In this document: piece by piece, positions 1 through 64,000 of the stretch
Layout of the letters: each line of letters starts with the position of its first letter
Numbering within the stretch: the first letter of the stretch is position 1
From: Amycolatopsis mongoliensis
GTDB lineage: Bacteria; Actinomycetota; Actinomycetes; Mycobacteriales; Pseudonocardiaceae
Reading direction: 5' to 3'
DNA length: 64,000 bases
Assembly (NCBI RefSeq): GCF_030285665.1
Contig: NZ_CP127295.1
Coordinates: 5,208,001-5,272,000 of the forward strand
Notes under the pieces: model-generated
Told to the model about the DNA's origin: nothing
What the model saw: only the letters and a program-made list of their open reading frames with translations
Database searches by the model: none
Translations under genes and position numbers: made by a program

Positions 1-1333
1 GGTCTACGACCTCGGGGCGGGCACGTTCGACGTCGCCGTCGTCGGCGCCACGCAGAACGGGTTCACCGTGCTCGCCGAGGACGGCCTGCCCGACCTCGGC
101 GGCCTCGACGTCGACCAGGCGCTGATGGTGCACGTCGGGCGCGAGGTCTCGCACTCCGACCCGCAGCGCTGGCAGCGGCTGCTGCGCCCCGAGTCGACCG
201 CCGACCGGCGCACCCGGCGCGCGCTGCAGGAGGACGTCAAGGCGGCCAAGGAGGCGCTGTCGCGGCACCCGCAGACCGAAGTGCCGATGCCCGAGCCGTT
301 CAAGGACGTCCTCGTCACGCGCGGCGAGCTGGAAGGCCTGGTCCGGCCGGCGATGCTGCGCAGTGTGGAGCTGCTGTCGCGGACGCTGCGGTCGTCCGGG
401 CTGACCCCGGACCGGCTGGCCGGCATCTACCTCGTCGGCGGGTCGAGCCGGCTGCCGCTGGTCGGCACGATGATCGCGGAGAAGCTCGGCGTCGTGCCGG
501 GCAGCCTCGACCAGCCGGAGACCGCCGTCGCGCTCGGTGCCCAGCACGTCGCCAGGGACGGGCTGGGCGCGCGCACGCAGAACGTCGAAGGGGCGGTGGC
601 CGCGGGCGCCCCGCACCGCCCGCAGTACGCGCCGCCGCCCCCGCCGCAGTACCAGGGCTACGCGCCGGCGAACTTCCCGCCCAGCGGCCCGCAGCCGGTG
701 CCGTCGAACTTCCCCGCGTACTCGCCCGCGCCGGAGCGGGCCGAGCCGAAGGCGGGCGGGAAGAAGAAGCTGCTCGTCGGGATCGCGGCCGCCGTCGTGG
801 TGGTGCTCGCGGCCGGGCTGACCTACTTCCTGACGTCGTCGTCCTCGGCGACGACCTACACCGCCGACCAGTGCAAGACGCCCGGGCAGGCGGACGACAA
901 GGGCCTCACCGGCTGCCTGCGCCAGCTCGCCGGGAAGATCGCCGACACCGGCGACTGCAAGCCGGGCATGGGCAACGGCCCGGCCGCGCCGGCGAAGAGC
1001 CTCGGGGTGGCCTCGACCTGCTCGGCGCCGGGGCGCGCGGGCACGCAGGTGACCTACGTCCAGAGCGACAACGCCGACACGCTCAAGCAGTACACCGACG
1101 GCCTGCTCACGTCGGCGGGCGGGGACCGCACCGAAGCGGACTGGGGCGGCAACGGGCTCAAGGGGCACTACTCGTCGGCCGCGGGCAGGACGGCGGCGGT
1201 GCTCGTGTTCACGGTGTCGGACCGGCCCCTGGCCGGGTTCATCTACCAGCTGAACTCGAGCGATCAGGCCGAAGCGACCACGCCGGACACGCTGGCGAAC
1301 TACTTCGAGGCGAGCGTCCAGCCCGGGGAGTAG
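1..1333 (+). CDS. Membrane-anchored Hsp70-family protein (5' end missing)
   Basis: The window opens inside this gene; 443 residues are visible in the frame starting at base 2. The first residues carry the Hsp70/actin-fold phosphate motif DLGAGTFDV, and near residue 140 GIYLVGGSSRLP is the adenosine-binding motif, so this is the second half of an Hsp70 ATPase domain. In place of a DnaK substrate-binding domain there is a Pro/Gln/Tyr-rich linker (about residues 200-245), a basic KKK patch, one transmembrane helix (about 257-279) and an outer domain of about 160 residues with four cysteines. Actinobacteria carry such Hsp70-like proteins with extracytoplasmic tails; their role is unclear and they should not be called DnaK. 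It ends 49 bp before the DUF3046 gene. Confidence 0.85.
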   Translation, partial: VYDLGAGTFDVAVVGATQNGFTVLAEDGLPDLGGLDVDQALMVHVGREVSHSDPQRWQRLLRPESTADRRTRRALQEDVKAAKEALSRHPQTEVPMPEPFKDVLVTRGELEGLVRPAMLRSVELLSRTLRSSGLTPDRLAGIYLVGGSSRLPLVGTMIAEKLGVVPGSLDQPETAVALGAQHVARDGLGARTQNVEGAVAAGAPHRPQYAPPPPPQYQGYAPANFPPSGPQPVPSNFPAYSPAPERAEPKAGGKKKLLVGIAAAVVVVLAAGLTYFLTSSSSATTYTADQCKTPGQADDKGLTGCLRQLAGKIADTGDCKPGMGNGPAAPAKSLGVASTCSAPGRAGTQVTYVQSDNADTLKQYTDGLLTSAGGDRTEADWGGNGLKGHYSSAAGRTAAVLVFTVSDRPLAGFIYQLNSSDQAEATTPDTLANYFEASVQPGE

Positions 1334-1382
1334 CCGCCGGGCGCGAACGGACCGTTCGCGCCGCCGGGTTAGAGTGGGTCCG

Positions 1383-1577
1383 ATGCGGATCACGGTTTTC
1401 CGGCGGCTGATGGCCGACGAGTTCGGCTCCGGGCGTGCCCAAGTGCTGGCCAGGGACCACGTGCTCAGCGGGCTCGGCGGCCGCACCGTGGACCAGGCGC
1501 TGACCGCGGGAATCCCGGCCAAGGAGATCTGGCGAGAGGTCTGCGACGCCTTCGACGTCCCCCGAGAACGGCGCTGA
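1383..1577 (+). CDS. DUF3046 family small protein
   Basis: A 64-residue protein beginning MRITVFRRLMADEFG and ending in a charged tail (VPRERR). The sequence fits DUF3046, a short actinobacterial family of unknown function that often lies just upstream of recA, as it does here. I chose ATG 1383; an in-frame GTG at 1374 would add only three residues. No signal peptide or membrane segment is seen. It is separated from recA by about 245 bp that hold the recA promoters, so it is probably not in the SOS transcript. Confidence 0.8.
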   Translation: MRITVFRRLMADEFGSGRAQVLARDHVLSGLGGRTVDQALTAGIPAKEIWREVCDAFDVPRERR

Positions 1578-1659
1578 AGGGCGCTGACCTGCGCGGATTC
1601 TCGCGGGGCCGACCCGGGTGGGCGAAAAATCCTAGCGCAAGGGCGTGTCGGTGCCGACC

Positions 1660-1675
1660 TCGAACAGGTGTTCGT
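1660..1675. promoter_or_regulatory. LexA-binding SOS box upstream of recA
   Basis: TCGAACAGGTGTTCGT matches the actinobacterial SOS box TCGAAC-N4-GTTCGA at 11 of 12 specified positions. It lies about 150 bp before the recA start codon, as in mycobacteria where the LexA-controlled recA promoter is the distal one. LexA is encoded in this same window (43617-44336). Confidence 0.88.
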
Positions 1676-1683
1676 CTATGGTG

Positions 1684-1692
1684 TTGTCCACA
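1684..1692 (+). promoter_or_regulatory. DnaA-box-like 9-mer in the recA leader
   Basis: TTGTCCACA is the preferred DnaA box of high-GC actinomycetes. A weaker TCCACA follows at 1706-1711. It lies between the SOS box and the proximal recA promoter. A single box can occur by chance, so the assignment is tentative; the same 9-mer appears in the nrdR promoter at 45446-45454. Confidence 0.4.
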
Positions 1693-1732
1693 TCGGGTCC
1701 AGCGATCCACAGATTGGGCGCCGCGCCTGGAA

Positions 1733-1755
1733 TTGTCGGTCCCCGCCGCTAGCGT
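1733..1755 (+). promoter_or_regulatory. PafBC-type (RecA-independent DNA damage) promoter of recA
   Basis: TTGTCGGTC, eight bases, then TAGCGT. The mycobacterial RecA-NDp/PafBC promoter consensus is TTGTCRGTG-N8-TANNNT; only the ninth base (C for G) differs and the 8-bp spacer is exact. It is about 70 bp upstream of the recA ATG, giving recA a second damage-responsive promoter in addition to the LexA-controlled one. PafBC itself is not in the window. Confidence 0.7.
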
Positions 1756-1823
1756 CGGACCGGACAGCTGAAGAACCGACACAGAGCCCTCGAGACGGGC
1801 TTCGACCAGCGAGGTGGACTTCC

Positions 1824-2870
<1,047 letters not shown>

Positions 2871-2885
2871 TCGACCGGGTTGGGT

Positions 2886-2913
2886 CCTCACCGTGGCGCG
2901 ATCCACGGTGAGG
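2886..2913 (+). terminator. recA-recX intercistronic stem-loop (partial terminator)
   Basis: Perfect 11-bp inverted repeat, CCTCACCGTGG and CCACGGTGAGG, with the 6-base loop CGCGAT, 15 bp after the recA stop. No U-run follows. A leaky hairpin between recA and recX that keeps RecX low relative to RecA is known in other bacteria; this fits that role. Its regulatory effect here is inferred. Confidence 0.7.
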
Positions 2914-2932
2914 TGCGGATGAACGACGAGGA

Positions 2933-3487
2933 GTGACCGAGGTGGCGAGGGCACCGAAGATCCCGCCGTCGGAGCTGCCCCCGGAGGAGCGCTTCAAGAA
3001 GGCCAAGGAGATCTGCTACGACCTCCTGGCCGTGCGGGCGCGTACTCAGGAGGAGCTCCGGCAGGCCTTGCACCGCAAGGGCTTCGACGAGGAGACCAGC
3101 GAAAACCTGCTCGGCAAGCTCGACCGGGCCGGGTTGGTGAACGACGCGGAGTTCGCCGAGCTGTGGGTGAAGTCCCGGCACGAGACCCAGGGGCTGTCCC
3201 GCACCGCGTTGCTGGCCGAACTGCGGCGCAAGGGCGTCGACGACGAAGTCGCGGCGCAGGCGGCGGGCGAGGTCGACCGCGAGTCCGAGGAGCAGATGGC
3301 CAAGGAACTGGTCCGCAAGCGCCTCGGCTCCCTGGGCAACGTCGACGAGCAGACGGCGCTGCGGCGGCTGCTCGGCTTCCTGGCCCGCAAGGGATACCCG
3401 CAGGGGCTGGCCTACACGGTGATCAAGGAGGAACTCCGCGAGTACGGTGCGGAGTCCACCCTCCTCGACGACGCCTACATCGACTGA
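2933..3487 (+). CDS. recX: RecX, regulatory inhibitor of RecA
   Basis: 184 residues from GTG 2933. RecX binds RecA filaments and limits their extension. The protein is helical and charged with the repeated three-helix units typical of RecX (for example the segments around EELRQALHRKGFDEE, RTALLAELRRKGVDDE and LLGFLARKGYPQGLAYTVIK). An in-frame GTG at 2942 may be the true start because GAGGAG at 2928-2933 is spaced 8 bases from it; with the 2933 start that Shine-Dalgarno would overlap the codon. It follows recA on the same strand. Confidence 0.93.
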   Translation: MTEVARAPKIPPSELPPEERFKKAKEICYDLLAVRARTQEELRQALHRKGFDEETSENLLGKLDRAGLVNDAEFAELWVKSRHETQGLSRTALLAELRRKGVDDEVAAQAAGEVDRESEEQMAKELVRKRLGSLGNVDEQTALRRLLGFLARKGYPQGLAYTVIKEELREYGAESTLLDDAYID

Positions 3488-3581
3488 CGGCGCCCGGCCT
3501 GGCCCAGGTCGCCGCGGCGCGAGGAGTGCCGGTGCGGCGGGTGTGCCGGTGCTCGCAGCGTCGGGAGCGCCGGCCCGGTCG

Positions 3582-4841
3582 TCAAGCGGAGCTCGCGGAC
3601 ACCGTCTCCCGGGCGACCGGCCGCCGGTCCGAGCGGTGCTTGCGGACCGCCAGCAACAGCACCGCGAGCAGCCCCATCACCACGCACGTGACCACCGCCG
3701 TCAGCACCAGGAACTCGTTGAGCTGCCCGGCCGCCAGGTACGCGCCCAGGGCCACCGCCACCAGGGCGCACACCGCACGGTCCACAATGGACTCCATCGA
3801 CAGGAGCGTCGCGCGGTAACGGGAGTCCGGGATGGAGTCGTTCAGCAGCTGCTTCTGCACCGGGAACGAAATCCCCGTCGCCACCGCGAAGACGCACAAC
3901 ACGAGCACCGTCGGGAAGGAGCCCACGAACACGACCAAACCGAGGCACAACGCCATCACGATGGTCAGCGTGAACACCGAACCCACCGGGCCGATCGCGC
4001 GGCGGAGCCGGTGCGGGCGGGCCGCGCCCAGGGCTTCGAAGACCGTCATCGCGGCCAGTACCGCGCCGTACCAGTTCACCGACAGTGTCTTCGACTCCAG
4101 GATCGGCTGGAACAGGTTCACCTGGCAGATCCGGACCAGCGTGAACATCGCGATGCCCTGCACCATCAGCAGCATCAGCCACCGCGACGAGCGCAGTGCC
4201 GACAGCGCGCCGCCGACGCCCGCGAGCAGCGACGCCGTCTTGTCCTTCACGCGGCGGCCGCCGGGGATCGCGGGAAGCTTCAGGGCGAACGCGAGTGCAA
4301 CCGCGGCGTTGATCGCCGTCAGCCAGTACGGGGACGGCAGGTTCCACGTCATCAGCAGGCCGATCACCGGCCAGTACACGATCTTGCCGACCAGGCTGAA
4401 CGCACGGCCGACGCCTTCGACACGAAGGTAGTGTTCGCCGGAGCCGGAAGCGTGCAGGTACTCGTACAGGTACGCGCTCTGCGCGCCGGACACCAGCGAC
4501 CGCGCCAGGGCGATCAGCACGAAGTGCACCAGGAACCCCGTGTACGAGCCCAGGAACACCGGCACCAGGTTCGCCGCCACGAGCACGCCGGCGCCGGCCG
4601 CCAGCGAGGTGCGGTAGTCGAACCGGTCGGCGATCATCCCCGTCGGGATCTCCAGCAGGCAGAACACGATGTAGTAGATGCTCTGGATGCCGAAGATCTC
4701 GCCGTCGGAGAGGCCGACGAGTTTCTGGTACTGGTAGAAGATCGGCACCCACAGCAGCAGGCCGAAGAAGAACTGGAACCCGTAGGTCAGCCGGACGGTG
4801 CGGCGGACGGCGGGGTTCGCGGGCAGGCGAAGGCCCAGCAT
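3582..4841 (-). CDS. MFS transporter downstream of the dikinase
   Basis: 419 residues with about 12 hydrophobic segments; the loop after TM2 reads IPTGMIADRFDYRTSLAAG, the MFS motif-A region. Start ATG 4841 (MLGLRLPANPAVRRTV). It lies 19 bp after the dikinase gene 4861-6837 in the same direction, so the two are probably one transcription unit. The substrate cannot be read from sequence. The pairing suggests that the transported molecule is a substrate, product or target of the dikinase. The C-terminal tail is basic and cytoplasmic. It converges with recX, with 94 bp between. Confidence 0.85.
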   Translation of the reverse strand: MLGLRLPANPAVRRTVRLTYGFQFFFGLLLWVPIFYQYQKLVGLSDGEIFGIQSIYYIVFCLLEIPTGMIADRFDYRTSLAAGAGVLVAANLVPVFLGSYTGFLVHFVLIALARSLVSGAQSAYLYEYLHASGSGEHYLRVEGVGRAFSLVGKIVYWPVIGLLMTWNLPSPYWLTAINAAVALAFALKLPAIPGGRRVKDKTASLLAGVGGALSALRSSRWLMLLMVQGIAMFTLVRICQVNLFQPILESKTLSVNWYGAVLAAMTVFEALGAARPHRLRRAIGPVGSVFTLTIVMALCLGLVVFVGSFPTVLVLCVFAVATGISFPVQKQLLNDSIPDSRYRATLLSMESIVDRAVCALVAVALGAYLAAGQLNEFLVLTAVVTCVVMGLLAVLLLAVRKHRSDRRPVARETVSASSA

Positions 4842-4860
4842 GGTCGTGTCTCCCGGAAAC

Positions 4861-6837
4861 TCAAACAGAATAAGGACGCAGCTGCACGAGGTGGAGGTGG
4901 TCGCCGTCGGCGAGCCACTCGATGTCCACCGGCGAGCCGAACGTGTAGTCGGGCGAGAAGTGCCCCTGCAGCAGGCGCCCGGCGATCGCGAGCCGCTGCA
5001 GCTGTGCGTGGGCGGCCTCGTCGAGGTCCGACGTCGCATCGCCGAGCGACACCGTGCGGCCACCGCCCTCGACCGTCGAGTACAGGTACTGCATGGGCAT
5101 GGCCGCACCCTCGACGACGTCGGTCACGCGAGGTGACACGTTGACGTACACCGTGCGGAAGTCCGCGCGGTTCATCGGGTTCGTCGTCACCAGCACGCCG
5201 CCGAAGTCGGCCGTGACCTGTTCCTGGATCACGACGCCCATGTAGCACTCGTCGAGGGAGATCCCGGCCTGCCGCCGCAGCCGGACGCTGCGCACCGACA
5301 CCAGCGAAGCCCAGACTTCCTTGACACTGGCGAAGATCCGCTCGGCCGTCGTGACGTGGTTGAGCGACTCGTAGATCCCGGCCGCCGAGAACCCGGCCAG
5401 GTCTTCGGCGTTCGACGAGCTGCGCACGACGAACGTCCGCACGCCGGCCAGCTGCGACACCAGCGCAGAGTCGATCTCCCCGGCCAGCGCGCCCGGCATC
5501 CGGGCCGACCGGATCAGGCTCTGCAGCTCGACGCACAGCGGCTCGATCTCCCGCGCGTCCAGTTCCAGGGCCATCTTCAGCTTGCCGATGGCCTGCTGGA
5601 TCCGCGGCGACGACTCCAGGAACCGCCGCTGCAGCGAGAACGGCAGCGCGATGCCGCGGGGCACGCGGACGCGCTCGTCGAGCAGCCGGCGGGCCGCGGC
5701 GGTCAGGTCCGTGACGTCGGATCCGGCGGGGACGTCCAGCAGCCGGGCCAGGTACGGCAGCAGGTTCTCCCGCGGCGGCCGCGGCACCTGGTAGAAGCCG
5801 AGCAGGCGCTGCGAACCGTGCGCGAGCACGTGGTGCAGCTCGCCGAGGTTGGCCGCCTTGGTGCCGTAGCGGTAGCGGTCGGACGCGCGCAGCCGCGTGA
5901 GGTTCACGATCGGGCTGTGCGCGGACTCCGGCTCCTCCAGCGTGACGCGCTGGGCGTACCAGCTCGGCGGCGTCGCGGTGGCCGGCTCGGGAATCTCCCG
6001 CAGCGACAGCGACCGGTCGTCCACCGTGTACTCGACCCACTTGCCGTCGAGCCCGCGACGCTCGATGTCGGCGAGGGCGCCGAGCTGGACGGCGTTCGGG
6101 ATCTGCCAGCCGGTGGCGAGGACGTTGGTGTGCGACAACGGCGTCGTGTGCCGGGCGTTGACGATGCCCGACAGCCGCGGGATGTCGTCGGGCACGCGGT
6201 CCATCACGATGATGTCCGACCAGTCCAGCGTCGCGGCCCGGTACTCGGCCTCGCTGCGGAACGCGCGCAGCCGGCCCGTGGCCGTGCCGGGGTTCAGCGC
6301 GACGAAGGGTGCCGTCGAGAACAGCTCGTGCGCGAACACGCGCGGCAGCTCGCTCGGCGGGATCTCCCGGACGATCCGCTCCTGCAGCCGGTTGGCCGGC
6401 TTGAACACCAGCGGCAGCGCCGGGTCGACGTACTGCGCGACGAAGGCGTGGAACTCCCGGATCAGCTCGGCCGGCATGGTGTCGACCTCGACCGTCTCCA
6501 GCGAAAGCATCTGCGGGTGCCGGGCGAGGATGCCGAGCAGGAACCGGCGGTCCGGCGCGTGGTAGAAGTCCTGGTTGTAGGAGTCGATCTCGGCGCGCAC
6601 CCGTTCTTCGGGGACGCCGAGGATCTCTTCCCCGATATAGATCGCGTGAAAGGAATGGCGCGCGTCGTTCAGGAAGTGGATGACCGAGTTTTCGCGGTCC
6701 ACCACCACCTTGACGAAGGAATAGCCGCCGAGGGTGCCGCCCAGCTGGTGGAGGGCGGACAGGGAAAGACGTTCGCCGATGAGTGCGGCGACGTTCTCGG
6801 GGGCGGGACTGGGGGCGACCACGCTGGTCAGGGACAC
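4861..6837 (-). CDS. PEP-synthase-like dikinase with swivel-His then ATP-grasp order
   Basis: 658 residues from GTG 6837. The N-terminal 170 residues are not recognised. Residues about 180-255 look like the phosphohistidine swivel domain of PEP-utilising enzymes (LNPGTATGRL, then TTPLSHTNVL with His236 the likely phosphoacceptor). Residues about 323-658 look like the PPDK/PEP-synthase ATP-grasp domain (GTKAANLGEL at 325-334, VVRSSSNAEDL at 470-480, DIEW at 638-641, VQLRP at 651-655). The His domain therefore precedes the ATP domain, the reverse of PEP synthase and of rifampin phosphotransferase but like glucan water dikinase, and no PEP/pyruvate TIM barrel is present. The acceptor is unknown. 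GAGGAG lies six bases before the start, inside a hairpin. Confidence 0.82.
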   Translation of the reverse strand: MSLTSVVAPSPAPENVAALIGERLSLSALHQLGGTLGGYSFVKVVVDRENSVIHFLNDARHSFHAIYIGEEILGVPEERVRAEIDSYNQDFYHAPDRRFLLGILARHPQMLSLETVEVDTMPAELIREFHAFVAQYVDPALPLVFKPANRLQERIVREIPPSELPRVFAHELFSTAPFVALNPGTATGRLRAFRSEAEYRAATLDWSDIIVMDRVPDDIPRLSGIVNARHTTPLSHTNVLATGWQIPNAVQLGALADIERRGLDGKWVEYTVDDRSLSLREIPEPATATPPSWYAQRVTLEEPESAHSPIVNLTRLRASDRYRYGTKAANLGELHHVLAHGSQRLLGFYQVPRPPRENLLPYLARLLDVPAGSDVTDLTAAARRLLDERVRVPRGIALPFSLQRRFLESSPRIQQAIGKLKMALELDAREIEPLCVELQSLIRSARMPGALAGEIDSALVSQLAGVRTFVVRSSSNAEDLAGFSAAGIYESLNHVTTAERIFASVKEVWASLVSVRSVRLRRQAGISLDECYMGVVIQEQVTADFGGVLVTTNPMNRADFRTVYVNVSPRVTDVVEGAAMPMQYLYSTVEGGGRTVSLGDATSDLDEAAHAQLQRLAIAGRLLQGHFSPDYTFGSPVDIEWLADGDHLHLVQLRPYSV

Positions 6838-6842
6838 CGGTT

Positions 6843-6866
6843 CTCCTCGCTCGAAACAGCGAGGAG
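6843..6866 (-). promoter_or_regulatory. Hairpin that sequesters the dikinase Shine-Dalgarno
   Basis: Perfect 9-bp inverted repeat: CTCCTCGCT (6843-6851) and AGCGAGGAG (6858-6866) around a 6-base loop. Read on the minus strand, the downstream arm is AGCGAGGAG followed by AACCG and the GTG start, so the entire GAGGAG ribosome site is paired. This could act as a translational switch (thermometer, protein- or ligand-controlled); the effect is inferred. Confidence 0.65.
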
Positions 6867-6959
6867 GAACGATAACAGGGGGTGAATCACCGACCGTCAG
6901 GCAAATGGCCCGATCACTGGCACAAACGGGCGAACGCATGATCGCCACCACACCCGTTA

Positions 6960-6993
6960 GGAGCACCGTTCCAGCGCTTGGGAACGGTGCTCC
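6960..6993 (-). terminator. Terminator-like stem-loop after eda
   Basis: Perfect 13-bp inverted repeat, GGAGCACCGTTCC (6960-6972) and GGAACGGTGCTCC (6981-6993), with an 8-base loop. It sits 57 bp past the eda stop and upstream of the dikinase leader, separating the two minus-strand units. There is no clear U-tract, as is common in high-GC actinobacteria. Confidence 0.75.
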
Positions 6994-7050
6994 CGGAATC
7001 CGGACGCCAATTCCGCCGTTCGGGTCCCGAATTCCGCGGGGTGATCTCCG

Positions 7051-7671
7051 CTACAGCTTCGCGGCTTCCGCGGCCAGCTTCTCGATCGCGGCGAAATCGC
7101 CGGCGTCGATCGAGGACTTCGGCGTGAGCCACGAGCCGCCGATACAGCCGACGTTCGGCAGCGCCAGGTACGAAGGCGCCGAGGCCACCGTGATCCCGCC
7201 GGTCGGGCAGAACTTCAGGGACGGCAACGGGCCCGCGATCGACTTCAGGTACGCGACACCGCCGGACGCTTCCGCCGGGAAGAACTTCAACGCCGACAGC
7301 CCCCGTTCGGCCAGTCGCATCGCCTCGGACACGGTGCTCGCGCCCGGCAGGAACGGCAGCCCGGTCCCGAAGCACGCGTCGACGACGGCGTCGGTGCAGC
7401 CCGGTGTCACGAGGAACTTCGCGCCCGCGTCGGCGGCCTGCTTCGCCTGGTCCGGCGCGGTGACCGTGCCGGCACCGATGACGATGTCCGGCACTTCGGC
7501 CGCGACGCGCTCGATCGCCGACAGCGCCGCCGGGGTGCGCAGGGTCAGCTCGATGACCCCGATCCCGCCGGCGAGCAGGGCCCGGGCCGTGGGCACGGCG
7601 TCGGCGGCGTCGTCGATCACCACGACGGGCATCACGGGGGACAGCTCGAGCAGGTCCTGACCGGTGGTCAC
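7051..7671 (-). CDS. eda: KDPG aldolase (Entner-Doudoroff)
   Basis: 206 residues. It cleaves 2-keto-3-deoxy-6-phosphogluconate to pyruvate and glyceraldehyde-3-phosphate. The Schiff-base lysine is in ALKFFPAE (Lys129); the catalytic Glu41 and Arg45 are in IELTLRT; GAGTV and TPGCTD are further barrel motifs of the class I KDPG/KHG aldolases. The start codon overlaps the stop of edd by four bases (ATGA), so the two are translationally coupled. KHG aldolase activity is possible too, but the edd partner makes the Entner-Doudoroff role likely. Confidence 0.95.
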
Positions 7672-9563
7672 TGACCGACCTCCTGGGTTTCCAGAGTGTG
7701 CGTGGGCATTCCGAAGTGCTCCGGAGTGAGCGGCCCGAAGACGGATGCGCCCAGGTCAGCGGGGCCGACGGCACGGCGCAACGCGGCGAACAGCTCTCGG
7801 CCGGTGCCGGTCCAGGATGCTTCGGACGGCGGTCCGTCCACAAGCTCACGCCGGGCGAGTTCTTCGTCACCGACGAGAACGTCGAGGCTGCCCGCGGACG
7901 CGTCGAGCCGGACGACGTCGCCGTCGGCGATCCGGGCGATCGGGCCGCCCGCCGCGGCTTCCGGCGTCACCTGGATGGCGGCCGGGATCTTGCCCGACGC
8001 GCCCGACATCCGGCCGTCGGTGAGCAACGCCACGGCGTGCCCGCGATCCATCAGGACGCCCAGCGCCGGGGTGAGGCCGTGCAGTTCCGGCATGCCGTTG
8101 GCCTGCGGGCCCTGCTGCCGGATCACCACGACGACGTCGCGGTCCAGCTCGCCGGCCTCGAACGCGGCCGTGAACGCCTCCTGGGTGGTGAACACCCGCG
8201 CCGGCGCCTGGACGACCCGGTGCTCGGGCGCCACCGCGGACACCTTGACCACCGCGCGCCCGAGGTTGCCCTCGACCATCCGCAGCCCGCCGTCTGCGGC
8301 GAACGGGCGCCACGCCGGGCGCAGCACCTCTTCGTCGAGGCTGCGGGTGGGCACGTCGCGCCAGACCAGCTCGCCGTCGGACAGGATCGGCTCGGCCCGG
8401 TAGCGGTGCAGCCCGAAGCCGGCCACGGTGTGCACGTCTTCGTGCAGCAGCCCGGCGTCGAGCAGCGTGCCGACCAGGAACTGGATGCCGCCCGCGGCGT
8501 GGAAGTGGTTGATGTCGGCGCTGCCGTTCGGGTACACCCGCGCCAGCAGCGGCACGACGGCCGAGAGGTCGGAGAAGTCGTCCCAGGTCAGCTGGATGCC
8601 GGCGGCCGCGGCGACGGCGACCAGGTGCATCGTGTGATTGGTCGACCCGCCGGTGGCGAGCAGCGCGATGACGCCGTTGACGAACGCCTTTTCGTCGAGG
8701 ATCCGCGAGACCGGCGTGTACTCCTCGCCGCGCGAGATCGCGACGACCCGGCGGCCCGCCTCCTCGGTCAGTGCCCGGCGCAACGCCGAACCCGGCTGGA
8801 CGAAGCTGGCGCCCGGCAGGTGCAGGCCCATCACCTCGACGACCATCTGGTTGGAGTTGGCCGTACCGTAGAACGTGCAGGTGCCGGCCGAGTGGTACGA
8901 CGCCGCTTCGGCGTCCAGGAGGTCTTCGCGGGTCGCGAGACCCTCGGCGTACAGCTGGCGGACGCGCGCCTTCTCCTTGTTCGGCAGGCCCGAGTTCATC
9001 GGCCCGGCCGGGACCAGCACGGCCGGCAGGTGCCCGAACGACAGGGCCCCGATCAGCAGGCCGGGCACGATCTTGTCGCAGACGCCCAGCAGCAGGGCCG
9101 CGTCGAACATGTCGTGGGACAGCGCGATCGCCGTCGACATCGCGATGACCTCGCGGCTGAACAGGGACAGCTCCATGCCGGCGCGGCCCTGGGTGATGCC
9201 GTCGCACATCGCGGGCACGCCGCCGGCGAACTGGGCGACACCACCGGCGGAGCGCACCGACTTCTTCAGCCAGGCCGGGTACTCCTGCATCGGCTGGTGC
9301 GCCGAGAGCATGTCGTTGTAGGACGAGACGATCGCGACGCCCGGGGCGCGTGCGGCCCGCAGCGCCTGCTTGTCGGCGCCTTCCATGGCGGCGAAGCCGT
9401 GGGCGAGGTTGCTGCACGCGAGGCCGCGGCGGACCGGGCCTTCGGCGTGCGCGGCAGCCACGCGGTCGAGGTGGGCCGCGCGGGTCGCGGCGCTGCGCGC
9501 GGCGATGCGCTCGGTGACGTCGGCGACGACTCGGTGCAGCTTCGTGGTGGGGGTGGGGCTCAT
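7668..9563 (-). CDS. edd: 6-Phosphogluconate dehydratase (Entner-Doudoroff)
   Basis: 631 residues, close to the usual length of about 600-625. It dehydrates 6-phosphogluconate to KDPG, the substrate of the neighbouring eda. It belongs to the IlvD/Edd [4Fe-4S] family: [25 protein letters not shown] and [14 protein letters not shown] contain the three conserved cysteines, and [11 protein letters not shown] and [15 protein letters not shown] are typical of the family. A long N-terminal region ([32 protein letters not shown] region) distinguishes Edd from IlvD. It is the first gene of the minus-strand edd-eda unit, divergent from the sdh operon, with 251 bp between the two starts. Confidence 0.95.
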
Positions 9564-9717
9564 GTCCGGCTCCGGATCACTGGTGTGGGGTGGTCCGCGG
9601 GACGGCAGCGCTGGCGCCTCTGGGTCGTGACACTGGCCACAGTACCTCGGGAAAACGCCGAATCAAAATCGATTCAGAAGATCGACCCGCGTGACCCCGA
9701 TCACCCCCAGAACCGTT

Positions 9718-9737
9718 AGTGTGCTAGTTGTCACACT
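9718..9737. promoter_or_regulatory. CRP/GlxR-type operator upstream of the Sdh1 operon
   Basis: AGTGTG (9718-9723), eight bases, CACACT (9732-9737): a perfect inverted repeat. Its core TGTGC-N6-TCACA matches the CRP/GlxR consensus TGTGA-N6-TCACA at nine of ten positions. It is 78 bp before the first sdh ORF and about 155 bp from the edd start, so it could control either. Cyclic-AMP receptor-type control of succinate dehydrogenase is known in Corynebacterium (GlxR). Confidence 0.6.
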
Positions 9738-9814
9738 GCACGACGCACGGTAAAGCCGTAGGGCGAGTGATCGTCCGCCCGGCTTCCGCCGGCCCCACCA
9801 CACCGGGAGGAATG

Positions 9815-10102
9815 ATGTCCACCTCCGAGATCGCCGAGCTGCGGCGAACCATCGGCCAGCTCAGGCAGTGCGTCGGCGCACTGCGCTCGCGTTACGGCGA
9901 CGCTTCGGCGGTGCGCCGGCTCGCCAACGACGTGGAGCGCCTCGACATCGACACCGCGGACCTCGACGGCACCCCGCTCGCGGTGCCGGCCCAGGCGAAA
10001 GCCGCGGAGCGCGTCCAAGTTCCCGATACGCCCTACGACCCGGCGCTGTGGCACGGCGCCGATGACGAAGGCGTCGGCGGCTACAAGCGCGACCAGCGGT
10101 GA
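9815..10102 (+). CDS. Small conserved protein at head of sdh operon (Rv0250c-like)
   Basis: 95 residues, MSTSEIAELRRTIGQLRQCVGALRSRYGD..., ending GADDEGVGGYKRDQR. I do not recognise a functional domain. The N-terminal half is predicted helical (possible short coiled coil); the C-terminal half is acidic with a basic end. By position and length it corresponds to Rv0250c, the small protein that precedes the Sdh1 genes in M. tuberculosis. The start ATG 9815 has GGGAGG upstream; ATG 9812 is one codon earlier. Its stop overlaps the GTG start of the membrane subunit, so it is coupled to the operon and may be an accessory or assembly factor (inference). Confidence 0.78.
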   Translation: MSTSEIAELRRTIGQLRQCVGALRSRYGDASAVRRLANDVERLDIDTADLDGTPLAVPAQAKAAERVQVPDTPYDPALWHGADDEGVGGYKRDQR

Positions 10103-10923
10103 GCGCTCCCGCTGACAACGGCGTCGGCACCGGCGTCCGGGCCCCCAAGCGGGCCCGGATCGCCGAGCGCACCCTCCGCACGGACCGGTGGTGGCTCCAG
10201 CCACTGCTGACCGTGCTCGGGCTGTCCGCGTTCATCATCTACGCGACGGTCCGGTCGTTCGTGCGCACGGCGTACTGGGTGCCCGACTACCACTACCTGA
10301 CGCCGTTCTATTCGCCCTGCCTGTCCACGTCCTGCGTCGAGGGCTCGAGCCACTTCGGCCACTGGTTCGGCGACCTGCCCGGGTTCATCCCGCTCGGCTT
10401 CGTCGTGCTGCCGTTCCTGCTCGGGTTCCGCCTGACCTGCTACTACTACCGCAAGGCCTACTACCGGGCCGTCTGGTTCTCCCCGCCCGCCTGCGCGGTC
10501 GCGGAACCGCACGCGAAGTACACCGGCGAGACGCGGCTGCCGCTGATCATCCAGAACGTCCACCGCTACTTCTTCTACGTCGCGCTGATCGTCTCGCTCG
10601 TCAACACCTACGACGCGATCACGGCGTTCCACGGGAAGACCGGCGGCTTCGGGTTCGGGCTGGGCAACATCATCCTGCTCGGCAACGTGATCCTGCTGTG
10701 GGCGTACACGCTTTCCTGCCACTCGTGCCGGCACGTGACCGGTGGCAGGCTGAAGCACTTCTCCAAGCATCCGGTGCGCTACTGGATCTGGACGCAGGTG
10801 ACGAAGCTCAACACCCGCCACATGGCGCTGGCCTGGACGACGCTCGGCACGCTGGTGCTGACCGACTTCTACGTCATGCTCGTGGCCAGCGGCGCGATTT
10901 CGGACCTGAGATTCGTGAACTAG
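10099..10923 (+). CDS. sdhC: Succinate dehydrogenase membrane anchor (Sdh1 type, Rv0249c-like)
   Basis: 274 residues with about five transmembrane helices: roughly 34-54, 98-115, 158-176, 192-214 and 251-268. Several histidines near membrane borders (NVHRYFFY, SCHSCRHVTGG, LNTRHMALAW) could ligate haem. The fusion of the anchor into one long subunit is typical of the mycobacterial Sdh1 complex, where Rv0249c (also about 273 residues) precedes the flavoprotein. It passes electrons from the FeS subunit to menaquinone. GTG start 10099 overlaps the upstream stop. The flavoprotein gene starts 61 bp downstream. Confidence 0.88.
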   Translation: MSAPADNGVGTGVRAPKRARIAERTLRTDRWWLQPLLTVLGLSAFIIYATVRSFVRTAYWVPDYHYLTPFYSPCLSTSCVEGSSHFGHWFGDLPGFIPLGFVVLPFLLGFRLTCYYYRKAYYRAVWFSPPACAVAEPHAKYTGETRLPLIIQNVHRYFFYVALIVSLVNTYDAITAFHGKTGGFGFGLGNIILLGNVILLWAYTLSCHSCRHVTGGRLKHFSKHPVRYWIWTQVTKLNTRHMALAWTTLGTLVLTDFYVMLVASGAISDLRFVN

Positions 10924-10984
10924 CGCCTCCCCCCGACAGTGCTCCCTAAAACTGACGTCCCCAGTTCCGAGGTGGAATTTCTTC

Positions 10985-12901
10985 ATGACCGAGGTCGAAC
11001 GCCACAGTTACGACGTGGTGGTGATCGGTGCCGGCGGTGCTGGTCTGCGCGCCGTGATCGAAGCCCGTGAGCGCGGTTTCCGCGTAGCCGTCGTGTGCAA
11101 GTCGCTGTTCGGCAAGGCGCACACGGTGATGGCCGAGGGCGGGTGCGCGGCGTCGATGGGCAACGCGAACTCGAACGACAACTGGCAGGTCCACTTCCGC
11201 GACACCATGCGCGGCGGGAAGTTCCTCAACAACTGGCGGATGGCCGAGCTGCACGCCAAGGAGGCCCCCGACCGCGTCTGGGAGCTGGAGACCTACGGCG
11301 CGCTGTTCGACCGCACCGCCGACGGCCGGATCAGCCAGCGCAACTTCGGCGGCCACACCTACCCGCGGCTGGCGCACGTCGGTGACCGCACCGGCCTCGA
11401 GCTCATCCGCACGATGCAGCAGAAGATCGTTTCGCTGCAGCAGGAGGACTTCGCCGAGACCGGGGACTACGAGGCGAAGATCAAGGTCTTCGCCGAGTGC
11501 ACGGTCACCGAGCTGCTCACCACCGACGGGAAGATCGCCGGTGCCTTCGGCTACTGGCGCGAGAGCGGCCGGTTCATCCTGTTCGAGGCGCCCGCGGTCG
11601 TGCTCGCCACCGGCGGCATCGGCAAGTCGTTCAAGGTGACGTCGAACTCGTGGGAGTACACCGGCGACGGCCACGCGCTGGCCATGCGGGCGGGCGCGAA
11701 CCTGATCAACATGGAGTTCGTCCAGTTCCACCCGACCGGGATGGTCTGGCCGCCGAGCGTCAAGGGCATCCTCGTCACCGAGGGCGTGCGCGGGGACGGC
11801 GGCGTGCTCAAGAACTCCGACGGCAAGCGGTTCATGTTCGAGTACGTGCCCGACGTCTTCAAGGGCCAGTACGCCGAAAGCGAAGAGGAAGCCGACCGCT
11901 GGTACTCCGACGCGGACAACAACCGGCGCACGCCGGACCTGCTGCCCCGCGACGAGGTGGCCCGCGCGATCAACTCCGAGGTCAAGGAGGGGCGCGGCTC
12001 CCCGCACGGCGGCGTCTTCCTCGACATCGCCAGCCGGCTGCCGGCCGAGGAGATCAAGAAGCGGCTGCCGTCGATGTACCACCAGTTCAAGGAGCTGGCG
12101 GACGTCGACATCACGGCGGAGCCGATGGAGGTCGGCCCGACCTGCCACTACGTCATGGGCGGCATCGAGGTCGACCCGGACACGGCCGCGGCGAGCGTGC
12201 CCGGCCTGTTCGCCGCCGGCGAGTGCTCGGGTGGCATGCACGGGTCCAACCGGCTCGGCGGCAACTCGCTGTCGGACCTGCTGGTGTTCGGGCGCCGCGC
12301 GGGCCTCGGCGCGGCCGAGTACGTGCTGGCCCTGACCGACCGGCCCGCGGTCGCGCAGTCCGATGTGGACGCCGCGGCGAAGATGGCGCTCGCGCCGTTC
12401 GACCCGCCCGAGGGTGCCGCGGCCGAGAACCCGTACACCCTGCACACCGAGCTGCAGCAGTCGATGAACGACCTGGTCGGCATCATCCGCAAGGCCGGGG
12501 AGATCGAGCAGGCGCTGACGAAGCTCGCCGAGCTGCGGCAGCGGATCCTGCGCGTCACGGTGGAAGGGCACCGGCAGTTCAACCCCGGCTGGCACCTCGC
12601 GATCGACCTGCGCAACATGCTGATGGTCAGCGAGTGCGTCGCGAAGGCCGCGCTGACGCGGACCGAGAGCCGCGGCGGGCACACGCGGGACGACTTCCCG
12701 GGCATGGACCCCGAGTGGCGGCACAAGCTGCTGGTGTGCTCGGCGTCGGCGGGGGACAATCCTGTCGTCCCCGACATCGACGTGGTGGTGAAGGAGCAGG
12801 TGCCGCTGCGGCAGGACCTGCTGGAGCTGTTCGAGTTCGGCGAGCTCGGGAAGTACTACACCGACGGCGAGCTCGAAGCGCACCCCGGGAGCAAGGCATG
12901 A
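10985..12901 (+). CDS. sdhA: Succinate dehydrogenase/fumarate reductase flavoprotein (Sdh1)
   Basis: 638 residues. It oxidises succinate to fumarate (or the reverse) with covalent FAD on the cytoplasmic face. GAGGAGLRAVIEARE is the dinucleotide-binding motif; GKAHTVMAEGG contains the histidine that holds FAD; MEFVQFHPTG and LFAAGECSGGMHGSNRLGG are conserved flavoprotein motifs; HTRDDFPGMD carries a conserved Arg-Asp near the C-terminus. The length matches Rv0248c (646), longer than canonical SdhA. The stop overlaps the sdhB ATG by four bases. Start ATG 10985 has a GAGGTGG-type site. Confidence 0.96.
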   Translation: MTEVERHSYDVVVIGAGGAGLRAVIEARERGFRVAVVCKSLFGKAHTVMAEGGCAASMGNANSNDNWQVHFRDTMRGGKFLNNWRMAELHAKEAPDRVWELETYGALFDRTADGRISQRNFGGHTYPRLAHVGDRTGLELIRTMQQKIVSLQQEDFAETGDYEAKIKVFAECTVTELLTTDGKIAGAFGYWRESGRFILFEAPAVVLATGGIGKSFKVTSNSWEYTGDGHALAMRAGANLINMEFVQFHPTGMVWPPSVKGILVTEGVRGDGGVLKNSDGKRFMFEYVPDVFKGQYAESEEEADRWYSDADNNRRTPDLLPRDEVARAINSEVKEGRGSPHGGVFLDIASRLPAEEIKKRLPSMYHQFKELADVDITAEPMEVGPTCHYVMGGIEVDPDTAAASVPGLFAAGECSGGMHGSNRLGGNSLSDLLVFGRRAGLGAAEYVLALTDRPAVAQSDVDAAAKMALAPFDPPEGAAAENPYTLHTELQQSMNDLVGIIRKAGEIEQALTKLAELRQRILRVTVEGHRQFNPGWHLAIDLRNMLMVSECVAKAALTRTESRGGHTRDDFPGMDPEWRHKLLVCSASAGDNPVVPDIDVVVKEQVPLRQDLLELFEFGELGKYYTDGELEAHPGSKA

Positions 12902-13650
12902 GCTACAAGGCGAGCTTCCGCGTCTGGCGCGGCGACGACACCGGCGGCGAGCTGCAGGACTTCACGGTGGAGGTGAACGAGGGCGAGGTCGTCCTCGACA
13001 TCATCCACCGGCTGCAGGCCACCCAGGCGTCGGACCTCGCCGTGCGGTGGAACTGCAAGGCGGGCAAGTGCGGCTCGTGCTCGGCGGAGATCAACGGCAA
13101 GCCGCGGCTGCTGTGCATGACGCGGATGTCGACGTTCACCGAGGACGAGGTGATCACGGTGACGCCGATGCGGACGTTCCCGGTGATCCGCGACCTGGTC
13201 ACCGACGTGTCGTTCAACTACACGAAGGCCCGGGAGATCCCGTCGTTCACCCCGCCCGCGGACCTCAAGCCCGGTGAGTACCGGATGCAGCAGGTGGACG
13301 TCGAGCGCTCGCAGGAGTTCCGCAAGTGCATCGAGTGCTTCCTGTGCCAGAACACCTGCCACGTGGTGCGTGACCACGAGGAGAACAAGGAGTCCTTCGC
13401 CGGGCCGCGGTACCTGATGCGCATCGCCGAGCTGGAGATGCACCCGCTCGACGTCGCGGACCGGCGTGACGCCGCCCAGGAGGAGCACGGTCTCGGCTAC
13501 TGCAACATCACCAAGTGCTGCAGCGAGGTCTGCCCGGAAGGCATCCACATCACCGACAACGCGCTCATCCCGATGAAGGAGCGCGTCGCGGACCGCAAGT
13601 ACGACCCGATCGTGTGGCTGGGCAACAAGCTCTTCCGCCGGGACAAGTGA
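12898..13650 (+). CDS. sdhB: Succinate dehydrogenase iron-sulfur subunit (Sdh1)
   Basis: 250 residues, the length of Rv0247c (248). It carries electrons from FAD to the membrane subunit. The [2Fe-2S] ligands are in CKAGKCGSCS and RLLC (about residues 57-76); the [4Fe-4S] ligands are in CIECFLCQNTC (about 143-153); the last cluster uses KCCSEVCPEGI (about 206-216). ATG 12898 overlaps the sdhA stop. It is the last intact gene of the operon; a decayed nucleotidyltransferase follows with overlapping GTGA at 13647. Confidence 0.96.
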   Translation: MSYKASFRVWRGDDTGGELQDFTVEVNEGEVVLDIIHRLQATQASDLAVRWNCKAGKCGSCSAEINGKPRLLCMTRMSTFTEDEVITVTPMRTFPVIRDLVTDVSFNYTKAREIPSFTPPADLKPGEYRMQQVDVERSQEFRKCIECFLCQNTCHVVRDHEENKESFAGPRYLMRIAELEMHPLDVADRRDAAQEEHGLGYCNITKCCSEVCPEGIHITDNALIPMKERVADRKYDPIVWLGNKLFRRDK

Positions 13651-13662
13651 CAGCTTCTCGTT

Positions 13663-13724
13663 CGACGCTCGCGAACCGCGTGCTCGCCGCCCTCGAGGCG
13701 GCGGTCGGCGGTTCGCGAGCGTCG
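13663..13724. repeat. 62-bp nested palindrome after sdhB
   Basis: Outer arms CGACGCTCGCGAACCGC (13663-13679) and GCGGTTCGCGAGCGTCG (13708-13724) are a perfect 17-bp inverted repeat; inside it GCCGCC/GGCGGC pair around ctcga (13686-13702). It starts 12 bp after the sdhB stop and overlaps the first codons of the decayed nucleotidyltransferase, so it can act as the transcription terminator of the sdh operon. Confidence 0.6.
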
Positions 13725-14044
13725 TTACGGGGGTCGCTCGCGCGGGGGACCGCGGCCGCCTACAGCGACATCGATGTCGGGTGGCGGGTGCCTTCGGCCG
13801 CGTTCCCCCGCTTGTCTCGACGTGCTTCCGGTGCTGTCCGAGGTGCAGCCCGTCGCTTCCGTGCGGTTCTCGCCGGACTTCCGGCATTCGCCGGTGCAGC
13901 GGCTGGTTTTCGTGCGCTTCGAGGGCGTGCCGCTGTTCTGGCGGCTCGACCTCGACGTCCGCACCGAGGCGGCCGACGACGTTCCCGCGCCGGCCGCCGA
14001 TGACGAGTGGTCCCGTCCCGCCGGCGCCCTGGCCAGCTGACGCC

Positions 14045-14091
14045 GTGAATGACTCATTCCTGTCACCGGACGACAGGAATGAGTCATTCAC
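14045..14091. repeat. 47-bp palindromic element with GTGAATG ends
   Basis: Perfect 20-bp arms (14045-14064 and 14072-14091) with a 7-base loop; the outer ends read GTGAATGACTCATTCC and its complement. It lies within the decayed nucleotidyltransferase. A second element with the same GTGAATG...CATT ends is at 32920-32970, so they form a family. Confidence 0.75.
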
Positions 14092-14294
14092 TGCACCGGC
14101 TGGTCGGGCGCGGTCGGTTCGACGACGCTCGCGGCCTGCTCGACCGGGGCTTCGAGCGGATCGGCTCGGCCGACCGGGCCACCGGTGAGTGGGCGGCGGA
14201 CGTCGCCCGGCTGGCGTCGGCGTGCGCACGGCGTGAGCCGGACCTGGCGGGGTTCGCGGCGGAGATCGTCGCGCCGGCGTGACAGGGTGGGGGC

Positions 14295-14819
14295 ATGGAG
14301 ATCGAGCTGCTGCCGCCGTCCGCCGGCGCCGCGGTGATCGCGCGGATCACCGCTCTCGTCAACCAGGTCTACGCCGAGTCCGAGAAGGGGCTGTGGCTGG
14401 GGAGTACCGACCGGACGTCGACCGACGAGGTGGCCGGGTTCGTGCGGGCCGGGGAGATCGCCGTCGCCTTCGTGGACGGGGACGTCGCCGGATCGGTGCG
14501 TGTCCAGCGGCTCGACGCGGCGACCGGTGAGTTCGGCATGCTCGCGGCCGACCCGGCGCGGCGCGGACTCGGCATCGGGCGGGAGCTGGTGCGGTTCGCC
14601 GAGCGGGCGAGCCGGGACGTGGGCTGCCGCGAGATGCAGCTGGAGCTGCTCGTGCCCCGCGAGTGGACGCATCCGGCGAAGAAGTTCCTGGCCGAGTGGT
14701 ACGACCGGCTCGGCTACCGCGTGACGCACCGCGCCGACCTCGCCGAGGACTACCCGCACCTCGCGCCGTCGCTGGCCACGCCGTGCGATTTCCTCGTCTA
14801 CCGCAAGGATCTTGCATGA
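14295..14819 (+). CDS. GNAT-family N-acetyltransferase
   Basis: 174 residues. The GNAT acetyl-CoA site is seen in FGMLAADPARRGLGIGRELVRFAE (beta4, then the R-x-x-G-x-G loop at about residues 90-97), followed by the MQLELLVP strand and the FYxxxGF-like WYDRLGYRV. It transfers an acetyl group from acetyl-CoA to an amine or amino acid; the substrate cannot be predicted. The stop overlaps the ATG of the downstream amidohydrolase by four bases, so the two are coupled. Confidence 0.88.
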   Translation: MEIELLPPSAGAAVIARITALVNQVYAESEKGLWLGSTDRTSTDEVAGFVRAGEIAVAFVDGDVAGSVRVQRLDAATGEFGMLAADPARRGLGIGRELVRFAERASRDVGCREMQLELLVPREWTHPAKKFLAEWYDRLGYRVTHRADLAEDYPHLAPSLATPCDFLVYRKDLA

Positions 14820-15937
14820 CGGTGCTCGCCGGGGCGCACGTCTTCGACCCCGATACCGGCGAGACGACCCGCGCGGACGTCCGGCTCGACGGCCCGCGGA
14901 TCGCCGAAGTCGGGCTGGGCCTCGACGGCTTGCCCGTCGACTGCTCGGGTGGGGTGCTGATCCCCGGGCTCATCGACTGCCACGTGCACGTCGCGTTCCG
15001 GCGGCCCGAGTCCCTGCCGCGCAGCGCGCGCATCCTCGAAGCCGTGCCGGTGCTGCGCCGGTTGCTGGCACGCGGGATCACGACCGTGCGGGACGCCTGG
15101 GGCGCCGACGCCGGCTTCAAGCACGCGCTGCGCGAGGGCTGGATCACCGGGCCGGACCTGCTGGTCAGCCTGCGTCAGCTGGGTCCGACCGGCGGGCTCG
15201 GCGACACGTGGGACCCGGCCGCGGGTGCCGTCGACAACTACGGCGACCCGTCGCTGCCGGACCCGCTGTTCGACGGGCCGGATGCCGCTCGCGCGGCCGT
15301 CCGCCGGATGGTGCGCGCCGGCGCCGACTGGATCAAGGTCGGCGCGAGCGGGTCGATGCGGGCGGTCCGCGCGGGCGTGGACGTCCGCCCGACCGACGAC
15401 GAGCTCGCCGCCGTGGTCGACGAGGCCGCCCGCTGCGGCCGTGACGTCCTGGCCCACGCGCACACGTCGGCCGCGGTGGTGTCGGCGGCCCGCGCCGGGG
15501 CACGCAGCGTCGAGCACGGCACGTTCCTCGACGACGACGCCGTCGCGGCCCTGGCGAACGCCTGGTACGTGCCGACGCTGTCGCCGATGAGCGACACCGA
15601 GTTCGCCGGCACGCACCGGCGTTCGCTGCGCCTCGCGGTGGAGGCGGGCGTCCGGATCGCCGCGGGGTCCGACCTCGCCCCGCGTCCCCATGTCGACTTG
15701 ACGACCGAGCTGCGCTTGCTGGCCGCGGTCCTCGGCGACGCGGCGGCCCTGACGGCAGCCACGGCGGAGGCGGCCCGCCTGCTCCGGCTCGACGACGACC
15801 GCGGCCGCGTCGAGCCGGGCCTGCGCGCGGACCTCGTGCTGCTCGACGGCACGGACCTGGACGTGACGGACCTGCCGGGCAGGATCCGCGCCGTCTGGCA
15901 CGACGGGAACCGCGTCGGCGAGCTCACTTCGCCATGA
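14816..15937 (+). CDS. Amidohydrolase-family metal-dependent hydrolase
   Basis: 373 residues. PGLIDCHVHVAF (about 47-58) is the amidohydrolase HxH metal motif; VGASGSMRA with an earlier WIKVG supplies the barrel lysine; LAHAHTSAAVV and SVEHGTFLD give two further metal histidines; AAGSDLAPRPH gives the catalytic Asp. The C-terminal beta domain ends GLRADLVLLDGTDL. This resembles imidazolonepropionase/Xaa-Pro dipeptidase-type amidohydrolases that hydrolyse cyclic amides or dipeptides. It is coupled to the upstream GNAT gene, so acetylation and amide hydrolysis may act on related metabolites (inference). It converges on and overlaps the HTH gene by 14 bp. Confidence 0.87.
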   Translation: MTVLAGAHVFDPDTGETTRADVRLDGPRIAEVGLGLDGLPVDCSGGVLIPGLIDCHVHVAFRRPESLPRSARILEAVPVLRRLLARGITTVRDAWGADAGFKHALREGWITGPDLLVSLRQLGPTGGLGDTWDPAAGAVDNYGDPSLPDPLFDGPDAARAAVRRMVRAGADWIKVGASGSMRAVRAGVDVRPTDDELAAVVDEAARCGRDVLAHAHTSAAVVSAARAGARSVEHGTFLDDDAVAALANAWYVPTLSPMSDTEFAGTHRRSLRLAVEAGVRIAAGSDLAPRPHVDLTTELRLLAAVLGDAAALTAATAEAARLLRLDDDRGRVEPGLRADLVLLDGTDLDVTDLPGRIRAVWHDGNRVGELTSP

Positions 15938-16775
15938 GATCGAACTCCTCGGCCAGCCGCACCAGGAACTCCCGGGACTCTCGTTCGGACAAGGCGGCCT
16001 GCTCCAGACGCGTGCGAAGGACGTAGAAGGCTTCGACCGCCACGCGCTCGTCGATGAACAGCCCGGCGGCGAAGGTCTCCTCGTAGGCCACCGGTGGGTG
16101 TTCGGCGAACTCGAGGATCGTGAACCGGCTGCCGACCAGGTGGTACGGCGGTGCGGAGGCGGGGACGACCCGGATCGTGCAGTGCGGAAGGTTGGTGGCC
16201 AGCACCAGGTACTGCAGCTGTTCGTGCATCAGCGCCGGGTCGCGCAGGATCGACCTCAGGGTGTGCTCGTAGACGAAGTAGAGGCAGTGCGGTGGGTTTC
16301 GGCGCTGCAGCAGCTGTTGCCGGTCGATCCTCGCCTGGACGAGCAGCTTGAGCCGGTCGGTGGTGTACCGCCCGGACATCTCGTAGACGGTGCGTACGTA
16401 GTCTTCGGTCTGGAGCATGCCGGGCAGGGCCGTCGGGCTGTTCGAGATCACCGTGGTCGCCAGGTTTTCCTGGATGATGAGGGACTTCATCGGGTCGACG
16501 AGCTTGTCGAAGTACGGCCGCACCCAGTACAGCTCGCTCGGTGGCCGGGTCAGGTGCAGCAGCCGGTCGCGTTCGGGGGCCTCGGTCCCGCAGTGCGCGA
16601 GGTAGATCGCCGCGTCGATCGGCGAGATACGGCGGCCGTTCTCCCAGCCGGACACCTTCGACGCCGACCAGTGGGCGCGCCGGGCCACCTCGCGCAGCGA
16701 CATCTGTTTCGCCTCGCGCTGGGTCTTCAACTCGACACCCATCTCCCGGGTGCGCACCGTGCTCTTTTCGGTCAT
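15924..16775 (-). CDS. XRE-type regulator with DUF5753 (Scr1-like)
   Basis: 283 residues. The N-terminal helix-turn-helix (about 14-60) reads LKTQREAKQMSLREVARRAH, then WSASKVSGWENGRR. The remainder is the DUF5753 domain, with TALPGMLQTEDYVR and the RIDRQQLLQRRNPP region as landmarks. Such proteins are abundant in actinomycetes and usually sit next to a small DUF397 partner; none is seen here. Its starts faces the DUF4037 gene across 171 bp that contain two palindromes, probably its operators. Confidence 0.88.
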   Translation of the reverse strand: MTEKSTVRTREMGVELKTQREAKQMSLREVARRAHWSASKVSGWENGRRISPIDAAIYLAHCGTEAPERDRLLHLTRPPSELYWVRPYFDKLVDPMKSLIIQENLATTVISNSPTALPGMLQTEDYVRTVYEMSGRYTTDRLKLLVQARIDRQQLLQRRNPPHCLYFVYEHTLRSILRDPALMHEQLQYLVLATNLPHCTIRVVPASAPPYHLVGSRFTILEFAEHPPVAYEETFAAGLFIDERVAVEAFYVLRTRLEQAALSERESREFLVRLAEEFDLMAK

Positions 16776-16886
16776 GCCCGCACGCTAAAGGCAAGTGCCG
16801 ACAAAATGTCCCGTGCCGCGCGGGGGTTCACCGGAACGGATGTCGCTGTTCTGCCTGTGCGACAACGGATTCCGGGCGCGAAGCGC

Positions 16887-16919
16887 TGCGAAGCAGCTTC
16901 GCAAAATGAAGCGCGCTTC
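16887..16919. promoter_or_regulatory. Paired GAAGC/GCTTC palindromes, likely operator
   Basis: TGCGAAGC-A-GCTTCGCA (16887-16903) and GAAGCGCGCTTC (16908-16919) are two adjacent perfect palindromes sharing the GAAGC/GCTTC half-site. They lie 27 bp before the DUF4037 start and 112 bp before the HTH regulator start. The placement suggests a binding site for the DUF5753 regulator. Confidence 0.5.
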
Positions 16920-16946
16920 GCACGTTGATAAGCCACACTCGCATTC

Positions 16947-17891
16947 ATGACGTTCCTATCCGGAATCGACCTGAGCCGCCGGTTCTACGCCGAAGCGGTC
17001 GCGCCGGCGGTCGACGGCCCGCACAGTGCCGCGCTGGTCGGACCCGGTTCCGAGGTGCTCGGTTTCGACACCGCACGCTCCGCCGACCACGACTGGACCG
17101 CCCGCGTCTTCCTGTTCCTCCCGGAGCCCCGCGAACCACGCGTGCCGGCCACCTTCCTCGGGCATCCCGTGAAACTGGTCGTCGCGACGCTCGACGGCTG
17201 GGCGCGCGACTTCCTCGGCTTCGACCCGCTGCACCCGCGACCGCACGACTGGCTCGCCACCCCGACCCAGGTCTTCGCCGAGTTCACCGGGGGCGCCGTC
17301 TTCCACGACGACCTCGGGTTCGAGACGCTCAGGCAGCGCGTCGCCTGGTACCCGGACGACGTCTGGCGGTACGTCCTCGCCTGCCAGTGGCAGCGGATCG
17401 GCCAGGAGGAGGCGTTCGTCGGCCGGTGCGGGGAGGTCGGCGACGAGCTGGGGTCGGCCGTCGTCGCGGCGCGGCTCGTGCGGGACCTCATGCGGCTGTG
17501 CCTGCTCATGGCTCGCCGGTATCCGCCCTACGGCAAGTGGTTCGGCAGCGCGTTCGCGCGGCTGCCCGCGGCCGTGACGCTGGCGCCGCACCTCACCGGC
17601 GCCCTCGCGGCGACGACCTGGCGGGAGCGCGAACGGCACCTCGTCGCGGCCTACGAGAACGTCGCCGAGCTGCACAACGCGCTCGGCCTCACCGACCGGG
17701 TGAATCCGCGGACCAGGCCGTTCTTCGACCGGCCGTTCCAGGTCATCGACGCCGGCCGGTTCGTGACGCCGCTGCTGGCCGGGACGCCGTCGGCGAACCC
17801 GGTCGGGGCGATCGACCAGTTCGTCGACAGCACCGACGCGCTCGGGCACCGCGCGCTGACCCGCGCGGTGGTTGACTGCGTGCATGGCTGA
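16947..17891 (+). CDS. DUF4037 domain protein
   Basis: 314 residues. The N-terminal part contains VGPGSEVLGFDTARSADHDW, a degenerate nucleotidyltransferase GS...D-x-D motif of DUF4037 proteins; the C-terminal half is helical (FARLPAAVTLAPHLTGAL and similar). DUF4037 is a nucleotidyltransferase-like family of unknown substrate. It starts at ATG 16947 with no strong Shine-Dalgarno, so a short or leaderless leader is possible. The end overlaps the start of the DUF1275 gene by eight bases. Confidence 0.82.
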   Translation: MTFLSGIDLSRRFYAEAVAPAVDGPHSAALVGPGSEVLGFDTARSADHDWTARVFLFLPEPREPRVPATFLGHPVKLVVATLDGWARDFLGFDPLHPRPHDWLATPTQVFAEFTGGAVFHDDLGFETLRQRVAWYPDDVWRYVLACQWQRIGQEEAFVGRCGEVGDELGSAVVAARLVRDLMRLCLLMARRYPPYGKWFGSAFARLPAAVTLAPHLTGALAATTWRERERHLVAAYENVAELHNALGLTDRVNPRTRPFFDRPFQVIDAGRFVTPLLAGTPSANPVGAIDQFVDSTDALGHRALTRAVVDCVHG

Positions 17892-18564
17892 ACCGAAACC
17901 GCGGGACCTGGCCGCGCTGCTGCTGACGCTGACCGTCGTCACCGGGGTCGTCGACGCCGTCAGCTTCCTCGGGCTGGGCCGGGTGTTCGTGGCCAACATG
18001 ACCGGGAACGTCGTCTTCTTCGGGTTCGCGGCGGCGGGGGAGGCGACGCTGTCGGTGCTCGCGTCGCTGACGGCCGTGCTGGCGTTCCTGGCGGGCGCGC
18101 TCGCCGGCGGACGGCTGGGCCGCCGGGAGGACGACTACGCCGCCCTCCGCCAGGTGACCGCGGTCCAGGCGGCGCTGGTCGCGACGGCGGTCGTGTTGTC
18201 CGCGACCCTCGGCAGCGGCACGCGGGCAGGCAGCGAGCTGCTGATCGTCGTGCTGGGCACGGCGATGGGCCTGCAGAACGCGGCGGTCCGCCGGATCGGC
18301 GCGCCCGACCTGACGACGACGGTCCTGACGATGACGCTGACGGGCTTCGCGGCGGACTCGAAGGCGGCCGGCGGCGACGGGGCGCACCCGCTGCGGAAGG
18401 TGGCCGCCGTGGGCGCGATGCTGGTGGGCGCCTTCGCCGGCGGACTGCTCCAGCTGCACGTCGCGATGTGGACGGCGCTCGCGCTGGCCCTGGTGCTCGT
18501 CCTCGGCGTGCTGGGGGTGCTGCACCTGGGCCCGGCCCGGCGGACGGTGGCGGCCGAGGGTTAG
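17884..18564 (+). CDS. YoaK/DUF1275 membrane protein
   Basis: 226 residues with about six transmembrane helices. The N-terminal LTVVTGVVDAVSFLGLGRVF, followed by VANMTGNVVFFGFA, is the diagnostic DUF1275 (YoaK) motif; AMGLQNAAVRRI is a second conserved segment. The function is unknown; a transporter-like role has been proposed for the family. I chose ATG 17884 rather than TTG 17872. It overlaps the DUF4037 gene upstream and ends four bases into the convergent SDR gene. Confidence 0.9.
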   Translation: MAEPKPRDLAALLLTLTVVTGVVDAVSFLGLGRVFVANMTGNVVFFGFAAAGEATLSVLASLTAVLAFLAGALAGGRLGRREDDYAALRQVTAVQAALVATAVVLSATLGSGTRAGSELLIVVLGTAMGLQNAAVRRIGAPDLTTTVLTMTLTGFAADSKAAGGDGAHPLRKVAAVGAMLVGAFAGGLLQLHVAMWTALALALVLVLGVLGVLHLGPARRTVAAEG

Positions 18565-19298
18565 CCGAGCGCGCGACCGCCGTCGACCAGCAGGCGCTGG
18601 CCGGTGATGAAGCCCGTGTCCTTCGCGGCGAAGAAGCTGACCGCCGCGGCCACGTCTTCGGGCGTGCCCAGCCGGCCCACCGGTACTCCCGCGAGGTAGG
18701 CCTCGCGCTCGGCCTCCGGGACCTCCGCGTGGCGCTCCACCGGGACGAAACCCGGGGCCACCGAGTTGACCGTGATGCCGTCCGGGGCCAGTTCGCGGGC
18801 CCACGACCGGGCCAGGCCGATCTGGGCCGCCTTGGCCGTCGCGTACGCCGAGCGGCCGGGTGGCGGGCGATCGGCGACCTCCGAGTCGATGTGGATGATC
18901 CGGCCGTAGCCGCGGGCGCGCATGCCCGGGAGCACCGCGTGGCCCAGCAGCACCGGCGAACGCACGAAGAAGTCCAGGTGCCGCAGGTGCTCCGGCCAGT
19001 CCACTTCGGACAGGAAGACGTCCGGCTGCGGGCCGGTCGCGTTGAGCACCAGCACGGTGACCGGGCCCAGCAACGCCGTCACCGCGTCGACCAGCTCGCC
19101 GACCTGGTGCCGGTCGGTCACGTCGGCGGCGAAGGCGGCGGCCTTGGCACCCTCGGCGAGGATCCCCTCCGCGGCGGTCTTGAGGTCGGGGTCGTCGTGC
19201 CGGCCGTTCACCGCCACCGCGAACCCGTCGCGGGCCAGCCGCCGGGCGATGGTCCGGCCCAGCCCTCGTGAACTCCCGGTCACCAGTGCGACACCCAT
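18561..19298 (-). CDS. SDR-family NAD(P)-dependent oxidoreductase
   Basis: 245 residues. The Rossmann start is ALVTGSSRGLGR (TGxxxGxG); LNATG replaces the usual NNAG (about residue 85); the active site is Ser at HIDSEVA with YATAK (Tyr-x-x-x-Lys) about 12 residues later; the C-terminal SVAPGFV and GQRLLVDGG are typical of classical SDRs. The substrate is unknown; the FabG-like layout suits a 3-oxoacyl or secondary alcohol. I chose ATG 19298 (MGVALVTGS). It is downstream of the glu operon on the same strand but separated from it by a terminator. Confidence 0.88.
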   Translation of the reverse strand: MGVALVTGSSRGLGRTIARRLARDGFAVAVNGRHDDPDLKTAAEGILAEGAKAAAFAADVTDRHQVGELVDAVTALLGPVTVLVLNATGPQPDVFLSEVDWPEHLRHLDFFVRSPVLLGHAVLPGMRARGYGRIIHIDSEVADRPPPGRSAYATAKAAQIGLARSWARELAPDGITVNSVAPGFVPVERHAEVPEAEREAYLAGVPVGRLGTPEDVAAAVSFFAAKDTGFITGQRLLVDGGRALG

Positions 19299-19334
19299 GG
19301 GCCCGACGCTAGGGGAGAGCCCGGGACAGGACAA

Positions 19335-19360
19335 GGCCCCCGGGACGGATCCCGGGGGCC
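19335..19360 (-). terminator. Terminator of the gluABCD operon
   Basis: Perfect 11-bp stem GGCCCCCGGGA / TCCCGGGGGCC with a CGGA tetraloop, 14 bp after the gluD stop and 37 bp before the SDR start. It is a strong GC hairpin without a U-run. Confidence 0.8.
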
Positions 19361-19373
19361 TCGGACGGGTGAC

Positions 19374-20234
19374 TCAGGCGGAGGCGGCGACGGCTTCCTG
19401 CGCCGCTGTCGGGGGTGCGCCCACGACCTTCTTGTTGCGCCGGTTGCGCCGCTCCAGGTACGTCGCCAGCGCCGTCAGCAGCAGGCACATCACGACGTAG
19501 ATGCCGGTCGCCACGATCGTCGACGGGACGATCGGCCGCCCGAACGTGCCCTGCGAACCGATGTAGCGCGCGTAGTACAGCAGCTCCTGGAACGTGATGA
19601 TGAAGCCGAGCGCGGTGTCCTTGAGCAGCACGACCAGCTGGCTGATGATCGTCGGCAGCATCGCCCGGATCGCCTGCGGCAGCAGCACCAGGAACATGAC
19701 CTGCGTCTTGCGCATGCCCAGGGCGTACGCGGCTTCGCTCTGGCCCTTCGGCAGCGACTGGATGCCGGCGCGGAAGACCTCCGCGAGCACCGAGCCGTTG
19801 TACAGCGTCAGGCCGAGCACCACGCCGAGGAACGGCGACGTCGGCACGCCGACCGTCGGCAGGCCGAAGTAGAACAGGAACATCAGGATCAGGGCCGGGA
19901 TGGCGCGGAAGAACTCCACGACGAACCCGGCGATCCCGCGGATCCACGCGTGGTCGGACAGCCGCCCGGCCGCGAAGATGGCCCCGAAGACGAGCGCGAG
20001 CACGGCCGCGGCCGCGAACGCCTGGAGGGTCTGGAGCACCGCATTGGCGAGGTCGCGCTGGACCTGCGCGTACTGCAGCCACTCCCACTTGCGGGCGGTG
20101 AACTGGCCGCTGTCGTAGAAGCGCCACCCGATGTAGCCGACGAAGGCGACGACCACGATGATGCCGACGACGGCGTAGCCGCGGTAGCGCAGCCGGGCCT
20201 TCGGCCCCGGGACGTCGAAGAGGACGTTGCTCAT
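19374..20234 (-). CDS. gluD: Glutamate/polar amino acid ABC permease (GluD-like)
   Basis: 286 residues from ATG 20234 (MSNVLFDVPGPKARLRYRG). It has a basic N-terminus, a first helix IIVVVAFVGYIGWRF, and then the His/Glu/Gln/Opine permease domain; the EAA loop is EAAYALGMRKTQVMFLVLLPQAIRAMLP, which contacts the ATPase. The longer N-terminus distinguishes GluD from GluC, as in Corynebacterium glutamicum. It overlaps the gluC stop by four bases and is the last gene of the operon. Confidence 0.9.
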   Translation of the reverse strand: MSNVLFDVPGPKARLRYRGYAVVGIIVVVAFVGYIGWRFYDSGQFTARKWEWLQYAQVQRDLANAVLQTLQAFAAAAVLALVFGAIFAAGRLSDHAWIRGIAGFVVEFFRAIPALILMFLFYFGLPTVGVPTSPFLGVVLGLTLYNGSVLAEVFRAGIQSLPKGQSEAAYALGMRKTQVMFLVLLPQAIRAMLPTIISQLVVLLKDTALGFIITFQELLYYARYIGSQGTFGRPIVPSTIVATGIYVVMCLLLTALATYLERRNRRNKKVVGAPPTAAQEAVAASA

Positions 20235-20878
20235 CGGGCCACGCTCCAGCGCTTCTCCAGGCTGCGTTGGACGAACGACAGCACGGCGACCAGGATGATG
20301 AAGCCGAGCGCGACCCACAGCAGGCCGACCAGCTGGTTCTCACCGCGTTCGGACAGGTACGAGCGGATCGCGCCGGCCTCGGCGACGGAGAAACCGGCGG
20401 CGATGGTGGTGTTCTTCAGCAGCGCGATCAGGGTGCTGATCAGCGGCGGGACGACCGACCGCAGCGCCTGCGGCAGCACGACCTGCCCGAGGATCTGGGC
20501 GAAGGTCAGCCCCAGCGCACGGCCCGCCTCGGCCTGGCCGACCGGCACGGTGTTGATGCCCGAGCGCACGACCTCGCAGATGAACGCCGAGGTGTACACG
20601 GTCAGCGCGATCACGGCGGCCGGGAAGTAGTCGACCTTGACGATGTCGAGCAGCGGGTAGGCGAACACGAAGAACGCGAACACCAGCGTGAGCGGCGTGT
20701 TCCGGGCGATCGTCACGTACGCCGTGCCGACGGCGCGGAAGACGGGGACCGGGCTCACCCGCAGCATCGCCAGGATGGTGCCCCAGATCAGGCTGCCGAC
20801 GGCGGAGAGCACGAACAGTTCGATCGTGCGGAGGAAGAACGGACCGAACAGGTCCAGGTTGTTGAAGAGGACGTCCAT
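20231..20878 (-). CDS. gluC: Glutamate/polar amino acid ABC permease (GluC-like)
   Basis: 215 residues from ATG 20878 (MDVLFNNLDLFGPFFLRTIE). Five or so transmembrane helices; the EAA motif is EAGRALGLTFAQILGQVVLPQALRSVVPP in the conserved place; TPLTLVFAFF is the typical NTPLL-like segment. It pairs with GluD to form the channel for the substrate delivered by GluB. An intercistronic hairpin lies in the 90 bp between gluB and this gene. Confidence 0.91.
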   Translation of the reverse strand: MDVLFNNLDLFGPFFLRTIELFVLSAVGSLIWGTILAMLRVSPVPVFRAVGTAYVTIARNTPLTLVFAFFVFAYPLLDIVKVDYFPAAVIALTVYTSAFICEVVRSGINTVPVGQAEAGRALGLTFAQILGQVVLPQALRSVVPPLISTLIALLKNTTIAAGFSVAEAGAIRSYLSERGENQLVGLLWVALGFIILVAVLSFVQRSLEKRWSVAR

Positions 20879-20923
20879 GGAGCCTTCCCCGCGGCCGTGG
20901 TCGAGTGGGTGGTGGATGTGGGA

Positions 20924-20959
20924 AGGCCGGTGGATCGGGAGAACCCGATCCACCGGCCT
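20924..20959 (-). terminator. gluB-gluC intercistronic hairpin
   Basis: Perfect 16-bp stem (20924-20939 and 20944-20959; core GGCCGGTGGATCGGG and its complement) with an AGAA tetraloop, starting 9 bp after the gluB stop. Such hairpins between the binding-protein gene and the permease genes attenuate transcription or protect the upstream mRNA, giving more binding protein than permease. Confidence 0.75.
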
Positions 20960-20968
20960 CGTGTCACG

Positions 20969-21895
20969 TCAGTACTTTTCGAGGGTCGGCTTCTTGGCCT
21001 GCGAGCCCGACTTGCCGAGGGTCGCGTCGTAGATCTTCTGCCAGGTGCCGTCGTCCAGCGCCTTCTGCAGGATCTCGTTGACCTTGTCGCGCAGGACCTT
21101 GTCGTCCTTGTTCAGGCCGATGCCGTACTTCTCCGTGGAGAAGGTCTGGCCGACGACCTTGAGGTTGTCCGGGTCCTGGGCCGCGTAGCCCTTGAGGATC
21201 GCGTCGTCGGTCGTGACGGCGTCGACGTCCTTCGACAGCAGCTTCTCGACGCACTGCGAGTACTTCTGGAACTCGACGATGTTGCCGGGCTCGGTCAGGT
21301 TCTCCGAGCGGACCTTCTGGATCGGGGTCGAACCGGTGACCGAGCAGACCTTCTTGCCCTTGAGGGTGTCCTTGCCGGTGATCGACGTGTCGTCCTTGCG
21401 CACCAGGAGGTCCTGGCCGGCGATGAAGTACGGCCCGGCGAAGGAGACCAGCGCCTTGCGCTTGTCGGTGATCGAGTAGGTGCCGACGTAGTAGTTCACG
21501 TCGCCGTTCGCGATCGTCTGCTCGCGGGCGCCGGAGTCGACCGTGCGGAAGGTGATCTTCTCCGGGTCGAAGCCGAGGCCGGCCGAGACGAGCTTCGCGA
21601 TCTCGATGTCGAAGCCGCCGAACTTGCCGGTCGTCGGGTCCTTCTGGCCCAGGCCGGGCTGGTCGTCCTTGGCGCCGACGGTCAGCGCGCCCGCCGACTT
21701 CATCTTCGCGAACACCGGGGAACCGGCCAGGTCGACGCCGGTCGCGACCGGGTAGGTCAGCGCGGCCGCGGCGTTCGAGCCGCTCTGGTCACCCGAGCCC
21801 GGCGTGGCCGGCGTGCCTTCCTTGCCGCAGGCGGTCATGGTGGTCATCGTCAGGCCACCGACGAGCAGTCCCACCGCGAGGGTGCGGATCCTCAT
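20969..21895 (-). CDS. gluB: Glutamate-type ABC substrate-binding lipoprotein (GluB-like)
   Basis: 308 residues. Signal peptide with lipobox: MRIRTLAVGLLVGGLTM, then TMTACGKEG, with Cys23 the lipid site. The SBP family 3 motif GFDIEIAKLVSAGLGF and the DVDAVTTDDAILKGYA segment mark an amino-acid binding protein; two further cysteines (KKVCSVTG and YSQCVEKLL) could form a disulfide. It captures glutamate or related polar amino acids outside the membrane. It is the second gene after gluA, 57 bp apart. Confidence 0.92.
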   Translation of the reverse strand: MRIRTLAVGLLVGGLTMTTMTACGKEGTPATPGSGDQSGSNAAAALTYPVATGVDLAGSPVFAKMKSAGALTVGAKDDQPGLGQKDPTTGKFGGFDIEIAKLVSAGLGFDPEKITFRTVDSGAREQTIANGDVNYYVGTYSITDKRKALVSFAGPYFIAGQDLLVRKDDTSITGKDTLKGKKVCSVTGSTPIQKVRSENLTEPGNIVEFQKYSQCVEKLLSKDVDAVTTDDAILKGYAAQDPDNLKVVGQTFSTEKYGIGLNKDDKVLRDKVNEILQKALDDGTWQKIYDATLGKSGSQAKKPTLEKY

Positions 21896-21952
21896 GTGAA
21901 TCTCTCCTGTGTGTCGTCACCCGTGACGCGAACGGCGTCGCGGAACGTTCTC

Positions 21953-22705
21953 TCAGTGGGTAAGGATCTTGCCGAGGAAGTCCTTCGCGCGCTCGCTCTT
22001 CGGCGCGGTGAAGAACTCTTCCGGCGTCGTGTCCTCGACGATCTCGCCGTCGGCCATGAAGATCACCCGATCGGCTGCCCGGCGGGCGAAGCCCATCTCG
22101 TGGGTGACGACCAGCATCGTCATGCCGTCCTTGGCCAGGCCGGTCATGACGTCGAGGACCTCCTGGACCATCTCCGGGTCCAGCGCCGAGGTCGGCTCGT
22201 CGAACAGCATGACCTTGGGCCGCATCGCCAGCGCACGCGCGATCGCGACGCGCTGCTGCTGGCCACCCGACAGCTGCGCCGGGTACTTGTCGGCCTGGTT
22301 GGCGATGCCGACGCGTTCCAGCAGCTCCATCGCCGTCTTGCGGGCTTCGGCCGTCGAGGTCTTGCGGACCTTCACCGGCGCGAGCATGACGTTCTCGACG
22401 ATCGTCTTGTGCGCGAACAGGTTGAACGACTGGAACACCATGCCGACGTCGGCCCGCAGCGCCGCCAGGGCCTTGCCCTCCGCGGGCAGCGGGATGCCGT
22501 CGACGGCGATCTCGCCCGAGTTGATCGGCTCGAGCCGGTTGATCGCCCGGCACAGGGTCGACTTGCCCGACCCCGAGGGCCCCAACACCACCACGACCTG
22601 GCCGCGAGGTACCTCGAGCGTGATCTCCCTGAGCACGTGCAGGTCGCCGAAGTACTTGTTCACGGCGGACGCCTTGATCATCGGCGCCGCCACGTCCGCG
22701 GTCAT
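21953..22705 (-). CDS. gluA: Glutamate/polar amino acid ABC ATPase (GluA-like)
   Basis: 250 residues. Walker [10 protein letters not shown] (about 42-50); Q-loop MVFQSFNLF; signature [15 protein letters not shown]; Walker [14 protein letters not shown]; switch histidine THEMGFA. The short polar-amino-acid type (GlnQ/GluA) is clear. The start ATG 22705 has GGAGG upstream; an internal ATG ([11 protein letters not shown]) is an alternative start. First gene of gluA-B-C-D. The 262 bp upstream, up to the response regulator, hold its promoter; no operator was recognised. Confidence 0.93.
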
Positions 22706-22967
22706 CTGGCCTCCAGGGTCGTTCGAATGCGGCGTGGGTCACCACGCGATGGCGAGAACCTACCGTTGCTGCACCGGCCCGCAAGGCCGCTTGAGCAATA
22801 CTTAGGGTTTCAACTGCGTATCGATGTCCATTTTGGGGGTATCGGGGTGGCGGCGCCCGGGCGGTCACCGAGCGTGACCGTCCGGGTGGCTCGTGCGCCC
22901 GGCGTCGTGAGGTCCTAGAGTTCGGCGCTACCGGCCGGTGGAGCAGGTCACCATGGGAGGCGGACGG

Positions 22968-23642
22968 GTGCGGGTGCTGCTGGTGGAGGACGACGACCGG
23001 GTCGCGGGTGCGCTCATCCCGGCGCTGGCCCGCCGTGGCCTGGCGATCGCCCGGCTCGCGACCGGCGCCGGCGTGCTCGAGCGGGTGCACGAGGTCGACG
23101 TCATCCTCCTGGACCTCGGCCTGCCGGACATCGACGGCGTGACCCTGTGCACCCAGATCCGCGCGGTCAGCGACGTCGCGATCATCGTGGTGTCGGCCCG
23201 CGGCGAGGTCGACGACCGGATCCGGGGCCTGCGCGCGGGCGCCGACGACTACCTGGTCAAGCCCTACGACGTCGAGGAGCTGCTCGCCCGGGTCGAGGCG
23301 GTGCGCCGGCGGCGCCCGGAGCACGCGGTCGCCGAGCCGGTCGTCATCAAGGCCGGGGACGTCAGCGTCGACCTGGCCCGGCACGAGGTGCTGGTCGACG
23401 GGCGCGCGATCGCGTTGTCCCGCAAGGAGTTCCAGGTGCTCGCCCTCGTGGCGGGCGCGCGCGGCGCGGTGTGTTCGCGCGAGCACGTGCTCACCGAGGT
23501 GTGGGGGCACCGGGGGCCCGCGGAGAGCCGGTCGCTCGACGTCCACGTCGCGACGCTGCGGACGAAGCTGGGCCGCCCGGCGCTCATCGAGACGGTGCGC
23601 GGGGTCGGCTACCGGCTCGGCGGCCAGACCGCCCGGAGCTGA
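22968..23642 (+). CDS. OmpR-family response regulator (TctD-like)
   Basis: 224 residues. Receiver domain: acidic pocket EDDD (7-10), phosphoacceptor Asp49 in VILLDLGLPD, Lys98 in YLVKPYD. The C-terminal winged helix includes ALSRKEFQVLALV and RGVGYRLGG. The N-terminus MRVLLVEDDD from GTG 22968 fits the family and has GGGAGG seven bases upstream; GTG 22938 is a longer alternative. The histidine kinase follows after four bases. It probably controls an uptake function or the nearby genes. Confidence 0.93.
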   Translation: MRVLLVEDDDRVAGALIPALARRGLAIARLATGAGVLERVHEVDVILLDLGLPDIDGVTLCTQIRAVSDVAIIVVSARGEVDDRIRGLRAGADDYLVKPYDVEELLARVEAVRRRRPEHAVAEPVVIKAGDVSVDLARHEVLVDGRAIALSRKEFQVLALVAGARGAVCSREHVLTEVWGHRGPAESRSLDVHVATLRTKLGRPALIETVRGVGYRLGGQTARS

Positions 23643-23646
23643 CGGC

Positions 23647-25044
23647 GTGCGCGTCCGGCTGCAGGGCATCGTGCTCACCCTGGTCGCGCTGCTGGTGTTC
23701 GGCCTGGGCATCCCGCTGGCCATCTCGATCGCCGCCGGCGCGCAGCAGGACCTGTTCCTCGACCGGCTGACCGACACCGCCCGGTTCGCGTCGCTGGCAC
23801 AGCGCCCGCTGCTGGACAACAAGCCGTACCTGATCGAGCCCGACGTGCGCCGCTACACCGAGGTGTACGGCGTCCAGGTGGTCGTCGTCGACCAGGACGG
23901 CAAACCGGTCGTCACCGCGCTCGGCCCCGCCGCCGCGCGGATCGACCTCAAGGACGAGCGGATCAGCGATCCCGTCCACGAGGCGCTGGCCGGCCGCCGG
24001 TCGCAGCCGGCCGGCGTGCTGATGCCGTGGGATTCGACGCCGCTGGTGCTCGCCGAACCGGTGCTCGCCGACGGGGAGGTGCGCGGGGCGGTGCTCACCG
24101 TGTCCGCCACCGACTCCGAGCGCGCCGCCGTGCTGTGGTGGTGGCTGCTGCTCGCCGCGGGCGGGATCCTCGCCTTCGTGCTGGCGCTGGCCGTGGCGAT
24201 CCCGGTGGTCCGGTGGATCCTGAAACCGGTGAAGCGGCTCGACGACGCGACCGGCGCGCTGGTGGCCTCGGTGGTCAGCGGGCGGGAGGCCGAGCCGGTG
24301 GGGGAGGGCGGCGGGCCACCGGAGCTGCGGCAGCTCGGCCGCTCCTTCGACCGGATGGCCGAGAGCGTGTCGGGCGCGCTGGCCGCGCAGCGCGCGTTCG
24401 TCGCGGACGCCTCGCACCAGCTGCGCAACCCGCTGACCGCGCTGAAGATCCGGCTCGGGAACCTCGAGGGCCACGTCGACGACGAGCCGGCGGCCGCCGA
24501 CCTCGAAGCCGCGCGCGTCGACGCCGGGCGGCTGCACCAGATCCTGGACGGCCTGCTTTCGATGGCCCGCGCCGAGGCGTCCGGCGGCGAGCTGGACCCG
24601 GTGGTGCTGGACGACGTCGTCGCGGAGCGGGTCGCCGACTGGTCGGTGGTCGGCGAGGCCCGGGACGTGCGGCTGGTCGTCGACGCCGCGGGCGACGGTG
24701 CCCGGGTGCGCATGCCGCCGCGCGGCGCCGAAACGATCCTGGACGCGCTGCTCGACAACGCGCTGAAGTTCACCGCGGCCGGCACCGAGATCCGGGTCGC
24801 CGTCGAGCGCGACGGCGACCGGGTGCGCCTGTCGGTGCGCGACCACGGGCCGGGGCTGCCGCCCGAAGAGCTCGACCGCGCGCTGGACCGGTTCTGGCGC
24901 AGCCCGGCGCACCAGAACGTGCCGGGTTCGGGTCTCGGCCTGGCGATCGTCAGCGAGCTGACCGCGCACTCCGACGGCGAGCTGACGCTGGACCTGCCCG
25001 AGGGCGGCGGCCTGCGGATCGCGATGACGTTCCCGGCCGCCTAG
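23647..25044 (+). CDS. Sensor histidine kinase partner of the response regulator
   Basis: 465 residues. TM1 about 8-29, an extracellular sensor region of about 130 residues, TM2 about 161-187, HAMP, then HisKA with FVADASHQLRNPLTAL (phospho-His257), N box DNALKF (370-375), G1 DHGPGLP, G2 GSGLGLAIV. The layout is that of TctE-type kinases, which usually sense carboxylates via a binding protein. GTG start 23647 lies four bases after the response-regulator stop. Its 3' end overlaps the convergent TAXI gene by four bases. Confidence 0.93.
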   Translation: MRVRLQGIVLTLVALLVFGLGIPLAISIAAGAQQDLFLDRLTDTARFASLAQRPLLDNKPYLIEPDVRRYTEVYGVQVVVVDQDGKPVVTALGPAAARIDLKDERISDPVHEALAGRRSQPAGVLMPWDSTPLVLAEPVLADGEVRGAVLTVSATDSERAAVLWWWLLLAAGGILAFVLALAVAIPVVRWILKPVKRLDDATGALVASVVSGREAEPVGEGGGPPELRQLGRSFDRMAESVSGALAAQRAFVADASHQLRNPLTALKIRLGNLEGHVDDEPAAADLEAARVDAGRLHQILDGLLSMARAEASGGELDPVVLDDVVAERVADWSVVGEARDVRLVVDAAGDGARVRMPPRGAETILDALLDNALKFTAAGTEIRVAVERDGDRVRLSVRDHGPGLPPEELDRALDRFWRSPAHQNVPGSGLGLAIVSELTAHSDGELTLDLPEGGGLRIAMTFPAA

Positions 25045-25967
25045 GTCTTCTTCGCCCGGTAGTAGCGCAGCGCGCCGGGGTGCAGCGGGATCGGCTGGGT
25101 CTCGATGCCCGGGTGGACGTCGATCGACAGCGCCGCCGGGTTGGCCATGGCGAGCTGCTGGCGGGCGTCGAACAGGCCGCTGACCAGCGCCTCGGCGACG
25201 TCGTCGCTCATCGACTTCGGGACGACCAGGAAGTTCGGCACCACCAGCGTGGTCACCGGGCCCGGCTGGTTGTAGGTGCTGGCCGGGATGGACGCGGTGC
25301 CGTAGACCTGGTTGAGCTCCTGCATCTTCGGCATCACGTCGGCGATGTCGAGCAGGCGCAGGGACTGCTTGTCGTTGTCCTTGACCAGGCTGGGCGTCGG
25401 CAGGCCGCCGGACCAGAAGAACGCGTCGATGTCGCCGTTCAGCAGCGCGTTGATCGAGTCGTCGAGCCCGCGGGCGCTGGTCTTGACCGACCCGGTGAGC
25501 CCGGTCGCCTCCAGCAGCCGGGTGGCGATGTACTCGACGCCCGAGGACGGCGAGCCGATGGCGATCCGGTGGCCCCGCAGCTGGGCGACGGTCCGGATGT
25601 CGGAGTCGGTGCGCACGACGATGTGCAGGTAGTCGTCGTGGATCCGGGCGAGGGTGGCCAGCCGCGGGTCGTTCTTGTACCGGTCGGCGGCGACGTCGGC
25701 CGCGACGAACGCGACGTCGGCGTGGCCGGCGAGCACCCGGTCGAGGTTGTCGGGCGAGCCCTGGGTCTGCAGCACGGTGGGCCGGTCGATGTCCAGGCCC
25801 GCGGCCCACGCGTTGGCGAGGGTCTGGGCGAGCTTGTCGTAGACCCCGCCGGGGTTGCCTGCGGCGATCCGCAGCTTGAGATCGCCGAAGCCGGAACTGC
25901 AGGAGGCGAGCACCAGGAGCAGGGCGGCCGCCATCGCGAGCACTCGCCCCCGCCGCGTCCTGGCCAC
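25041..25967 (-). CDS. TAXI-family solute-binding lipoprotein, orphan
   Basis: 308 residues. Signal peptide with lipobox LLLVLASCSSGFGD (Cys23). IAAGNPGGVYDKLAQTLANAW is the N-terminal TAXI motif (TRAP-associated extracytoplasmic immunogenic protein), and SPSSGVEYIATRLLEATGL the second. TAXI proteins bind carboxylates for TRAP transporters. No TRAP membrane subunits are in the neighbourhood. Convergent with and touching the histidine kinase, it may act as a ligand-binding co-sensor for that kinase (inference). Confidence 0.88.
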   Translation of the reverse strand: MARTRRGRVLAMAAALLLVLASCSSGFGDLKLRIAAGNPGGVYDKLAQTLANAWAAGLDIDRPTVLQTQGSPDNLDRVLAGHADVAFVAADVAADRYKNDPRLATLARIHDDYLHIVVRTDSDIRTVAQLRGHRIAIGSPSSGVEYIATRLLEATGLTGSVKTSARGLDDSINALLNGDIDAFFWSGGLPTPSLVKDNDKQSLRLLDIADVMPKMQELNQVYGTASIPASTYNQPGPVTTLVVPNFLVVPKSMSDDVAEALVSGLFDARQQLAMANPAALSIDVHPGIETQPIPLHPGALRYYRAKKT

Positions 25968-26050
25968 GGCCCGATCGTGCCAGATCCGGTGGCCCGGTGG
26001 TTGGTCGCGGGCGATCCGGGCACTCCCTCCGGGGACGGAGGGAGAACGGC

Positions 26051-27256
26051 ATGGACGTCGTGGTCGTGGGTGGCGGGCTGGCGGGGTTGAGCGCGGCGCG
26101 GCGGCTGTGCGGGGCCGGGGCGGAGGTCACGGTGCTGGAGGCGGGCGACGACGTCGGCGGCCGGGTGCGTACCGACGTCGCCGACGGGTTCCGCTTCGAC
26201 CGCGGGTTCCAGGTGCTGCTGCCCGCGTACCCGGCGTTGCGGCGGCTGGCCGACGTCGGCGCGTTGCGGCCGCGGCCGTTCACGCGCGGCACGATCGCGA
26301 TGACCGGCTCGGGACGCCGGTGGCTCGCCGGACCGTGGCACGGCCTGCCCGCGGTGCGCGGCGCGGCCGGGTTCCTCGCGGGCCGGCCCGCCGACGGCGC
26401 GCGGATGGCGGTGCTCGCGGCCCGGGACGTGCTGAAAGCCGACCGCGCCGACACCGGGCGCAGCACCGCCGAGGAGTTGCGCCGCTGGGGGCTGACGCGG
26501 TCCACGGTCGAGGAGGTGCTGCGGCCGTTCCTCGCCGGGGTGTTCCTCGACCGGGAGCTGGCGACGTCGGGCCGGCTGTTCCACCTGATCTGGCGCAGCT
26601 TCCTGCGCGGCGGGGGCGTGTTGCCGGCCGAGGGCATGCAGGCCCTGCCCCGGCAACTGGCCGCCGGGCTGCCGGTCCGCACGGGCGTCGAGGTCGACGC
26701 GATCACCGAGGACGGCGTCCGCACGCGCGACGGCGAAGACATCCGTGCGCGAGCCGTGGTGGTGGCGACCGACGGCGACACGGCCGCCCGGCTGCTGCCC
26801 GGCGTCGAGGCCCCGGCCTGGCACGCGGTGACGACCTTCTACTACCGCGCCGGCGCGTCCCCGCTGCGGTCCCCGACGCTGCTGGTCGACGGCCTCGACG
26901 AGCTGCTGCTCACCACGGCTGTGCTCAGCGAGGTGGCGCCGGGTTACGCCCCGCCCGGATCGGCGTTGATCACCGCTTCGGTGCCCGACCGCGCCGATCC
27001 CGGTCTGGAGCCCCGGGTGCGGCAGCGGCTGGCGCGGATCCACGACACCGACACGCGGGGGTGGGAGCTGCTGCGGACGTACGCGATCCCGAAGGCGCTG
27101 CCGGTGTTCGGCCCCGGCGCGCCGCTGCGGCGTCCGGTCCGGGTCGGTCCCGGGCGGTACGTCTGCGGCGATCACCGCGACACGCCGTCGGTGCAGGGCG
27201 CCCTCGTGTCGGGTCAGCGGGCGGCGGCCGCGGTGCTGGCCGACCTGGTGGCGTGA
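26051..27256 (+). CDS. FAD-dependent amine-oxidase-like oxidoreductase
   Basis: 401 residues. MDVVVVGGGLAGLSAARRL is the N-terminal FAD-binding Rossmann motif, followed by VLEAGDDVGGRVRT (E-x6-GGR-x-R) typical of the protoporphyrinogen/phytoene/amine oxidase superfamily. The C-terminal YVCGDHRDTPSVQGALVSG is the second FAD contact. The substrate is unknown; relatives include carotenoid desaturase-like proteins and amine oxidases. Start ATG 26051 has GGAGGGAGAA upstream. Confidence 0.87.
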   Translation: MDVVVVGGGLAGLSAARRLCGAGAEVTVLEAGDDVGGRVRTDVADGFRFDRGFQVLLPAYPALRRLADVGALRPRPFTRGTIAMTGSGRRWLAGPWHGLPAVRGAAGFLAGRPADGARMAVLAARDVLKADRADTGRSTAEELRRWGLTRSTVEEVLRPFLAGVFLDRELATSGRLFHLIWRSFLRGGGVLPAEGMQALPRQLAAGLPVRTGVEVDAITEDGVRTRDGEDIRARAVVVATDGDTAARLLPGVEAPAWHAVTTFYYRAGASPLRSPTLLVDGLDELLLTTAVLSEVAPGYAPPGSALITASVPDRADPGLEPRVRQRLARIHDTDTRGWELLRTYAIPKALPVFGPGAPLRRPVRVGPGRYVCGDHRDTPSVQGALVSGQRAAAAVLADLVA

Positions 27257-27354
27257 GAATCATCTAACGGAGCGTTGCTCGCGATCTTACGCGGCGGAAA
27301 CCTCCTCGCAGTTCGCTGATCACCACGGTGTCCACCACGACCGGGACGGTGATC

Positions 27355-27729
27355 ATGACGACCATCTACGAGCGGATCGGCGGCGAGGAAGCCCTCGTCG
27401 CCGTGGTCGACGACTTCTACGAGCGCGTACTGGCCGACGCCGAACTGGCGGCGTTCTTCGAGGGGACCGGCATGCCGCGGCTGAAAGGCATGCAGGTCGC
27501 CTTCTTCGCCGCCGCGCTCGGCGGTCCCGACGAATACCGCGGCCGGTCGATGAAGGACGTGCACCGGGGCCGCGGCATCGGCCGGCACCACTTCGACCTC
27601 GTGGCGAAGTACCTCGCGGACTCCTTGCTCGCCGCGGGTGTGCCCGAAGAGACCACGCAGGCGATCATCGGGGCCGTCGCGCCGTTGTCCGCGGACATCG
27701 TCGCGCCGGGGCAGCCGGGAGGTGCGTGA
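27355..27729 (+). CDS. glbN: Group I truncated hemoglobin (trHbN)
   Basis: 124 residues with the HbN pattern: [15 protein letters not shown], Tyr22 (B10) in [32 protein letters not shown], and the proximal histidine (F8, His70) in [10 protein letters not shown]. The close match in this segment to M. tuberculosis GlbN points to nitric oxide dioxygenation, converting NO to nitrate. ATG 27355 is preferred; GTG 27328 would add nine residues. It is a single gene between the oxidoreductase and the decayed secreted gene. Confidence 0.93.
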
Positions 27730-27744
27730 GTCCACGGCCGGGAA

Positions 27745-28503
27745 GTGCCAAGGGTGACACGGCCCGGCCGGTGGTATGAACCTTTTTTCGATCGTCCCTC
27801 GAGCGCCCTGCCGCGGCGCCTTCGCCGCGGACCCGATACCCGCTTGGCGACGCTCGCGGCCGCCCTCGCGGTCGCCGTGCTCGGTTTCGCCGCGCCGTCG
27901 GCGACCGCGGCGGACAGTCTCATCTCGCAAGGAAAGCCCGTCACGGCGTCCTCCGTGGAGAACGCCGGAACCCCCGCGTCCGCCGCGGTGGACGGCACCA
28001 CCGGCACCCGCTGGTCCTCGCAGTTCAGCGATCCACAGTGGATCCAGGTCGACCTCGGCGGGCCGGCGACGGTCAGCCAGGTCGTGCTGCGCCGGGAAGC
28101 CGCCTATGTCACGGCTTACCAGATCCAGTTGTCCGACAACGGTTCCACATGGTCCACTGTGTACCAGACCACGACCGGGACCGGTGGCACGCAGACGCTG
28201 AACGTGACCGGATCGGGCCGGTACGTGCGCCTCTCCACGACCGCGTGAGCCACCTCGTACGGCGTCTCGCCGTGGGAGCTGCAGGTGTTCGGCACCGGCG
28301 GCGGGACCACGCCGCCCGGCGCGGGGGTCCCGCCCGACTCGTTCTGGGGTGACACGGCCGGCATCCCGGCCGCGCGGAACGTGCTCACCGTGAAGGTGCT
28401 CAACCGGACCAACGGCAGGTACCCGGACAGCCAGGTGTACTGGAACTTCGGCGGCCAGACCCACTCGATCGCCGAGCAGCCCTACCTCGACATGCCGGCG
28501 TAG
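27745..28503 (+). pseudogene. Broken secreted discoidin-domain / glucanase-like gene
   Basis: The frame encodes a signal peptide (LATLAAALAVAVLGFAAPSATA), then an F5/8 type C (discoidin) domain: WSSQFSDPQWIQVDLGG, YQIQLSDNGSTWSTVYQT and GSGRYVRLSTTA. An in-frame TGA at 28246-28248 interrupts the last strand; beyond it SYGVSPWELQVFGTGG completes the domain, and after a Pro-rich linker NVLTVKVLNRTNGRYPDSQV... resembles the start of a GH64-type beta-1,3-glucanase, cut off by TAG at 28501. The gene is a remnant of a secreted polysaccharide hydrolase. The N-terminal start is uncertain; the first 60 bases are in doubt. Confidence 0.68.
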
Positions 28504-28548
28504 TTCGCCTCGACCAGTTCCGGGTGTCGGGCGTAACGCGGCCATCGC

Positions 28549-29205
28549 CTAGCGGAGGGTGGCGATCCCGGCCAGGAAGATGTCGACGCCGGCGAGGAAC
28601 TGGTCGCGGTCGTCGTGCTCGCGCAGCTGCGCCGACGCCTTGTGCACGAACGGATATCGCTCCGGGTCGAGGTCCGCCCACTGCGCGGCGACCTTGGCCA
28701 GGAAGGCCGATCGGTCCGCCTCGCCGAGGGTCAGGACCCGGGCGTTCGCGGCGTTCTGCCCGGCGACGCCGAGGACGTAGTTCACGAGCGCGCCCGCGGC
28801 GTCGAAGAGCGCTCGCTCGGGCACGCCGAGCGCGTCGAGCAGGCCGCCGATGCGCTCGTAGACCGCCAGCAGCGCGGGGCGCCATGGCTCCCGCGAGAGC
28901 TGCGCGCCGACCCAGGGGTGCGCGTCGATCGCGTCGAAGAGGCCCAGTGCGACGGTGCGCAGCGCTTCCCGCGGCTCCGCGTCGACGACGACGCCGGTCA
29001 TGACGCTCGCGATGACGTCGTCGGTGGCCGCCGCGAGCAGGTCGCTCTTGTTCGCCACGTGGTGGTAGATCGCGCCGTAGCCGGTGGTCAGGTGGGTGGT
29101 GAGCGCCCGGAAGGTCAGCGCGGTTTCGCCGCCGTCGTCGAGGAGCTCTTTCGCGGCCTTGACGATCAGCTCCTTGGAGAGCCCGTCGGTGCGCCTCTTC
29201 GTCAT
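28549..29205 (-). CDS. TetR-family repressor
   Basis: 218 residues. The N-terminal HTH reads LIVKAAKELLDDGGETALTFRAL, then TTGYGAIYHHVANKSDLLAAA, which ends the recognition helix. The C-terminal ligand domain (TetR_C type) is helical with FDAIDAHPWVGAQL. It is divergent from the FAD monooxygenase gene with 82 bp between; two matching operators lie there, so it most likely represses both itself and the monooxygenase and responds to a small-molecule ligand. Confidence 0.9.
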   Translation of the reverse strand: MTKRRTDGLSKELIVKAAKELLDDGGETALTFRALTTHLTTGYGAIYHHVANKSDLLAAATDDVIASVMTGVVVDAEPREALRTVALGLFDAIDAHPWVGAQLSREPWRPALLAVYERIGGLLDALGVPERALFDAAGALVNYVLGVAGQNAANARVLTLGEADRSAFLAKVAAQWADLDPERYPFVHKASAQLREHDDRDQFLAGVDIFLAGIATLR

Positions 29206-29222
29206 GACCGCATCATCGCACG

Positions 29223-29272
29223 TTTGGATCGCCGATCCAAAGTTGTGCTAGCTTGAGTGGATCGACGATCCA
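29223..29272. promoter_or_regulatory. Twin TetR operators between TetR and FAD monooxygenase
   Basis: TTTGGATC-GCC-GATCCAAA (29223-29241) and TGGATC-GAC-GATCCA (29258-29272) are two copies of one palindrome TGGATCGNCGATCCA; their centres are 33 bp apart (about three turns). They lie between the divergent starts at 29205 and 29288, as expected for an autoregulating TetR. Confidence 0.8.
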
Positions 29273-29287
29273 ATCTTGGGAGGAACG

Positions 29288-30382
29288 ATGACCGTCACGA
29301 TCATCGGAGCGGGCCTCGGCGGCCTGGTGCTGGCCCGCGTCCTGCACCGGCGCGGCATCCCGGTCACGGTCTACGAGGCGGAGCCTTCACCGGCCGCGCG
29401 CCGCCAGGGCGGGATGCTCGACATCCACCCGTGGAACGGTCAGCCGGCGCTCGAGGCGGCCGGCCTGATCGAGGGGTTCCGCGAGCTGGTCCTGCCGGGC
29501 CGCGAGTCCTACCGGGTCGTCGACCGGAACGGAACCGTGCTGGCCGACCGGCCCGACGACGGAACGGGCGAGCGCCCCGAAGTCCAGCGCGGCGAGCTGC
29601 GGCGGCTGCTGCTGGACTCGCTGCCGCACGGCAGCGTTCAGTGGGGTCGCAAGGTCACCGGCGTGCGGGCGCTCGGCTCAGGGTGCCACGAGGTGAGCCT
29701 GGCCGACGGCACGAACGTCGTCACGAGCCTGCTCGTCGGCGCGGACGGCGCGTGGTCGCGAGTGCGTCCCGTGCTCTCCGACGCGCGTCCTTCGTACGTC
29801 GGCTTCACGGTCGTCGAGACATTCCTGTTCGACGCAGACACCCGTCATCCCGCGGCCGCGAAGGTGGTCGGCGCCGGGTCGCTGTTCGCGCTGGCGCCGG
29901 GCAAGGGAATCCTGGCACACCGCGAAAGTGGCGGAACACTGCACGCGTACACGCAGCTGCGGAAGCCATCGGACTGGCTCGACGGCACCGATCCCGTGCG
30001 GGTCATCGAGGAGTTCGCCGGCTGGGCTCCCGAGCTGACCGCGCTGATCACCGACAGCGACGTGCCGCCGGTCGTGCGGCGCCTCTTCACGCTGCCGGCC
30101 GGGCACCGCTGGGACCGCGTGCCGGGAGTGACCCTCCTCGGCGACGCGGCCCACTTGATGCCCCCGAACGGCGAAGGAGCCAACCTGGCGATGCTGGACG
30201 GCGCCGAGCTCGGCCAAGCGCTGACGGCGCACCCGGACGACGTGGAGACGGCGCTCGCGGAGTACGAAGAGGCGATGTTCGAGCGCGCGGCCGCGGAAGC
30301 GGACGACGAGGACATCTACGCGGTCATGTTCGGCGATGACGCACCCCGCAGCATGGCCGCCCTGCTGACCGGGGCCGAGTAG
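29288..30382 (+). CDS. TetX-like FAD-dependent monooxygenase
   Basis: 364 residues. TVTIIGAGLGGLVLARVLHR is the FAD GxGxxG motif; VYEAEPSPAARRQGGMLDIHP matches TetX-like hydroxylases; SLLVGADGAWSRVRP is the GD/DG motif; GVTLLGDAAHLMPPNGEGANLAMLDG is the second FAD motif. Such enzymes hydroxylate aromatic substrates, including some antibiotics. It is divergent from the TetR regulator and starts at ATG 29288 with GGGAGGA upstream. A role in detoxification is inferred. Confidence 0.9.
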   Translation: MTVTIIGAGLGGLVLARVLHRRGIPVTVYEAEPSPAARRQGGMLDIHPWNGQPALEAAGLIEGFRELVLPGRESYRVVDRNGTVLADRPDDGTGERPEVQRGELRRLLLDSLPHGSVQWGRKVTGVRALGSGCHEVSLADGTNVVTSLLVGADGAWSRVRPVLSDARPSYVGFTVVETFLFDADTRHPAAAKVVGAGSLFALAPGKGILAHRESGGTLHAYTQLRKPSDWLDGTDPVRVIEEFAGWAPELTALITDSDVPPVVRRLFTLPAGHRWDRVPGVTLLGDAAHLMPPNGEGANLAMLDGAELGQALTAHPDDVETALAEYEEAMFERAAAEADDEDIYAVMFGDDAPRSMAALLTGAE

Positions 30383-30412
30383 CAGGTGGGAGCAGGTCTA
30401 CCCTGATCGGTG

Positions 30413-31906
30413 ATGACCGAGAACCAGGCACCCAGGGCGTACCAGATCCGTACCTTCGGCTGCCAGATGAACGTGCACGACTCCGAGCGGCTCGCCGGGC
30501 AGCTCGAGGACGCCGGGTACACCCCCGTCGAAGACGGGGCGAAGCCCGACTTGATCGTGTTCAACACCTGCGCCGTCCGGGAGAACGCGGACAACAAGCT
30601 CTACGGCACCCTCGGGCACCTGCGTCCGGACAAGGTCGCCAACCCCGACCTGCAGATCGCCGTCGGGGGGTGCCTCGCGCAGAAGGACCGCGGGGAGATC
30701 GTCAAGCGGGCCCCGTGGGTCGACGTCGTCTTCGGCACCCACAACATCGGGTCGCTGCCGACGCTGCTGGAGCGCGCCCGGCACAACGCCGAGGCCGAGG
30801 TCGAGATCCTCGAATCGCTCGAGACCTTCCCCTCGACGCTGCCCGCGCGCCGCGAGTCCTCCTACGCGAGCTGGGTGTCCGTTTCGGTCGGGTGCAACAA
30901 CACCTGCACCTTCTGCATCGTCCCCGCCCTGCGCGGCAAGGAACGCGACCGGCGGCCCGGCGAGATCCTCGCCGAGGTCGAGGCGCTCGTCGCCGAGGGC
31001 GTGCTCGAGGTCACACTGCTCGGCCAGAACGTGAACTCCTACGGCGTCGAGTTCGGCGACCGGCTGGCCTTCGGGAAGCTGCTGCGGGCGACCGGCACCA
31101 TCGACGGCCTGGAACGGGTGCGCTTCACCTCGCCGCACCCGGCCGCGTTCACCTCCGACGTCATCGAAGCGATGGCCGAGACGCCGAACGTCTGCCACCA
31201 GCTGCACATGCCTCTGCAGTCCGGGTCCGACCGGGTGCTGCGCGAGATGAAGCGGTCCTATCGCTCGGCGCGCTTCCTGAAGATCCTCGACGAGGTCCGC
31301 GCGGCGATGCCGGACGCGGCCATCACCACCGACATCATCGTCGGCTTCCCCGGCGAGACCGAGGAGGACTTCCAGGCGACCCTGGACGTCGTCGAGCAGG
31401 CCCGCTTCTCCAGCGCCTTCACCTTCCAGTACTCGATCCGCCCCGGTACGCCGGCCGCGACGATGCCGGATCAGCTGCCCAAGGCCGTCGTGCAGGAGCG
31501 CTACGAACGCCTGGTCGAGCTGCAGAACGCGATCTCCTGGGAAGAGAACAAGAAGATCATCGGGCGCCGGGTCGAGCTGCTCGTCGCCGCGGGCGAGGGC
31601 CGCAAGGACGCCGAGACGCACCGGATGAGCGGCCGCGCCCGCGACGGCCGCCTGGTGCACTTCACGCCGGCCGGTTCCCAGGTCGACCGGGCGGTCCGCC
31701 CGGGCGACGTCGTCGAGACGGTCGTGACCTACGGTGCCCCGCACCACCTGGTCGCCGACGGCGACCTGCTGTCCCACCGGCGGACGCGCGCCGGCGACAA
31801 CGCGGAGGCGGGGCTCCGGCCGAAGACGAGCGGCGTCACGCTGGGCTTGCCGGGCTTCGGTGCCCCGGCCGCCCGGCCGGAGCCGGTGAGCGGGTGTGCG
31901 CTGTGA
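30413..31906 (+). CDS. miaB: tRNA methylthiotransferase MiaB
   Basis: 497 residues. MiaB is a radical-SAM methylthiotransferase that converts i6A37 to ms2i6A37 in tRNAs; the i6A is made by miaA later in the window. N-terminal UPF0004 cysteines: [37 protein letters not shown]; radical SAM cluster [24 protein letters not shown]-like C-terminal domain around [15 protein letters not shown]. The last 40 residues are a Pro/Ala-rich extension. GTG 30410 and ATG 30413 are adjacent; I used 30413. It overlaps the next gene's GTG by four bases. Confidence 0.96.
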
Positions 31907-32376
31907 CGGAGTCCAAGGGCAACGGCGAGCTGGCCGAGCTGGCCGCCGAAATCGACGAGGTGGGTGACCGCGCGTCGCGCACGGTGGAGCTGGGCCGCCG
32001 CGGGTTCACCATCGCCGTGTTCTCGTTCGTGCTGCTGATCTGCCTGGTCCTGCCGTGGGTCGGCGAGCACGCGGGCTGGCAGGTGCTGGCCGGCGAGGGC
32101 GGCGGCATCCCGCAGCTGTTCGCGGCGACGTCGACCGGCGTCGGCATCCTCGCCTCGGCGCTGGCGCTGGTGACGCGCCGGTGGTGGCTGGCCTGGGTGT
32201 GCGCCGCCGGCGGCTGGTTCGCCTCGGTGGACGGGCTGCTGGCCATCTGGTCGCAGCAGTCGTCGCACGCCAGCGGAGCCGCGGGCGGCGGACCCGGCTT
32301 CGGCCTGATCATCGCCTGGATCGCGATGATCTGCCTCGCGGTGTCGTGGATGCGGACCGCGTTCTCGCGCTCTTAG
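31903..32376 (+). CDS. Small membrane protein, Rv2732c-like
   Basis: 157 residues: a charged N-terminal helix ([21 protein letters not shown]), then four transmembrane segments (about 34-50, 72-92, 95-113 and 135-150). I recognise no enzymatic domain. The position directly after miaB with a GTGA overlap is the place of Rv2732c in M. tuberculosis. Its function is unknown. It ends four bases into the convergent secreted-protein gene. Confidence 0.8.
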
Positions 32377-32804
32377 ATCACCACGACGCTGAACACGCTG
32401 GAGACCGCGCTGACGTAGAGGTCGGTCTCCGGGTGGTAGACGCGCAGGCTCAAGGTGGCGCGCAGGCTGAAGCTGAGGCTGAACACGAAGTTCCCGTTCG
32501 GCCGGCAGGTGCCGGTGCTGAGGTTGACCCAGACGCCGGCCTGCAGCTGCTGCACGATCACCGGCTCGCCGCCGGAGACGCTCTCCTGGCCGCCCAGGTC
32601 GGCGAACGAACCCTTGATCTTCGTCTCTTCGCCGACCTTGACGCGGGTCTTGTCGGCCTTGGCCTCGACCTTGGCCTTGTGCTTCTTGTGGCCCTGGACC
32701 GCGGCGGGGGCGGGGCCGGTGGCCGCCGACGCGACGGCCGGGGCGGCGAGCGCGACGGTGCAGGCGATGACCAGTGCGGACACGAGGTTCGATGTCTTGC
32801 TCAT
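32373..32804 (-). CDS. Secreted protein with a beta-sandwich-like domain
   Basis: 143 residues with a Sec signal peptide: MSKTSNLVSALVIACTVALA, then APAVASAATG. The mature part has a basic stretch (GHKKHKAKVEAKADKTRVKVGEE) followed by repeated beta-strand-like segments (TKIKGSFADLGG, EPVIVQQLQAGVWVNLSTGTC, NFVFSLSFSLRATLSLRVYHPET). This resembles small Ig-like/bacterial repeat domains found in secreted actinobacterial proteins. Function unknown. It is monocistronic on the minus strand, downstream of nothing obvious. The start ATG 32804 is clear. Confidence 0.75.
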   Translation of the reverse strand: MSKTSNLVSALVIACTVALAAPAVASAATGPAPAAVQGHKKHKAKVEAKADKTRVKVGEETKIKGSFADLGGQESVSGGEPVIVQQLQAGVWVNLSTGTCRPNGNFVFSLSFSLRATLSLRVYHPETDLYVSAVSSVFSVVVI

Positions 32805-32919
32805 GATCGAAGTGGAGCACCACCGGCCGCCGAAAGCGCCCGGAGACCCCCGGCCGGGGAGCGCGTCAGACCGCTTCGGGTGACGCGTTAACCGTCCGCT
32901 TACCAGACCCGGCCCGAAG

Positions 32920-32970
32920 CCGTGAATGGCCCATTGACGGACTTCAAGGCCGTCAATGGGCCATTCACGG
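32920..32970. repeat. 51-bp palindromic element with CCGTGAATG ends
   Basis: Perfect 21-bp arms (32920-32940 and 32950-32970) with a 9-base loop that itself has short pairing (CTT/AAG). Its ends CCGTGAATGGCCCATT share GTGAATG...CATT with the element at 14045-14091. It lies 13 bp after the DUF349 gene's stop side (32984) and upstream of the secreted-protein gene, so it can also serve as a terminator. Confidence 0.78.
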
Positions 32971-32983
32971 ACTTGCCGTGGAC

Positions 32984-34297
32984 TCAGCGGTCGGCGACCG
33001 CGGCCTCCGCGGCCTGGAGCCACTCGCGCCACTGCGCGGCCTGCTCGTCGGCCTTCTTCGCGCGACGCTCGTCGCCCGCCGCGCGGGCCTTGGCCGCCTG
33101 GGACTCGAACTGCTCGACGCGCTCGCGGAACTGCGCGGCCCGGGCCTGCGCCTCCGGGTCGGTGCGGCGCCAGCGGCTGTCTTCGGCGGACTTGACCGCG
33201 TCCTGGACGGCCTTCAGCCGGCCGTCGAGCTCGCGGATCCGCTCGCGCGGGACCTTGCCGATCTCGTCCCACTGCTCCTGGATCTTGCGCAGCGCGTTCT
33301 TCGCGGCTTCCAGGTTCGCGCCCGCGTCGATCTTCTCGGCCTCGACCAGCAGCTCTTCCTTGCGGGTCGCGTTCTGCGTGAACTCCGCGTCGCGCTCGGA
33401 GAACACCGCGGACCGGCGGGCGAAGAACTTGTCCTGCGCCGCGCGGAACCGCTGCCACAGCGCCTCGTCGCTGTCCTTGGGCGCGCGGCCGGCGGCCTTC
33501 CACTCGGTCATCAGGTCCTTGTAGCGGCCCGCGGTCTCGCCCCAGTCCTCGGACTCGCTGATGGCCTCAGCCTCGGCGATGAGCTCTTCCTTGCGCTGCT
33601 TGGCCGAGGCGCGCTGCTTGTCGAGCTCCGCGAAGTGCGACCCGCGCCGCCGGTTGAACCCCTCCCGGGCCTTCGAGAACCGCTTCCACAGCTCGTCGTC
33701 GGTCTTGCGGTCGACGCCCTTGACCGTCTTCCACTCGTCGAGGATCGCGCGCAGCCGGTCGCCCGCCGCCTTCCACTGGGTGGAGTCGGCGGCGATCTTC
33801 TCGGCCTCTTCGGCCAGCTCCTGCTTCCGGGCGACGGCGGCCGCGCGGGCCACCTCGCGCTCCTGCTTGGCGCTGGCCAGCGCCTTCTCGGCGTGCCCGA
33901 TGACGTACTCCAGCCGCGCGGCGAGCGCGGCCAGGTCGCCGACCAGGGCGGCCTCGGCCAGCCCGTCCCGGATCTGGGTGGCGCTCGACAGCGCGTGCTT
34001 CGGGTCGCCGGCCCCGGAGGCCAGCCGGGTCTCCAGCAGCTCGACCTCGGTGCGCACGTCGTCGAAGCGGCGGGCGTAGTGCACCAGGCCCTCGTCGGGG
34101 CTGCCCGCCTGCCAGACGCCGACCGCGCGTTCCCCCTCGGCGGTGATGACGTAGACGGTGCCTTCGTCATCGATGCGGCCCCAGGTGGACGGGGTGGGCT
34201 CGGCGAGGGGCACGGGCGGGGCGGCGTGCCCGGCGTGCAGCGCGTGCGGCACCGGGTGCGGGGCCGGGGTACCGGTGGAAGTGTTCTCCTGGGCCAT
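32984..34297 (-). CDS. DUF349 protein (Rv2731-like)
   Basis: 437 residues, very charged and helical. Three to four DUF349 repeats are seen: AAGDRLRAILDEWKTVKGVD, then WGETAGRYKDLMTEWKAAGRA and RKIQEQWDEIGKVP, each with the W-K/D spacing of the family. A Pro-rich N-terminus (about 1-38) precedes them. It sits where Rv2731 lies in mycobacteria, between miaB and miaA. DUF349 proteins are linked to DNA-repair or RNA processing contexts but the function is unknown. Start ATG 34297 with AAGGAG upstream. Confidence 0.9.
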   Translation of the reverse strand: MAQENTSTGTPAPHPVPHALHAGHAAPPVPLAEPTPSTWGRIDDEGTVYVITAEGERAVGVWQAGSPDEGLVHYARRFDDVRTEVELLETRLASGAGDPKHALSSATQIRDGLAEAALVGDLAALAARLEYVIGHAEKALASAKQEREVARAAAVARKQELAEEAEKIAADSTQWKAAGDRLRAILDEWKTVKGVDRKTDDELWKRFSKAREGFNRRRGSHFAELDKQRASAKQRKEELIAEAEAISESEDWGETAGRYKDLMTEWKAAGRAPKDSDEALWQRFRAAQDKFFARRSAVFSERDAEFTQNATRKEELLVEAEKIDAGANLEAAKNALRKIQEQWDEIGKVPRERIRELDGRLKAVQDAVKSAEDSRWRRTDPEAQARAAQFRERVEQFESQAAKARAAGDERRAKKADEQAAQWREWLQAAEAAVADR

Positions 34298-34515
34298 CGC
34301 AGGCTCCTTATCGCCTGTACGCCCGCTCGCGCGGGCGCCCCGCCGCGGAAGCGGGGCCGGGTAGTGCGGTCGTCACGGGCCGTGCTCGGATGCTACGGCC
34401 CCACGCGGCATTCAAGCAGCTCAGCGCGCACCGTGGTACTGGATGGGCCACTCGAAGCTCGTGATCCTACTTCCGGTGGACGCTCCGTGGCGGCCCGCCG
34501 GTATCGTCAGCCGCC

Positions 34516-35442
34516 GTGACCAGCCCCGCCGCGCCGCCCGAGACCCGTCCCGTGGCGGTGGTCGGGCCGACGGCCACCGGCAAGACCGCGCTGGCCGTGG
34601 AGCTGGCGCTGGAGCTGGGCGGCGAGGTCGTCAACGCCGACGCGCTGCAGCTCTACCGGGGGATGGACATCGGCACCGCCAAGGCCACCGAGGCCGAGCG
34701 CCGCGGCGTCCCGCACCACCTGCTCGACGTGCTGGACGTGACCGAGACGGCATCCGTCGCGGCCTACCAGCGCGACGCGCGCGCCGAGATCGAGCGGCTC
34801 CTGGCCGCGGGCAAGGTGCCGGTGCTGGCCGGCGGATCCGGCCTCTACGTCCAGGCCGTGCTCGACGACCTGCGGTTCCCGGGCACCGACCCGGCCGTGC
34901 GCGCCCGGCTGGACGCGGAGGCGGTCTCGCTCGGCACCCCCGCGTTGTACACCCGGCTGGGGGAACGGGACCCGGCCGCCGCGGCCGCGATCCTGCCGAC
35001 CAACACGCGCCGGATCGTGCGCGCCCTCGAGGTCATCGAGATCACCGGCGAGCCGTTCTCGGCGAACCTGCCCAAGCCCGGCCCGGCTCGCTACGGGACC
35101 GTCGTGATCGGCGTCGACCGGGAGCCCGGGGGGCTCGACGAGCGCGTGAACGAGCGCGTCCGGCGGATGTTCGAGGCCGGGCTGGTCGACGAGGTCCGCG
35201 GGCTCGTGAAGGACGGCCTGCGCGAGGGGAAGACGGCGTCGCGCGCGCTCGGCTATCAGCAGGTGCTCGCCGAGCTCGACGGCGAAGGCGACTTCGAGGC
35301 GGCCGCCGCGGCGACGGCGCAGGCCACGCGGCGCTTCGTCCGGAAGCAACGGTCCTGGTTCCGGCGGGACAAGCGGATCCACTGGTTCGACGGCGCGGAG
35401 ACCGGGCTGGCCGCACGCGTCCTGGATACCCTGGGCCGGTAA
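34516..35442 (+). CDS. miaA: tRNA dimethylallyltransferase MiaA
   Basis: 308 residues. It adds dimethylallyl to A37 of UNN-reading tRNAs, the substrate of MiaB. P-loop [17 protein letters not shown] (about 14-30); [17 protein letters not shown] for tRNA recognition; [33 protein letters not shown]; and the C-terminal [14 protein letters not shown] motif. GTG start at 34516. The dapF gene follows after 10 bp, so the two are in one transcription unit. Confidence 0.97.
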
Positions 35443-35452
35443 TCTTGCCCCT

Positions 35453-36280
35453 ATGGGCGGAATCGAGTTCCTCAAGGGGCATGGCACGCAAAACGACTTC
35501 GTGCTGCTCCCCGACGCGGCGGGCCGCCTCGAGCTGACCGAGGCGAGGGTCGCCGCGCTGTGCGACCGCCACCGCGGCCTCGGGGCCGACGGCGTGCTGC
35601 GCGTCGTCCGCGCCGCCGCGCTCGACGTGCCGTCCGAGGGCGAGTGGTTCATGGACTACCGCAACGCCGACGGGTCGATCGCCGAGATGTGCGGCAACGG
35701 CACCCGCGTCTTCGCCCGCTACCTGGTCGATTCGGGCCTGGCGGCCGAAGGCGAGTTCGTCGTCGGCACCCGCGCCGGCGACCGCCCGGTGGTGGTGCAC
35801 CCGGACCGCTCGGTGACCGTCCGGATGGGCCCGGCGACGATCACCGGCACGTCGGTGACGGTGGTGGCCGGCCGGCCGTTTTCGGGCGTGGCGGTGAACG
35901 TCGGCAACCCGCACCTGGTGTCGCTGATCGACGACGACGTCGCGGACCTGGACCTGCGCGACCAGCCCGACTTCGACCACGACGTCTTCCCGCACGGGGT
36001 CAACTTCGAGTTCGTCAACCGCCTCGGTGAAGGCGGGCTGCGGATGCGCGTGCACGAGCGCGGCGTGGGGGAGACCCGGGCGTGCGGCACGGGCACGGTG
36101 GCCGCGGTGGCCGCGGCGCTCCACCTGGCGGGCACGGACACCGGAGCGTCCACAGTGGACATCCCGGGCGGCCGGGTCGAGGTGACGGTGTCCCGCGGCG
36201 ATTCGACGCTGTCGGGTCCCGCGGAGATCGTGGCGCGCGGCGAAATCGACGAAGCCTGGTGGGCCGCCGCCGGTTCCTGA
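35453..36280 (+). CDS. dapF: Diaminopimelate epimerase
   Basis: 275 residues. Converts LL- to meso-diaminopimelate for peptidoglycan and lysine. The two catalytic cysteines are in [15 protein letters not shown] (about residue 80) and [14 protein letters not shown] (about residue 209). The [16 protein letters not shown] start is also typical. It follows miaA as in mycobacteria (Rv2727c-Rv2726c). The ATG 35453 start lies 10 bp after the miaA stop. It converges with valS, with a palindrome between them. Confidence 0.97.
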
Positions 36281-36303
36281 CCCCCGGCTTTCTCACGCAC
36301 CCG

Positions 36304-36342
36304 ATGTGGCGTTCGGTGCGCCAGACGCACCGAACGCCACAT
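36304..36342. repeat. 39-bp palindrome between dapF and valS
   Basis: Perfect 17-bp arms ATGTGGCGTTCGGTGCG (36304-36320) and its complement (36326-36342) with loop CCAGA. It lies between the convergent stops at 36280 and 36350, so a bidirectional terminator is the minimal explanation. I recall similar ATGTGGCGTTCGGTGCG palindromes elsewhere in Amycolatopsis, which would make it a repeat family; this needs a genome search. Confidence 0.75.
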
Positions 36343-36349
36343 TGGGGCG

Positions 36350-38881
36350 CTAGGCCGGGGCCCCGACCCTCACTTCGATCGTGAAGTCGCCTTCGCTCGT
36401 CTTGACGTCCGCGATCGCGCCCGCGGTCCGGATGTCGTGCTCGATGTCCGCGAAGCGCGCGAGAACGTCGGCCGGGCCGGTCACCGACAGCGTCTCCACC
36501 GCCGTCCGCATCGACACCTTCGCCTCGGTCTTCGCCCGGCGCACCGCCGCGATCACCTCGCCCGCCAAGGGCAGGAGCTCCGGGTCGCCGTCGGTGGCCT
36601 CGACCGTGGGCCACGGGGCCCGGTGCACCGAGCCCTCCTGCCACCACGACCAGACCTCTTCGGTCGCGAACGGCAGGAACGGCGCGAACAGCCGCAGCAC
36701 CGCCGACAACGTGGCCACCAGCGCCGCCTGGGCCGACGAAGCTCCCTCTGGACCGCTGTCGCCGTACGCGCGGCCCTTCACCAGCTCGACGTAGTCGTCG
36801 CAGAACGTCCAGAAGAACGTCTCGGTCACCTGCAGGGCCCGCGCGTAGTCCAGCGCCTCCAACGCCGCCGTGGCCTGGGAAACGACGTCCGAAAGCGCGG
36901 CCAGCAGCGCCCGGTCCAGCGGTTCGACCGCCACCGCGGAAGACGACGGCACGCCGAGGCCGAGCACGAACCGGCTCGCGTTGAGCAGCTTGGTCGCCAG
37001 GCGGCGGCCGACCTTCATCTGGCCTTCGTCCACCGCCGTGTCGACACCGGGGCGCGCGCTCGCCGCCCAGTAGCGGACCGCGTCCGAGCCGAAGCGCTCC
37101 AGCATGTCCACCGGCGTCGTCACGTTGCCCTTGGACTTCGACATCTTCTTGCGGTCCGGGTCGAGCACCCAGCCCGCGATCGACGTCTCCCGCCACGGCA
37201 GCACGCCGTGCTCCAACTCCGCGCGCACCGCCGTCGAGAACAGCCAGGTGCGGATGATCTCGTGCGCCTGCGGCCGCAGGTCCATCGGGAACACCCGCGC
37301 GAACAGGTCGTCGTCGAGGCTCCACCGGCCGACGATCTGCGGCGTGAGCGACGACGTCGCCCACGTGTCCATCACGTCGGCCTCGGCGACGAACCCGCCC
37401 GGGACGCCGCGCTGGTCCTCGGTGAAGCCCGGCGGGACGTCGCTGCTCGGGTCGACCGGCAAGGCGCTGTCGTCGGGCAGCAGCCGCGCGTCGTAGTCGG
37501 GCTCGCCACTCGAATCGAGCCGGTACCACAGCGGGATCGGCACGCCGAAGAACCGCTGGCGGCTGACCAGCCAGTCACCGGCCAGGTTCTCGACCCACGA
37601 CGAGTAGCGCACCTTCATGTGCTTCGGCACCCAGGTCAGCTCTTCGCCGCGGGCCAGCATGCGAGCCCGGAACGCGTCGTCGTTCCCGCCGTTGCGCAGG
37701 TACCACTGCCGGCTCGCGACGATTTCCAGGGGCTTGTCGCCCTTTTCGTAGAACTTCACCGAATGCGTGATCGGCCGCGGATCCCCGTGCAGGGCACCGG
37801 AATCGCGCAGCAGGCGGACCATGATCTCGCGTCCCGTGTGGACGGTCTTGCCCACCAGCGGCGCGTAGGCCTCCGCCGGGACGCCGTGGGGCGCGTCGGG
37901 CAGGAACCGGCCGTCGCGGCCCAGCACCACCCGCGTCGCCAGGCGCAGCTCGCGCCACCACGTCACGTCGGTGGTGTCGCCGAAGGTGCAGACCATCGCG
38001 ATGCCGCGGCCCTTCTCCGGATCCGCCAGGTGGTGCGCCACCACGGGCACCTCGACGCCGAACACCGGCGTCCGCACGGACTTCCCGAACAGCGGCTTGA
38101 AGCGTTCGTCGTCCGGGTGCGCGACCAGCGCGACGCACGCGGGCAGCAGCTCCGGCCTGGTCGTCGCGATCACCACGTCGGAGCCGTCGGGACCGGTGAA
38201 AGCCAGGTCGTGGAACGCTCCCGGGCGTTCGCGGTCCTCCAGCTCGGCCTGCGCCACCGCCGTGCGGAAGCTGACGTCCCAGAGCGTCGGCGCTTCGGCC
38301 TGGTACGCCTCGCCGCGGGCGAGGTTGCGCAGGAACGCGCGCTGCGAGATCAGCCGGGACTCGCGCCCGATCGTCTGGTAGGTCATCGTCCAGTCGACCG
38401 ACAGCCCGAGCCGCCGCCACAGCTGCTCGAAGACCTGCTCGTCGGTCTCGGTCAGGGTTTCGCACAGCTCGACGAAGTTCCGCCGCGAGATCGCCACGAC
38501 GTCCTTGCCCGGCTTCTCCGGCGGCCTGAAGTCCGGGTCGTAGGGCAGCGAAGGCTCGCAGCGGACGCCGAAGTGGTTCTGCACCCGGCGTTCGGTCGGC
38601 AGGCCGTTGTCGTCCCAGCCCATCGGGTAGAACACCTCGAGCCCGCGCATCCGCTTGAACCGCGCGAGGACGTCGGTGTGGGTGTAGGAGAACACGTGCC
38701 CGATGTGCAGTGACCCGCTGACCGTCGGCGGGGGAGTGTCGATCGAGTAGATCTCGTCGCGGGTCTTCGTGCGGTCGAAGCGGTAGGCGCCGGCGGATTC
38801 CCATACGGGTACCCACTTGGCCTCCAGACCGTCGACACCGACCTTGTCCGGGACTCGCGGGCGCTCGTACGGAGTATTCAT
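36350..38881 (-). CDS. valS: Valyl-tRNA synthetase, archaeal-like
   Basis: 843 residues. Class I aminoacyl-tRNA synthetase: GSLHIGHVFSYTHTDVLARF (HIGH) and DPDRKKMSKSKGNVTTP (KMSKS). The CP core has GWDDNGLPTERRVQ, the archaeal/Rickettsia-type ValRS sequence, where typical bacterial ValRS reads GTDHAGIATQ. No long C-terminal coiled coil is seen, also unlike the bacterial form. It has the normal editing insert (IATTRPELLPACVALVAHPDDERF). It starts at ATG 38881, 9 bp after an MFS gene, so they share a transcript. If a bacterial-type valS exists elsewhere in this genome, this is a second copy. Confidence 0.92.
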   Translation of the reverse strand: MNTPYERPRVPDKVGVDGLEAKWVPVWESAGAYRFDRTKTRDEIYSIDTPPPTVSGSLHIGHVFSYTHTDVLARFKRMRGLEVFYPMGWDDNGLPTERRVQNHFGVRCEPSLPYDPDFRPPEKPGKDVVAISRRNFVELCETLTETDEQVFEQLWRRLGLSVDWTMTYQTIGRESRLISQRAFLRNLARGEAYQAEAPTLWDVSFRTAVAQAELEDRERPGAFHDLAFTGPDGSDVVIATTRPELLPACVALVAHPDDERFKPLFGKSVRTPVFGVEVPVVAHHLADPEKGRGIAMVCTFGDTTDVTWWRELRLATRVVLGRDGRFLPDAPHGVPAEAYAPLVGKTVHTGREIMVRLLRDSGALHGDPRPITHSVKFYEKGDKPLEIVASRQWYLRNGGNDDAFRARMLARGEELTWVPKHMKVRYSSWVENLAGDWLVSRQRFFGVPIPLWYRLDSSGEPDYDARLLPDDSALPVDPSSDVPPGFTEDQRGVPGGFVAEADVMDTWATSSLTPQIVGRWSLDDDLFARVFPMDLRPQAHEIIRTWLFSTAVRAELEHGVLPWRETSIAGWVLDPDRKKMSKSKGNVTTPVDMLERFGSDAVRYWAASARPGVDTAVDEGQMKVGRRLATKLLNASRFVLGLGVPSSSAVAVEPLDRALLAALSDVVSQATAALEALDYARALQVTETFFWTFCDDYVELVKGRAYGDSGPEGASSAQAALVATLSAVLRLFAPFLPFATEEVWSWWQEGSVHRAPWPTVEATDGDPELLPLAGEVIAAVRRAKTEAKVSMRTAVETLSVTGPADVLARFADIEHDIRTAGAIADVKTSEGDFTIEVRVGAPA

Positions 38882-38890
38882 GAAGCAACT

Positions 38891-40147
38891 CTAGGCGGCG
38901 GGAGTACCGCTTTTCGCCGCGGTCGGCAGATCGCGCATGTGCCGCAGCGGTGAGCAGACCACCCACAGCACCGCGGCGGCCTCGCCGGTGACCGCGACCC
39001 ACAGCGCGCCGCGCAGCCCGAGCCCTTCGCCGAGCGCGCCGCCCAGCAGCCCGCCGAGGGGGATCACGCCCCAGACGACGAACCGCACGCTGGCGTTCAT
39101 CCGGCCGAGCAGCCGGTCCGGGCAGATCGCCTGGCGGTAGGAGACCGCCGCGATGTTGTAGATGATGATGCCGAACCAGCCGACGGCCGCGCCGAACCCG
39201 GCGAGCCCGAGCCGCCAGCCCGGCGCGGCGAACGGGAGCAGCAGGTGGCCGGGCAACGCGCACAGCGGGACCAGCCAGATCGCCCGTGCCTGGCCGATCC
39301 GCCGGGTGATCGCGCCCGAGCAGACCGCGCCGAGGATGCCGCCGGCGCCGCCGACCGCCAGCAGCACGCCGACCGCGGCCGGCGCCAGCCCGACGGTCCG
39401 CGTCAGGAACAGCACGTACACGGCGGTGAAGGCGCCGCCGAAGAAGTTCGCCGTACCCGTCGTGCCCACGATCGCCCGCAGCGGTTTGTCGGAGAAGACG
39501 AACCGCAGCCCTTCGGCGATCTGCGGGAGCAGCCGGGCGTGGGCGCCGCGGTCCGGCTCGGGTTCTCTCGCGCGGATGCGCAGCAGGAACAGCGCCGACG
39601 TCAGATAGCCGAGGCCGGTGACGAGCACGGTGTTGGCGGCGCTGATCAGCTGGACCAGCACGCCGGCGGCGCCCGGCCCGGCGATCTGCGCCGTCGACTG
39701 GACGGCCTGCAGCTTCGCGTTGCCCTCCAGCAGGTGCTCCCGGCCGACGAGCGAAGGCAGGTACGACTGGTAGGCGATGTCGAAGAAGAGCGTCGCGATG
39801 CCCACGAGCAGGACGACCACCAGGAGCTGGGCGAGCGTCAGCACGCCGGCCCACCAGCAGACCGGCACGCTCAGCAGCAGCGCGAAGCGGGTGAAGTCGG
39901 CGGTGAGCATGACCCGGCGGCGGCTCAGCCGGTCGACCCAGACCCCCGCGGGCAAGCCGAGCAGCAGGAACGCGAGCGTCTCGGCCGCGGTGAGCAGGCC
40001 CATCTCGAACGGCGTCGCGGCCAGCGTCACCGCCGCCAGCAGCGGGACGGCGGTGTTGCCGACGAACGTGCCGAACTGGCTGGCCGTGTCGCCGGCCCAC
40101 AGGCGCCTGAAGTCGGCGTGGAAGAACAGTGATGACCCCCTGGGCAT
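38891..40147 (-). CDS. MFS transporter upstream of valS
   Basis: 418 residues with 12 predicted helices; LPAGVWVDRLSRRRVMLTAD is the MFS motif A, and DIAYQSYLPSLVGREHLLEGNAKLQAVQ is typical of the DHA1-like/EmrA-type MFS_3 exporters (enterobactin exporter group). Start ATG 40147. Its promoter region is shared with a divergent winged-helix regulator gene at 40211, with an inverted repeat between. The valS start lies 9 bp downstream. The location hints that it exports something that inhibits ValRS (inference). Confidence 0.85.
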   Translation of the reverse strand: MPRGSSLFFHADFRRLWAGDTASQFGTFVGNTAVPLLAAVTLAATPFEMGLLTAAETLAFLLLGLPAGVWVDRLSRRRVMLTADFTRFALLLSVPVCWWAGVLTLAQLLVVVLLVGIATLFFDIAYQSYLPSLVGREHLLEGNAKLQAVQSTAQIAGPGAAGVLVQLISAANTVLVTGLGYLTSALFLLRIRAREPEPDRGAHARLLPQIAEGLRFVFSDKPLRAIVGTTGTANFFGGAFTAVYVLFLTRTVGLAPAAVGVLLAVGGAGGILGAVCSGAITRRIGQARAIWLVPLCALPGHLLLPFAAPGWRLGLAGFGAAVGWFGIIIYNIAAVSYRQAICPDRLLGRMNASVRFVVWGVIPLGGLLGGALGEGLGLRGALWVAVTGEAAAVLWVVCSPLRHMRDLPTAAKSGTPAA

Positions 40148-40165
40148 GCCGCGGAGTCTGGCGCG

Positions 40166-40189
40166 AGTGATTGGAAAGTGTCAATCACT
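40166..40189. promoter_or_regulatory. Operator between MFS and HTH regulator
   Basis: AGTGATTG (40166-40173), 8 bases, CAATCACT (40182-40189): a perfect 8-bp inverted repeat, 18 bp from the MFS start and 21 bp from the regulator start. Its symmetric form and position fit the operator of the winged-helix protein encoded at 40211. Confidence 0.7.
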
Positions 40190-40210
40190 GTTCGCTCTAA
40201 GCTGTGCGCC

Positions 40211-40714
40211 GTGCCGCCCGAGAGACGACGTATCGCCACCGAAGCCGAGGCCGCCGCGCTGGCCTCCGGAATACGGCTGCGCATCATCCGGTTGACCTAT
40301 GCGGAGGCACTCACGAACAAGGAGCTCGCCGAGCGGCTCGGGCGGGACCCGGCGACGACATTGCACCACGTGCGCAGGCTCGTCGAGACCGGCTTCCTCG
40401 CCGCGCAGCCGCCGCGCCGCGGAGCCCGGGGCGCCAAGGAAATTCCGTATCTTTCGACGGGACTGTCGTGGACACTCGACTCATGCGGTGACAAGGACGT
40501 GGAACAGGCGGTGCTCGAGGCCTATCTGGCCGAGATCGCCGAAACCGGATTCGAGGGCGTGCACCAGTCGCGCCTGGTCGTCCAGGTGGCCCCCGAGGAG
40601 CGAGCGGAGCTGGAAACGCGGCTCAACGCCCTGCTCGAGGAGTTCCGCGCGCGCCCGCGCCGTCCCGGTGCCGAACGCACCGCAATCTACCTCGCCACCT
40701 ATCCCAGCACGTAA
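40211..40714 (+). CDS. ArsR-like winged-helix regulator
   Basis: 167 residues. RIIRLTYAEALTNKELAERLGRDPATTLHHVRRLVETGFL (about 25-65) is an ArsR-type winged helix; no metal-binding cysteine pair is seen (the lone Cys is in DSCGDKD), so metal sensing is unlikely. The C-terminal half is an unknown dimer domain. GTG start 40211. It is divergent from the MFS-valS unit, with the 24-bp operator between, and therefore probably controls it. It precedes hflX by 42 bp. Confidence 0.84.
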   Translation: MPPERRRIATEAEAAALASGIRLRIIRLTYAEALTNKELAERLGRDPATTLHHVRRLVETGFLAAQPPRRGARGAKEIPYLSTGLSWTLDSCGDKDVEQAVLEAYLAEIAETGFEGVHQSRLVVQVAPEERAELETRLNALLEEFRARPRRPGAERTAIYLATYPST

Positions 40715-40756
40715 AAGTTCGGTTCCCGCGGCGAATCGTGGGACCATGGAGGCACG

Positions 40757-42205
40757 ATGACAGAACTGACACACACCGAAGGCCACGACGACGACCTGTA
40801 CGACGGAGACCTGTCGACAGGCGAAATGGAGCTCGAGGACCGGGCGTCGCTCCGCCGGGTCGCGGGGCTGTCCACCGAGCTCGACGACGTCACCGAGGTC
40901 GAGTACCGGCAACTGCGGCTCGAACGCGTCGTGCTGGTCGGCGTGTGGACCGAGGGCACCGCCCTGCAGTCCGAGGCGTCGCTGGCCGAGCTGGCGCGCC
41001 TGGCCGAGACCGCGGGCTCGGAAGTCCTCGAAGGTCTCATCCAGCGGCGGACCAAGCCGGACCCGGCCACTTACATCGGCTCGGGCAAGGTGCGGGAAGT
41101 GCGCGACATCGTCGGGTCCACCGGCGCCGACACCGTGATCTGCGACGGCGAGCTCTCGCCGGGCCAGCTGCGGCAGCTCGAGGAGAAGGTCAAGGTCAAG
41201 GTCATCGACCGGACCGCCCTGATCCTCGACATCTTCGCCCAGCACGCCCGGTCCAAGGAGGGCAAGGCGCAGGTCGAGCTGGCCCAGCTGCAGTACCTGA
41301 TCCCGCGGCTGCGCGGGTGGGGTGCGTCGCTGTCCCGGCAGGCCGGTGGCCGTGCGGGTGGCGCCAACGGCGGCGTGGGCCTGCGTGGTCCCGGTGAGAC
41401 CAAGCTCGAGACCGACCGGCGGCGGATCAACAAGCGCGTGGCGAAGCTGCGCCGGGAGATCGCCGCGATGGACACCATCCGCGAGACCAAGCGCGGGCGG
41501 CGGCTGGCCAACGAGGTGCCCAGCGTGGCGATCGTCGGCTACACCAACGCCGGCAAGTCGAGCCTGCTCAACGCGCTGACCGGGGCCGGGGTGCTGGTGG
41601 AGGACGCGCTGTTCGCCACCCTCGACCCGACCACGCGGCGCGCGCAGACCGCGGACGGGCGCGGCTACACGCTGACCGACACCGTCGGGTTCGTGCGGCA
41701 CCTGCCGCACCAGCTGGTGGACGCGTTCCGCTCGACGCTGGAAGAGGCCGCGGACGCGGACCTGCTGGTGCACGTGGTCGACGGGTCCGACCCGGCGCCG
41801 GAAGAGCAGGTCAGCGCCGTGCGCGAGGTGCTCGGCGAGATCACGCGCAAGCGCAAGGAGCCGCTCCCGCCGGAGCTGCTGGTGATCAACAAGATCGACG
41901 CGTCCGACGAGGTCAGCCTCGCCCGGCTGCGGCACGCGCTGGCCGGCTCGGTGCCGGTGTCGGCGCGGACCGGGGCGGGCATCGCGGAGCTCGTCGAGGT
42001 GATCGCCGACCGCCTGCCGCGGCCGGAGGTCACGGTCGAGGTCCTCGTGCCCTACACGCGCGGCGAGCTCGTCGCGCGGGCGCACGCGGAGGGCGAGGTG
42101 CTCGAAGAGGAGCACGTCGAGGACGGCACACGCCTGCTGGCGCGGGTCCGCCCGGACTTCGCGGCAGCTTTGCGGGAGTACGAGACCAACTCGACCAGGG
42201 CCTGA
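40757..42205 (+). CDS. hflX: Ribosome-splitting GTPase HflX
   Basis: 482 residues. N-terminal HflX domain with YIGSGKVREVRDIVG and GPGETKLETDRRRINKRV; G1 GYTNAGKSSLLNAL, G3 DTVGFVRHLPHQLVDAF, G4 NKID; C-terminal domain after about 370. HflX binds and splits ribosomes during stress. The N-terminal acidic tail (HDDDLYDGDLSTGEMELED) is typical of actinobacterial HflX. It follows the dapF block of M. tuberculosis (Rv2725c). A strong hairpin follows 10 bp after the stop. Confidence 0.97.
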   Translation: MTELTHTEGHDDDLYDGDLSTGEMELEDRASLRRVAGLSTELDDVTEVEYRQLRLERVVLVGVWTEGTALQSEASLAELARLAETAGSEVLEGLIQRRTKPDPATYIGSGKVREVRDIVGSTGADTVICDGELSPGQLRQLEEKVKVKVIDRTALILDIFAQHARSKEGKAQVELAQLQYLIPRLRGWGASLSRQAGGRAGGANGGVGLRGPGETKLETDRRRINKRVAKLRREIAAMDTIRETKRGRRLANEVPSVAIVGYTNAGKSSLLNALTGAGVLVEDALFATLDPTTRRAQTADGRGYTLTDTVGFVRHLPHQLVDAFRSTLEEAADADLLVHVVDGSDPAPEEQVSAVREVLGEITRKRKEPLPPELLVINKIDASDEVSLARLRHALAGSVPVSARTGAGIAELVEVIADRLPRPEVTVEVLVPYTRGELVARAHAEGEVLEEEHVEDGTRLLARVRPDFAAALREYETNSTRA

Positions 42206-42214
42206 GACGTCTCC

Positions 42215-42265
42215 GAGTAGATTCCCAGCGTGCGGTCCACGGGGATCGCACGCTGGGATTTACTC
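42215..42265 (+). terminator. Terminator-like hairpin after hflX
   Basis: Arms 42215-42234 (GAGTAGATTCCCAGCGTGCG) and 42247-42265 (CGCACGCTGGGATTTACTC) pair perfectly over TCCCAGCGTGCG with one bulge near the base; 12-base loop. It starts 10 bp after the hflX stop. The GTG at 42230 that opens a longer reading frame for the next gene lies inside this hairpin, which argues for the later start at 42278. Confidence 0.8.
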
Positions 42266-42277
42266 GGAGGTGGCTGG

Positions 42278-43294
42278 GTGCGCTGGGTGGTCGCGTCGGC
42301 GGCGGTGTTCTTGGGCGTGCTCGGCGGGCCGGTTCCGGCGTCCGCGGCTCCGGCCGCTCCGGAGCCGTTGTGCACGGTGAAGGACTCGCGGATCGGCGAG
42401 CTGTCCGGCCTGGTTTCCGACGGTTCGAAGCTCTACGCGATCAACGACGGCGGCTCGAAGGTCCAGGTGTTCGTCCTGGGGCGGGACTGCAAGGTCCAGA
42501 AGGTCCTGACCGACAAGACGGACCCGTTCGACGTCGAAGACCTGGCCCGGACTCCCGACGGAACGCTGTGGCTGTCCGACACCGGGGACAACAAGAAGGG
42601 CCGGCTGACGGTCGCCCTGCTGGAGATGAGCCCGGCGGGGAAGGTGACGCTGCACCGGCTCACGTACCCGGACGGCCAGCACGACACCGAAGCGCTGATC
42701 ATGGACAAGGCGGGGACGCCGTACCTGATCACCAAGGACATCCTCGGCGAAGCCCGCGTGTACCGGCCCTCGGGGCCGCTGGCCAGTCCCGGGCCGACCA
42801 ACCTGGAGAAGGTCGGCACGGTGAAGATTTCGGAGACCGACACCCCGGGCGGCCCGGTCGGGTCGATCGGCTCGGTGCTGGTGACGGGCGGCGCGTCTTC
42901 GGCCGACGGAAGCGTCGTGGCGTTGCGGACCTACACCGACGCTTACGTGTATGCGGCGCCGGACGGAGATGTGCCGGCGGCGCTGCAGCGCACCCCGGTC
43001 CGGATCCCGTTGCCGGGGGAGAAGCAGGGCGAGGCGATCGCGTTCGACCCCGACGGGACGTTGCTTTCGGGGAGCGAAGGGGTCGGCGAGCCGCTCCGCG
43101 CGGTGAAGGGCGCGGCCGCATTGGCGGCGCAGTCGGCTTCGGCTTCGGCGGACGGAAAGCCCGCTTCGAGCGCGAACGGCAGCGGGTCGTCGGACGGCGG
43201 GGGAGTGCCGTTCCTGCCGGCGGCGGGGATCGCGGTGGCGGTGGTCGGGTTGGGCTGGTTCGGGTTCAGCAGGCTGCGCCGCCGCCGCGGCTGA
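42278..43294 (+). CDS. Secreted or cell-surface beta-propeller-like protein
   Basis: 338 residues. Signal peptide MRWVVASAAVFLGVLGGPVP, then ASAAPAAP. The mature region has propeller-like repeats: DSRIGELSGLVSDGSKLYAIND, then PFDVEDLARTPDGTLWLSDTGDN and DTEALIMDKAGTPYLITKD, similar to esterase-like/SMP-30 folds. Near the C-terminus a Ser/Gly-rich linker leads to a single transmembrane helix (FLPAAGIAVAVVGLGWFGFS) and RRRRG, so it is membrane anchored. CGGAGG lies seven bases before GTG 42278. Function unknown; it lies between hflX and lexA. Confidence 0.8.
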   Translation: MRWVVASAAVFLGVLGGPVPASAAPAAPEPLCTVKDSRIGELSGLVSDGSKLYAINDGGSKVQVFVLGRDCKVQKVLTDKTDPFDVEDLARTPDGTLWLSDTGDNKKGRLTVALLEMSPAGKVTLHRLTYPDGQHDTEALIMDKAGTPYLITKDILGEARVYRPSGPLASPGPTNLEKVGTVKISETDTPGGPVGSIGSVLVTGGASSADGSVVALRTYTDAYVYAAPDGDVPAALQRTPVRIPLPGEKQGEAIAFDPDGTLLSGSEGVGEPLRAVKGAAALAAQSASASADGKPASSANGSGSSDGGGVPFLPAAGIAVAVVGLGWFGFSRLRRRRG

Positions 43295-43616
43295 GGGAGA
43301 TCGGGCTCCGGCGCGCTCTGGCGAGCAGGCCGACTTTCGTGCGCGGTGCGGTGATCGCAGTCCGCGCGTTCACCGCCGTCCCGCGAAACGGCCGTCCTTC
43401 GCGCGGTGCGGGGCGCGGCCGCTCAGGCCGCGCAGTCCTGCGCACCGCGCGAAGGAACCTCGACCGGTGCAGCGGTGGACAGGGCCGGGCTTCCCGTCCA
43501 CCCACCGCACCGCGGTCGGGCTGGCTCCCGAATCTCGGCTCCCCACGGCCGAGATCATCCGATCCGGTGAACCTCCCGGGCCGTGCGATAGCCCGGAAGG
43601 CACCCGCCCAGGCTCG
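43295..43616. other. Intergenic stretch with a 60-bp palindrome
   Basis: No gene is supported in these 322 bp; reading frames lack composition and start signals. The only structure seen is the palindrome at 43396-43455 and a short related run near 43338-43372. It separates the plus-strand secreted gene from lexA, which ends at 43617 on the minus strand. Confidence 0.6.
43396..43455. repeat. 60-bp palindrome near lexA
   Basis: Outer arms CCTTCGCGCGGTGCG (43396-43410) and its complement (43441-43455), inner arms GCGCGGCC/GGCCGCGC (43413-43420 and 43426-43433). It lies in the convergent intergenic region and can serve as a bidirectional terminator. Its nested structure is like the one at 13663-13724. 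Confidence 0.75.
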
Positions 43617-44336
43617 TCAGAGCCGGCGCAAGACCGCCACGACCTTGCCGAGCACCGTCGCGTCGTCACCGGGGATCGGCTCGTACGCCTCGTTGTGCGG
43701 CATCAGCCAGATGTGGCCGCCCTTGCGCTTGAACGTCTTGACCGTCGCCTCGCCGTCGATCATCGCCGCGACGATCTCGCCGTTGTCGGCGTCCGGCTGC
43801 TGCCGGACCACGACCCAGTCGCCGTCGGTGATGGCCGCGTCGATCATCGAGTCACCCGTGACCTTCAGCAGGAACAGCTCGCCCTCGCCGACGATCTCCC
43901 GCGGCAGCGGGAACACGTCCTCGATGGCCTGCTCGGCCAGCACCGGGCCACCGGCGGCGATCCGGCCGACCAGCGGCACGTACGCCGCCTTCGGCATGAC
44001 CGGCTGCTGGTCCATCTCGATGCCCATGGGGTTGTCGTCGGTCGCCGAGAGCACGCCGACCGCGCGGGGACGGTTCGCGTCCCGGCGCAGGTACCCCTTG
44101 CGCTGCAGGGCACGCAGCTGGTGCGAGACCGACGACGTCGACGTCAGCCCCACCGCCTCGCCGATCTCCCGGACGCTCGGCGGGTAGCCGAACCGGCTCA
44201 CCCACGAGCGGATCACGTCGAGGACCTGCTGCTGGCGGACGGTGAGGGTCTCGTCCACGTCGTACACCTCGGGCATGGGGTGCACGCTGCCCCCGGGGGA
44301 CCCACTGGTCCTGCCCGCCTTGTTCTCCTTCGCCAC
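43617..44336 (-). CDS. lexA: LexA repressor
   Basis: 239 residues. N-terminal winged helix: [40 protein letters not shown]. The self-cleavage site is [10 protein letters not shown] (Ala-Gly); the catalytic Ser is in GDSMIDAAI and the Lys in [12 protein letters not shown]. The N-terminal 25 residues are a basic, less conserved extension. GTG start 44336 with GGGAGG upstream; ATG 44276 is an internal alternative. It represses SOS genes, including recA and probably itself through the boxes at 44469 and 44549. Confidence 0.97.
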
Positions 44337-44468
44337 TGCGTCGCCTCCCAGACGTTCGCTGCACGTATCGCGCGCCGGCCGCCGCCCGCCGGGTGCGGGC
44401 AGCCTCGCCGGCGGCATCTGCCCGGCAGATGCCCTGGTCACCGACGTTAGCCCCCGGGCACGACGATT

Positions 44469-44484
44469 TCAAACATCTGTTCGA
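44469..44484. promoter_or_regulatory. SOS box proximal to lexA
   Basis: TCAAACATCTGTTCGA fits TCGAAC-N4-GTTCGA with one mismatch. It lies about 133 bp upstream of the lexA start (minus strand) and is the lexA-proximal of the two boxes in the intergenic region shared with the LysM gene. Confidence 0.8.
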
Positions 44485-44508
44485 TCGACACGCCGTGTCC
44501 GCTCGATT

Positions 44509-44531
44509 TTGTCGGTGGTAGGTGGTAGACC
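44509..44531 (+). promoter_or_regulatory. PafBC-type promoter of the LysM gene
   Basis: TTGTCGGTG, eight bases, TAGACC. The first nine bases match the RecA-NDp consensus exactly and the spacer is right; the last base of the TANNNT element is C. It points toward the LysM gene about 100 bp away. The M. tuberculosis homologue Rv2719c is known to be DNA-damage inducible independently of RecA, which fits such a promoter. Confidence 0.65.
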
Positions 44532-44548
44532 TTCGCACGGGCGTTCGA

Positions 44549-44564
44549 TAGAACGCCTGTTCGA
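44549..44564. promoter_or_regulatory. SOS box proximal to the LysM gene
   Basis: TAGAACGCCTGTTCGA, one mismatch to the SOS box consensus. It overlaps a second palindrome, GCGTTC-GATA-GAACGC (44541-44556). It lies 66 bp before the LysM gene start and downstream of the PafBC-type promoter, so LexA could block that transcript. Confidence 0.78.
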
Positions 44565-44629
44565 CCTTGATCCACGGGCCGGCCCCGGCCCCGGAAACGG
44601 GCGGACACCAGGGTTTCGAGGAGGTTCGG

Positions 44630-45097
44630 ATGTCCATTCTGGCCGAACGCGGGCACGCCCGCCCGGCGACCCCGGTCCCGGCGCCACCCCGTCCCGTCCG
44701 CGTCCTGCGCGGGCGCCGCGGCGAGGTCCAGCGCCCGCCGACACGCGCGCGGGTCGTCGCGGGCCGCCGCCCGGCCGGTGCCCCGTGCGCGGCGCCCCGC
44801 CGGGTGCCGGTGCGGTGGCCGTGGCTCGCCGCGCTCGCCGTCGCGAGCTGCCTCGTGGTCACCGGGCTGGGACTCTTCGGCGGCGGCGCCGCGAACGCGC
44901 CGGTGCCGGGACGGACGGCCACGGTGTCGGTCGGCCAGGGCGACACCCTTTCTTCGCTGGCCGCGCGGTTCGCGCCGGACAGCGACGCGAGCGCGGTCGT
45001 CGCCCGGATCAAGGAGCTCAACCGCCTGGACGAGGCCGTCCTGGTGCCCGGGCTGCCGCTGACGGTCCCGGTCGCCGACGCCGTTCCTGCGCCGTGA
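44630..45097 (+). CDS. DNA-damage-induced LysM cell-division inhibitor (Rv2719c/YneA-like)
   Basis: 155 residues. A basic, Pro/Arg-rich cytoplasmic N-terminus (about 1-60), one transmembrane helix (WPWLAALAVASCLVVTGLGLF, about 63-83), then a LysM domain: TVSVGQGDTLSSLAARFA, followed by ELNRLDEAVLVPGLPLTVP. The architecture and position (divergent from lexA) match M. tuberculosis Rv2719c and Bacillus YneA, which delay cell division during DNA damage. Start ATG 44630 with GAGGAGG upstream. Two damage-response signals precede it. Confidence 0.88.
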   Translation: MSILAERGHARPATPVPAPPRPVRVLRGRRGEVQRPPTRARVVAGRRPAGAPCAAPRRVPVRWPWLAALAVASCLVVTGLGLFGGGAANAPVPGRTATVSVGQGDTLSSLAARFAPDSDASAVVARIKELNRLDEAVLVPGLPLTVPVADAVPAP

Positions 45098-45382
45098 CGC
45101 CGCCCCGGGGCTGACCGCCCACGGAAAATCACCCGCTCCGGTGAAACCGCCGATCGCTCGGCAAGCGTGTCCCGCCGGGCTCGTGGCGGCGGGTCCGCGG
45201 CGCTCGACGCGCAGGTTCCACTGCTCCACCAGGGTGACGCTGCCCCGGCTGCCGCGTCGCGGCGGTCCGGTTCCGGGCGAAGCGCGGCCCGGCCTTCGCA
45301 CGACGGCCCGCCGGACCTCACCCGGGCGAGTTCCGCACCGGCCGCGCCGCTTGCGCCCGCCCCCTTCGAGTTCTACGCTCGC

Positions 45383-45398
45383 CCGCTATATGTAGTAG
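45383..45398. promoter_or_regulatory. NrdR box upstream of nrdR
   Basis: The core CTATATGTAG (45386-45395) fits the NrdR consensus CWATATATWG with one mismatch. It lies 173 bp before nrdR. NrdR boxes usually occur in pairs; a half-like copy TGTAG at 45408-45412 is the only other candidate. Autoregulation of the nrdR-nrdJ operon by NrdR is known in Streptomyces. Confidence 0.55.
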
Positions 45399-45413
45399 TT
45401 ACACCGCTGTAGT

Positions 45414-45486
45414 TGGTCCACAGGTTGGGGTAGGCTGGGCAGCAGTTGTCCACAGCTGGTCGGCTCTTACCCACCGGATGTCCACA
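45414..45486 (+). promoter_or_regulatory. Three DnaA-box-like 9-mers at exact 32-bp spacing
   Basis: TGGTCCACA at 45414-45422, TTGTCCACA at 45446-45454 and ATGTCCACA at 45478-45486. The middle one is the preferred actinomycete DnaA box; the others differ by one or two bases in the first three positions. The three TCCACA cores are exactly 32 bp apart, three helical turns, so they face the same side of the DNA. DnaA controls ribonucleotide reductase genes in E. coli; the analogous role here is inferred. Confidence 0.6.
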
Positions 45487-45570
45487 GAACGATCACCAGG
45501 TGCAGGGGTGCATGGTGGCCGCGGGGACGTCGACCGGGGCGGCCGGCGATGAGGGGAAGGTGATCGGCGG

Positions 45571-46065
45571 ATGAGGTGCCCGTTCTGCCGGCATGCGGAC
45601 TCCCGGGTCGTCGACTCCCGAGAGGTGGATGAAGGCCAGGCGATCCGCAGGCGGCGCTCGTGCGCGTCCTGCGGACGGCGGTTCACGACGTCGGAGACGA
45701 TGGTGCTCGCCGTCGTCAAGCGGTCCGGGGTCACCGAACAGTTCAGCCGGGACAAGGTGGTGAGCGGCGTCCGCCGCGCCTGCCAGGGCAGGCCGGTCGA
45801 CGACGACGCGCTGCAGCAGCTCGCGCAGCGCGTGGAGGAGTCGATCCGCTCCGCCGGGCTGGCGGAGATCCCGAGTCACGAGGTCGGCCTGGCCATCCTG
45901 GGCCCGCTGCGTGAGCTCGACGGGGTCGCCTACCTCCGGTTCGCCAGTGTCTACCGCTCCTTCTCTTCGGTCGAGGACTTCGAGAAGGAGATAGCCGATC
46001 TTCGTGAGGCCATGGCGGGTACTGCTGCCCCGGAGGAGAGCGATCAGCGCGAAGACGGCGATTGA
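45571..46065 (+). CDS. nrdR: NrdR, ribonucleotide reductase regulator
   Basis: 164 residues. Zinc ribbon [11 protein letters not shown] ... [15 protein letters not shown] (Cys3, 6, 31, 34), then the ATP-cone domain (about 46-136) with [17 protein letters not shown]. NrdR binds ATP/dATP and represses ribonucleotide reductase genes. It precedes nrdJ by 31 bp. Start ATG 45571. The last 20 residues are acidic. Confidence 0.97.
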
Positions 46066-46096
46066 CCGTCCCGCTGCGGGAGTGAGGGTTCGACCG

Positions 46097-48913
46097 ATGA
46101 CCGAAACCGTGGGAACCGGGGCCGGCACGGCCGCCGGCAAGAAGAGCAAGGCGGCCGGCGGGCTGAGCGTGAAGCGCGTCTTCACCACCGAGGGGAAGCA
46201 CCCCTATGACCAGGTGACCTGGGAACAGCGCGACGTCGTGATGACGAACTGGCGCGACGGCTCGGTCAACTTCGAGCAGCGTGGCGTGGAGTTCCCCGAC
46301 TTCTGGTCGGTCAACGCCACCAACATCGTCACCAGCAAGTACTTCCGCGGCGCCGTCGGCAGCCCGCAGCGCGAGCGCAGCCTCAAGCAGCTCATCGACC
46401 GCGTCGTGAAGACCTACGTCGCGGCCGCGCGCGACCACGGTTACTTCGCCACGCCGCAGGACCTCGAGATCTTCGAGCACGAGCTCACCTGGATGCTGCT
46501 GCACCAGGTCTTCAGCTTCAACTCCCCGGTCTGGTTCAACGTCGGCACGGCGTCGAAGCAGCAGGTCTCGGCGTGCTTCATCCTCGCCGTCGACGACACC
46601 ATGGAGTCGATCCTCAACTGGTACCGCGAGGAGGGCCTGATCTTCAAGGGCGGCTCCGGCGCCGGCCTGAACCTCTCCCGCATCCGCTCCTCGAAGGAGC
46701 TGCTGACCTCCGGCGGCACCGCCTCCGGGCCGGTCTCGTTCATGCGCGGCGCCGACGCCTCCGCGGGCACCATCAAGTCCGGCGGGGCCACCCGGCGCGC
46801 GGCGAAGATGGTCGTGCTCGACATCGACCACCCGGACATCGAGGAGTTCGTCCAGACGAAGGCGCGCGAAGAGGAGAAGATCAAGGTCCTGCGCGACGCG
46901 GGGTTCGACATGGACCTCTCCGGCGCGGACATCTCCTCGGTGCAGTACCAGAACGCGAACAACTCGGTCCGCGTGTCCGACGAGTTCATGCAGGCGGTCG
47001 AGAACGGCACCGACTTCGGCCTGCGCGCCCGGCTCACCGGCGAGGTGATCGACCGGACCGACGCGAAGAAGCTGTTCCGCAGCGTCGCGCAGGCCGCGTG
47101 GGAGTGCGCCGACCCCGGCATCCAGTACGACGGCACGATCAACGACTGGCACACCTGCCCCGAATCCGGCCGGATCACCGCGTCGAACCCGTGCAGCGAG
47201 TACATGCACCTCGACAACTCGAGCTGCAACCTGGCTTCGCTGAACCTGCTCAAGTTCGTCACGCCCGAGGGCACCTTCGACGCGCCGCTGTTCGCGCGCG
47301 CCGTCGAGTTCGTCATCACGGCGATGGACGTCTCGATCTGCTTCGCGGACTTCCCGACCGAGCCGATCGCCGACACCACGCGGAAGTTCCGCCAGCTCGG
47401 CATCGGCTACGCGAACCTCGGCGCGCTGCTGATGGCGCTGGGCCACGCGTACGACTCCGACGGCGGTCGCGCGCTCGCGGCGGCGATCACGTCGCTGATG
47501 ACCGGCGTCTCCTACCGGCGTTCGGCCGAGCTGGCCCGGGCGGTCGGCGCGTACGAGGGCTACGCGCGCAACGCCGAATCGCACCAGCGCGTGATGCGCA
47601 AGCACGCGGCGGCGAACGAGCTCGTCCGCACCTACCACGCCAACGACGCCGCGGTCCGCGCACTGGCGACGGAGGAGTGGAAGACGGGCATCGACATCGG
47701 GACGAAGCACGGCTGGCGCAACGCGCAGGCGTCGGTGCTCGCGCCCACCGGCACCATCGGCTTCATGATGGACTGCGACACCACCGGGATCGAGCCGGAC
47801 TTCTCGCTCGTGAAGTTCAAGAAGCTCGTCGGCGGCGGCTCGATGCAGATCGTCAACCAGACGGTGCCGCGCGCGCTCGAGGCGCTGGGCTACCAGGCCG
47901 AGCAGGTCGAGGCGATCGTCGAGTTCGTGGCGCAGAACGGCCACGTCGTCGACGCGCCGGGGCTGCGCCCGGAGCACTACGAGGTGTTCGACTGCGCGGT
48001 CGGCGAGCGTTCGATCGCGCCGATGGGCCACGTCCGGATGATGGCCGCGGTGCAGCCGTTCCTCTCCGGCGCCATCTCGAAGACGGTCAACATGCCGGAG
48101 TCGGCGACGGTCGAAGAGGTCGAGGAGATCTACTTCCAGGGCTGGAAGCTCGGCCTCAAGGCGCTGGCGATCTACCGCGACAACTGCAAGGTCGGCCAGC
48201 CGCTGTCGACGGGCAAGAAGGAGAAGGCGGCCGCCGAACCGGAGAAGGTCGTCGAGTACCGGCCGGTGCGCAAGCGCCTGCCGAAGAAGCGCCCGAGCCA
48301 GACGGTGTCGTTCACCGTCGGCGGTGCGGAGGGCTACCTGACGGCGGGTTCGTACCCGGACGACGGTCTCGGCGAGATCTTCGTCAAGCTGGGCAAGCAG
48401 GGCTCGACGCTGGCCGGCGTGATGGACGCTTTCTCGATGTCGATCTCGGTGGGCCTGCAGCACGGTATCCCGCTCGAGTTCTACGTCTCGAAGTTCTCGA
48501 ACCTGCGCTTCGAGCCGGCCGGCATGACCGACGACCCGGACATCCGGATCGCGACGAGCGTGATGGACTACCTGTTCCGCCGCCTGGCGCTGGACTACCT
48601 GCCGTACGAGAAGCGTTCGCAGCTGGGCATCCTGTCGGCGGACGAGCGGTCGGCGGAGGTGGAGGCCACCTACGGCGGTGGCGCCGGCGTCGACATCGAG
48701 GCACTGCGCTCCACAGTGGACTCCTCGCCGGAGCCGCACGCGGACGAGCCGGAGCACCGGCACCGCGAAGCCCAGACGACGACGGAGCTGATGGAGCTGC
48801 GCCTCGGCAAGGCGGCGGACGCCCCGCTGTGCATGACGTGCGGAACGAAGATGCGCCCGGCAGGCTCGTGCTACGCCTGCGAAGGCTGCGGCGCGACGTC
48901 CGGCTGCAGCTGA
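46097..48913 (+). CDS. nrdJ: B12-dependent (class II) ribonucleotide reductase
   Basis: 938 residues. It reduces ribonucleotides using adenosylcobalamin and needs no oxygen or separate radical subunit. The substrate region has NSPVWFNVG and SACFILAVDDTMESI; the loop is FKGGSGAGLNLSRIRS; the active site CSEYMHLDNSSCNLASLNLLKF has the N-x-C-x-E radical motif; late in the protein APTGTIGFMMDCDTTGIEPDF. The C-terminus has a zinc-ribbon-like end (CMTCGTKM ... CYACEGCGATSGCS). ATG 46097 lies 31 bp after nrdR; no B12 riboswitch is seen. Confidence 0.97.
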   Translation: MTETVGTGAGTAAGKKSKAAGGLSVKRVFTTEGKHPYDQVTWEQRDVVMTNWRDGSVNFEQRGVEFPDFWSVNATNIVTSKYFRGAVGSPQRERSLKQLIDRVVKTYVAAARDHGYFATPQDLEIFEHELTWMLLHQVFSFNSPVWFNVGTASKQQVSACFILAVDDTMESILNWYREEGLIFKGGSGAGLNLSRIRSSKELLTSGGTASGPVSFMRGADASAGTIKSGGATRRAAKMVVLDIDHPDIEEFVQTKAREEEKIKVLRDAGFDMDLSGADISSVQYQNANNSVRVSDEFMQAVENGTDFGLRARLTGEVIDRTDAKKLFRSVAQAAWECADPGIQYDGTINDWHTCPESGRITASNPCSEYMHLDNSSCNLASLNLLKFVTPEGTFDAPLFARAVEFVITAMDVSICFADFPTEPIADTTRKFRQLGIGYANLGALLMALGHAYDSDGGRALAAAITSLMTGVSYRRSAELARAVGAYEGYARNAESHQRVMRKHAAANELVRTYHANDAAVRALATEEWKTGIDIGTKHGWRNAQASVLAPTGTIGFMMDCDTTGIEPDFSLVKFKKLVGGGSMQIVNQTVPRALEALGYQAEQVEAIVEFVAQNGHVVDAPGLRPEHYEVFDCAVGERSIAPMGHVRMMAAVQPFLSGAISKTVNMPESATVEEVEEIYFQGWKLGLKALAIYRDNCKVGQPLSTGKKEKAAAEPEKVVEYRPVRKRLPKKRPSQTVSFTVGGAEGYLTAGSYPDDGLGEIFVKLGKQGSTLAGVMDAFSMSISVGLQHGIPLEFYVSKFSNLRFEPAGMTDDPDIRIATSVMDYLFRRLALDYLPYEKRSQLGILSADERSAEVEATYGGGAGVDIEALRSTVDSSPEPHADEPEHRHREAQTTTELMELRLGKAADAPLCMTCGTKMRPAGSCYACEGCGATSGCS

Positions 48914-48920
48914 CGGCCGA

Positions 48921-48953
48921 GGCTGACCCGGGTGGGTGCCACCCGGGTCAGCC
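48921..48953. terminator. Bidirectional terminator after nrdJ
   Basis: Perfect 15-bp stem GGCTGACCCGGGTGG (48921-48935) and its complement (48939-48953) with a 3-base loop, 8 bp after the nrdJ stop. It overlaps the last codons of the convergent gene 48948-49739, whose stop is inside the right arm. Confidence 0.85.
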
Positions 48954-49739
48954 GAACGCTTGCTGCAGCTCGGAGATCGGCGGCAGATCGCCGACGAACC
49001 CGAACCGCCCGGCACGCATTTCGCGGGCACCCTCCATGAAGGACTTCAACGCGAGCCGGGAGAGCGCCGCGCCGATGCTGATGCGGCGGACGCCGATCTC
49101 CGCCAGCTGGTCGAGGGTGATCGACGGGTCGGCGAACCCCATCACGACGTTCACCGGCTTGTCCACCGACGACACCACCGCGCGCATCTCGTCGAGCGTC
49201 CGCAACCCCGGTGCGTACAGCACGTCGGCGCCCGCTTCCCCGAACGCCTGCAGGCGCTTGATCGTGTCGTCGAGGTCGTCGATGCCCAGCCACAGGTTCT
49301 CGCACCGCGCGGTGAGCACCACCGAGCGGGCGCGGGCCGTCTCCACCGCCGCGCGGACGCGGTCGACCGCCAGGCCGAACTCGTAGATCGGGGAGCCGCG
49401 GTCGCCCGTGTGGTCCTCGATGGACACGCCCACCACGCCGGTGTCAGCGGCCGCGTCGATCATCTTCGCGGCCTCGGCCGGGTCGTCGGCGAAGCCGTTC
49501 TCGAGGTCGGCATTCACCGGCAGCGGTGTCGCGTCGGCGATTTCCCGGCAGTTGGCGAGGATCTCCGCCCGGGTCGCGCGCGCCCGGCCGACCACGTTGG
49601 CCACGCCGAGGCTCGTGGTGGCCAGGGCTTCGAAGCCGAGGCCGGCGAGCAGCCGGGCGGTCCCGGCGTCCCACGGGTTCGGCAGGAGGAAGGGCTCGGG
49701 TCGCTCGTGCAGGGCCCGGAACGCGTCGGCGGTCGTCAT
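48948..49739 (-). CDS. Isocitrate lyase/PEP mutase superfamily protein
   Basis: 263 residues. It belongs to the PEPM/ICL fold: PFLLPNPWDAGTARLLAGLGFEALATTS, VNADLENGFADDP (catalytic loop with D-x-E), VVGVSIEDHTGD, RCENLW, and GADVLYAPGL. The usual PEP-mutase D-D-D-R pattern is altered, closer to 2-methylisocitrate lyase-like/oxaloacetate decarboxylase relatives of unknown substrate. Start ATG 49739. It is a single gene converging on nrdJ. Confidence 0.87.
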   Translation of the reverse strand: MTTADAFRALHERPEPFLLPNPWDAGTARLLAGLGFEALATTSLGVANVVGRARATRAEILANCREIADATPLPVNADLENGFADDPAEAAKMIDAAADTGVVGVSIEDHTGDRGSPIYEFGLAVDRVRAAVETARARSVVLTARCENLWLGIDDLDDTIKRLQAFGEAGADVLYAPGLRTLDEMRAVVSSVDKPVNVVMGFADPSITLDQLAEIGVRRISIGAALSRLALKSFMEGAREMRAGRFGFVGDLPPISELQQAFG

Positions 49740-49782
49740 GCGTTCAGCTTCCTCCCGCGACGGCCCTCGGACAACGGCCGGA

Positions 49783-51302
49783 TCAGCGGGCCAGGATGCG
49801 CGCCACCGCCTCGGTGAGCCCGTCCGGCCGCCCTCGCCAGGCGATGAAGTGGTCCGGGCGCACCAGCACCGCGCCGCCGTCCGCGATGCCCGTGTTGCGC
49901 AGCCATTCTTCGTCGTCGACGACGTGGACGTCGAAATCACCCGTCCGTGGCCACTCGCCGCCCGGGCCGGTCAGCAGCGTGAGGCGGCGGCCGACAAGAT
50001 CCACTGTGGACACATCGGTGCCCAGCCAGGCGTGGGGGAGCCGTGACCCGGGCGTCCCGTCGAGCACGACGTCCTCCGTCGACGGCAGCTCGGGTCGCGC
50101 GTCGAGCACCGCCGCCGAGTCGTAGCGGTAGCCGAGGTGCACGACCGGGGCGTTGATGACGCCGGCCGCGGCGCGGGCGGCCGCCGCCTCCGCGCCCTGG
50201 TCCCAGTGCAGGCGGGGGTCCTTCAGCCGCCGCAGCGCCTGGTCGAGCGCGAGCGCCGCCACCGGACGGCGTTCGGCCTCGTAGGTGTCCAGCAGCGCCG
50301 GACCCGCGGAGCCGTCGAGGACCGCGGCCAGCTTCCACGCCAGGTTGTGCGCGTCGGCGATGCCGGTGTTCGCGCCGAAGGCCCCGAGCGGCGGCACCGC
50401 GTGCGCCGCGTCACCGGCGAGGAACACCCGGCCGGTGCGGAACCGGTCGGCCAGCTGCCCGCGCACCCGCCACGGCAGCACGCTCAGCACCTCCACGGCC
50501 AGGTCCGGGACCCCGATGGCGGCGCGGATCAGCGCGGCGCACCGCGAAGGCGGGAACGCGTCCACCGGCTCGTCACCGAGATCGGTGTGGAAGATCCAGT
50601 CCTTCCCGGCGTCGACGGTCACCAGCATCCCGGGCGACTCGGGGGTCGTGATCGTGCAGTTCGCGAAGTGGTGGCCCTTCGTGTACGGCGTCAGGTCGGC
50701 GCGGAACAGGATGTTGAGCAGGGGCTGCCCGAGCGCGCCCGGTCCCGTCGTGCCGATGCCGAGCGCGGCCCGCACCTCGCTGCGGCCGCCGTCGGCCGCG
50801 ACCAGGTGGTCGGCGCGCACGGACCGCCGGCCGTCCGGGCCGTCGAGGACCGCGGTGACGCCGGTGCCGTCCTGGCCGAACGAGACGAGCGTGGTCGAGT
50901 ACGCGACGGTCGCGCCGCGTTCGCGAGCCGCGGTGAGGAGCACCGAGTCGAGCCGGTCCTGCGGGCACGTGCAGCGCAGCGTGGTCGGGCTGTGCCGGGA
51001 CGCGGCGACGTTCGGGCTGTTCGGCACGGCGGGCGGTGTGTCGGGCAGGTCCGCGGTGGCCAGCGTCGGCGCGGAGATCTTGCCGAGGGACGCGGTGCGC
51101 CGGACGGCGACCGCCTCGACGGCGTCGGCAATCCCGGCCTGGCGGAAGAACTCCAGGGTGCGGAAGCCGAGGCCGGTGGCGCGCGGGTGCGCCGACGGGC
51201 CGTCGGCGCGTTCGACGACGAGCGCGGGCACGCCGTGGTGGGCGAGGAAAGGGCGGTGGACAGGCCGACGGTGCCGCCGCCGGCGATGAGCACGCGAGTC
51301 AT
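49783..51302 (-). pseudogene. Aromatic FAD monooxygenase with a frameshift
   Basis: From ATG 51302: TRVLIAGGGTVGLSTAL is a FAD GxGxxG start. At about 51247-51251 (GAAAG on the plus strand, CTTTC in the gene) one base is missing and the reading changes frame. From there to 49783 the protein continues: FLAHHGVPALVVERADGPSAHP, DHLVAADGGRSEVR, RVFLAGDAAHAVPPLGAFGANTG. A normal length of about 505 residues is obtained once the shift is repaired. This is a PheA/UbiH-like group A monooxygenase. It is either broken or a sequencing error. A TetR regulator is divergent at 51395. Confidence 0.83.
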
Positions 51303-51317
51303 GGTCGTCCCCAGTTG

Positions 51318-51354
51318 TGGCTACGGTGTTCTCGTTACAGATACACCGTAGCCA
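51318..51354. promoter_or_regulatory. Operator between FAD monooxygenase and TetR
   Basis: Perfect 12-bp inverted repeat TGGCTACGGTGT (51318-51329) and ACACCGTAGCCA (51343-51354) with a 13-base spacer, in the 92-bp gap between starts at 51302 and 51395. It is the likely site of the TetR protein encoded downstream. Confidence 0.78.
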
Positions 51355-51394
51355 GTGGGGTACGCTGTTCGCAACGAACCGCGGGAGGACGACC

Positions 51395-52093
51395 ATGGCG
51401 GAGGAGCCGGCGCTGGTCTGGGCCAAGGAGCGGCGCAGTCCGCGGCGCCAGGCCCCGAGCGTCGAGCAGATCGTGCGGACGGCGATCTCGATCGCCGACA
51501 CCGAAGGCCTGCCCGCGCTCTCGATGCGCCGGGTCGCGGCCGACCTCGGCTCGGGCACGGCGTCGCTCTACCGCTACGTCGCGAGCCGCGATGACCTGCT
51601 GGACCTGATGATCGACGAGGTCAAGGGCGCCGAAGACACCGAGCTCACCGGTGACTGGCGCGCGGACCTGGCGAGCATCGCCCGCCAGGTCCGCGCGACG
51701 CTGCTGCGGCACCCCTGGCTGAGCGGCGAGATCCCCGGCCGCCCGGCGCTGGGGGCGAACTCGCTGCGTCGCCACGAAGCCGCCCTCGCGGCGGCAGCGC
51801 CGCTGGGTGACGACATCACGTTCGTCGCGGGGGCCGTGGACGCGGTGCTGGCGTACGTCTTCGGCACGGTGACGCAGGAGCTGGCGGAGTTGCAGGCCCG
51901 GCGCCGGTCGGGGCTGACGAAGGAGCAGTGGCAGGCGAGCGTCGGCCCCTACATCCGCGAAGTCGTCGAGAGCGGCGAGTACCCGCAGTTCTCGCGCCGG
52001 GTGATCGAGGGGGAGGACCGCAGCGCGGAGGAGGTCTTCGAGTTCGGCCTGGACTGCGTGCTCGACGGCATCGCGGCCCGCGCCCGCCGCTGA
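51395..52093 (+). CDS. TetR-family regulator (TetR_C type)
   Basis: 232 residues. The HTH is SVEQIVRTAISIADTEG, LPALSMRRVAADLGSGTASLYRYVASRDDLLDLM. The C-terminal ligand domain has RATLLRHPWLSGEIPGRPALG and FEFGLDCVLDGIAAR. It probably represses the divergent monooxygenase through the palindrome upstream. Start ATG 51395 with GGGAGGA. It is followed on the opposite strand by an MFS gene, with only 4 bp between their stops. Confidence 0.9.
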   Translation: MAEEPALVWAKERRSPRRQAPSVEQIVRTAISIADTEGLPALSMRRVAADLGSGTASLYRYVASRDDLLDLMIDEVKGAEDTELTGDWRADLASIARQVRATLLRHPWLSGEIPGRPALGANSLRRHEAALAAAAPLGDDITFVAGAVDAVLAYVFGTVTQELAELQARRRSGLTKEQWQASVGPYIREVVESGEYPQFSRRVIEGEDRSAEEVFEFGLDCVLDGIAARARR

Positions 52094-52097
52094 GGCG

Positions 52098-53504
52098 TCA
52101 GCCGGCGGCGGGCACCCGGCGGCCGCGGATCGCGGACAGGACCGCGGCGGCGAGCATGATTCCTGTCAGGGTGTGGAAAGCCGTGCTCAGCCCCTCGGTG
52201 AACACTGTCGCGAGTGGACCGTCCAGGCCGGCCGAGCCGACGAAGATCGCGAACGCCGTGCCGCGTGGGATCGCCTGGGCCGCGACCAGGATCGCCGTGG
52301 TGAACGAGAACACCATGCCGATGCTCGCGCACGTCCGCAGCACGCCCGAGGCGGTCCCCAGCCGCTCGGGCGGGCAGGCCTTCATCACCGCCGAGCTGTT
52401 GGCGGGGTAGAAGAAGCTGCCGCCGATCATGATCACGACGTTGCCGAGCGCGGGCAGCCACAGGCTGCTGGTCGTCGTCATCCGGGCGAAGAGCACGAGC
52501 GCCACGACCGAAAGACCCAGCCCGGCGGTCGCCGGGAGCACCGGCCCGAGGCGGTCGGCGAGCCGTCCCGCGTACGGGCCCGCCGCGGCACCCAGGACGT
52601 AACCCGGCAGGAGCAGCAGGGACGCGTCGATCGGGCTCAGGCCGCGCGGGCCCTGCAGGTACATGATCACCAGGAAGAGCACCGCGAAGCTGCCGAGCCC
52701 CTGCAGCAGCGCGGCCAGCAGCGACGGCGCCACCGCGGGGATGCGGAACAGCGACAGGTCGACGGTCGGGTCCGGGTGCCGCAGCTCGACGACCACGAAG
52801 ACGCCGAGCAGCACCAGACCGCCGGCCAGGTAGACGAGGTGCGTCCAGCGCAGTGGCTCCGCGGCCAGCGACGTCATCGCCCACGAAACGCCGAACAGGC
52901 CCAGGCCGAGGGCGACCATGCCGGCAACGTCCAGCCGTCGGCGTTTCCGCTCGCCGCGGTCGCGCAGGACGCGTCCGGCCAGCACCAGCGCGGCCACGCC
53001 GATCGGGAGGTTGATCCAGAAGATCCAGCGCCAGGACACCGACGTCACGATGACGCCGCCGAGCAGCACGCCGACCACCGAGCCGACGGAGTACCCGAGG
53101 GCGTTGAAGCCGTAGGCGCGGCCGCGCTCGGCCGGCGGGTACAGCTCGGCGATGATCGCGCCGCTGTTCGCGGCGATCAGCGCCGCGCCGAGGCCCTGCA
53201 GGAGCCGGAACGCGATGATCGTCGCGGCGTTCCAGGCCAGGGCGCACAGCGCCGAGCCGGCGACGAACACCGCGAACCCGGCCCGGTACATCCGCACCCG
53301 GCCGAAGAGGTCGCCGAGCCGGCCCAGCTGCGTCGCGAGCACCGTGACGACCAGCAGGTAGCCGATGACCACCCAGGTGACCGCGGCGAGCGAGATGCCG
53401 AGGTCGTCCTGGATGGCGGGCAGGGCGAGCACGACGATGGTGCCGTCGACGGCCGCGATGAGCACGCCGGTCATCACGACGAGCATCCCCAGCGAGCGCT
53501 GCAC
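52098..53504 (-). CDS. DHA2-family MFS drug exporter (EmrB/QacA-like)
   Basis: 468 residues with 14 predicted helices. VDGTIVVLALPAIQDDLG is the motif D1 typical of DHA2 exporters; LGRLGDLFGRVRMYRAGF is motif A; LGYSVGSVVGVLLGGVIVT is motif C of antiporters. It exports toxic compounds using the proton gradient. Start ATG 53504. The VOC gene lies immediately upstream, ending one base before (53506), so they share a transcript. Confidence 0.9.
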   Translation of the reverse strand: MQRSLGMLVVMTGVLIAAVDGTIVVLALPAIQDDLGISLAAVTWVVIGYLLVVTVLATQLGRLGDLFGRVRMYRAGFAVFVAGSALCALAWNAATIIAFRLLQGLGAALIAANSGAIIAELYPPAERGRAYGFNALGYSVGSVVGVLLGGVIVTSVSWRWIFWINLPIGVAALVLAGRVLRDRGERKRRRLDVAGMVALGLGLFGVSWAMTSLAAEPLRWTHLVYLAGGLVLLGVFVVVELRHPDPTVDLSLFRIPAVAPSLLAALLQGLGSFAVLFLVIMYLQGPRGLSPIDASLLLLPGYVLGAAAGPYAGRLADRLGPVLPATAGLGLSVVALVLFARMTTTSSLWLPALGNVVIMIGGSFFYPANSSAVMKACPPERLGTASGVLRTCASIGMVFSFTTAILVAAQAIPRGTAFAIFVGSAGLDGPLATVFTEGLSTAFHTLTGIMLAAAVLSAIRGRRVPAAG

Positions 53505-53505
53505 G

Positions 53506-53832
53506 TCAGCTCCCGGCCTGGAGGATCCAGTCCCGCCCGTCGGGATCGCGGACGGTCATCTCCCGGGTCCCGAAGTGGGTGTCCTCGAAGGGGGAGACGA
53601 CCTCGACATCGGGCGGCACGTCGCTGCCGGTCTTCAGGACGAGCTTCATCCCGGTCGGCTCGCTCTCGGGCACCTCGGCGATGAACAGGTACGGCCCGTC
53701 GCCGTTGCGCAGCAGCCCCGAGTTGTGGTCGGTGGCGAAGTCGATTTCGTAGCCGAGGGTCTGGAAGAACTTGGCCGCCTTCCCCCAGTTGTGCGTCTCG
53801 AGGTACACGGCTTCGATCCCGCTGGTGGTCAT
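53506..53832 (-). CDS. VOC-family (glyoxalase/bleomycin resistance) protein
   Basis: 108 residues. [22 protein letters not shown], then FFQTLGYEIDF, and the C-terminal VRDPDGRDWILQAG are VOC-fold motifs (beta-alpha-beta-beta-beta). Such proteins sequester or modify small molecules such as antibiotics, or act as glyoxalases. ATG 53832 overlaps the stop of the RHH gene by one base (TGATG), so they are coupled. The DHA2 exporter follows. Confidence 0.87.
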   Translation of the reverse strand: MTTSGIEAVYLETHNWGKAAKFFQTLGYEIDFATDHNSGLLRNGDGPYLFIAEVPESEPTGMKLVLKTGSDVPPDVEVVSPFEDTHFGTREMTVRDPDGRDWILQAGS

Positions 53833-53984
53833 CACTTGTCTCCTTCGGTGGCGAGGTACTGGCGAAGCGCCTCGGTGACGAGCGCCGACAGCGACTGCCC
53901 GGTGTCGACGGCGTGGTGCTTGACCTCCCGGATCAGGTCCACGGGGAGGTACACGTTGAACTGCTTGACGTCCTTGTCCGCCAT
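53832..53984 (-). CDS. Ribbon-helix-helix (CopG/Arc-type) microprotein
   Basis: A 50-residue protein too short for ordinary gene finders: [20 protein letters not shown] and then [20 protein letters not shown], ending [28 protein letters not shown] is the ribbon strand plus first helix, and [17 protein letters not shown] the second helix, of the ribbon-helix-helix DNA-binding fold. The start ATG 53984 sits 3 bp from a palindrome that is probably its operator. The overlap with the VOC start makes it the first gene of an RHH-VOC-MFS operon. Confidence 0.82.
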
Positions 53985-53987
53985 GAC

Positions 53988-54013
53988 AGGATGCTAGCAT
54001 CCTATCTTGATAG
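53988..54013. promoter_or_regulatory. RHH operator/promoter: tandem palindromes
   Basis: AGGATGCTAGCATCCT (53988-54003) is a perfect 16-bp palindrome, followed by CTATC-TT-GATAG (54002-54013). They are just upstream of the RHH start at 53984 (minus strand). RHH proteins bind such inverted repeats and control their own operon. The short leader means no strong Shine-Dalgarno; a leaderless start is possible. Confidence 0.65.
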
Positions 54014-54085
54014 CGCGTCAACCTCCACCGGATCTCCACAGAAGGCCTGCACCGCGTCCACAGCCGCGAGGCATCATCGGGTCCG

Positions 54086-54820
54086 ATGAACTGGTTGCGG
54101 GAATTCGAAGCGGAAGCCGGACGCCGTCGCTGCCGGGAGGACCCGCCCTGGGTGCGCGGGGCCCGGCTGCATCCCGACGTCGCGCGCAGCATTCAACGGT
54201 TCCAGGTCGGCGAGGCCGGGGATGGCGCCAACCTCATCGCGAAGGCCGGCGACGGCGAGTACCTGGCTGCGGTGAAGCTCTTCGTCGCCGAGGAGCAGAA
54301 CCACGCGCGGATGCTCGCCGAACTCCTCGCCGCCGCGGGGGTACCCACCATCGCGACGCACTGGTCCGACACCGTGTTCGTCCGGCTGCGGCGGGCGCTC
54401 GGCCTGCGGCTGGAGCTGATGGTGCTGCTCATCGCCGAGGTCGTCGCGCTGCGGTACTACCGGGCCCTGCGCGACGGCGCCGGCGACCCGCTCGTCACGC
54501 AGGTCGCCGCCCGGATCCTCGCCGACGAGGAGCGGCACGTGCCCTTCCACTGCCATCGGCTGCGGATCGGGTTCGCGGACCTCCCGAAACCGGTGCGCGC
54601 CGCGGTGTTCGGGGCCTGGCGGGTGCTGCTGCTCGGCGTCGCGGTCACCGTCGCTGCCGACCACGGGCCGGCGCTGCACCGGCTCGGCGTCGGGCGGCTC
54701 GTCTTCGTCGCCGACGTGCTCACCGCTTTCGAGGCCGCCCTCGCGCGGATCCGTGGCGAAGAACCGAAACCGAAGCCGCGGTACGTCCCGAGGCGTGCCC
54801 GGCCGCGCGGGCTCGTCTAG
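54086..54820 (+). CDS. Ferritin-like diiron protein
   Basis: 244 residues, helical. Two ExxH motifs, FVAEEQNHARML (about residues 67-78) and LADEERHVPFH (about 145-155), with EVVALRYYRAL between, fit a ferritin-like four-helix bundle that holds a diiron centre. N-terminal DPPWVRGARLHPDVARSIQRFQVGE is conserved in such actinobacterial proteins; a hydrophobic segment near 175-195 may associate with membrane. Function unknown, possibly an oxygenase-like or iron-storage role. It is divergent from the RHH gene and overlaps the convergent TetR stop by 4 bp. Confidence 0.82.
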   Translation: MNWLREFEAEAGRRRCREDPPWVRGARLHPDVARSIQRFQVGEAGDGANLIAKAGDGEYLAAVKLFVAEEQNHARMLAELLAAAGVPTIATHWSDTVFVRLRRALGLRLELMVLLIAEVVALRYYRALRDGAGDPLVTQVAARILADEERHVPFHCHRLRIGFADLPKPVRAAVFGAWRVLLLGVAVTVAADHGPALHRLGVGRLVFVADVLTAFEAALARIRGEEPKPKPRYVPRRARPRGLV

Positions 54821-55356
54821 AGAAGGCCGGCCAGTTCCCGCAGTGCCGCCGTGATCCGCTCGGGCGACACACCTCGCGCCCGCTGGTGCAGGTACAGCTC
54901 CGGTGCGAGCGGCGCCAGCAGGATGTCGGCCAGGACGTCGGGGTCGGGGGCGCCCGCAGCGAGCACGCGGACGTGCGTGCGCCAGAAGCCGTACGCGCCG
55001 GTCGTGAAGCGGGAGTGGCCGACCTCCGTGCCCAGTACCAGGTGCGCGTGCCGCTCCAGCAGTTCCACCATCGCCGCGTAGAACGCGGCCAGCCGCTCGG
55101 CCGGCGGTGCGCCCGGGCCCAGCGGCGGGTCGCCGCGCAGCAGGGACTCCTGCAGCCGGCGCTCGTGCTCGTCCAGCAGCGCGACAGCGATCGACGCGCG
55201 GTCGGGGTAGCGGCGGTAGAGCGTTCCGCGCCCGACACCGGCCGCGCGGGCGATGTCCTCCATCGTCACGTCCGCCGCGCCGCGGGCGGTGAACAGCTCG
55301 TCGGCCGCCGCGAGGATCTTCGCGCGGTTGCGGGCCGCGTCGGCGCGTTCGGGCAT
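54817..55356 (-). CDS. TetR-family regulator of the azoreductase-SMR operon
   Basis: 179 residues. HTH: AKILAAADELFTARGAADVTMEDIARAAGVGRGTLYRRYPDRASIAVAL. The C-terminal half is helical with LDEHERRLQESLL. It is divergent from azoR, with twin TGGACG-type operators in the 78 bp between, so it most likely represses that operon. Start ATG 55356 (MPERADAARNRAKIL). Confidence 0.9.
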   Translation of the reverse strand: MPERADAARNRAKILAAADELFTARGAADVTMEDIARAAGVGRGTLYRRYPDRASIAVALLDEHERRLQESLLRGDPPLGPGAPPAERLAAFYAAMVELLERHAHLVLGTEVGHSRFTTGAYGFWRTHVRVLAAGAPDPDVLADILLAPLAPELYLHQRARGVSPERITAALRELAGLL

Positions 55357-55377
55357 GGCGGCAGCCTAGGGAATAAG

Positions 55378-55419
55378 TGGACGTAGCGTCCAGTTGACTC
55401 GAACTGGACGCCGTGTCCA
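55378..55419. promoter_or_regulatory. Twin TetR operators between TetR and azoreductase
   Basis: TGGACGTAGCGTCCA (55378-55392) and TGGACGCCGTGTCCA (55405-55419), two copies of TGGACG-N3-CGTCCA (second with one mismatch), centres 27 bp apart. They lie between the divergent starts at 55356 and 55435 and are the likely binding sites of the TetR protein. Confidence 0.82.
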
Positions 55420-55434
55420 CTTGAGGAGGAAACC

Positions 55435-56046
55435 GTGAGCAACCTGCTGCACCTCGACTCCAGTGCCCGTCGCCAGTCGTTCTCCCGCGAGCTGTCCGCG
55501 CGGTATGCCGACGCCTGGACCGGCACCCGTACCTACCGCGACCTCGCCGCCGACCCGGTCCCCGTGATCGGCGAGGCCTGGACCGAAATCTGCGACGCGC
55601 TCCTGACCGCGGGCATCACCGATCCCGCGCACTACGCCGACGTCGTCGAGACGCCCGCGCAGCGGAAAGCGTGGGCGGTCGTCGAACCGCTGCTGGCCGA
55701 GCTGCTCGAAGCCGACGTCGTCCTGATCGGCGCGCCGATGTACAACTTCTCGATCCCGGCCGCGCTCAAGACGTGGATCGACCAGGTGACGTTCCCGCGG
55801 ATGTCCTTGCGCGGCAAGGCGTTCGTCATCGCCGGCGCCCGCGGTGGGACGTACGCGCCGGGCACACCGCGAGCGCCGTTCGACCACCACGAGCGTTACC
55901 TGCGCGACTTCTTCGCCGGGCACTACGACGTCGACGACGTCCGGTTCGTCCACGCCGAGCTGACCAACGCGCTCGTCGATCCGCACCTCGCCGCGCGCGA
56001 CGGGGAGCGGGCCGCTTCGCGCGAAGCGGCACTGGCGGCGCTCTGA
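55435..56046 (+). CDS. azoR: FMN-dependent NADH azoreductase
   Basis: 203 residues. Flavodoxin-like fold: MSNLLHLDSSARRQSFSREL and, from residue 90 or so, DVVLIGAPMYNFSIPAALKTWID (AzoR signature), GKAFVIAGARGGTYAPG. It reduces quinones and azo compounds with NADH. GTG start 55435 with GAGGAGG. The stop overlaps the SMR gene by one base, and the pair is controlled by the divergent TetR: a quinone/electrophile detoxification set. Confidence 0.92.
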   Translation: MSNLLHLDSSARRQSFSRELSARYADAWTGTRTYRDLAADPVPVIGEAWTEICDALLTAGITDPAHYADVVETPAQRKAWAVVEPLLAELLEADVVLIGAPMYNFSIPAALKTWIDQVTFPRMSLRGKAFVIAGARGGTYAPGTPRAPFDHHERYLRDFFAGHYDVDDVRFVHAELTNALVDPHLAARDGERAASREAALAAL

Positions 56047-56360
56047 TGGGCTGGGTGACGCTGGTGGCCGCCGGGCTCGTCGAGGTCGCCTGGTCGCAGA
56101 GCATCAAGCCGACGGAGAACTTCACGAAGCCGTGGCCGACGCTGCTGTGCTTCGTGCTCGGCGCCGCCGCCGTCTACCTGCTTTCGCGCGCGATGGACAC
56201 CGTCCCGGTGGGCACCGCCTACGCGGTGTTCACCGGGATCGGCGCCGTCGGCGCGATCGTGCTCGGCGTCGTCGTGACCAAGGACCCGCTGAGCCTCGGC
56301 CGGGTGGTCGCGCTGGCGCTGATCGTCGGCGGCGTCGTGCTCGCGCGCGTCACTTCGTGA
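56046..56360 (+). CDS. SMR-family multidrug efflux protein (QacE/SugE-like)
   Basis: 104 residues, four transmembrane helices; Glu13 in LVEVAWSQSIKPTENFT is the SMR proton/substrate site; GTAYAVFTGIGAVGAIVLG and DPLSLGRVVALALIVGGVV are typical. The ATG overlaps the azoreductase stop by one base (TGATG). It exports small cations. It ends 11 bp into the convergent peptidase gene. SugE-like members bind guanidinium; no ykkC riboswitch is seen upstream, so a drug-type role is as likely. Confidence 0.9.
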   Translation: MGWVTLVAAGLVEVAWSQSIKPTENFTKPWPTLLCFVLGAAAVYLLSRAMDTVPVGTAYAVFTGIGAVGAIVLGVVVTKDPLSLGRVVALALIVGGVVLARVTS

Positions 56361-58362
56361 GCTGCTCCCACAGGAACTCGAACACCAGCGCCCACTTGAA
56401 CGCCAGCTGCTCGTTGTCGGCCGCGGCGCCGTGGCCGCCTTCGATGTTTTCGTGGTAGCGGACGTCGTGCCCCTGCTCACGCATGCGCGCCACCATCTTG
56501 CGGGCGTGGGCGGGGTGCACGCGGTCGTCGCGCGTGGACGTCACGAACAGCGACGGCGGGTACGCGCGTCCACTGTGGACGTTCTGGTACGGCGAGTACT
56601 TCGAGATGTACTCCCATTCCGCGGCCTCGTCCGGGTCGCCGTATTCCGCCATCCACGACGCGCCGGCCAGCAGCTGGTGGTAGCGGCGCATGTCCAGCAG
56701 CGGCACCTGGCTGACGATCGCGCCGAACCGGTCCGGGTAGCGCGTCAGCATGACGCCCATCAGCAGGCCGCCGTTGCTGCCGCCCTGGATGCCGAGCTTC
56801 GCCGGCGTCGTGATGCCGCGCTCGACCAGGTCCGCGGCGACGGAGGCGAAGTCCTCGTAGACGCGGTGGCGCTGCGCCTTGATCGCCTGCGTGTGCCAGC
56901 TCGGCCCGTACTCGCCGCCGCCGCGGATGTTCGCGACGACGTACGTGCCGCCGCGCGCGAGCCAGCCGCGGCCGATCATCCCGCTGTAGGACGGCGTCAG
57001 CGAGACCTCGAAGCCGCCGTAGCCGGTCAGCAGCGTCGGGCCGCCTTCGACACCGGAGGGTCGGACGACGAAGTACGGGATCTTCGTGCCGTCCTCCGAC
57101 GTCGCGAAGTACTGCGCGACGCTCATGCCCGAGGCGTCGAAGAACGCCGGAGCCTGCTTCAGCACTTCGACCTCTTCGCCGACGTGCCCATAGCTGAGCG
57201 TCGACGGCTGGAGGAAGCCGCTGGAGTTCAGCAGGTACTCGTCGCTGACGTCGGGGTCGGTGTCGAAGATGTCCGCACTGCCGAACTCAGGCCCGCCGGA
57301 GAGCGGTTCCTCCGTCCAGCCGTCCGGGCCGGGTGTGAGGGTGCGCAGCTCGGTGCGGACGTCGCGCAGCGTGCCGAGCAGCAGGTGGTGGCGCGTCCAG
57401 GCCCAGTAGTCGAGCGACGTGTGGTCGTCGGGGGTGAACAGCGTGGTGAAGGCGCGGTCGCCGGCCATGAAGTCGTCGAACCGGATCGCGATCAGCGACC
57501 CGGCCGGGTGCTCGGTGCCGCCGACGGTCCACGCCGTGCGCGGGCGCACCAGCAACCACTCGCGGTGGACGGACGCGCTCGCGTCGTCCGGGACGTCGAT
57601 CTTGACCAGCGCTTCGGGCGTGCGCAGGTACAGCTCGGAGCGGTAGAAGTCCACGGCCCGGCTGACGAAGTCGCGTTCGAAGCCTTCGGTCGGGTCGTGC
57701 GACGCGCCGATCGAGACGTCGTCGGGCTTGCCCTCGTAGACCGTGACGGCCTCCTCGAGCGGGGTGCCGCGGCGCCACTCCTTCGCCAGCCGCGGGTAGC
57801 CCGAGCTGGTCAGCGTGCCCTCGCCGAAGTCGGTGCCGACGTAGACGCGGTCTTCGTCGATCCAGCCGATCCGCGTCTTGGCCTCCGGCACGGTGAAGCC
57901 GCCCTCGACGAACACGTGCGCGTCGAGGTCGAACTCGCGCACCACCGTGGCGTCCGCGCCGCCGCGGGACAGCTCGACCAGGCCACGGCGGTAGTCCGGC
58001 CGCAGCACGGTCGCGCCCTGCCAGACCCAGTTCTCGCCTTCGGCCTCGGCCAGCGCGTCGACGTCGATCAGCAGCTCCCACTCGGGCTCGGCCTGCCGGT
58101 AGGACTCCAGCGTCGTGCGCCGCCACAGGCCGCGGGGGTGGCTCGCGTCCTGCCAGAAGTTGTAGAGGAGCTCGCCACGGCGGCGCACGTACGGGATCCG
58201 GTCGTCGGCGTCGAGCACCTCGCGCAGCTCGTCCCGCAGCTCGGCGAATCGCGCGCCTTCGGTCAGTTCGGCCAGCGTCTCGTCGTTGCGGGCGCGCACC
58301 CAGCCGAGCGCGTCGTCGCCGGTCACGTCTTCCAGCCACAGGTACGGGTCCTCGACACTCAT
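56350..58362 (-). CDS. Prolyl oligopeptidase family serine peptidase
   Basis: 670 residues. N-terminal beta-propeller, then the alpha/beta hydrolase domain with GIQGGSNGGLLMGVMLTRYPDRF (catalytic Ser), the Asp in FVTSTRDDRVHP and the His in NIEGGHGAAAD. The MSVEDPYLWLEDVTGDDALGWVRARN start is typical of the S9A/prolyl oligopeptidase family. It cleaves after proline in short peptides. Start ATG 58362; no signal peptide, so cytoplasmic. Confidence 0.93.
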   Translation of the reverse strand: MSVEDPYLWLEDVTGDDALGWVRARNDETLAELTEGARFAELRDELREVLDADDRIPYVRRRGELLYNFWQDASHPRGLWRRTTLESYRQAEPEWELLIDVDALAEAEGENWVWQGATVLRPDYRRGLVELSRGGADATVVREFDLDAHVFVEGGFTVPEAKTRIGWIDEDRVYVGTDFGEGTLTSSGYPRLAKEWRRGTPLEEAVTVYEGKPDDVSIGASHDPTEGFERDFVSRAVDFYRSELYLRTPEALVKIDVPDDASASVHREWLLVRPRTAWTVGGTEHPAGSLIAIRFDDFMAGDRAFTTLFTPDDHTSLDYWAWTRHHLLLGTLRDVRTELRTLTPGPDGWTEEPLSGGPEFGSADIFDTDPDVSDEYLLNSSGFLQPSTLSYGHVGEEVEVLKQAPAFFDASGMSVAQYFATSEDGTKIPYFVVRPSGVEGGPTLLTGYGGFEVSLTPSYSGMIGRGWLARGGTYVVANIRGGGEYGPSWHTQAIKAQRHRVYEDFASVAADLVERGITTPAKLGIQGGSNGGLLMGVMLTRYPDRFGAIVSQVPLLDMRRYHQLLAGASWMAEYGDPDEAAEWEYISKYSPYQNVHSGRAYPPSLFVTSTRDDRVHPAHARKMVARMREQGHDVRYHENIEGGHGAAADNEQLAFKWALVFEFLWEQLTK

Positions 58363-58474
58363 GCGGATAGTTTCGCCTGCTAAGGGTCCCGATGGCCACC
58401 GGATGGCGTTTTCGTTTCGTGATCCTTCCCTCTCCGGGTGTCCGTATGCTGGTGCCATTGAGCAGGGGGAGAAC

Positions 58475-59491
58475 GTGACCGACACCGACGGACCGGCTCC
58501 GCCGGGGCACTCCGGGCCGCCATCACCGCCGCCGATGGTGGCCCGGTCACCGGAACCCGCGTGGGTGCCCGAGCCGAACCCCTGGGCGCCGAACTGGGCC
58601 GCCGCACCGCCCGTCCCGATCGCCCCGCCGCGCAGCCGGCTCTGGGGCGCCGTCGCCGGGGTCATGATCGTCGTGCTGGCGATCTCGCTGATCGCGGCGA
58701 CCATCCCGCACCGGGTCGACGGGCACGCGTTCGTCGCGCAGGGCGTCGACACCGGTCGCGCGTACAACGGCGGCTCCGACGGGAAGCCCGCGAAACCGGT
58801 GCCGGAGCTGGCCCGCAACCCGCTGCTCTCCGACGCCATCACGCCCGGGCCCGCCACGTGTTCGCTGCCGGACCTCGGCCGGGCCGCAGAGCAGCTCAAG
58901 GCCTACTACGGGGCGCTCGTCCAGTGCCTGGAGCAGTCCTGGCGCCCGGCGCTGCAGAAGGCGAACGAGCCGACGCTGACCGCGACCGTCTCGGTGACCC
59001 TGCCCGAGCACAGCGCGTGCGGCCAAGCGCCGACGGAAAACGAAGCCGTCGCCTACTACTGCGGCGGCGACACCACGATCTACGCCCCGACCGACTGGAT
59101 GCTCTCGGACGCCGGGCTGAACAAGGCCCGCCACATCGCGACGATCGCCCACGAGTACGGCCACCACGTGCAGCGCGAGAGCGGCATCCTGTCCGCGGCG
59201 GCGGACAAGATGACCTCGCCGAACGAGGACAGCACGGCCGACAAGGAGGTCGTCCGCCGGATCGAGCTGCAGGCGAACTGCTTCGGCGCGCTGTTCCTGG
59301 CCGCGGTCGCCGGTTCGGGCTCGGTCAGCCGGTCGCTGGCCAACGCCGCCGTCGCCGACTACGGCCGCGCCAACGACAGCGACACCCACGGCTCGCGCGA
59401 GCACCAGCTGTCCTGGGCGAAGGCCGGCTACGACGTCAAGACGACGAAGGCGTGCGACACGTGGAGCGCCGCGCCCGGCGACATCAGCTGA
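58475..59491 (+). CDS. Membrane-anchored neutral zinc metallopeptidase (YpfJ-like)
   Basis: 338 residues. A Pro-rich cytoplasmic N-terminus (about 1-48), one transmembrane helix (LWGAVAGVMIVVLAISLIAATI, about 50-72), then the domain with HEYGHHVQ (H-E-x-x-H) and QANCFGALFLA (third-ligand helix region), the neutral zinc metallopeptidase (putative zinc-binding) family. GTG start 58475 with GGGGGAG. Function unknown; it may act on cell-envelope proteins. It converges with 59484-60056. Confidence 0.88.
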   Translation: MTDTDGPAPPGHSGPPSPPPMVARSPEPAWVPEPNPWAPNWAAAPPVPIAPPRSRLWGAVAGVMIVVLAISLIAATIPHRVDGHAFVAQGVDTGRAYNGGSDGKPAKPVPELARNPLLSDAITPGPATCSLPDLGRAAEQLKAYYGALVQCLEQSWRPALQKANEPTLTATVSVTLPEHSACGQAPTENEAVAYYCGGDTTIYAPTDWMLSDAGLNKARHIATIAHEYGHHVQRESGILSAAADKMTSPNEDSTADKEVVRRIELQANCFGALFLAAVAGSGSVSRSLANAAVADYGRANDSDTHGSREHQLSWAKAGYDVKTTKACDTWSAAPGDIS

Positions 59492-60056
59492 CGGTCCACG
59501 CCGGGTCGCGGCCGAGGAGGGCGAGGAACCGGTCGAGCTCACTCGCGTCCGCGGAGACGTCGACGCGGTGCGCGAACGAGCCGTTCTTCTCGCGGCCTTC
59601 GTCCGGGATGCGTTCGGCCAGCTGCAGCGCGACGTGCACGGCTTCGGCGTCCGGCTCGTAGGGCAGCCCGAGCGTGCGGGCCAGGTCCCAGCCGTGCGCG
59701 ACCGTGTCGACGAGGTGCATGTGCGCGGCGATCGTCCCGGGGAACGTGCCGAAGTGGTTGATCGTGAGCTGCCGGTCCAGCACGGCGTCGTCGGCCATGG
59801 CGTCGAGGAAGTCGTCGACAGAGGCCTCGTACGCGGCGTAGGCGTCGTCACCGAGGTCTCCGGCGTCCCAGTCCGGCGCCGAACCTTCGCGGGCCGCGGT
59901 CGCGAAGGCGTGGTTCTCGCTGACCTGGTGGCGGAGGAGGTCGGCCAGCGTCCAGCCGGCGCACGGGGTCGGGCGGGCGAGGTCGGCGGGCGTGGCGGCG
60001 GCGACGAGCTTGTCGAGCACGAGCAGGCTGCGGCGGTCGAGTTCGCGGAGATCCAT
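59484..60056 (-). CDS. DinB-like/TIGR03086 metal-binding protein
   Basis: 190 residues. LARPTPCAGWTLADLLRHQVSENHAFA has the N-terminal His of the DinB/mycothiol-dependent maleylpyruvate isomerase-like fold; TIAAHMHLVDTVAHGWDLARTLG gives the other metal histidines, the TIGR03086/03083 pattern common in actinobacteria. These proteins are proposed to use mycothiol as cofactor. It starts at ATG 60056, divergent from the MocR gene; its stop overlaps the peptidase gene by eight bases. Confidence 0.86.
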   Translation of the reverse strand: MDLRELDRRSLLVLDKLVAAATPADLARPTPCAGWTLADLLRHQVSENHAFATAAREGSAPDWDAGDLGDDAYAAYEASVDDFLDAMADDAVLDRQLTINHFGTFPGTIAAHMHLVDTVAHGWDLARTLGLPYEPDAEAVHVALQLAERIPDEGREKNGSFAHRVDVSADASELDRFLALLGRDPAWTVS

Positions 60057-60093
60057 GCTTCGCACGCTAGGCGCACGAGCGGACCACGAACAG

Positions 60094-60124
60094 TGCCAAA
60101 CCCGCGTCACTTCAGGTGTGCCAA
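60094..60124. promoter_or_regulatory. Direct GTGCCAA repeats near the MocR start
   Basis: TGCCAA occurs at 60094-60099 and again at 60119-60124, 25 bp apart, each preceded by G or GT, just upstream of the MocR gene (60131) and between it and the divergent 60056 start. MocR/GabR proteins bind direct repeats of this kind. Evidence is thin; the repeat may be chance. Confidence 0.35.
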
Positions 60125-60130
60125 TCTGGA

Positions 60131-61546
60131 GTGGTGGACGTCCACATCGACCTGAGCGGGACGCGCGGGCACCGCGACGCGATCTACCGGCAGCTGCGTG
60201 CGGCGATCCTGGACGGCCGGATCCGCCCCGGCGAGGCGCTGCCGCCCACGCGGGAGCTGGCGCAGCGACTGGCGGTCTCCCGGACGACGGTCAGCGCGGC
60301 CTACGACCGGCTCACCGCCGAGGGGTTCCTCACCGGGCGCGTCGGCGCGGGCACGTTCGTCACGGGTACGTCCTTGACCCGGCCCGCGCCGTCCCTGGTT
60401 TCGGGTGTCCGCCCGCTGCCGGAGTGGGACGAGGTGCCGTCGCCACCCGCGCCGTTCGCCCCGGCGCCCGAGTTCGACTTCCGGCCCGGCGTCCCGGACC
60501 TCACGCGGTTCCCGTTCGACACCTGGCGCCGGCTCGTCACGCAGCGGCTGCGCGCCGGCCAGGCCGACCTGATGACCTACGGCGACCCGCAGGGGCTCGC
60601 GTCGTTGCGCACCGAGATCGCGCGGCACATCGGGGTGTCGCGGGACGTGCGGGCGAGCGCGGCCCAGGTCGTCGTCACCGCCGGCGCCCAGCAGACGACG
60701 GACCTGGTCGGGCGCGTGCTGCTGCGGGCGGGTGACGTGGCCGCCGTCGAAGACCCCGGCTACCCGCCGCCGCGGCTGGTGCTGGCCGCCCGCGGCGTGC
60801 GGGTCGCGCCGGTGCCGGTGGACGGGTCCGGGATCGTCGTCAGCGCCATCCCGGCCGGGACGCGGCTGGTGTACGTGACGCCGTCGCACCAGTACCCGCT
60901 GGGGGTGTCGATGTCGCTGGAGCGGCGGCTGGAGCTGCTCGACTGGGCCGAGCGGCACGACGCCGTGCTCGTCGAGGACGACTACGACACCGAGTTCCGC
61001 TACACCGGACGGCCCCTGGAACCGTTGCACAGCCTGGATTCCCGCGGCCGGGTCGTCTACGTCGGCTCGTTCTCGAAGGTGCTTTCGCCGGCGCTGCGGC
61101 TGGGGTTCCTCGTCGCGCCGCCGTCGCTGGTGCCGGCGCTGGTGAAGGCCCGGTACCTCACCGACTGGCACGCGCCGAACGTCGAGCAGGCGGCGCTGGC
61201 GGCGTTCATGGCCGAGGGCGGCTTCGCGCGGCACGTCCGGCGGATGCGGAAGGTCTACCGCGCGCGGCACGAACTGCTGTCGGAGCTGCTCGCGGCTTCG
61301 TTCGCGGATTTCCTGACGCCGTTGCCGTCTTCCGCGGGTCTGCACCTGAGTGCCCTCGCTTCGTCGGATCTTGGCGGGCTGGTGCGCGCCGCGCGGCGGG
61401 AGGGCGTCCGGTTGTATTCGCTGGGCGACTTCGCCGTGGGGGAGCGGCGGCACGGGCTGGTCTTCGGTTACGGTGCGGTCGCGGCGGAGCGGATCGGGCC
61501 GGGACTGGCCCGGCTGCGGGCGCTGGCGGACGGGGGAGCGGGATGA
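60131..61546 (+). CDS. MocR-type GntR/aminotransferase regulator
   Basis: 471 residues. N-terminal GntR winged helix: HRDAIYRQLRAAILDGRIRP, then ELAQRLAVSRTTVSAAYDRLTAEG. The C-terminal half is a PLP-dependent aminotransferase fold: VVVTAGAQQTTDLV, EDDYDTEFRY and SFSKVLSPALRLGFLV, in which the Lys in FSKV is the PLP site. The family regulates PLP, GABA or amino acid genes. GTG starts at 60131, 60134 and 60116 are all possible; I used 60131. It is coupled to the downstream gene by a four-base overlap. Confidence 0.9.
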   Translation: MVDVHIDLSGTRGHRDAIYRQLRAAILDGRIRPGEALPPTRELAQRLAVSRTTVSAAYDRLTAEGFLTGRVGAGTFVTGTSLTRPAPSLVSGVRPLPEWDEVPSPPAPFAPAPEFDFRPGVPDLTRFPFDTWRRLVTQRLRAGQADLMTYGDPQGLASLRTEIARHIGVSRDVRASAAQVVVTAGAQQTTDLVGRVLLRAGDVAAVEDPGYPPPRLVLAARGVRVAPVPVDGSGIVVSAIPAGTRLVYVTPSHQYPLGVSMSLERRLELLDWAERHDAVLVEDDYDTEFRYTGRPLEPLHSLDSRGRVVYVGSFSKVLSPALRLGFLVAPPSLVPALVKARYLTDWHAPNVEQAALAAFMAEGGFARHVRRMRKVYRARHELLSELLAASFADFLTPLPSSAGLHLSALASSDLGGLVRAARREGVRLYSLGDFAVGERRHGLVFGYGAVAAERIGPGLARLRALADGGAG

Positions 61547-61965
61547 CCGACGACGTGCTGGTGGCGATCGACGCAGGCCTGCGGCAGCACATCGGCGGCG
61601 ACCGCGCGGGCGCGTACGCGACCTTCACGGAGTTGTGGGCGTCGATCGGGCCGGAGGGCGACCCGCTGCACCGCGTCGCGCTGGCGCACCACATGGCCGA
61701 CGTCTGCGACGACCCGGCGGAGGAGCTGGAGTGGGACCTGCGCGCGCTGGCCGCGGCGGGCGCGATGACCGACTCGGCGACCGCGCGTGGGTTCTACCCA
61801 TCGCTGCACCTCAACCTGGGTGAGGACTACCGCAAGCTGGGCGACGCGGCGTCGGCCCGCGAGCACCTGGCCCTGGCCCGCGCCCGCCTCGACGCCCTCG
61901 GCGACGACGACTACGCGGCGGGGATCCGCCTCGCACTGGACGGATTGGCCGAACGTCTCGGCTGA
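61543..61965 (+). CDS. Tetratricopeptide-like protein
   Basis: 140 residues, helical: MTDDVLVAIDAGLRQHIGGDR, then AYATFTELWASIGPEGDPLHRV and HLNLGEDYRKLGDAASAREHLALARARLDAL. The last segment has the TPR consensus spacing (alternating W/L-x-x-L-G-x-x-Y). I see no catalytic motif. It is coupled by ATGA overlap to the MocR gene, so it may be its protein partner or product (inference). Confidence 0.72.
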   Translation: MTDDVLVAIDAGLRQHIGGDRAGAYATFTELWASIGPEGDPLHRVALAHHMADVCDDPAEELEWDLRALAAAGAMTDSATARGFYPSLHLNLGEDYRKLGDAASAREHLALARARLDALGDDDYAAGIRLALDGLAERLG

Positions 61966-62067
61966 ATCGGTTCGAATACCACGAACACGCCCCGTTTGCC
62001 GGACTTTCGCGCACGTGCCGCCGCCCTTACCCTGTGGTGATCCAGCTCACCGACGGGAAGGATCGCC

Positions 62068-62499
62068 ATGCGGATTGCGGATCTGCTGCGCAAGAAGGGG
62101 TCGGCAGTCGCGACGGTCACCCCGGAGACCACGGTGACCGCGCTGCTGGCCGGCTTGGCCGAAAACAACGTGGGCGCGATGGTGGTGGTGTCCCCGGAAG
62201 GGTCGATAGCGGGCATCGTCTCGGAGCGCGACGTGGTGCGCCGGTTGAACGAGCACGGCCCCGGCCTCCTGGACGGGCCGGTTTCGGAGATCATGACGAA
62301 GCTGGTGGCGAGCTGTTCCCCGGACGACTCGGTGGACCAGCTGTCGGTCCTGATGACCCAGCGCCGCATCCGCCACGTCCCGGTCCTGGCCGACGGCCGT
62401 CTCGCCGGGATCATTTCCATCGGGGACGTGGTGAAGAACCGGATGGAGGAGCTGGAGAAGAGCCAGGAACAACTGGAGGCCTACATCTCCCAGGGCTAG
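62068..62499 (+). CDS. Paired CBS-domain protein
   Basis: 143 residues, two CBS domains: AVATVTPETTVTALLAGLAENNVGAMVVVSPEGSIAGIVSERDVVRRL and VASCSPDDSVDQLSVLMTQRRIRHVPVLADGRLAGIISIGDVVKNR. CBS pairs bind adenine nucleotides and sense energy state. The C-terminus is a charged helix. ATG 62068 with GGAAGG (GGGAAGGATCGCC) upstream. It is a single gene. Confidence 0.92.
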   Translation: MRIADLLRKKGSAVATVTPETTVTALLAGLAENNVGAMVVVSPEGSIAGIVSERDVVRRLNEHGPGLLDGPVSEIMTKLVASCSPDDSVDQLSVLMTQRRIRHVPVLADGRLAGIISIGDVVKNRMEELEKSQEQLEAYISQG

Positions 62500-62617
62500 A
62501 CGTCCGTCCACAGGGAAGGTCCGCGAGAGACGGCCGCCGGTCGGCTTGTCGAGCGGGCCTTTTCCGTGCCGGAAGGTGTCGGAGCGGCCATCGACGACTT
62601 GCCGTAAAGGGGATCTG

Positions 62618-63340
62618 ATGCGCGTAGCAAGCTCCGAACGGCGTGCCTTGGTCGTCGGCGCTGGTAGCGGCGTCGGATTGCGGGTTGCCGGTCGACTCGC
62701 CGCCGCCGGGTGGCACGTCTCCGGTTGGTCCCGCCGGGGCACGCCCGCCGACGTGCCCCGGCCAGGGCCGGAAGGATCGCTTTCGTTCCAGCGGGTCGAT
62801 GTCCGCGATCAGGGTGCGATCGCCGCTGCGTTGGATCACGACGCCCCACGACCCGAGGTGATCGTCTACGCCGTGGCCGTCGCCCGCTGGGGAACAGTCG
62901 AAGCGCAGGCGCCCGCCGAGTGGGCGGACATGGTGACGACCAATGCAGTCGGTGCTTTCACTGTTCTCCACGAGTACCACCGGCGTTTCGGAGCAGCACC
63001 ACGACAGCTCGTGGGCATCGCCTCCGATGCTGCTCTGTTCGCGGCTGCCGGAAGGTCCGGCTACCACGCGTCCAAGTCGGCTCTCAGTACGTTCCTCGAT
63101 TCCTATCGTGAGGAGGTTCGCCACACGGGGTCTCGGGTGACCGTCATCTACCCGGGAAAGATCAACACCGGCCTTTCGCCGCGCGCTCCGGAGGTGAACG
63201 CACGTGCTCTGCAGCCGGACGACATCGCCGACTGCGTCCTGCACATCCTGTCGTTGCCGGAGCACGTGGAAATCCGGTCCCTCGAAATGTCGTCGGTGAG
63301 CCTGCCGTACGGGGTGAGCGCTAGGCAACCACCACCGTGA
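62618..63340 (+). CDS. SDR-family oxidoreductase
   Basis: 240 residues. ALVVGAGSGVGLRVAGRLAAAGW is a Rossmann start close to TGxxxGxG (here VGAGSGVG); the active site has GIASDAALFAAAGRSGYHASKSAL, with Ser and Tyr-x-x-x-Lys. The NNAG-like motif is altered (VIYAVAVARWG). Start ATG 62618. Its codon use has more A/T at third positions than the genes to the left. The convergent membrane protein overlaps it by 20 bp. Confidence 0.85.
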   Translation: MRVASSERRALVVGAGSGVGLRVAGRLAAAGWHVSGWSRRGTPADVPRPGPEGSLSFQRVDVRDQGAIAAALDHDAPRPEVIVYAVAVARWGTVEAQAPAEWADMVTTNAVGAFTVLHEYHRRFGAAPRQLVGIASDAALFAAAGRSGYHASKSALSTFLDSYREEVRHTGSRVTVIYPGKINTGLSPRAPEVNARALQPDDIADCVLHILSLPEHVEIRSLEMSSVSLPYGVSARQPPP

Positions 63341-63776
63341 GCACCGAGGTGCTCAAGCTGATGAGTGCGGTCCCGCCGTACAGCGCTGAAAAAAGAAGTC
63401 GGTAGGAAACGGTCTTCCGCTTCTTGGTGTGCATCTCCGCGACGATCTTGATCTCCGGGACACCGTGTTCGCCGGCCAGTCTGGCTTCGACTGCCGCCAT
63501 CAGGCGTTCCCCGTAGCCGATCAGCTCGCGCGTGCGCAGGTCGAGGAAGAGGAACAACAAGCTCGCCAATGCGATGCATATCTGCACCAGCAACGACGGC
63601 ACCAGCTTCGCGTTCACGTATGCCAGGACCGCGCCCGTGGTCAAGAACGACATCGCGACGAACCAGAAGCCCACGATCTGCATTCGCTGCTGGGCGTGCG
63701 CCTGGAACCACTGCCAACCGATGCGGTGCAGATCGAAATCCTTCGAGTCTTCCTCATCGGGCACGTCAGTCCGCAC
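63321..63776 (-). CDS. Small membrane protein, WxxFQxHAxQR motif
   Basis: 151 residues. GWQWFQAHAQQRMQIVGFWFVAMSFLTTGAVLAYV is followed by PSLLVQICIALASLLFLFLDLRTRELIGYGERLMAAVEARL and a third hydrophobic segment LLFSALYGGTALISLSTSVLTVVV at the C-terminus. The 'FQ-HA-QR' beginning before the first helix recalls RipA-like/2TM proteins, sometimes found as effectors; this is only a resemblance. Start GTG 63776 or 63764 (the former overlaps the HAD stop). Lower GC3 than its surroundings. Confidence 0.7.
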   Translation of the reverse strand: MRTDVPDEEDSKDFDLHRIGWQWFQAHAQQRMQIVGFWFVAMSFLTTGAVLAYVNAKLVPSLLVQICIALASLLFLFLDLRTRELIGYGERLMAAVEARLAGEHGVPEIKIVAEMHTKKRKTVSYRLLFSALYGGTALISLSTSVLTVVVA

Positions 63777-64000
63777 TGGGAGTCCACACCCGGACGAAGC
63801 CGTCCGAGAACTCCATGTGGACATCGGCCAGCGAACTGATCGACCCTGCGGCCGCCGCGTCAACCCGTACCAGGAGAGCCTTCGCCCCGGATGCTTCGGC
63901 GGCGGCGACACCGACCTCCAGATCGTCGAATGCCAGACATTCGCGTGCATCGACCCCGAGTGCAGCTGCCGCTTCCTTGAAGCCGTCGGGCGCCGGCTTG
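63766..64000 (-). CDS. HAD-family phosphatase (5' end missing)
   Basis: The window cuts this gene; 77 C-terminal residues are visible (minus strand). KPAPDGFKEAAAALGV is HAD motif III with the catalytic Lys, and ECLAFDDLEVGVAAAEASGA is motif IV (D-D) of the beta-phosphoglucomutase/HAD-IA group. The rest ends HMEFSDGFVRVWTPSAD. It overlaps the start of the membrane-protein gene by about 11 bp, so they are coupled. About 73% of third positions are G/C in this part by my hand count, lower than in the upstream genes. Confidence 0.82.
   Translation of the reverse strand, partial: KPAPDGFKEAAAALGVDARECLAFDDLEVGVAAAEASGAKALLVRVDAAAAGSISSLADVHMEFSDGFVRVWTPSAD

Follow-up and report, generated by a model that had tools for sequence, protein, structure and literature searches.

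Tetramers of NrdR loaded with dATP and ATP have been reported to bind pairs of boxes three or, less well, four helical turns apart and to repress (PMC12051234). In the closest described system, the nrdRJ operon of Streptomyces coelicolor, each box carries a critical C and G nine bases apart, 31 bp separate the two boxes, and inversion of the C/G pairs costs NrdR about 50-fold or more (PMC9110341). A link between reductase genes and the replication initiator has been described for Escherichia coli nrdAB, which is under DnaA control and is repressed by DnaA-ATP at high level, with a similar proposal for the reductase genes of Bacillus and Caulobacter (PMC8203912). Extra regulators at an nrdR promoter are known in principle, since in Streptomyces venezuelae WhiA is reported to bind upstream of nrdR, with nrdR raised in a whiA mutant (PMC3781837). 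Promoter-level matching of dNTP supply to initiation is understood mainly in E. coli; in the open-licence PMC literature, we found no paper on DnaA boxes at actinomycete nrdR or nrdJ, and no DnaA ChIP or footprint for Amycolatopsis.

Here we analyzed the region upstream of nrdR-nrdJ in a 64,000-nucleotide stretch of Amycolatopsis mongoliensis DNA (hereafter the window). Our preferred reading, to which we assign a probability of roughly two in three, is a composite operator, i.e., a NrdR box pair with an adjoining array of putative DnaA boxes in register with the second NrdR box (Table 1). In the S. coelicolor nrdRJ operator, a pair of NrdR boxes with C..G cores likewise spans the start region of the same operon at a distance of about three turns (PMC9110341), but the spacing is 32 bp here rather than 31 bp, and a phased DnaA-type array follows box 2 here. 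In addition, box 2 here reads CCACA(A/G)GTTG, whereas presumed Streptomyces loci have CCAGAAGTTG. NrdR and DnaA boxes also occur together at E. coli nrdAB, including a double DnaA box with a 3-bp gap; however, these are class I genes with three DnaA boxes in the promoter, while the present operon is class II and its array lies downstream, in register with a NrdR box (PMC12176259, PMC8203912, PMC11317965). More than two sites at near whole-turn spacing are likewise described for S. pneumoniae nrdHEF (three boxes) and E. coli nrdAB (boxes 0, 1 and 2), although those sites, as described, are all NrdR-type, unlike here (PMC12051234, PMC12176259). DnaA control of E. coli nrd genes is already known; what would be new is a composite, phased NrdR/DnaA operator on class II nrdRJ.

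Table 1 Features of the nrdRJ operon and its upstream region (window positions)
Feature	Position	Strand	Details
P1, probable promoter	45351..45379	+	-35 TTGCGC 45351-45356, 17-bp spacer, -10 TACGCT 45374-45379
NrdR box 1 (predicted)	45383..45398	+	core CTATATGTAG 45386-45395; C-N8-G core, AT-rich palindromic centre; overlaps inferred P1 start
Inverted repeat TACA-N4-TGTA	45400..45411	+	midway between the NrdR boxes
P2, possible second promoter	45408..45436	+	-35-like TGTAGT 45408-45413, 17-bp spacer, -10 TAGGCT 45431-45436
NrdR box 2 (predicted)	45415..45430	+	core CCACAGGTTG 45418-45427; exactly 32 bp from box 1; holds first TCCACA
Putative DnaA box (motif 2)	45446..45454	+	consensus TTGTCCACA; exact TTRTCCACA
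Weak DnaA-like slot	45467..45475	+	TTACCCACC; 11 bp before next box (2-bp gap)
Putative DnaA box (motif 3)	45478..45486	+	ATGTCCACA; one mismatch to TTRTCCACA
Possible weak DnaA slot	45490..45498	+	CGATCACCA; 12 bp past ATGTCCACA; carries conserved GATCACCA element
nrdR, dNTP-sensing repressor	45571..46065	+	TIGR00244, 161.3 bits, cut-off 124.65
nrdJ, class II (B12-dependent) ribonucleotide reductase	46097..48913	+	NF005122, 1610.3 bits, cut-off 859

The NrdR protein is 100% identical to that of Amycolatopsis sp. NBRC 101858, its best named match; for nrdJ, the profile score refers to a translation from 46094, and the start codon was picked by eye. lexA lies upstream of the nrdR region on the opposite strand, and an upstream open reading frame weakly resembles the LysM-type cell-division suppressor YneA, with a score below the cut-off of that model. 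An Rfam scan of 43500-47000 gave no match at E values up to 1, and we accordingly rejected a leader riboswitch or another known RNA.

The original prediction of three TCCACA motifs at exact 32-bp steps was borne out: they begin at 45417, 45449 and 45481 and form the only exact-32 TCCACA triple on either strand of the window. Random placement at the observed TCCACA frequency would yield ~1.5e-6 such triples, and ~1.4e-4 equal-spacing triples of any step between 10 and 100 bp. The window contains 29 TCCACA, compared to 18.1 +/- 4.0 in 100 shuffles, one of which reached 29. The three 32-bp-spaced motifs are thus confirmed as real and far from chance, and we regard their conservation as stronger evidence than these window statistics. 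The middle motif sits inside TTGTCCACA and, as predicted, matches a full DnaA box in sequence.

To examine the motifs across relatives, we gathered 227 nrdR loci, with upstream DNA from 33 of 60 genus genomes, 90 of 120 family genomes (30 as loci plus 60) and 30 of 118 class genomes, chosen as best matches; the nrdR start was not found in L214 and L216, which left 225 upstream regions to search. A NrdR box pair was present in 217 of these, with a box spacing of 32 bp in 201 and 31 bp in 16 within a search limited to 31-33 bp, and shared 8-mers were used to reduce the 217 loci to 111 representatives. The three-turn rule for NrdR box pairs (PMC12051234) is matched by the spacing of box centres (31-32 bp, 217 loci). 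The C and G required in each box (PMC9110341) lie nine bases apart at 45386/45395 and 45418/45427 in the window and occur in both boxes of all 111 representatives, a count that the search imposes for box 1 and that its weights favour for box 2. From its second base on, the first TCCACA belongs to the CCACAGGTTG core of box 2, whose upstream partner, box 1, was absent from the original list of motifs. Since box 2 is paired with box 1 at this 32-bp (or 31-bp) distance in 217 of 225 regions, and CCAGAAGTTG occupies its place in L215, L219, L220 and L227, motif 1 is the left half of a predicted NrdR box 2; these four loci belong to one genus, and our guess is Streptomyces. The view that a single protein occupies three equivalent sites falls with this assignment. 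For motifs 2 and 3, DnaA, one of the regulators originally proposed, remains the leading candidate, while motif 1 belongs to the predicted NrdR site.

No NrdR box pair passing the score was found upstream of nrdR in the remaining eight loci (L180, L187 and L199-L204), and a similar scorer found no NrdR boxes in a 7-kb stretch around the class I nrdAB operon of the window's genome. L199-L204 are six genomes of the same order from one other family, all without a score-passing pair at nrdR.

Next, we evaluated conservation of the motifs by genus, in a tally of 75 of 80 loci from which four metagenome bins and L134 were omitted. All three TCCACA motifs were kept in 28 of 41 named Amycolatopsis. 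Individually, TCCACA was retained in box 2 (motif 1) in 30 of the 41, motif 2 occurred as TTRTCCACA (R = A/G) in 40, and motif 3 as TCCACA in 39, located 62-66 bp from box 2. Of the 13 exceptions, ten belong to a single group that includes A. regifaucium and A. coloradensis and has TCCATA in box 2. All three motifs were also found in 8/8 named Prauserella, 1/6 Saccharomonospora and 0/3 Haloechinothrix. The distance between TCCACA motifs varies mostly by whole turns (31-34, 42-44, 52-55 and 63-66 bp). Given these genus tallies, motif and spacing look selected across a large part of the family, not all of it, i.e., the conservation on which the original prediction had been staked was found.

This whole-turn variation was evaluated for all TCCAC sites downstream of box 2. 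Within 90 bp, the 111 non-redundant promoters contained 122 sites, of which 109 deviated by no more than 1.5 bp from a multiple of 10.67 bp, compared to an expected 28%; the period was fitted on the same data and the sites share ancestry. When identical layouts were collapsed, 65 of 77 sites were in phase, and the controls gave 1/11 for upstream TCCAC and 5/16 for reverse-strand GTGGA. The 13 off-phase sites lie at 14, 23 (three), 34, 48, 50, 55 (four), 66 and 68 bp. Period scores were 0.84 for TCCAC (n = 122) and, for some permuted words, 0.86 for CACCT (n = 6), 0.70 for CATCC (n = 24) and 0.64 for CCATC (n = 15); these high-scoring permuted words favour a period near 10.9, and CATCC and CCATC partly overlap the TCCAC motif. 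As judged from these layouts, the conserved quantity is the number of whole helical turns from the predicted NrdR box 2, not 32 bp, so that the phasing originally proposed holds across relatives while the strict 32-bp spacing was too narrow. TCCAC was absent from the 90 bp downstream in 50 of the 111 representatives, and the four presumed Streptomyces loci have none just downstream of box 2; the putative array is therefore not essential for nrdRJ control.

A tentative extension of the composite operator, which we consider less likely than not, is that box 2 has a dual use, its TCCACA being slot zero of a DnaA filament on a continuous phased NrdR/DnaA operator. Motif 1 is preceded by C or T in 20 of the 111 representatives (4 of the 44 with two or more downstream sites), compared to 3 of 109 in-phase downstream sites, and because this difference is modest, motif 1 may double as a DnaA site. 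TCCACA is found in box 2 of 37/39 representatives with at least two in-phase sites vs 43/72 of the others (Fisher p = 4e-5); these sequences are related and not independent, and we therefore take the association as a hint of dual use. If dual use were true, the NrdR tetramer as a dATP reporter and DnaA-ATP as a reporter of initiation potential would either compete or assemble together on one face of the DNA, and the dNTP pool and replication timing would be integrated at the class II reductase.

Several features point to DnaA as the protein recognizing motifs 2 and 3. TTRTCCACA occupies the motif-2 slot in 28 of 111 representatives, and among loci this slot alternates between TTGTCCACA and TTATCCACA, both listed as high-affinity DnaA boxes (PMC4285127). 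As in TTRTCCACA, the base ahead of TCCAC is A or G in 106 of the 109 downstream sites in phase, and TT stands in front of that base in 50 of the 109. At the weak slot beginning at 45467, CCCACCGG is largely conserved, and by-eye alignment shows TTGTCCACC, TTATCCACC or TTGTCCACG there in Thermocrispum, Actinophytocola, Kibdelosporangium and Actinokineospora. The CGATCACCA slot is strongly conserved but only a weak match to the DnaA box, and in the A. regifaucium/A. coloradensis group (L025, L071, L072, L074 and L080) it is replaced by CGATCCACA. Other genera carry arrays of TTGTCCACC, CCATCCACG, TTATCCACA and similar boxes at 11-bp steps, and in L035 an extra box appears at one turn with the terminal motif shifted by 10 bp. 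Neighbouring steps of 11-12 bp correspond to the gaps of 2-3 bp within the double DnaA boxes of E. coli, one of which lies at nrdA (PMC11317965).

Motifs 2 and 3 in the window also satisfy the loose NrdR rule C-N8-G, and we therefore weighed an operator of four NrdR boxes at exact 32-bp steps (45386, 45418, 45450 and 45482), all with C and G nine bases apart, on which two NrdR tetramers would extend repression into the leader. NrdR pairs three or four turns apart (PMC12051234) would account for the 31-33 and 42-44 bp spacing classes, and the G is conserved at motif 3, although there it lies within the GATCACCA element. This arrangement is weakened by motif 2, where the G is kept in 20 of the 28 representatives with TTRTCCACA and replaced by other bases in 8, when inversion of C/G pairs is so costly to NrdR in S. 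coelicolor (PMC9110341). Steps of 11 bp, sites at 21 and 53 bp and the A/G before TCCAC are all foreign to NrdR, and the CAG/CAA centre poorly matches the AT-rich NrdR centre. We consider four NrdR boxes unlikely; the DnaA-box reading fits motifs 2 and 3 best, and we rate DnaA well above NrdR there, with dual binding possible.

Equally unlikely is that the putative DnaA boxes serve to titrate DnaA or to reset it, as E. coli datA or DARS do, without regulating nrdRJ, the leader being a mere location. TTRTCCACA is indeed common in the genome (131 sites vs 21 for the reversed pattern) and unevenly distributed: 100 of the 131 sites lie up to 5.40 Mb of the 10.8 Mb, the half that holds dnaA (at 2.37 Mb), and 31 in the other half, i.e., about a threefold difference. 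However, the whole-turn register with the predicted NrdR box 2 survives insertions and deletions, and the array is found in the nrdRJ leader of many genera.

We compared the array with the origin of the same genome, where oriC carries eight tandem DnaA-type boxes at steps of 11, 11, 11, 12, 11, 11 and 11 bp. The nrdR array has the same tandem 11-12 bp steps and relaxed first two bases, but oriC has eight boxes in a row, unlike the nrdR array, and its step is less uniform in relatives: across 29 family oriC regions (30 dnaA loci minus L268, which ends 3 bases past dnaA), the DnaA-box period is blurred, with a best fit of 11.25 bp and a strength of 0.55. Exact TTRTCCACA is absent from the dnaA-dnaN stretch of this genome, so the oriC boxes are more relaxed. 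A 15-mer, AGTTGTCCACAGCTG, occurs both at motif 2 and in the dnaA promoter of this genome. This shared 15-mer and the 11-12 bp step shared with oriC make it improbable, more so than either preceding alternative, that another regulator with a TTRTCCACA-like site binds the motifs, even though close TTRTCCACA pairs among the first 100 of 131 sites are mostly arranged differently (8 on the same strand at 18-19 bp and 9 facing each other at 21-22 bp) and recA promoters often carry an 18-19 bp pair.

Returning to the composite operator, we located candidate promoters relative to the predicted boxes. With its -10 just upstream of box 1, P1 is inferred to start at ~45386, at about box 1. A scan for a TTGACA-like hexamer (at least 3 matches), 16-19 bp and TANNNT recovered a sigma70-like P1 pattern ahead of box 1 in 103 of the 111 representatives; in 90 of them, 5-7 bases separate the -10 from the C of box 1. 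P2 has NrdR box 2 in its spacer. A TANNNT at its -10 position, 12-14 bp past the C of box 2, is found in 22 of 25 representatives of the window's 3+3-turn layout and 14 of the other 86, and we keep P2 as a possible promoter because of the former; its -35, TGTAGT, is a poor match (2/6), and a promoter scan that needs 3/6 in the -35, and is thus blind to TGTAGT, gave 20/111 at scattered positions. The first putative DnaA box would fall a few bases past the P2 start. Among the 25 representatives of the 3+3-turn layout, the inverted repeat between the NrdR boxes hardly varies, and as TACA-N3-5-TGTA it occurs in 59 of 98 representatives with 32-bp box spacing and 1 of 13 with 31-bp; it may be an extra operator or promoter part.

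In the proposed mechanism, NrdR boxes 32 bp apart would cover the P1 start and the next three turns of DNA, and a NrdR tetramer loaded with dATP and ATP would bind both and repress. The DnaA array would begin three turns past the box 2 core with one consensus box, followed by weak, good and weak sites at 11-12 bp steps, and a short DnaA oligomer on it, in register with box 2, would add replication-linked control. When DnaA-ATP is high, DnaA on the leader array would hinder nrdRJ transcription from the same face as NrdR, and the common phase would allow the two proteins to act jointly or to compete at box 2. Binding by NrdR and DnaA, a mostly repressive effect of downstream DnaA (probably DnaA-ATP) and action from one face are what we infer from sequence, the direction of the DnaA effect being the least certain step. 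dNTP supply may thereby be tied to the start of chromosome copying in Amycolatopsis and relatives, with a ~110-bp element of antibiotic-producing actinomycetes placing a dNTP sensor and, probably, the initiator on a common helical ruler. Natural one-turn insertions offer ready-made comparison alleles, and the layout suggests that annotation of actinomycete NrdR boxes should check for adjoining DnaA arrays.

Within the leader, GATCACC (within 45490-45498) is complementary to the nrdR ribosome-binding site GGTGATC (within 45557-45566), also in several related loci. In several Amycolatopsis-type loci, the pairing of GATCACCA with the ribosome site extends over 8 bp. L126, L132, L133, L138 and L152, however, have the element with short pairing, and other genera retain it without preserving the pairing. 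Ribosome-site windows with and without GATCACCA showed no clear difference (Mann-Whitney p = 0.057). A point in favour of such pairing is that GGTG(A/G)TC-like sites occurred in 20 of 40 loci with the element, a set that includes some DnaA-box runs, and in 8 of 71 without it. With the element kept where pairing is short, we did not accept an anti-Shine-Dalgarno role as its general explanation.

A separate observation concerns recA. The window holds one other exact TTGTCCACA (1684-1692), in the promoter region (1661-1711) upstream of recA; the SOS box CGAACAGGTGTTCG starts 23 bp before it, and CGATCCACA follows 19 bp after it. In a survey of 46 genomes, 22 of the 30 recA loci examined had TTRTCCACA within 220 bp upstream, and 16 of the 30 had two box-like sites 18-19 bp apart; on this comparison, a DnaA-like pair at recA promoters looks conserved.
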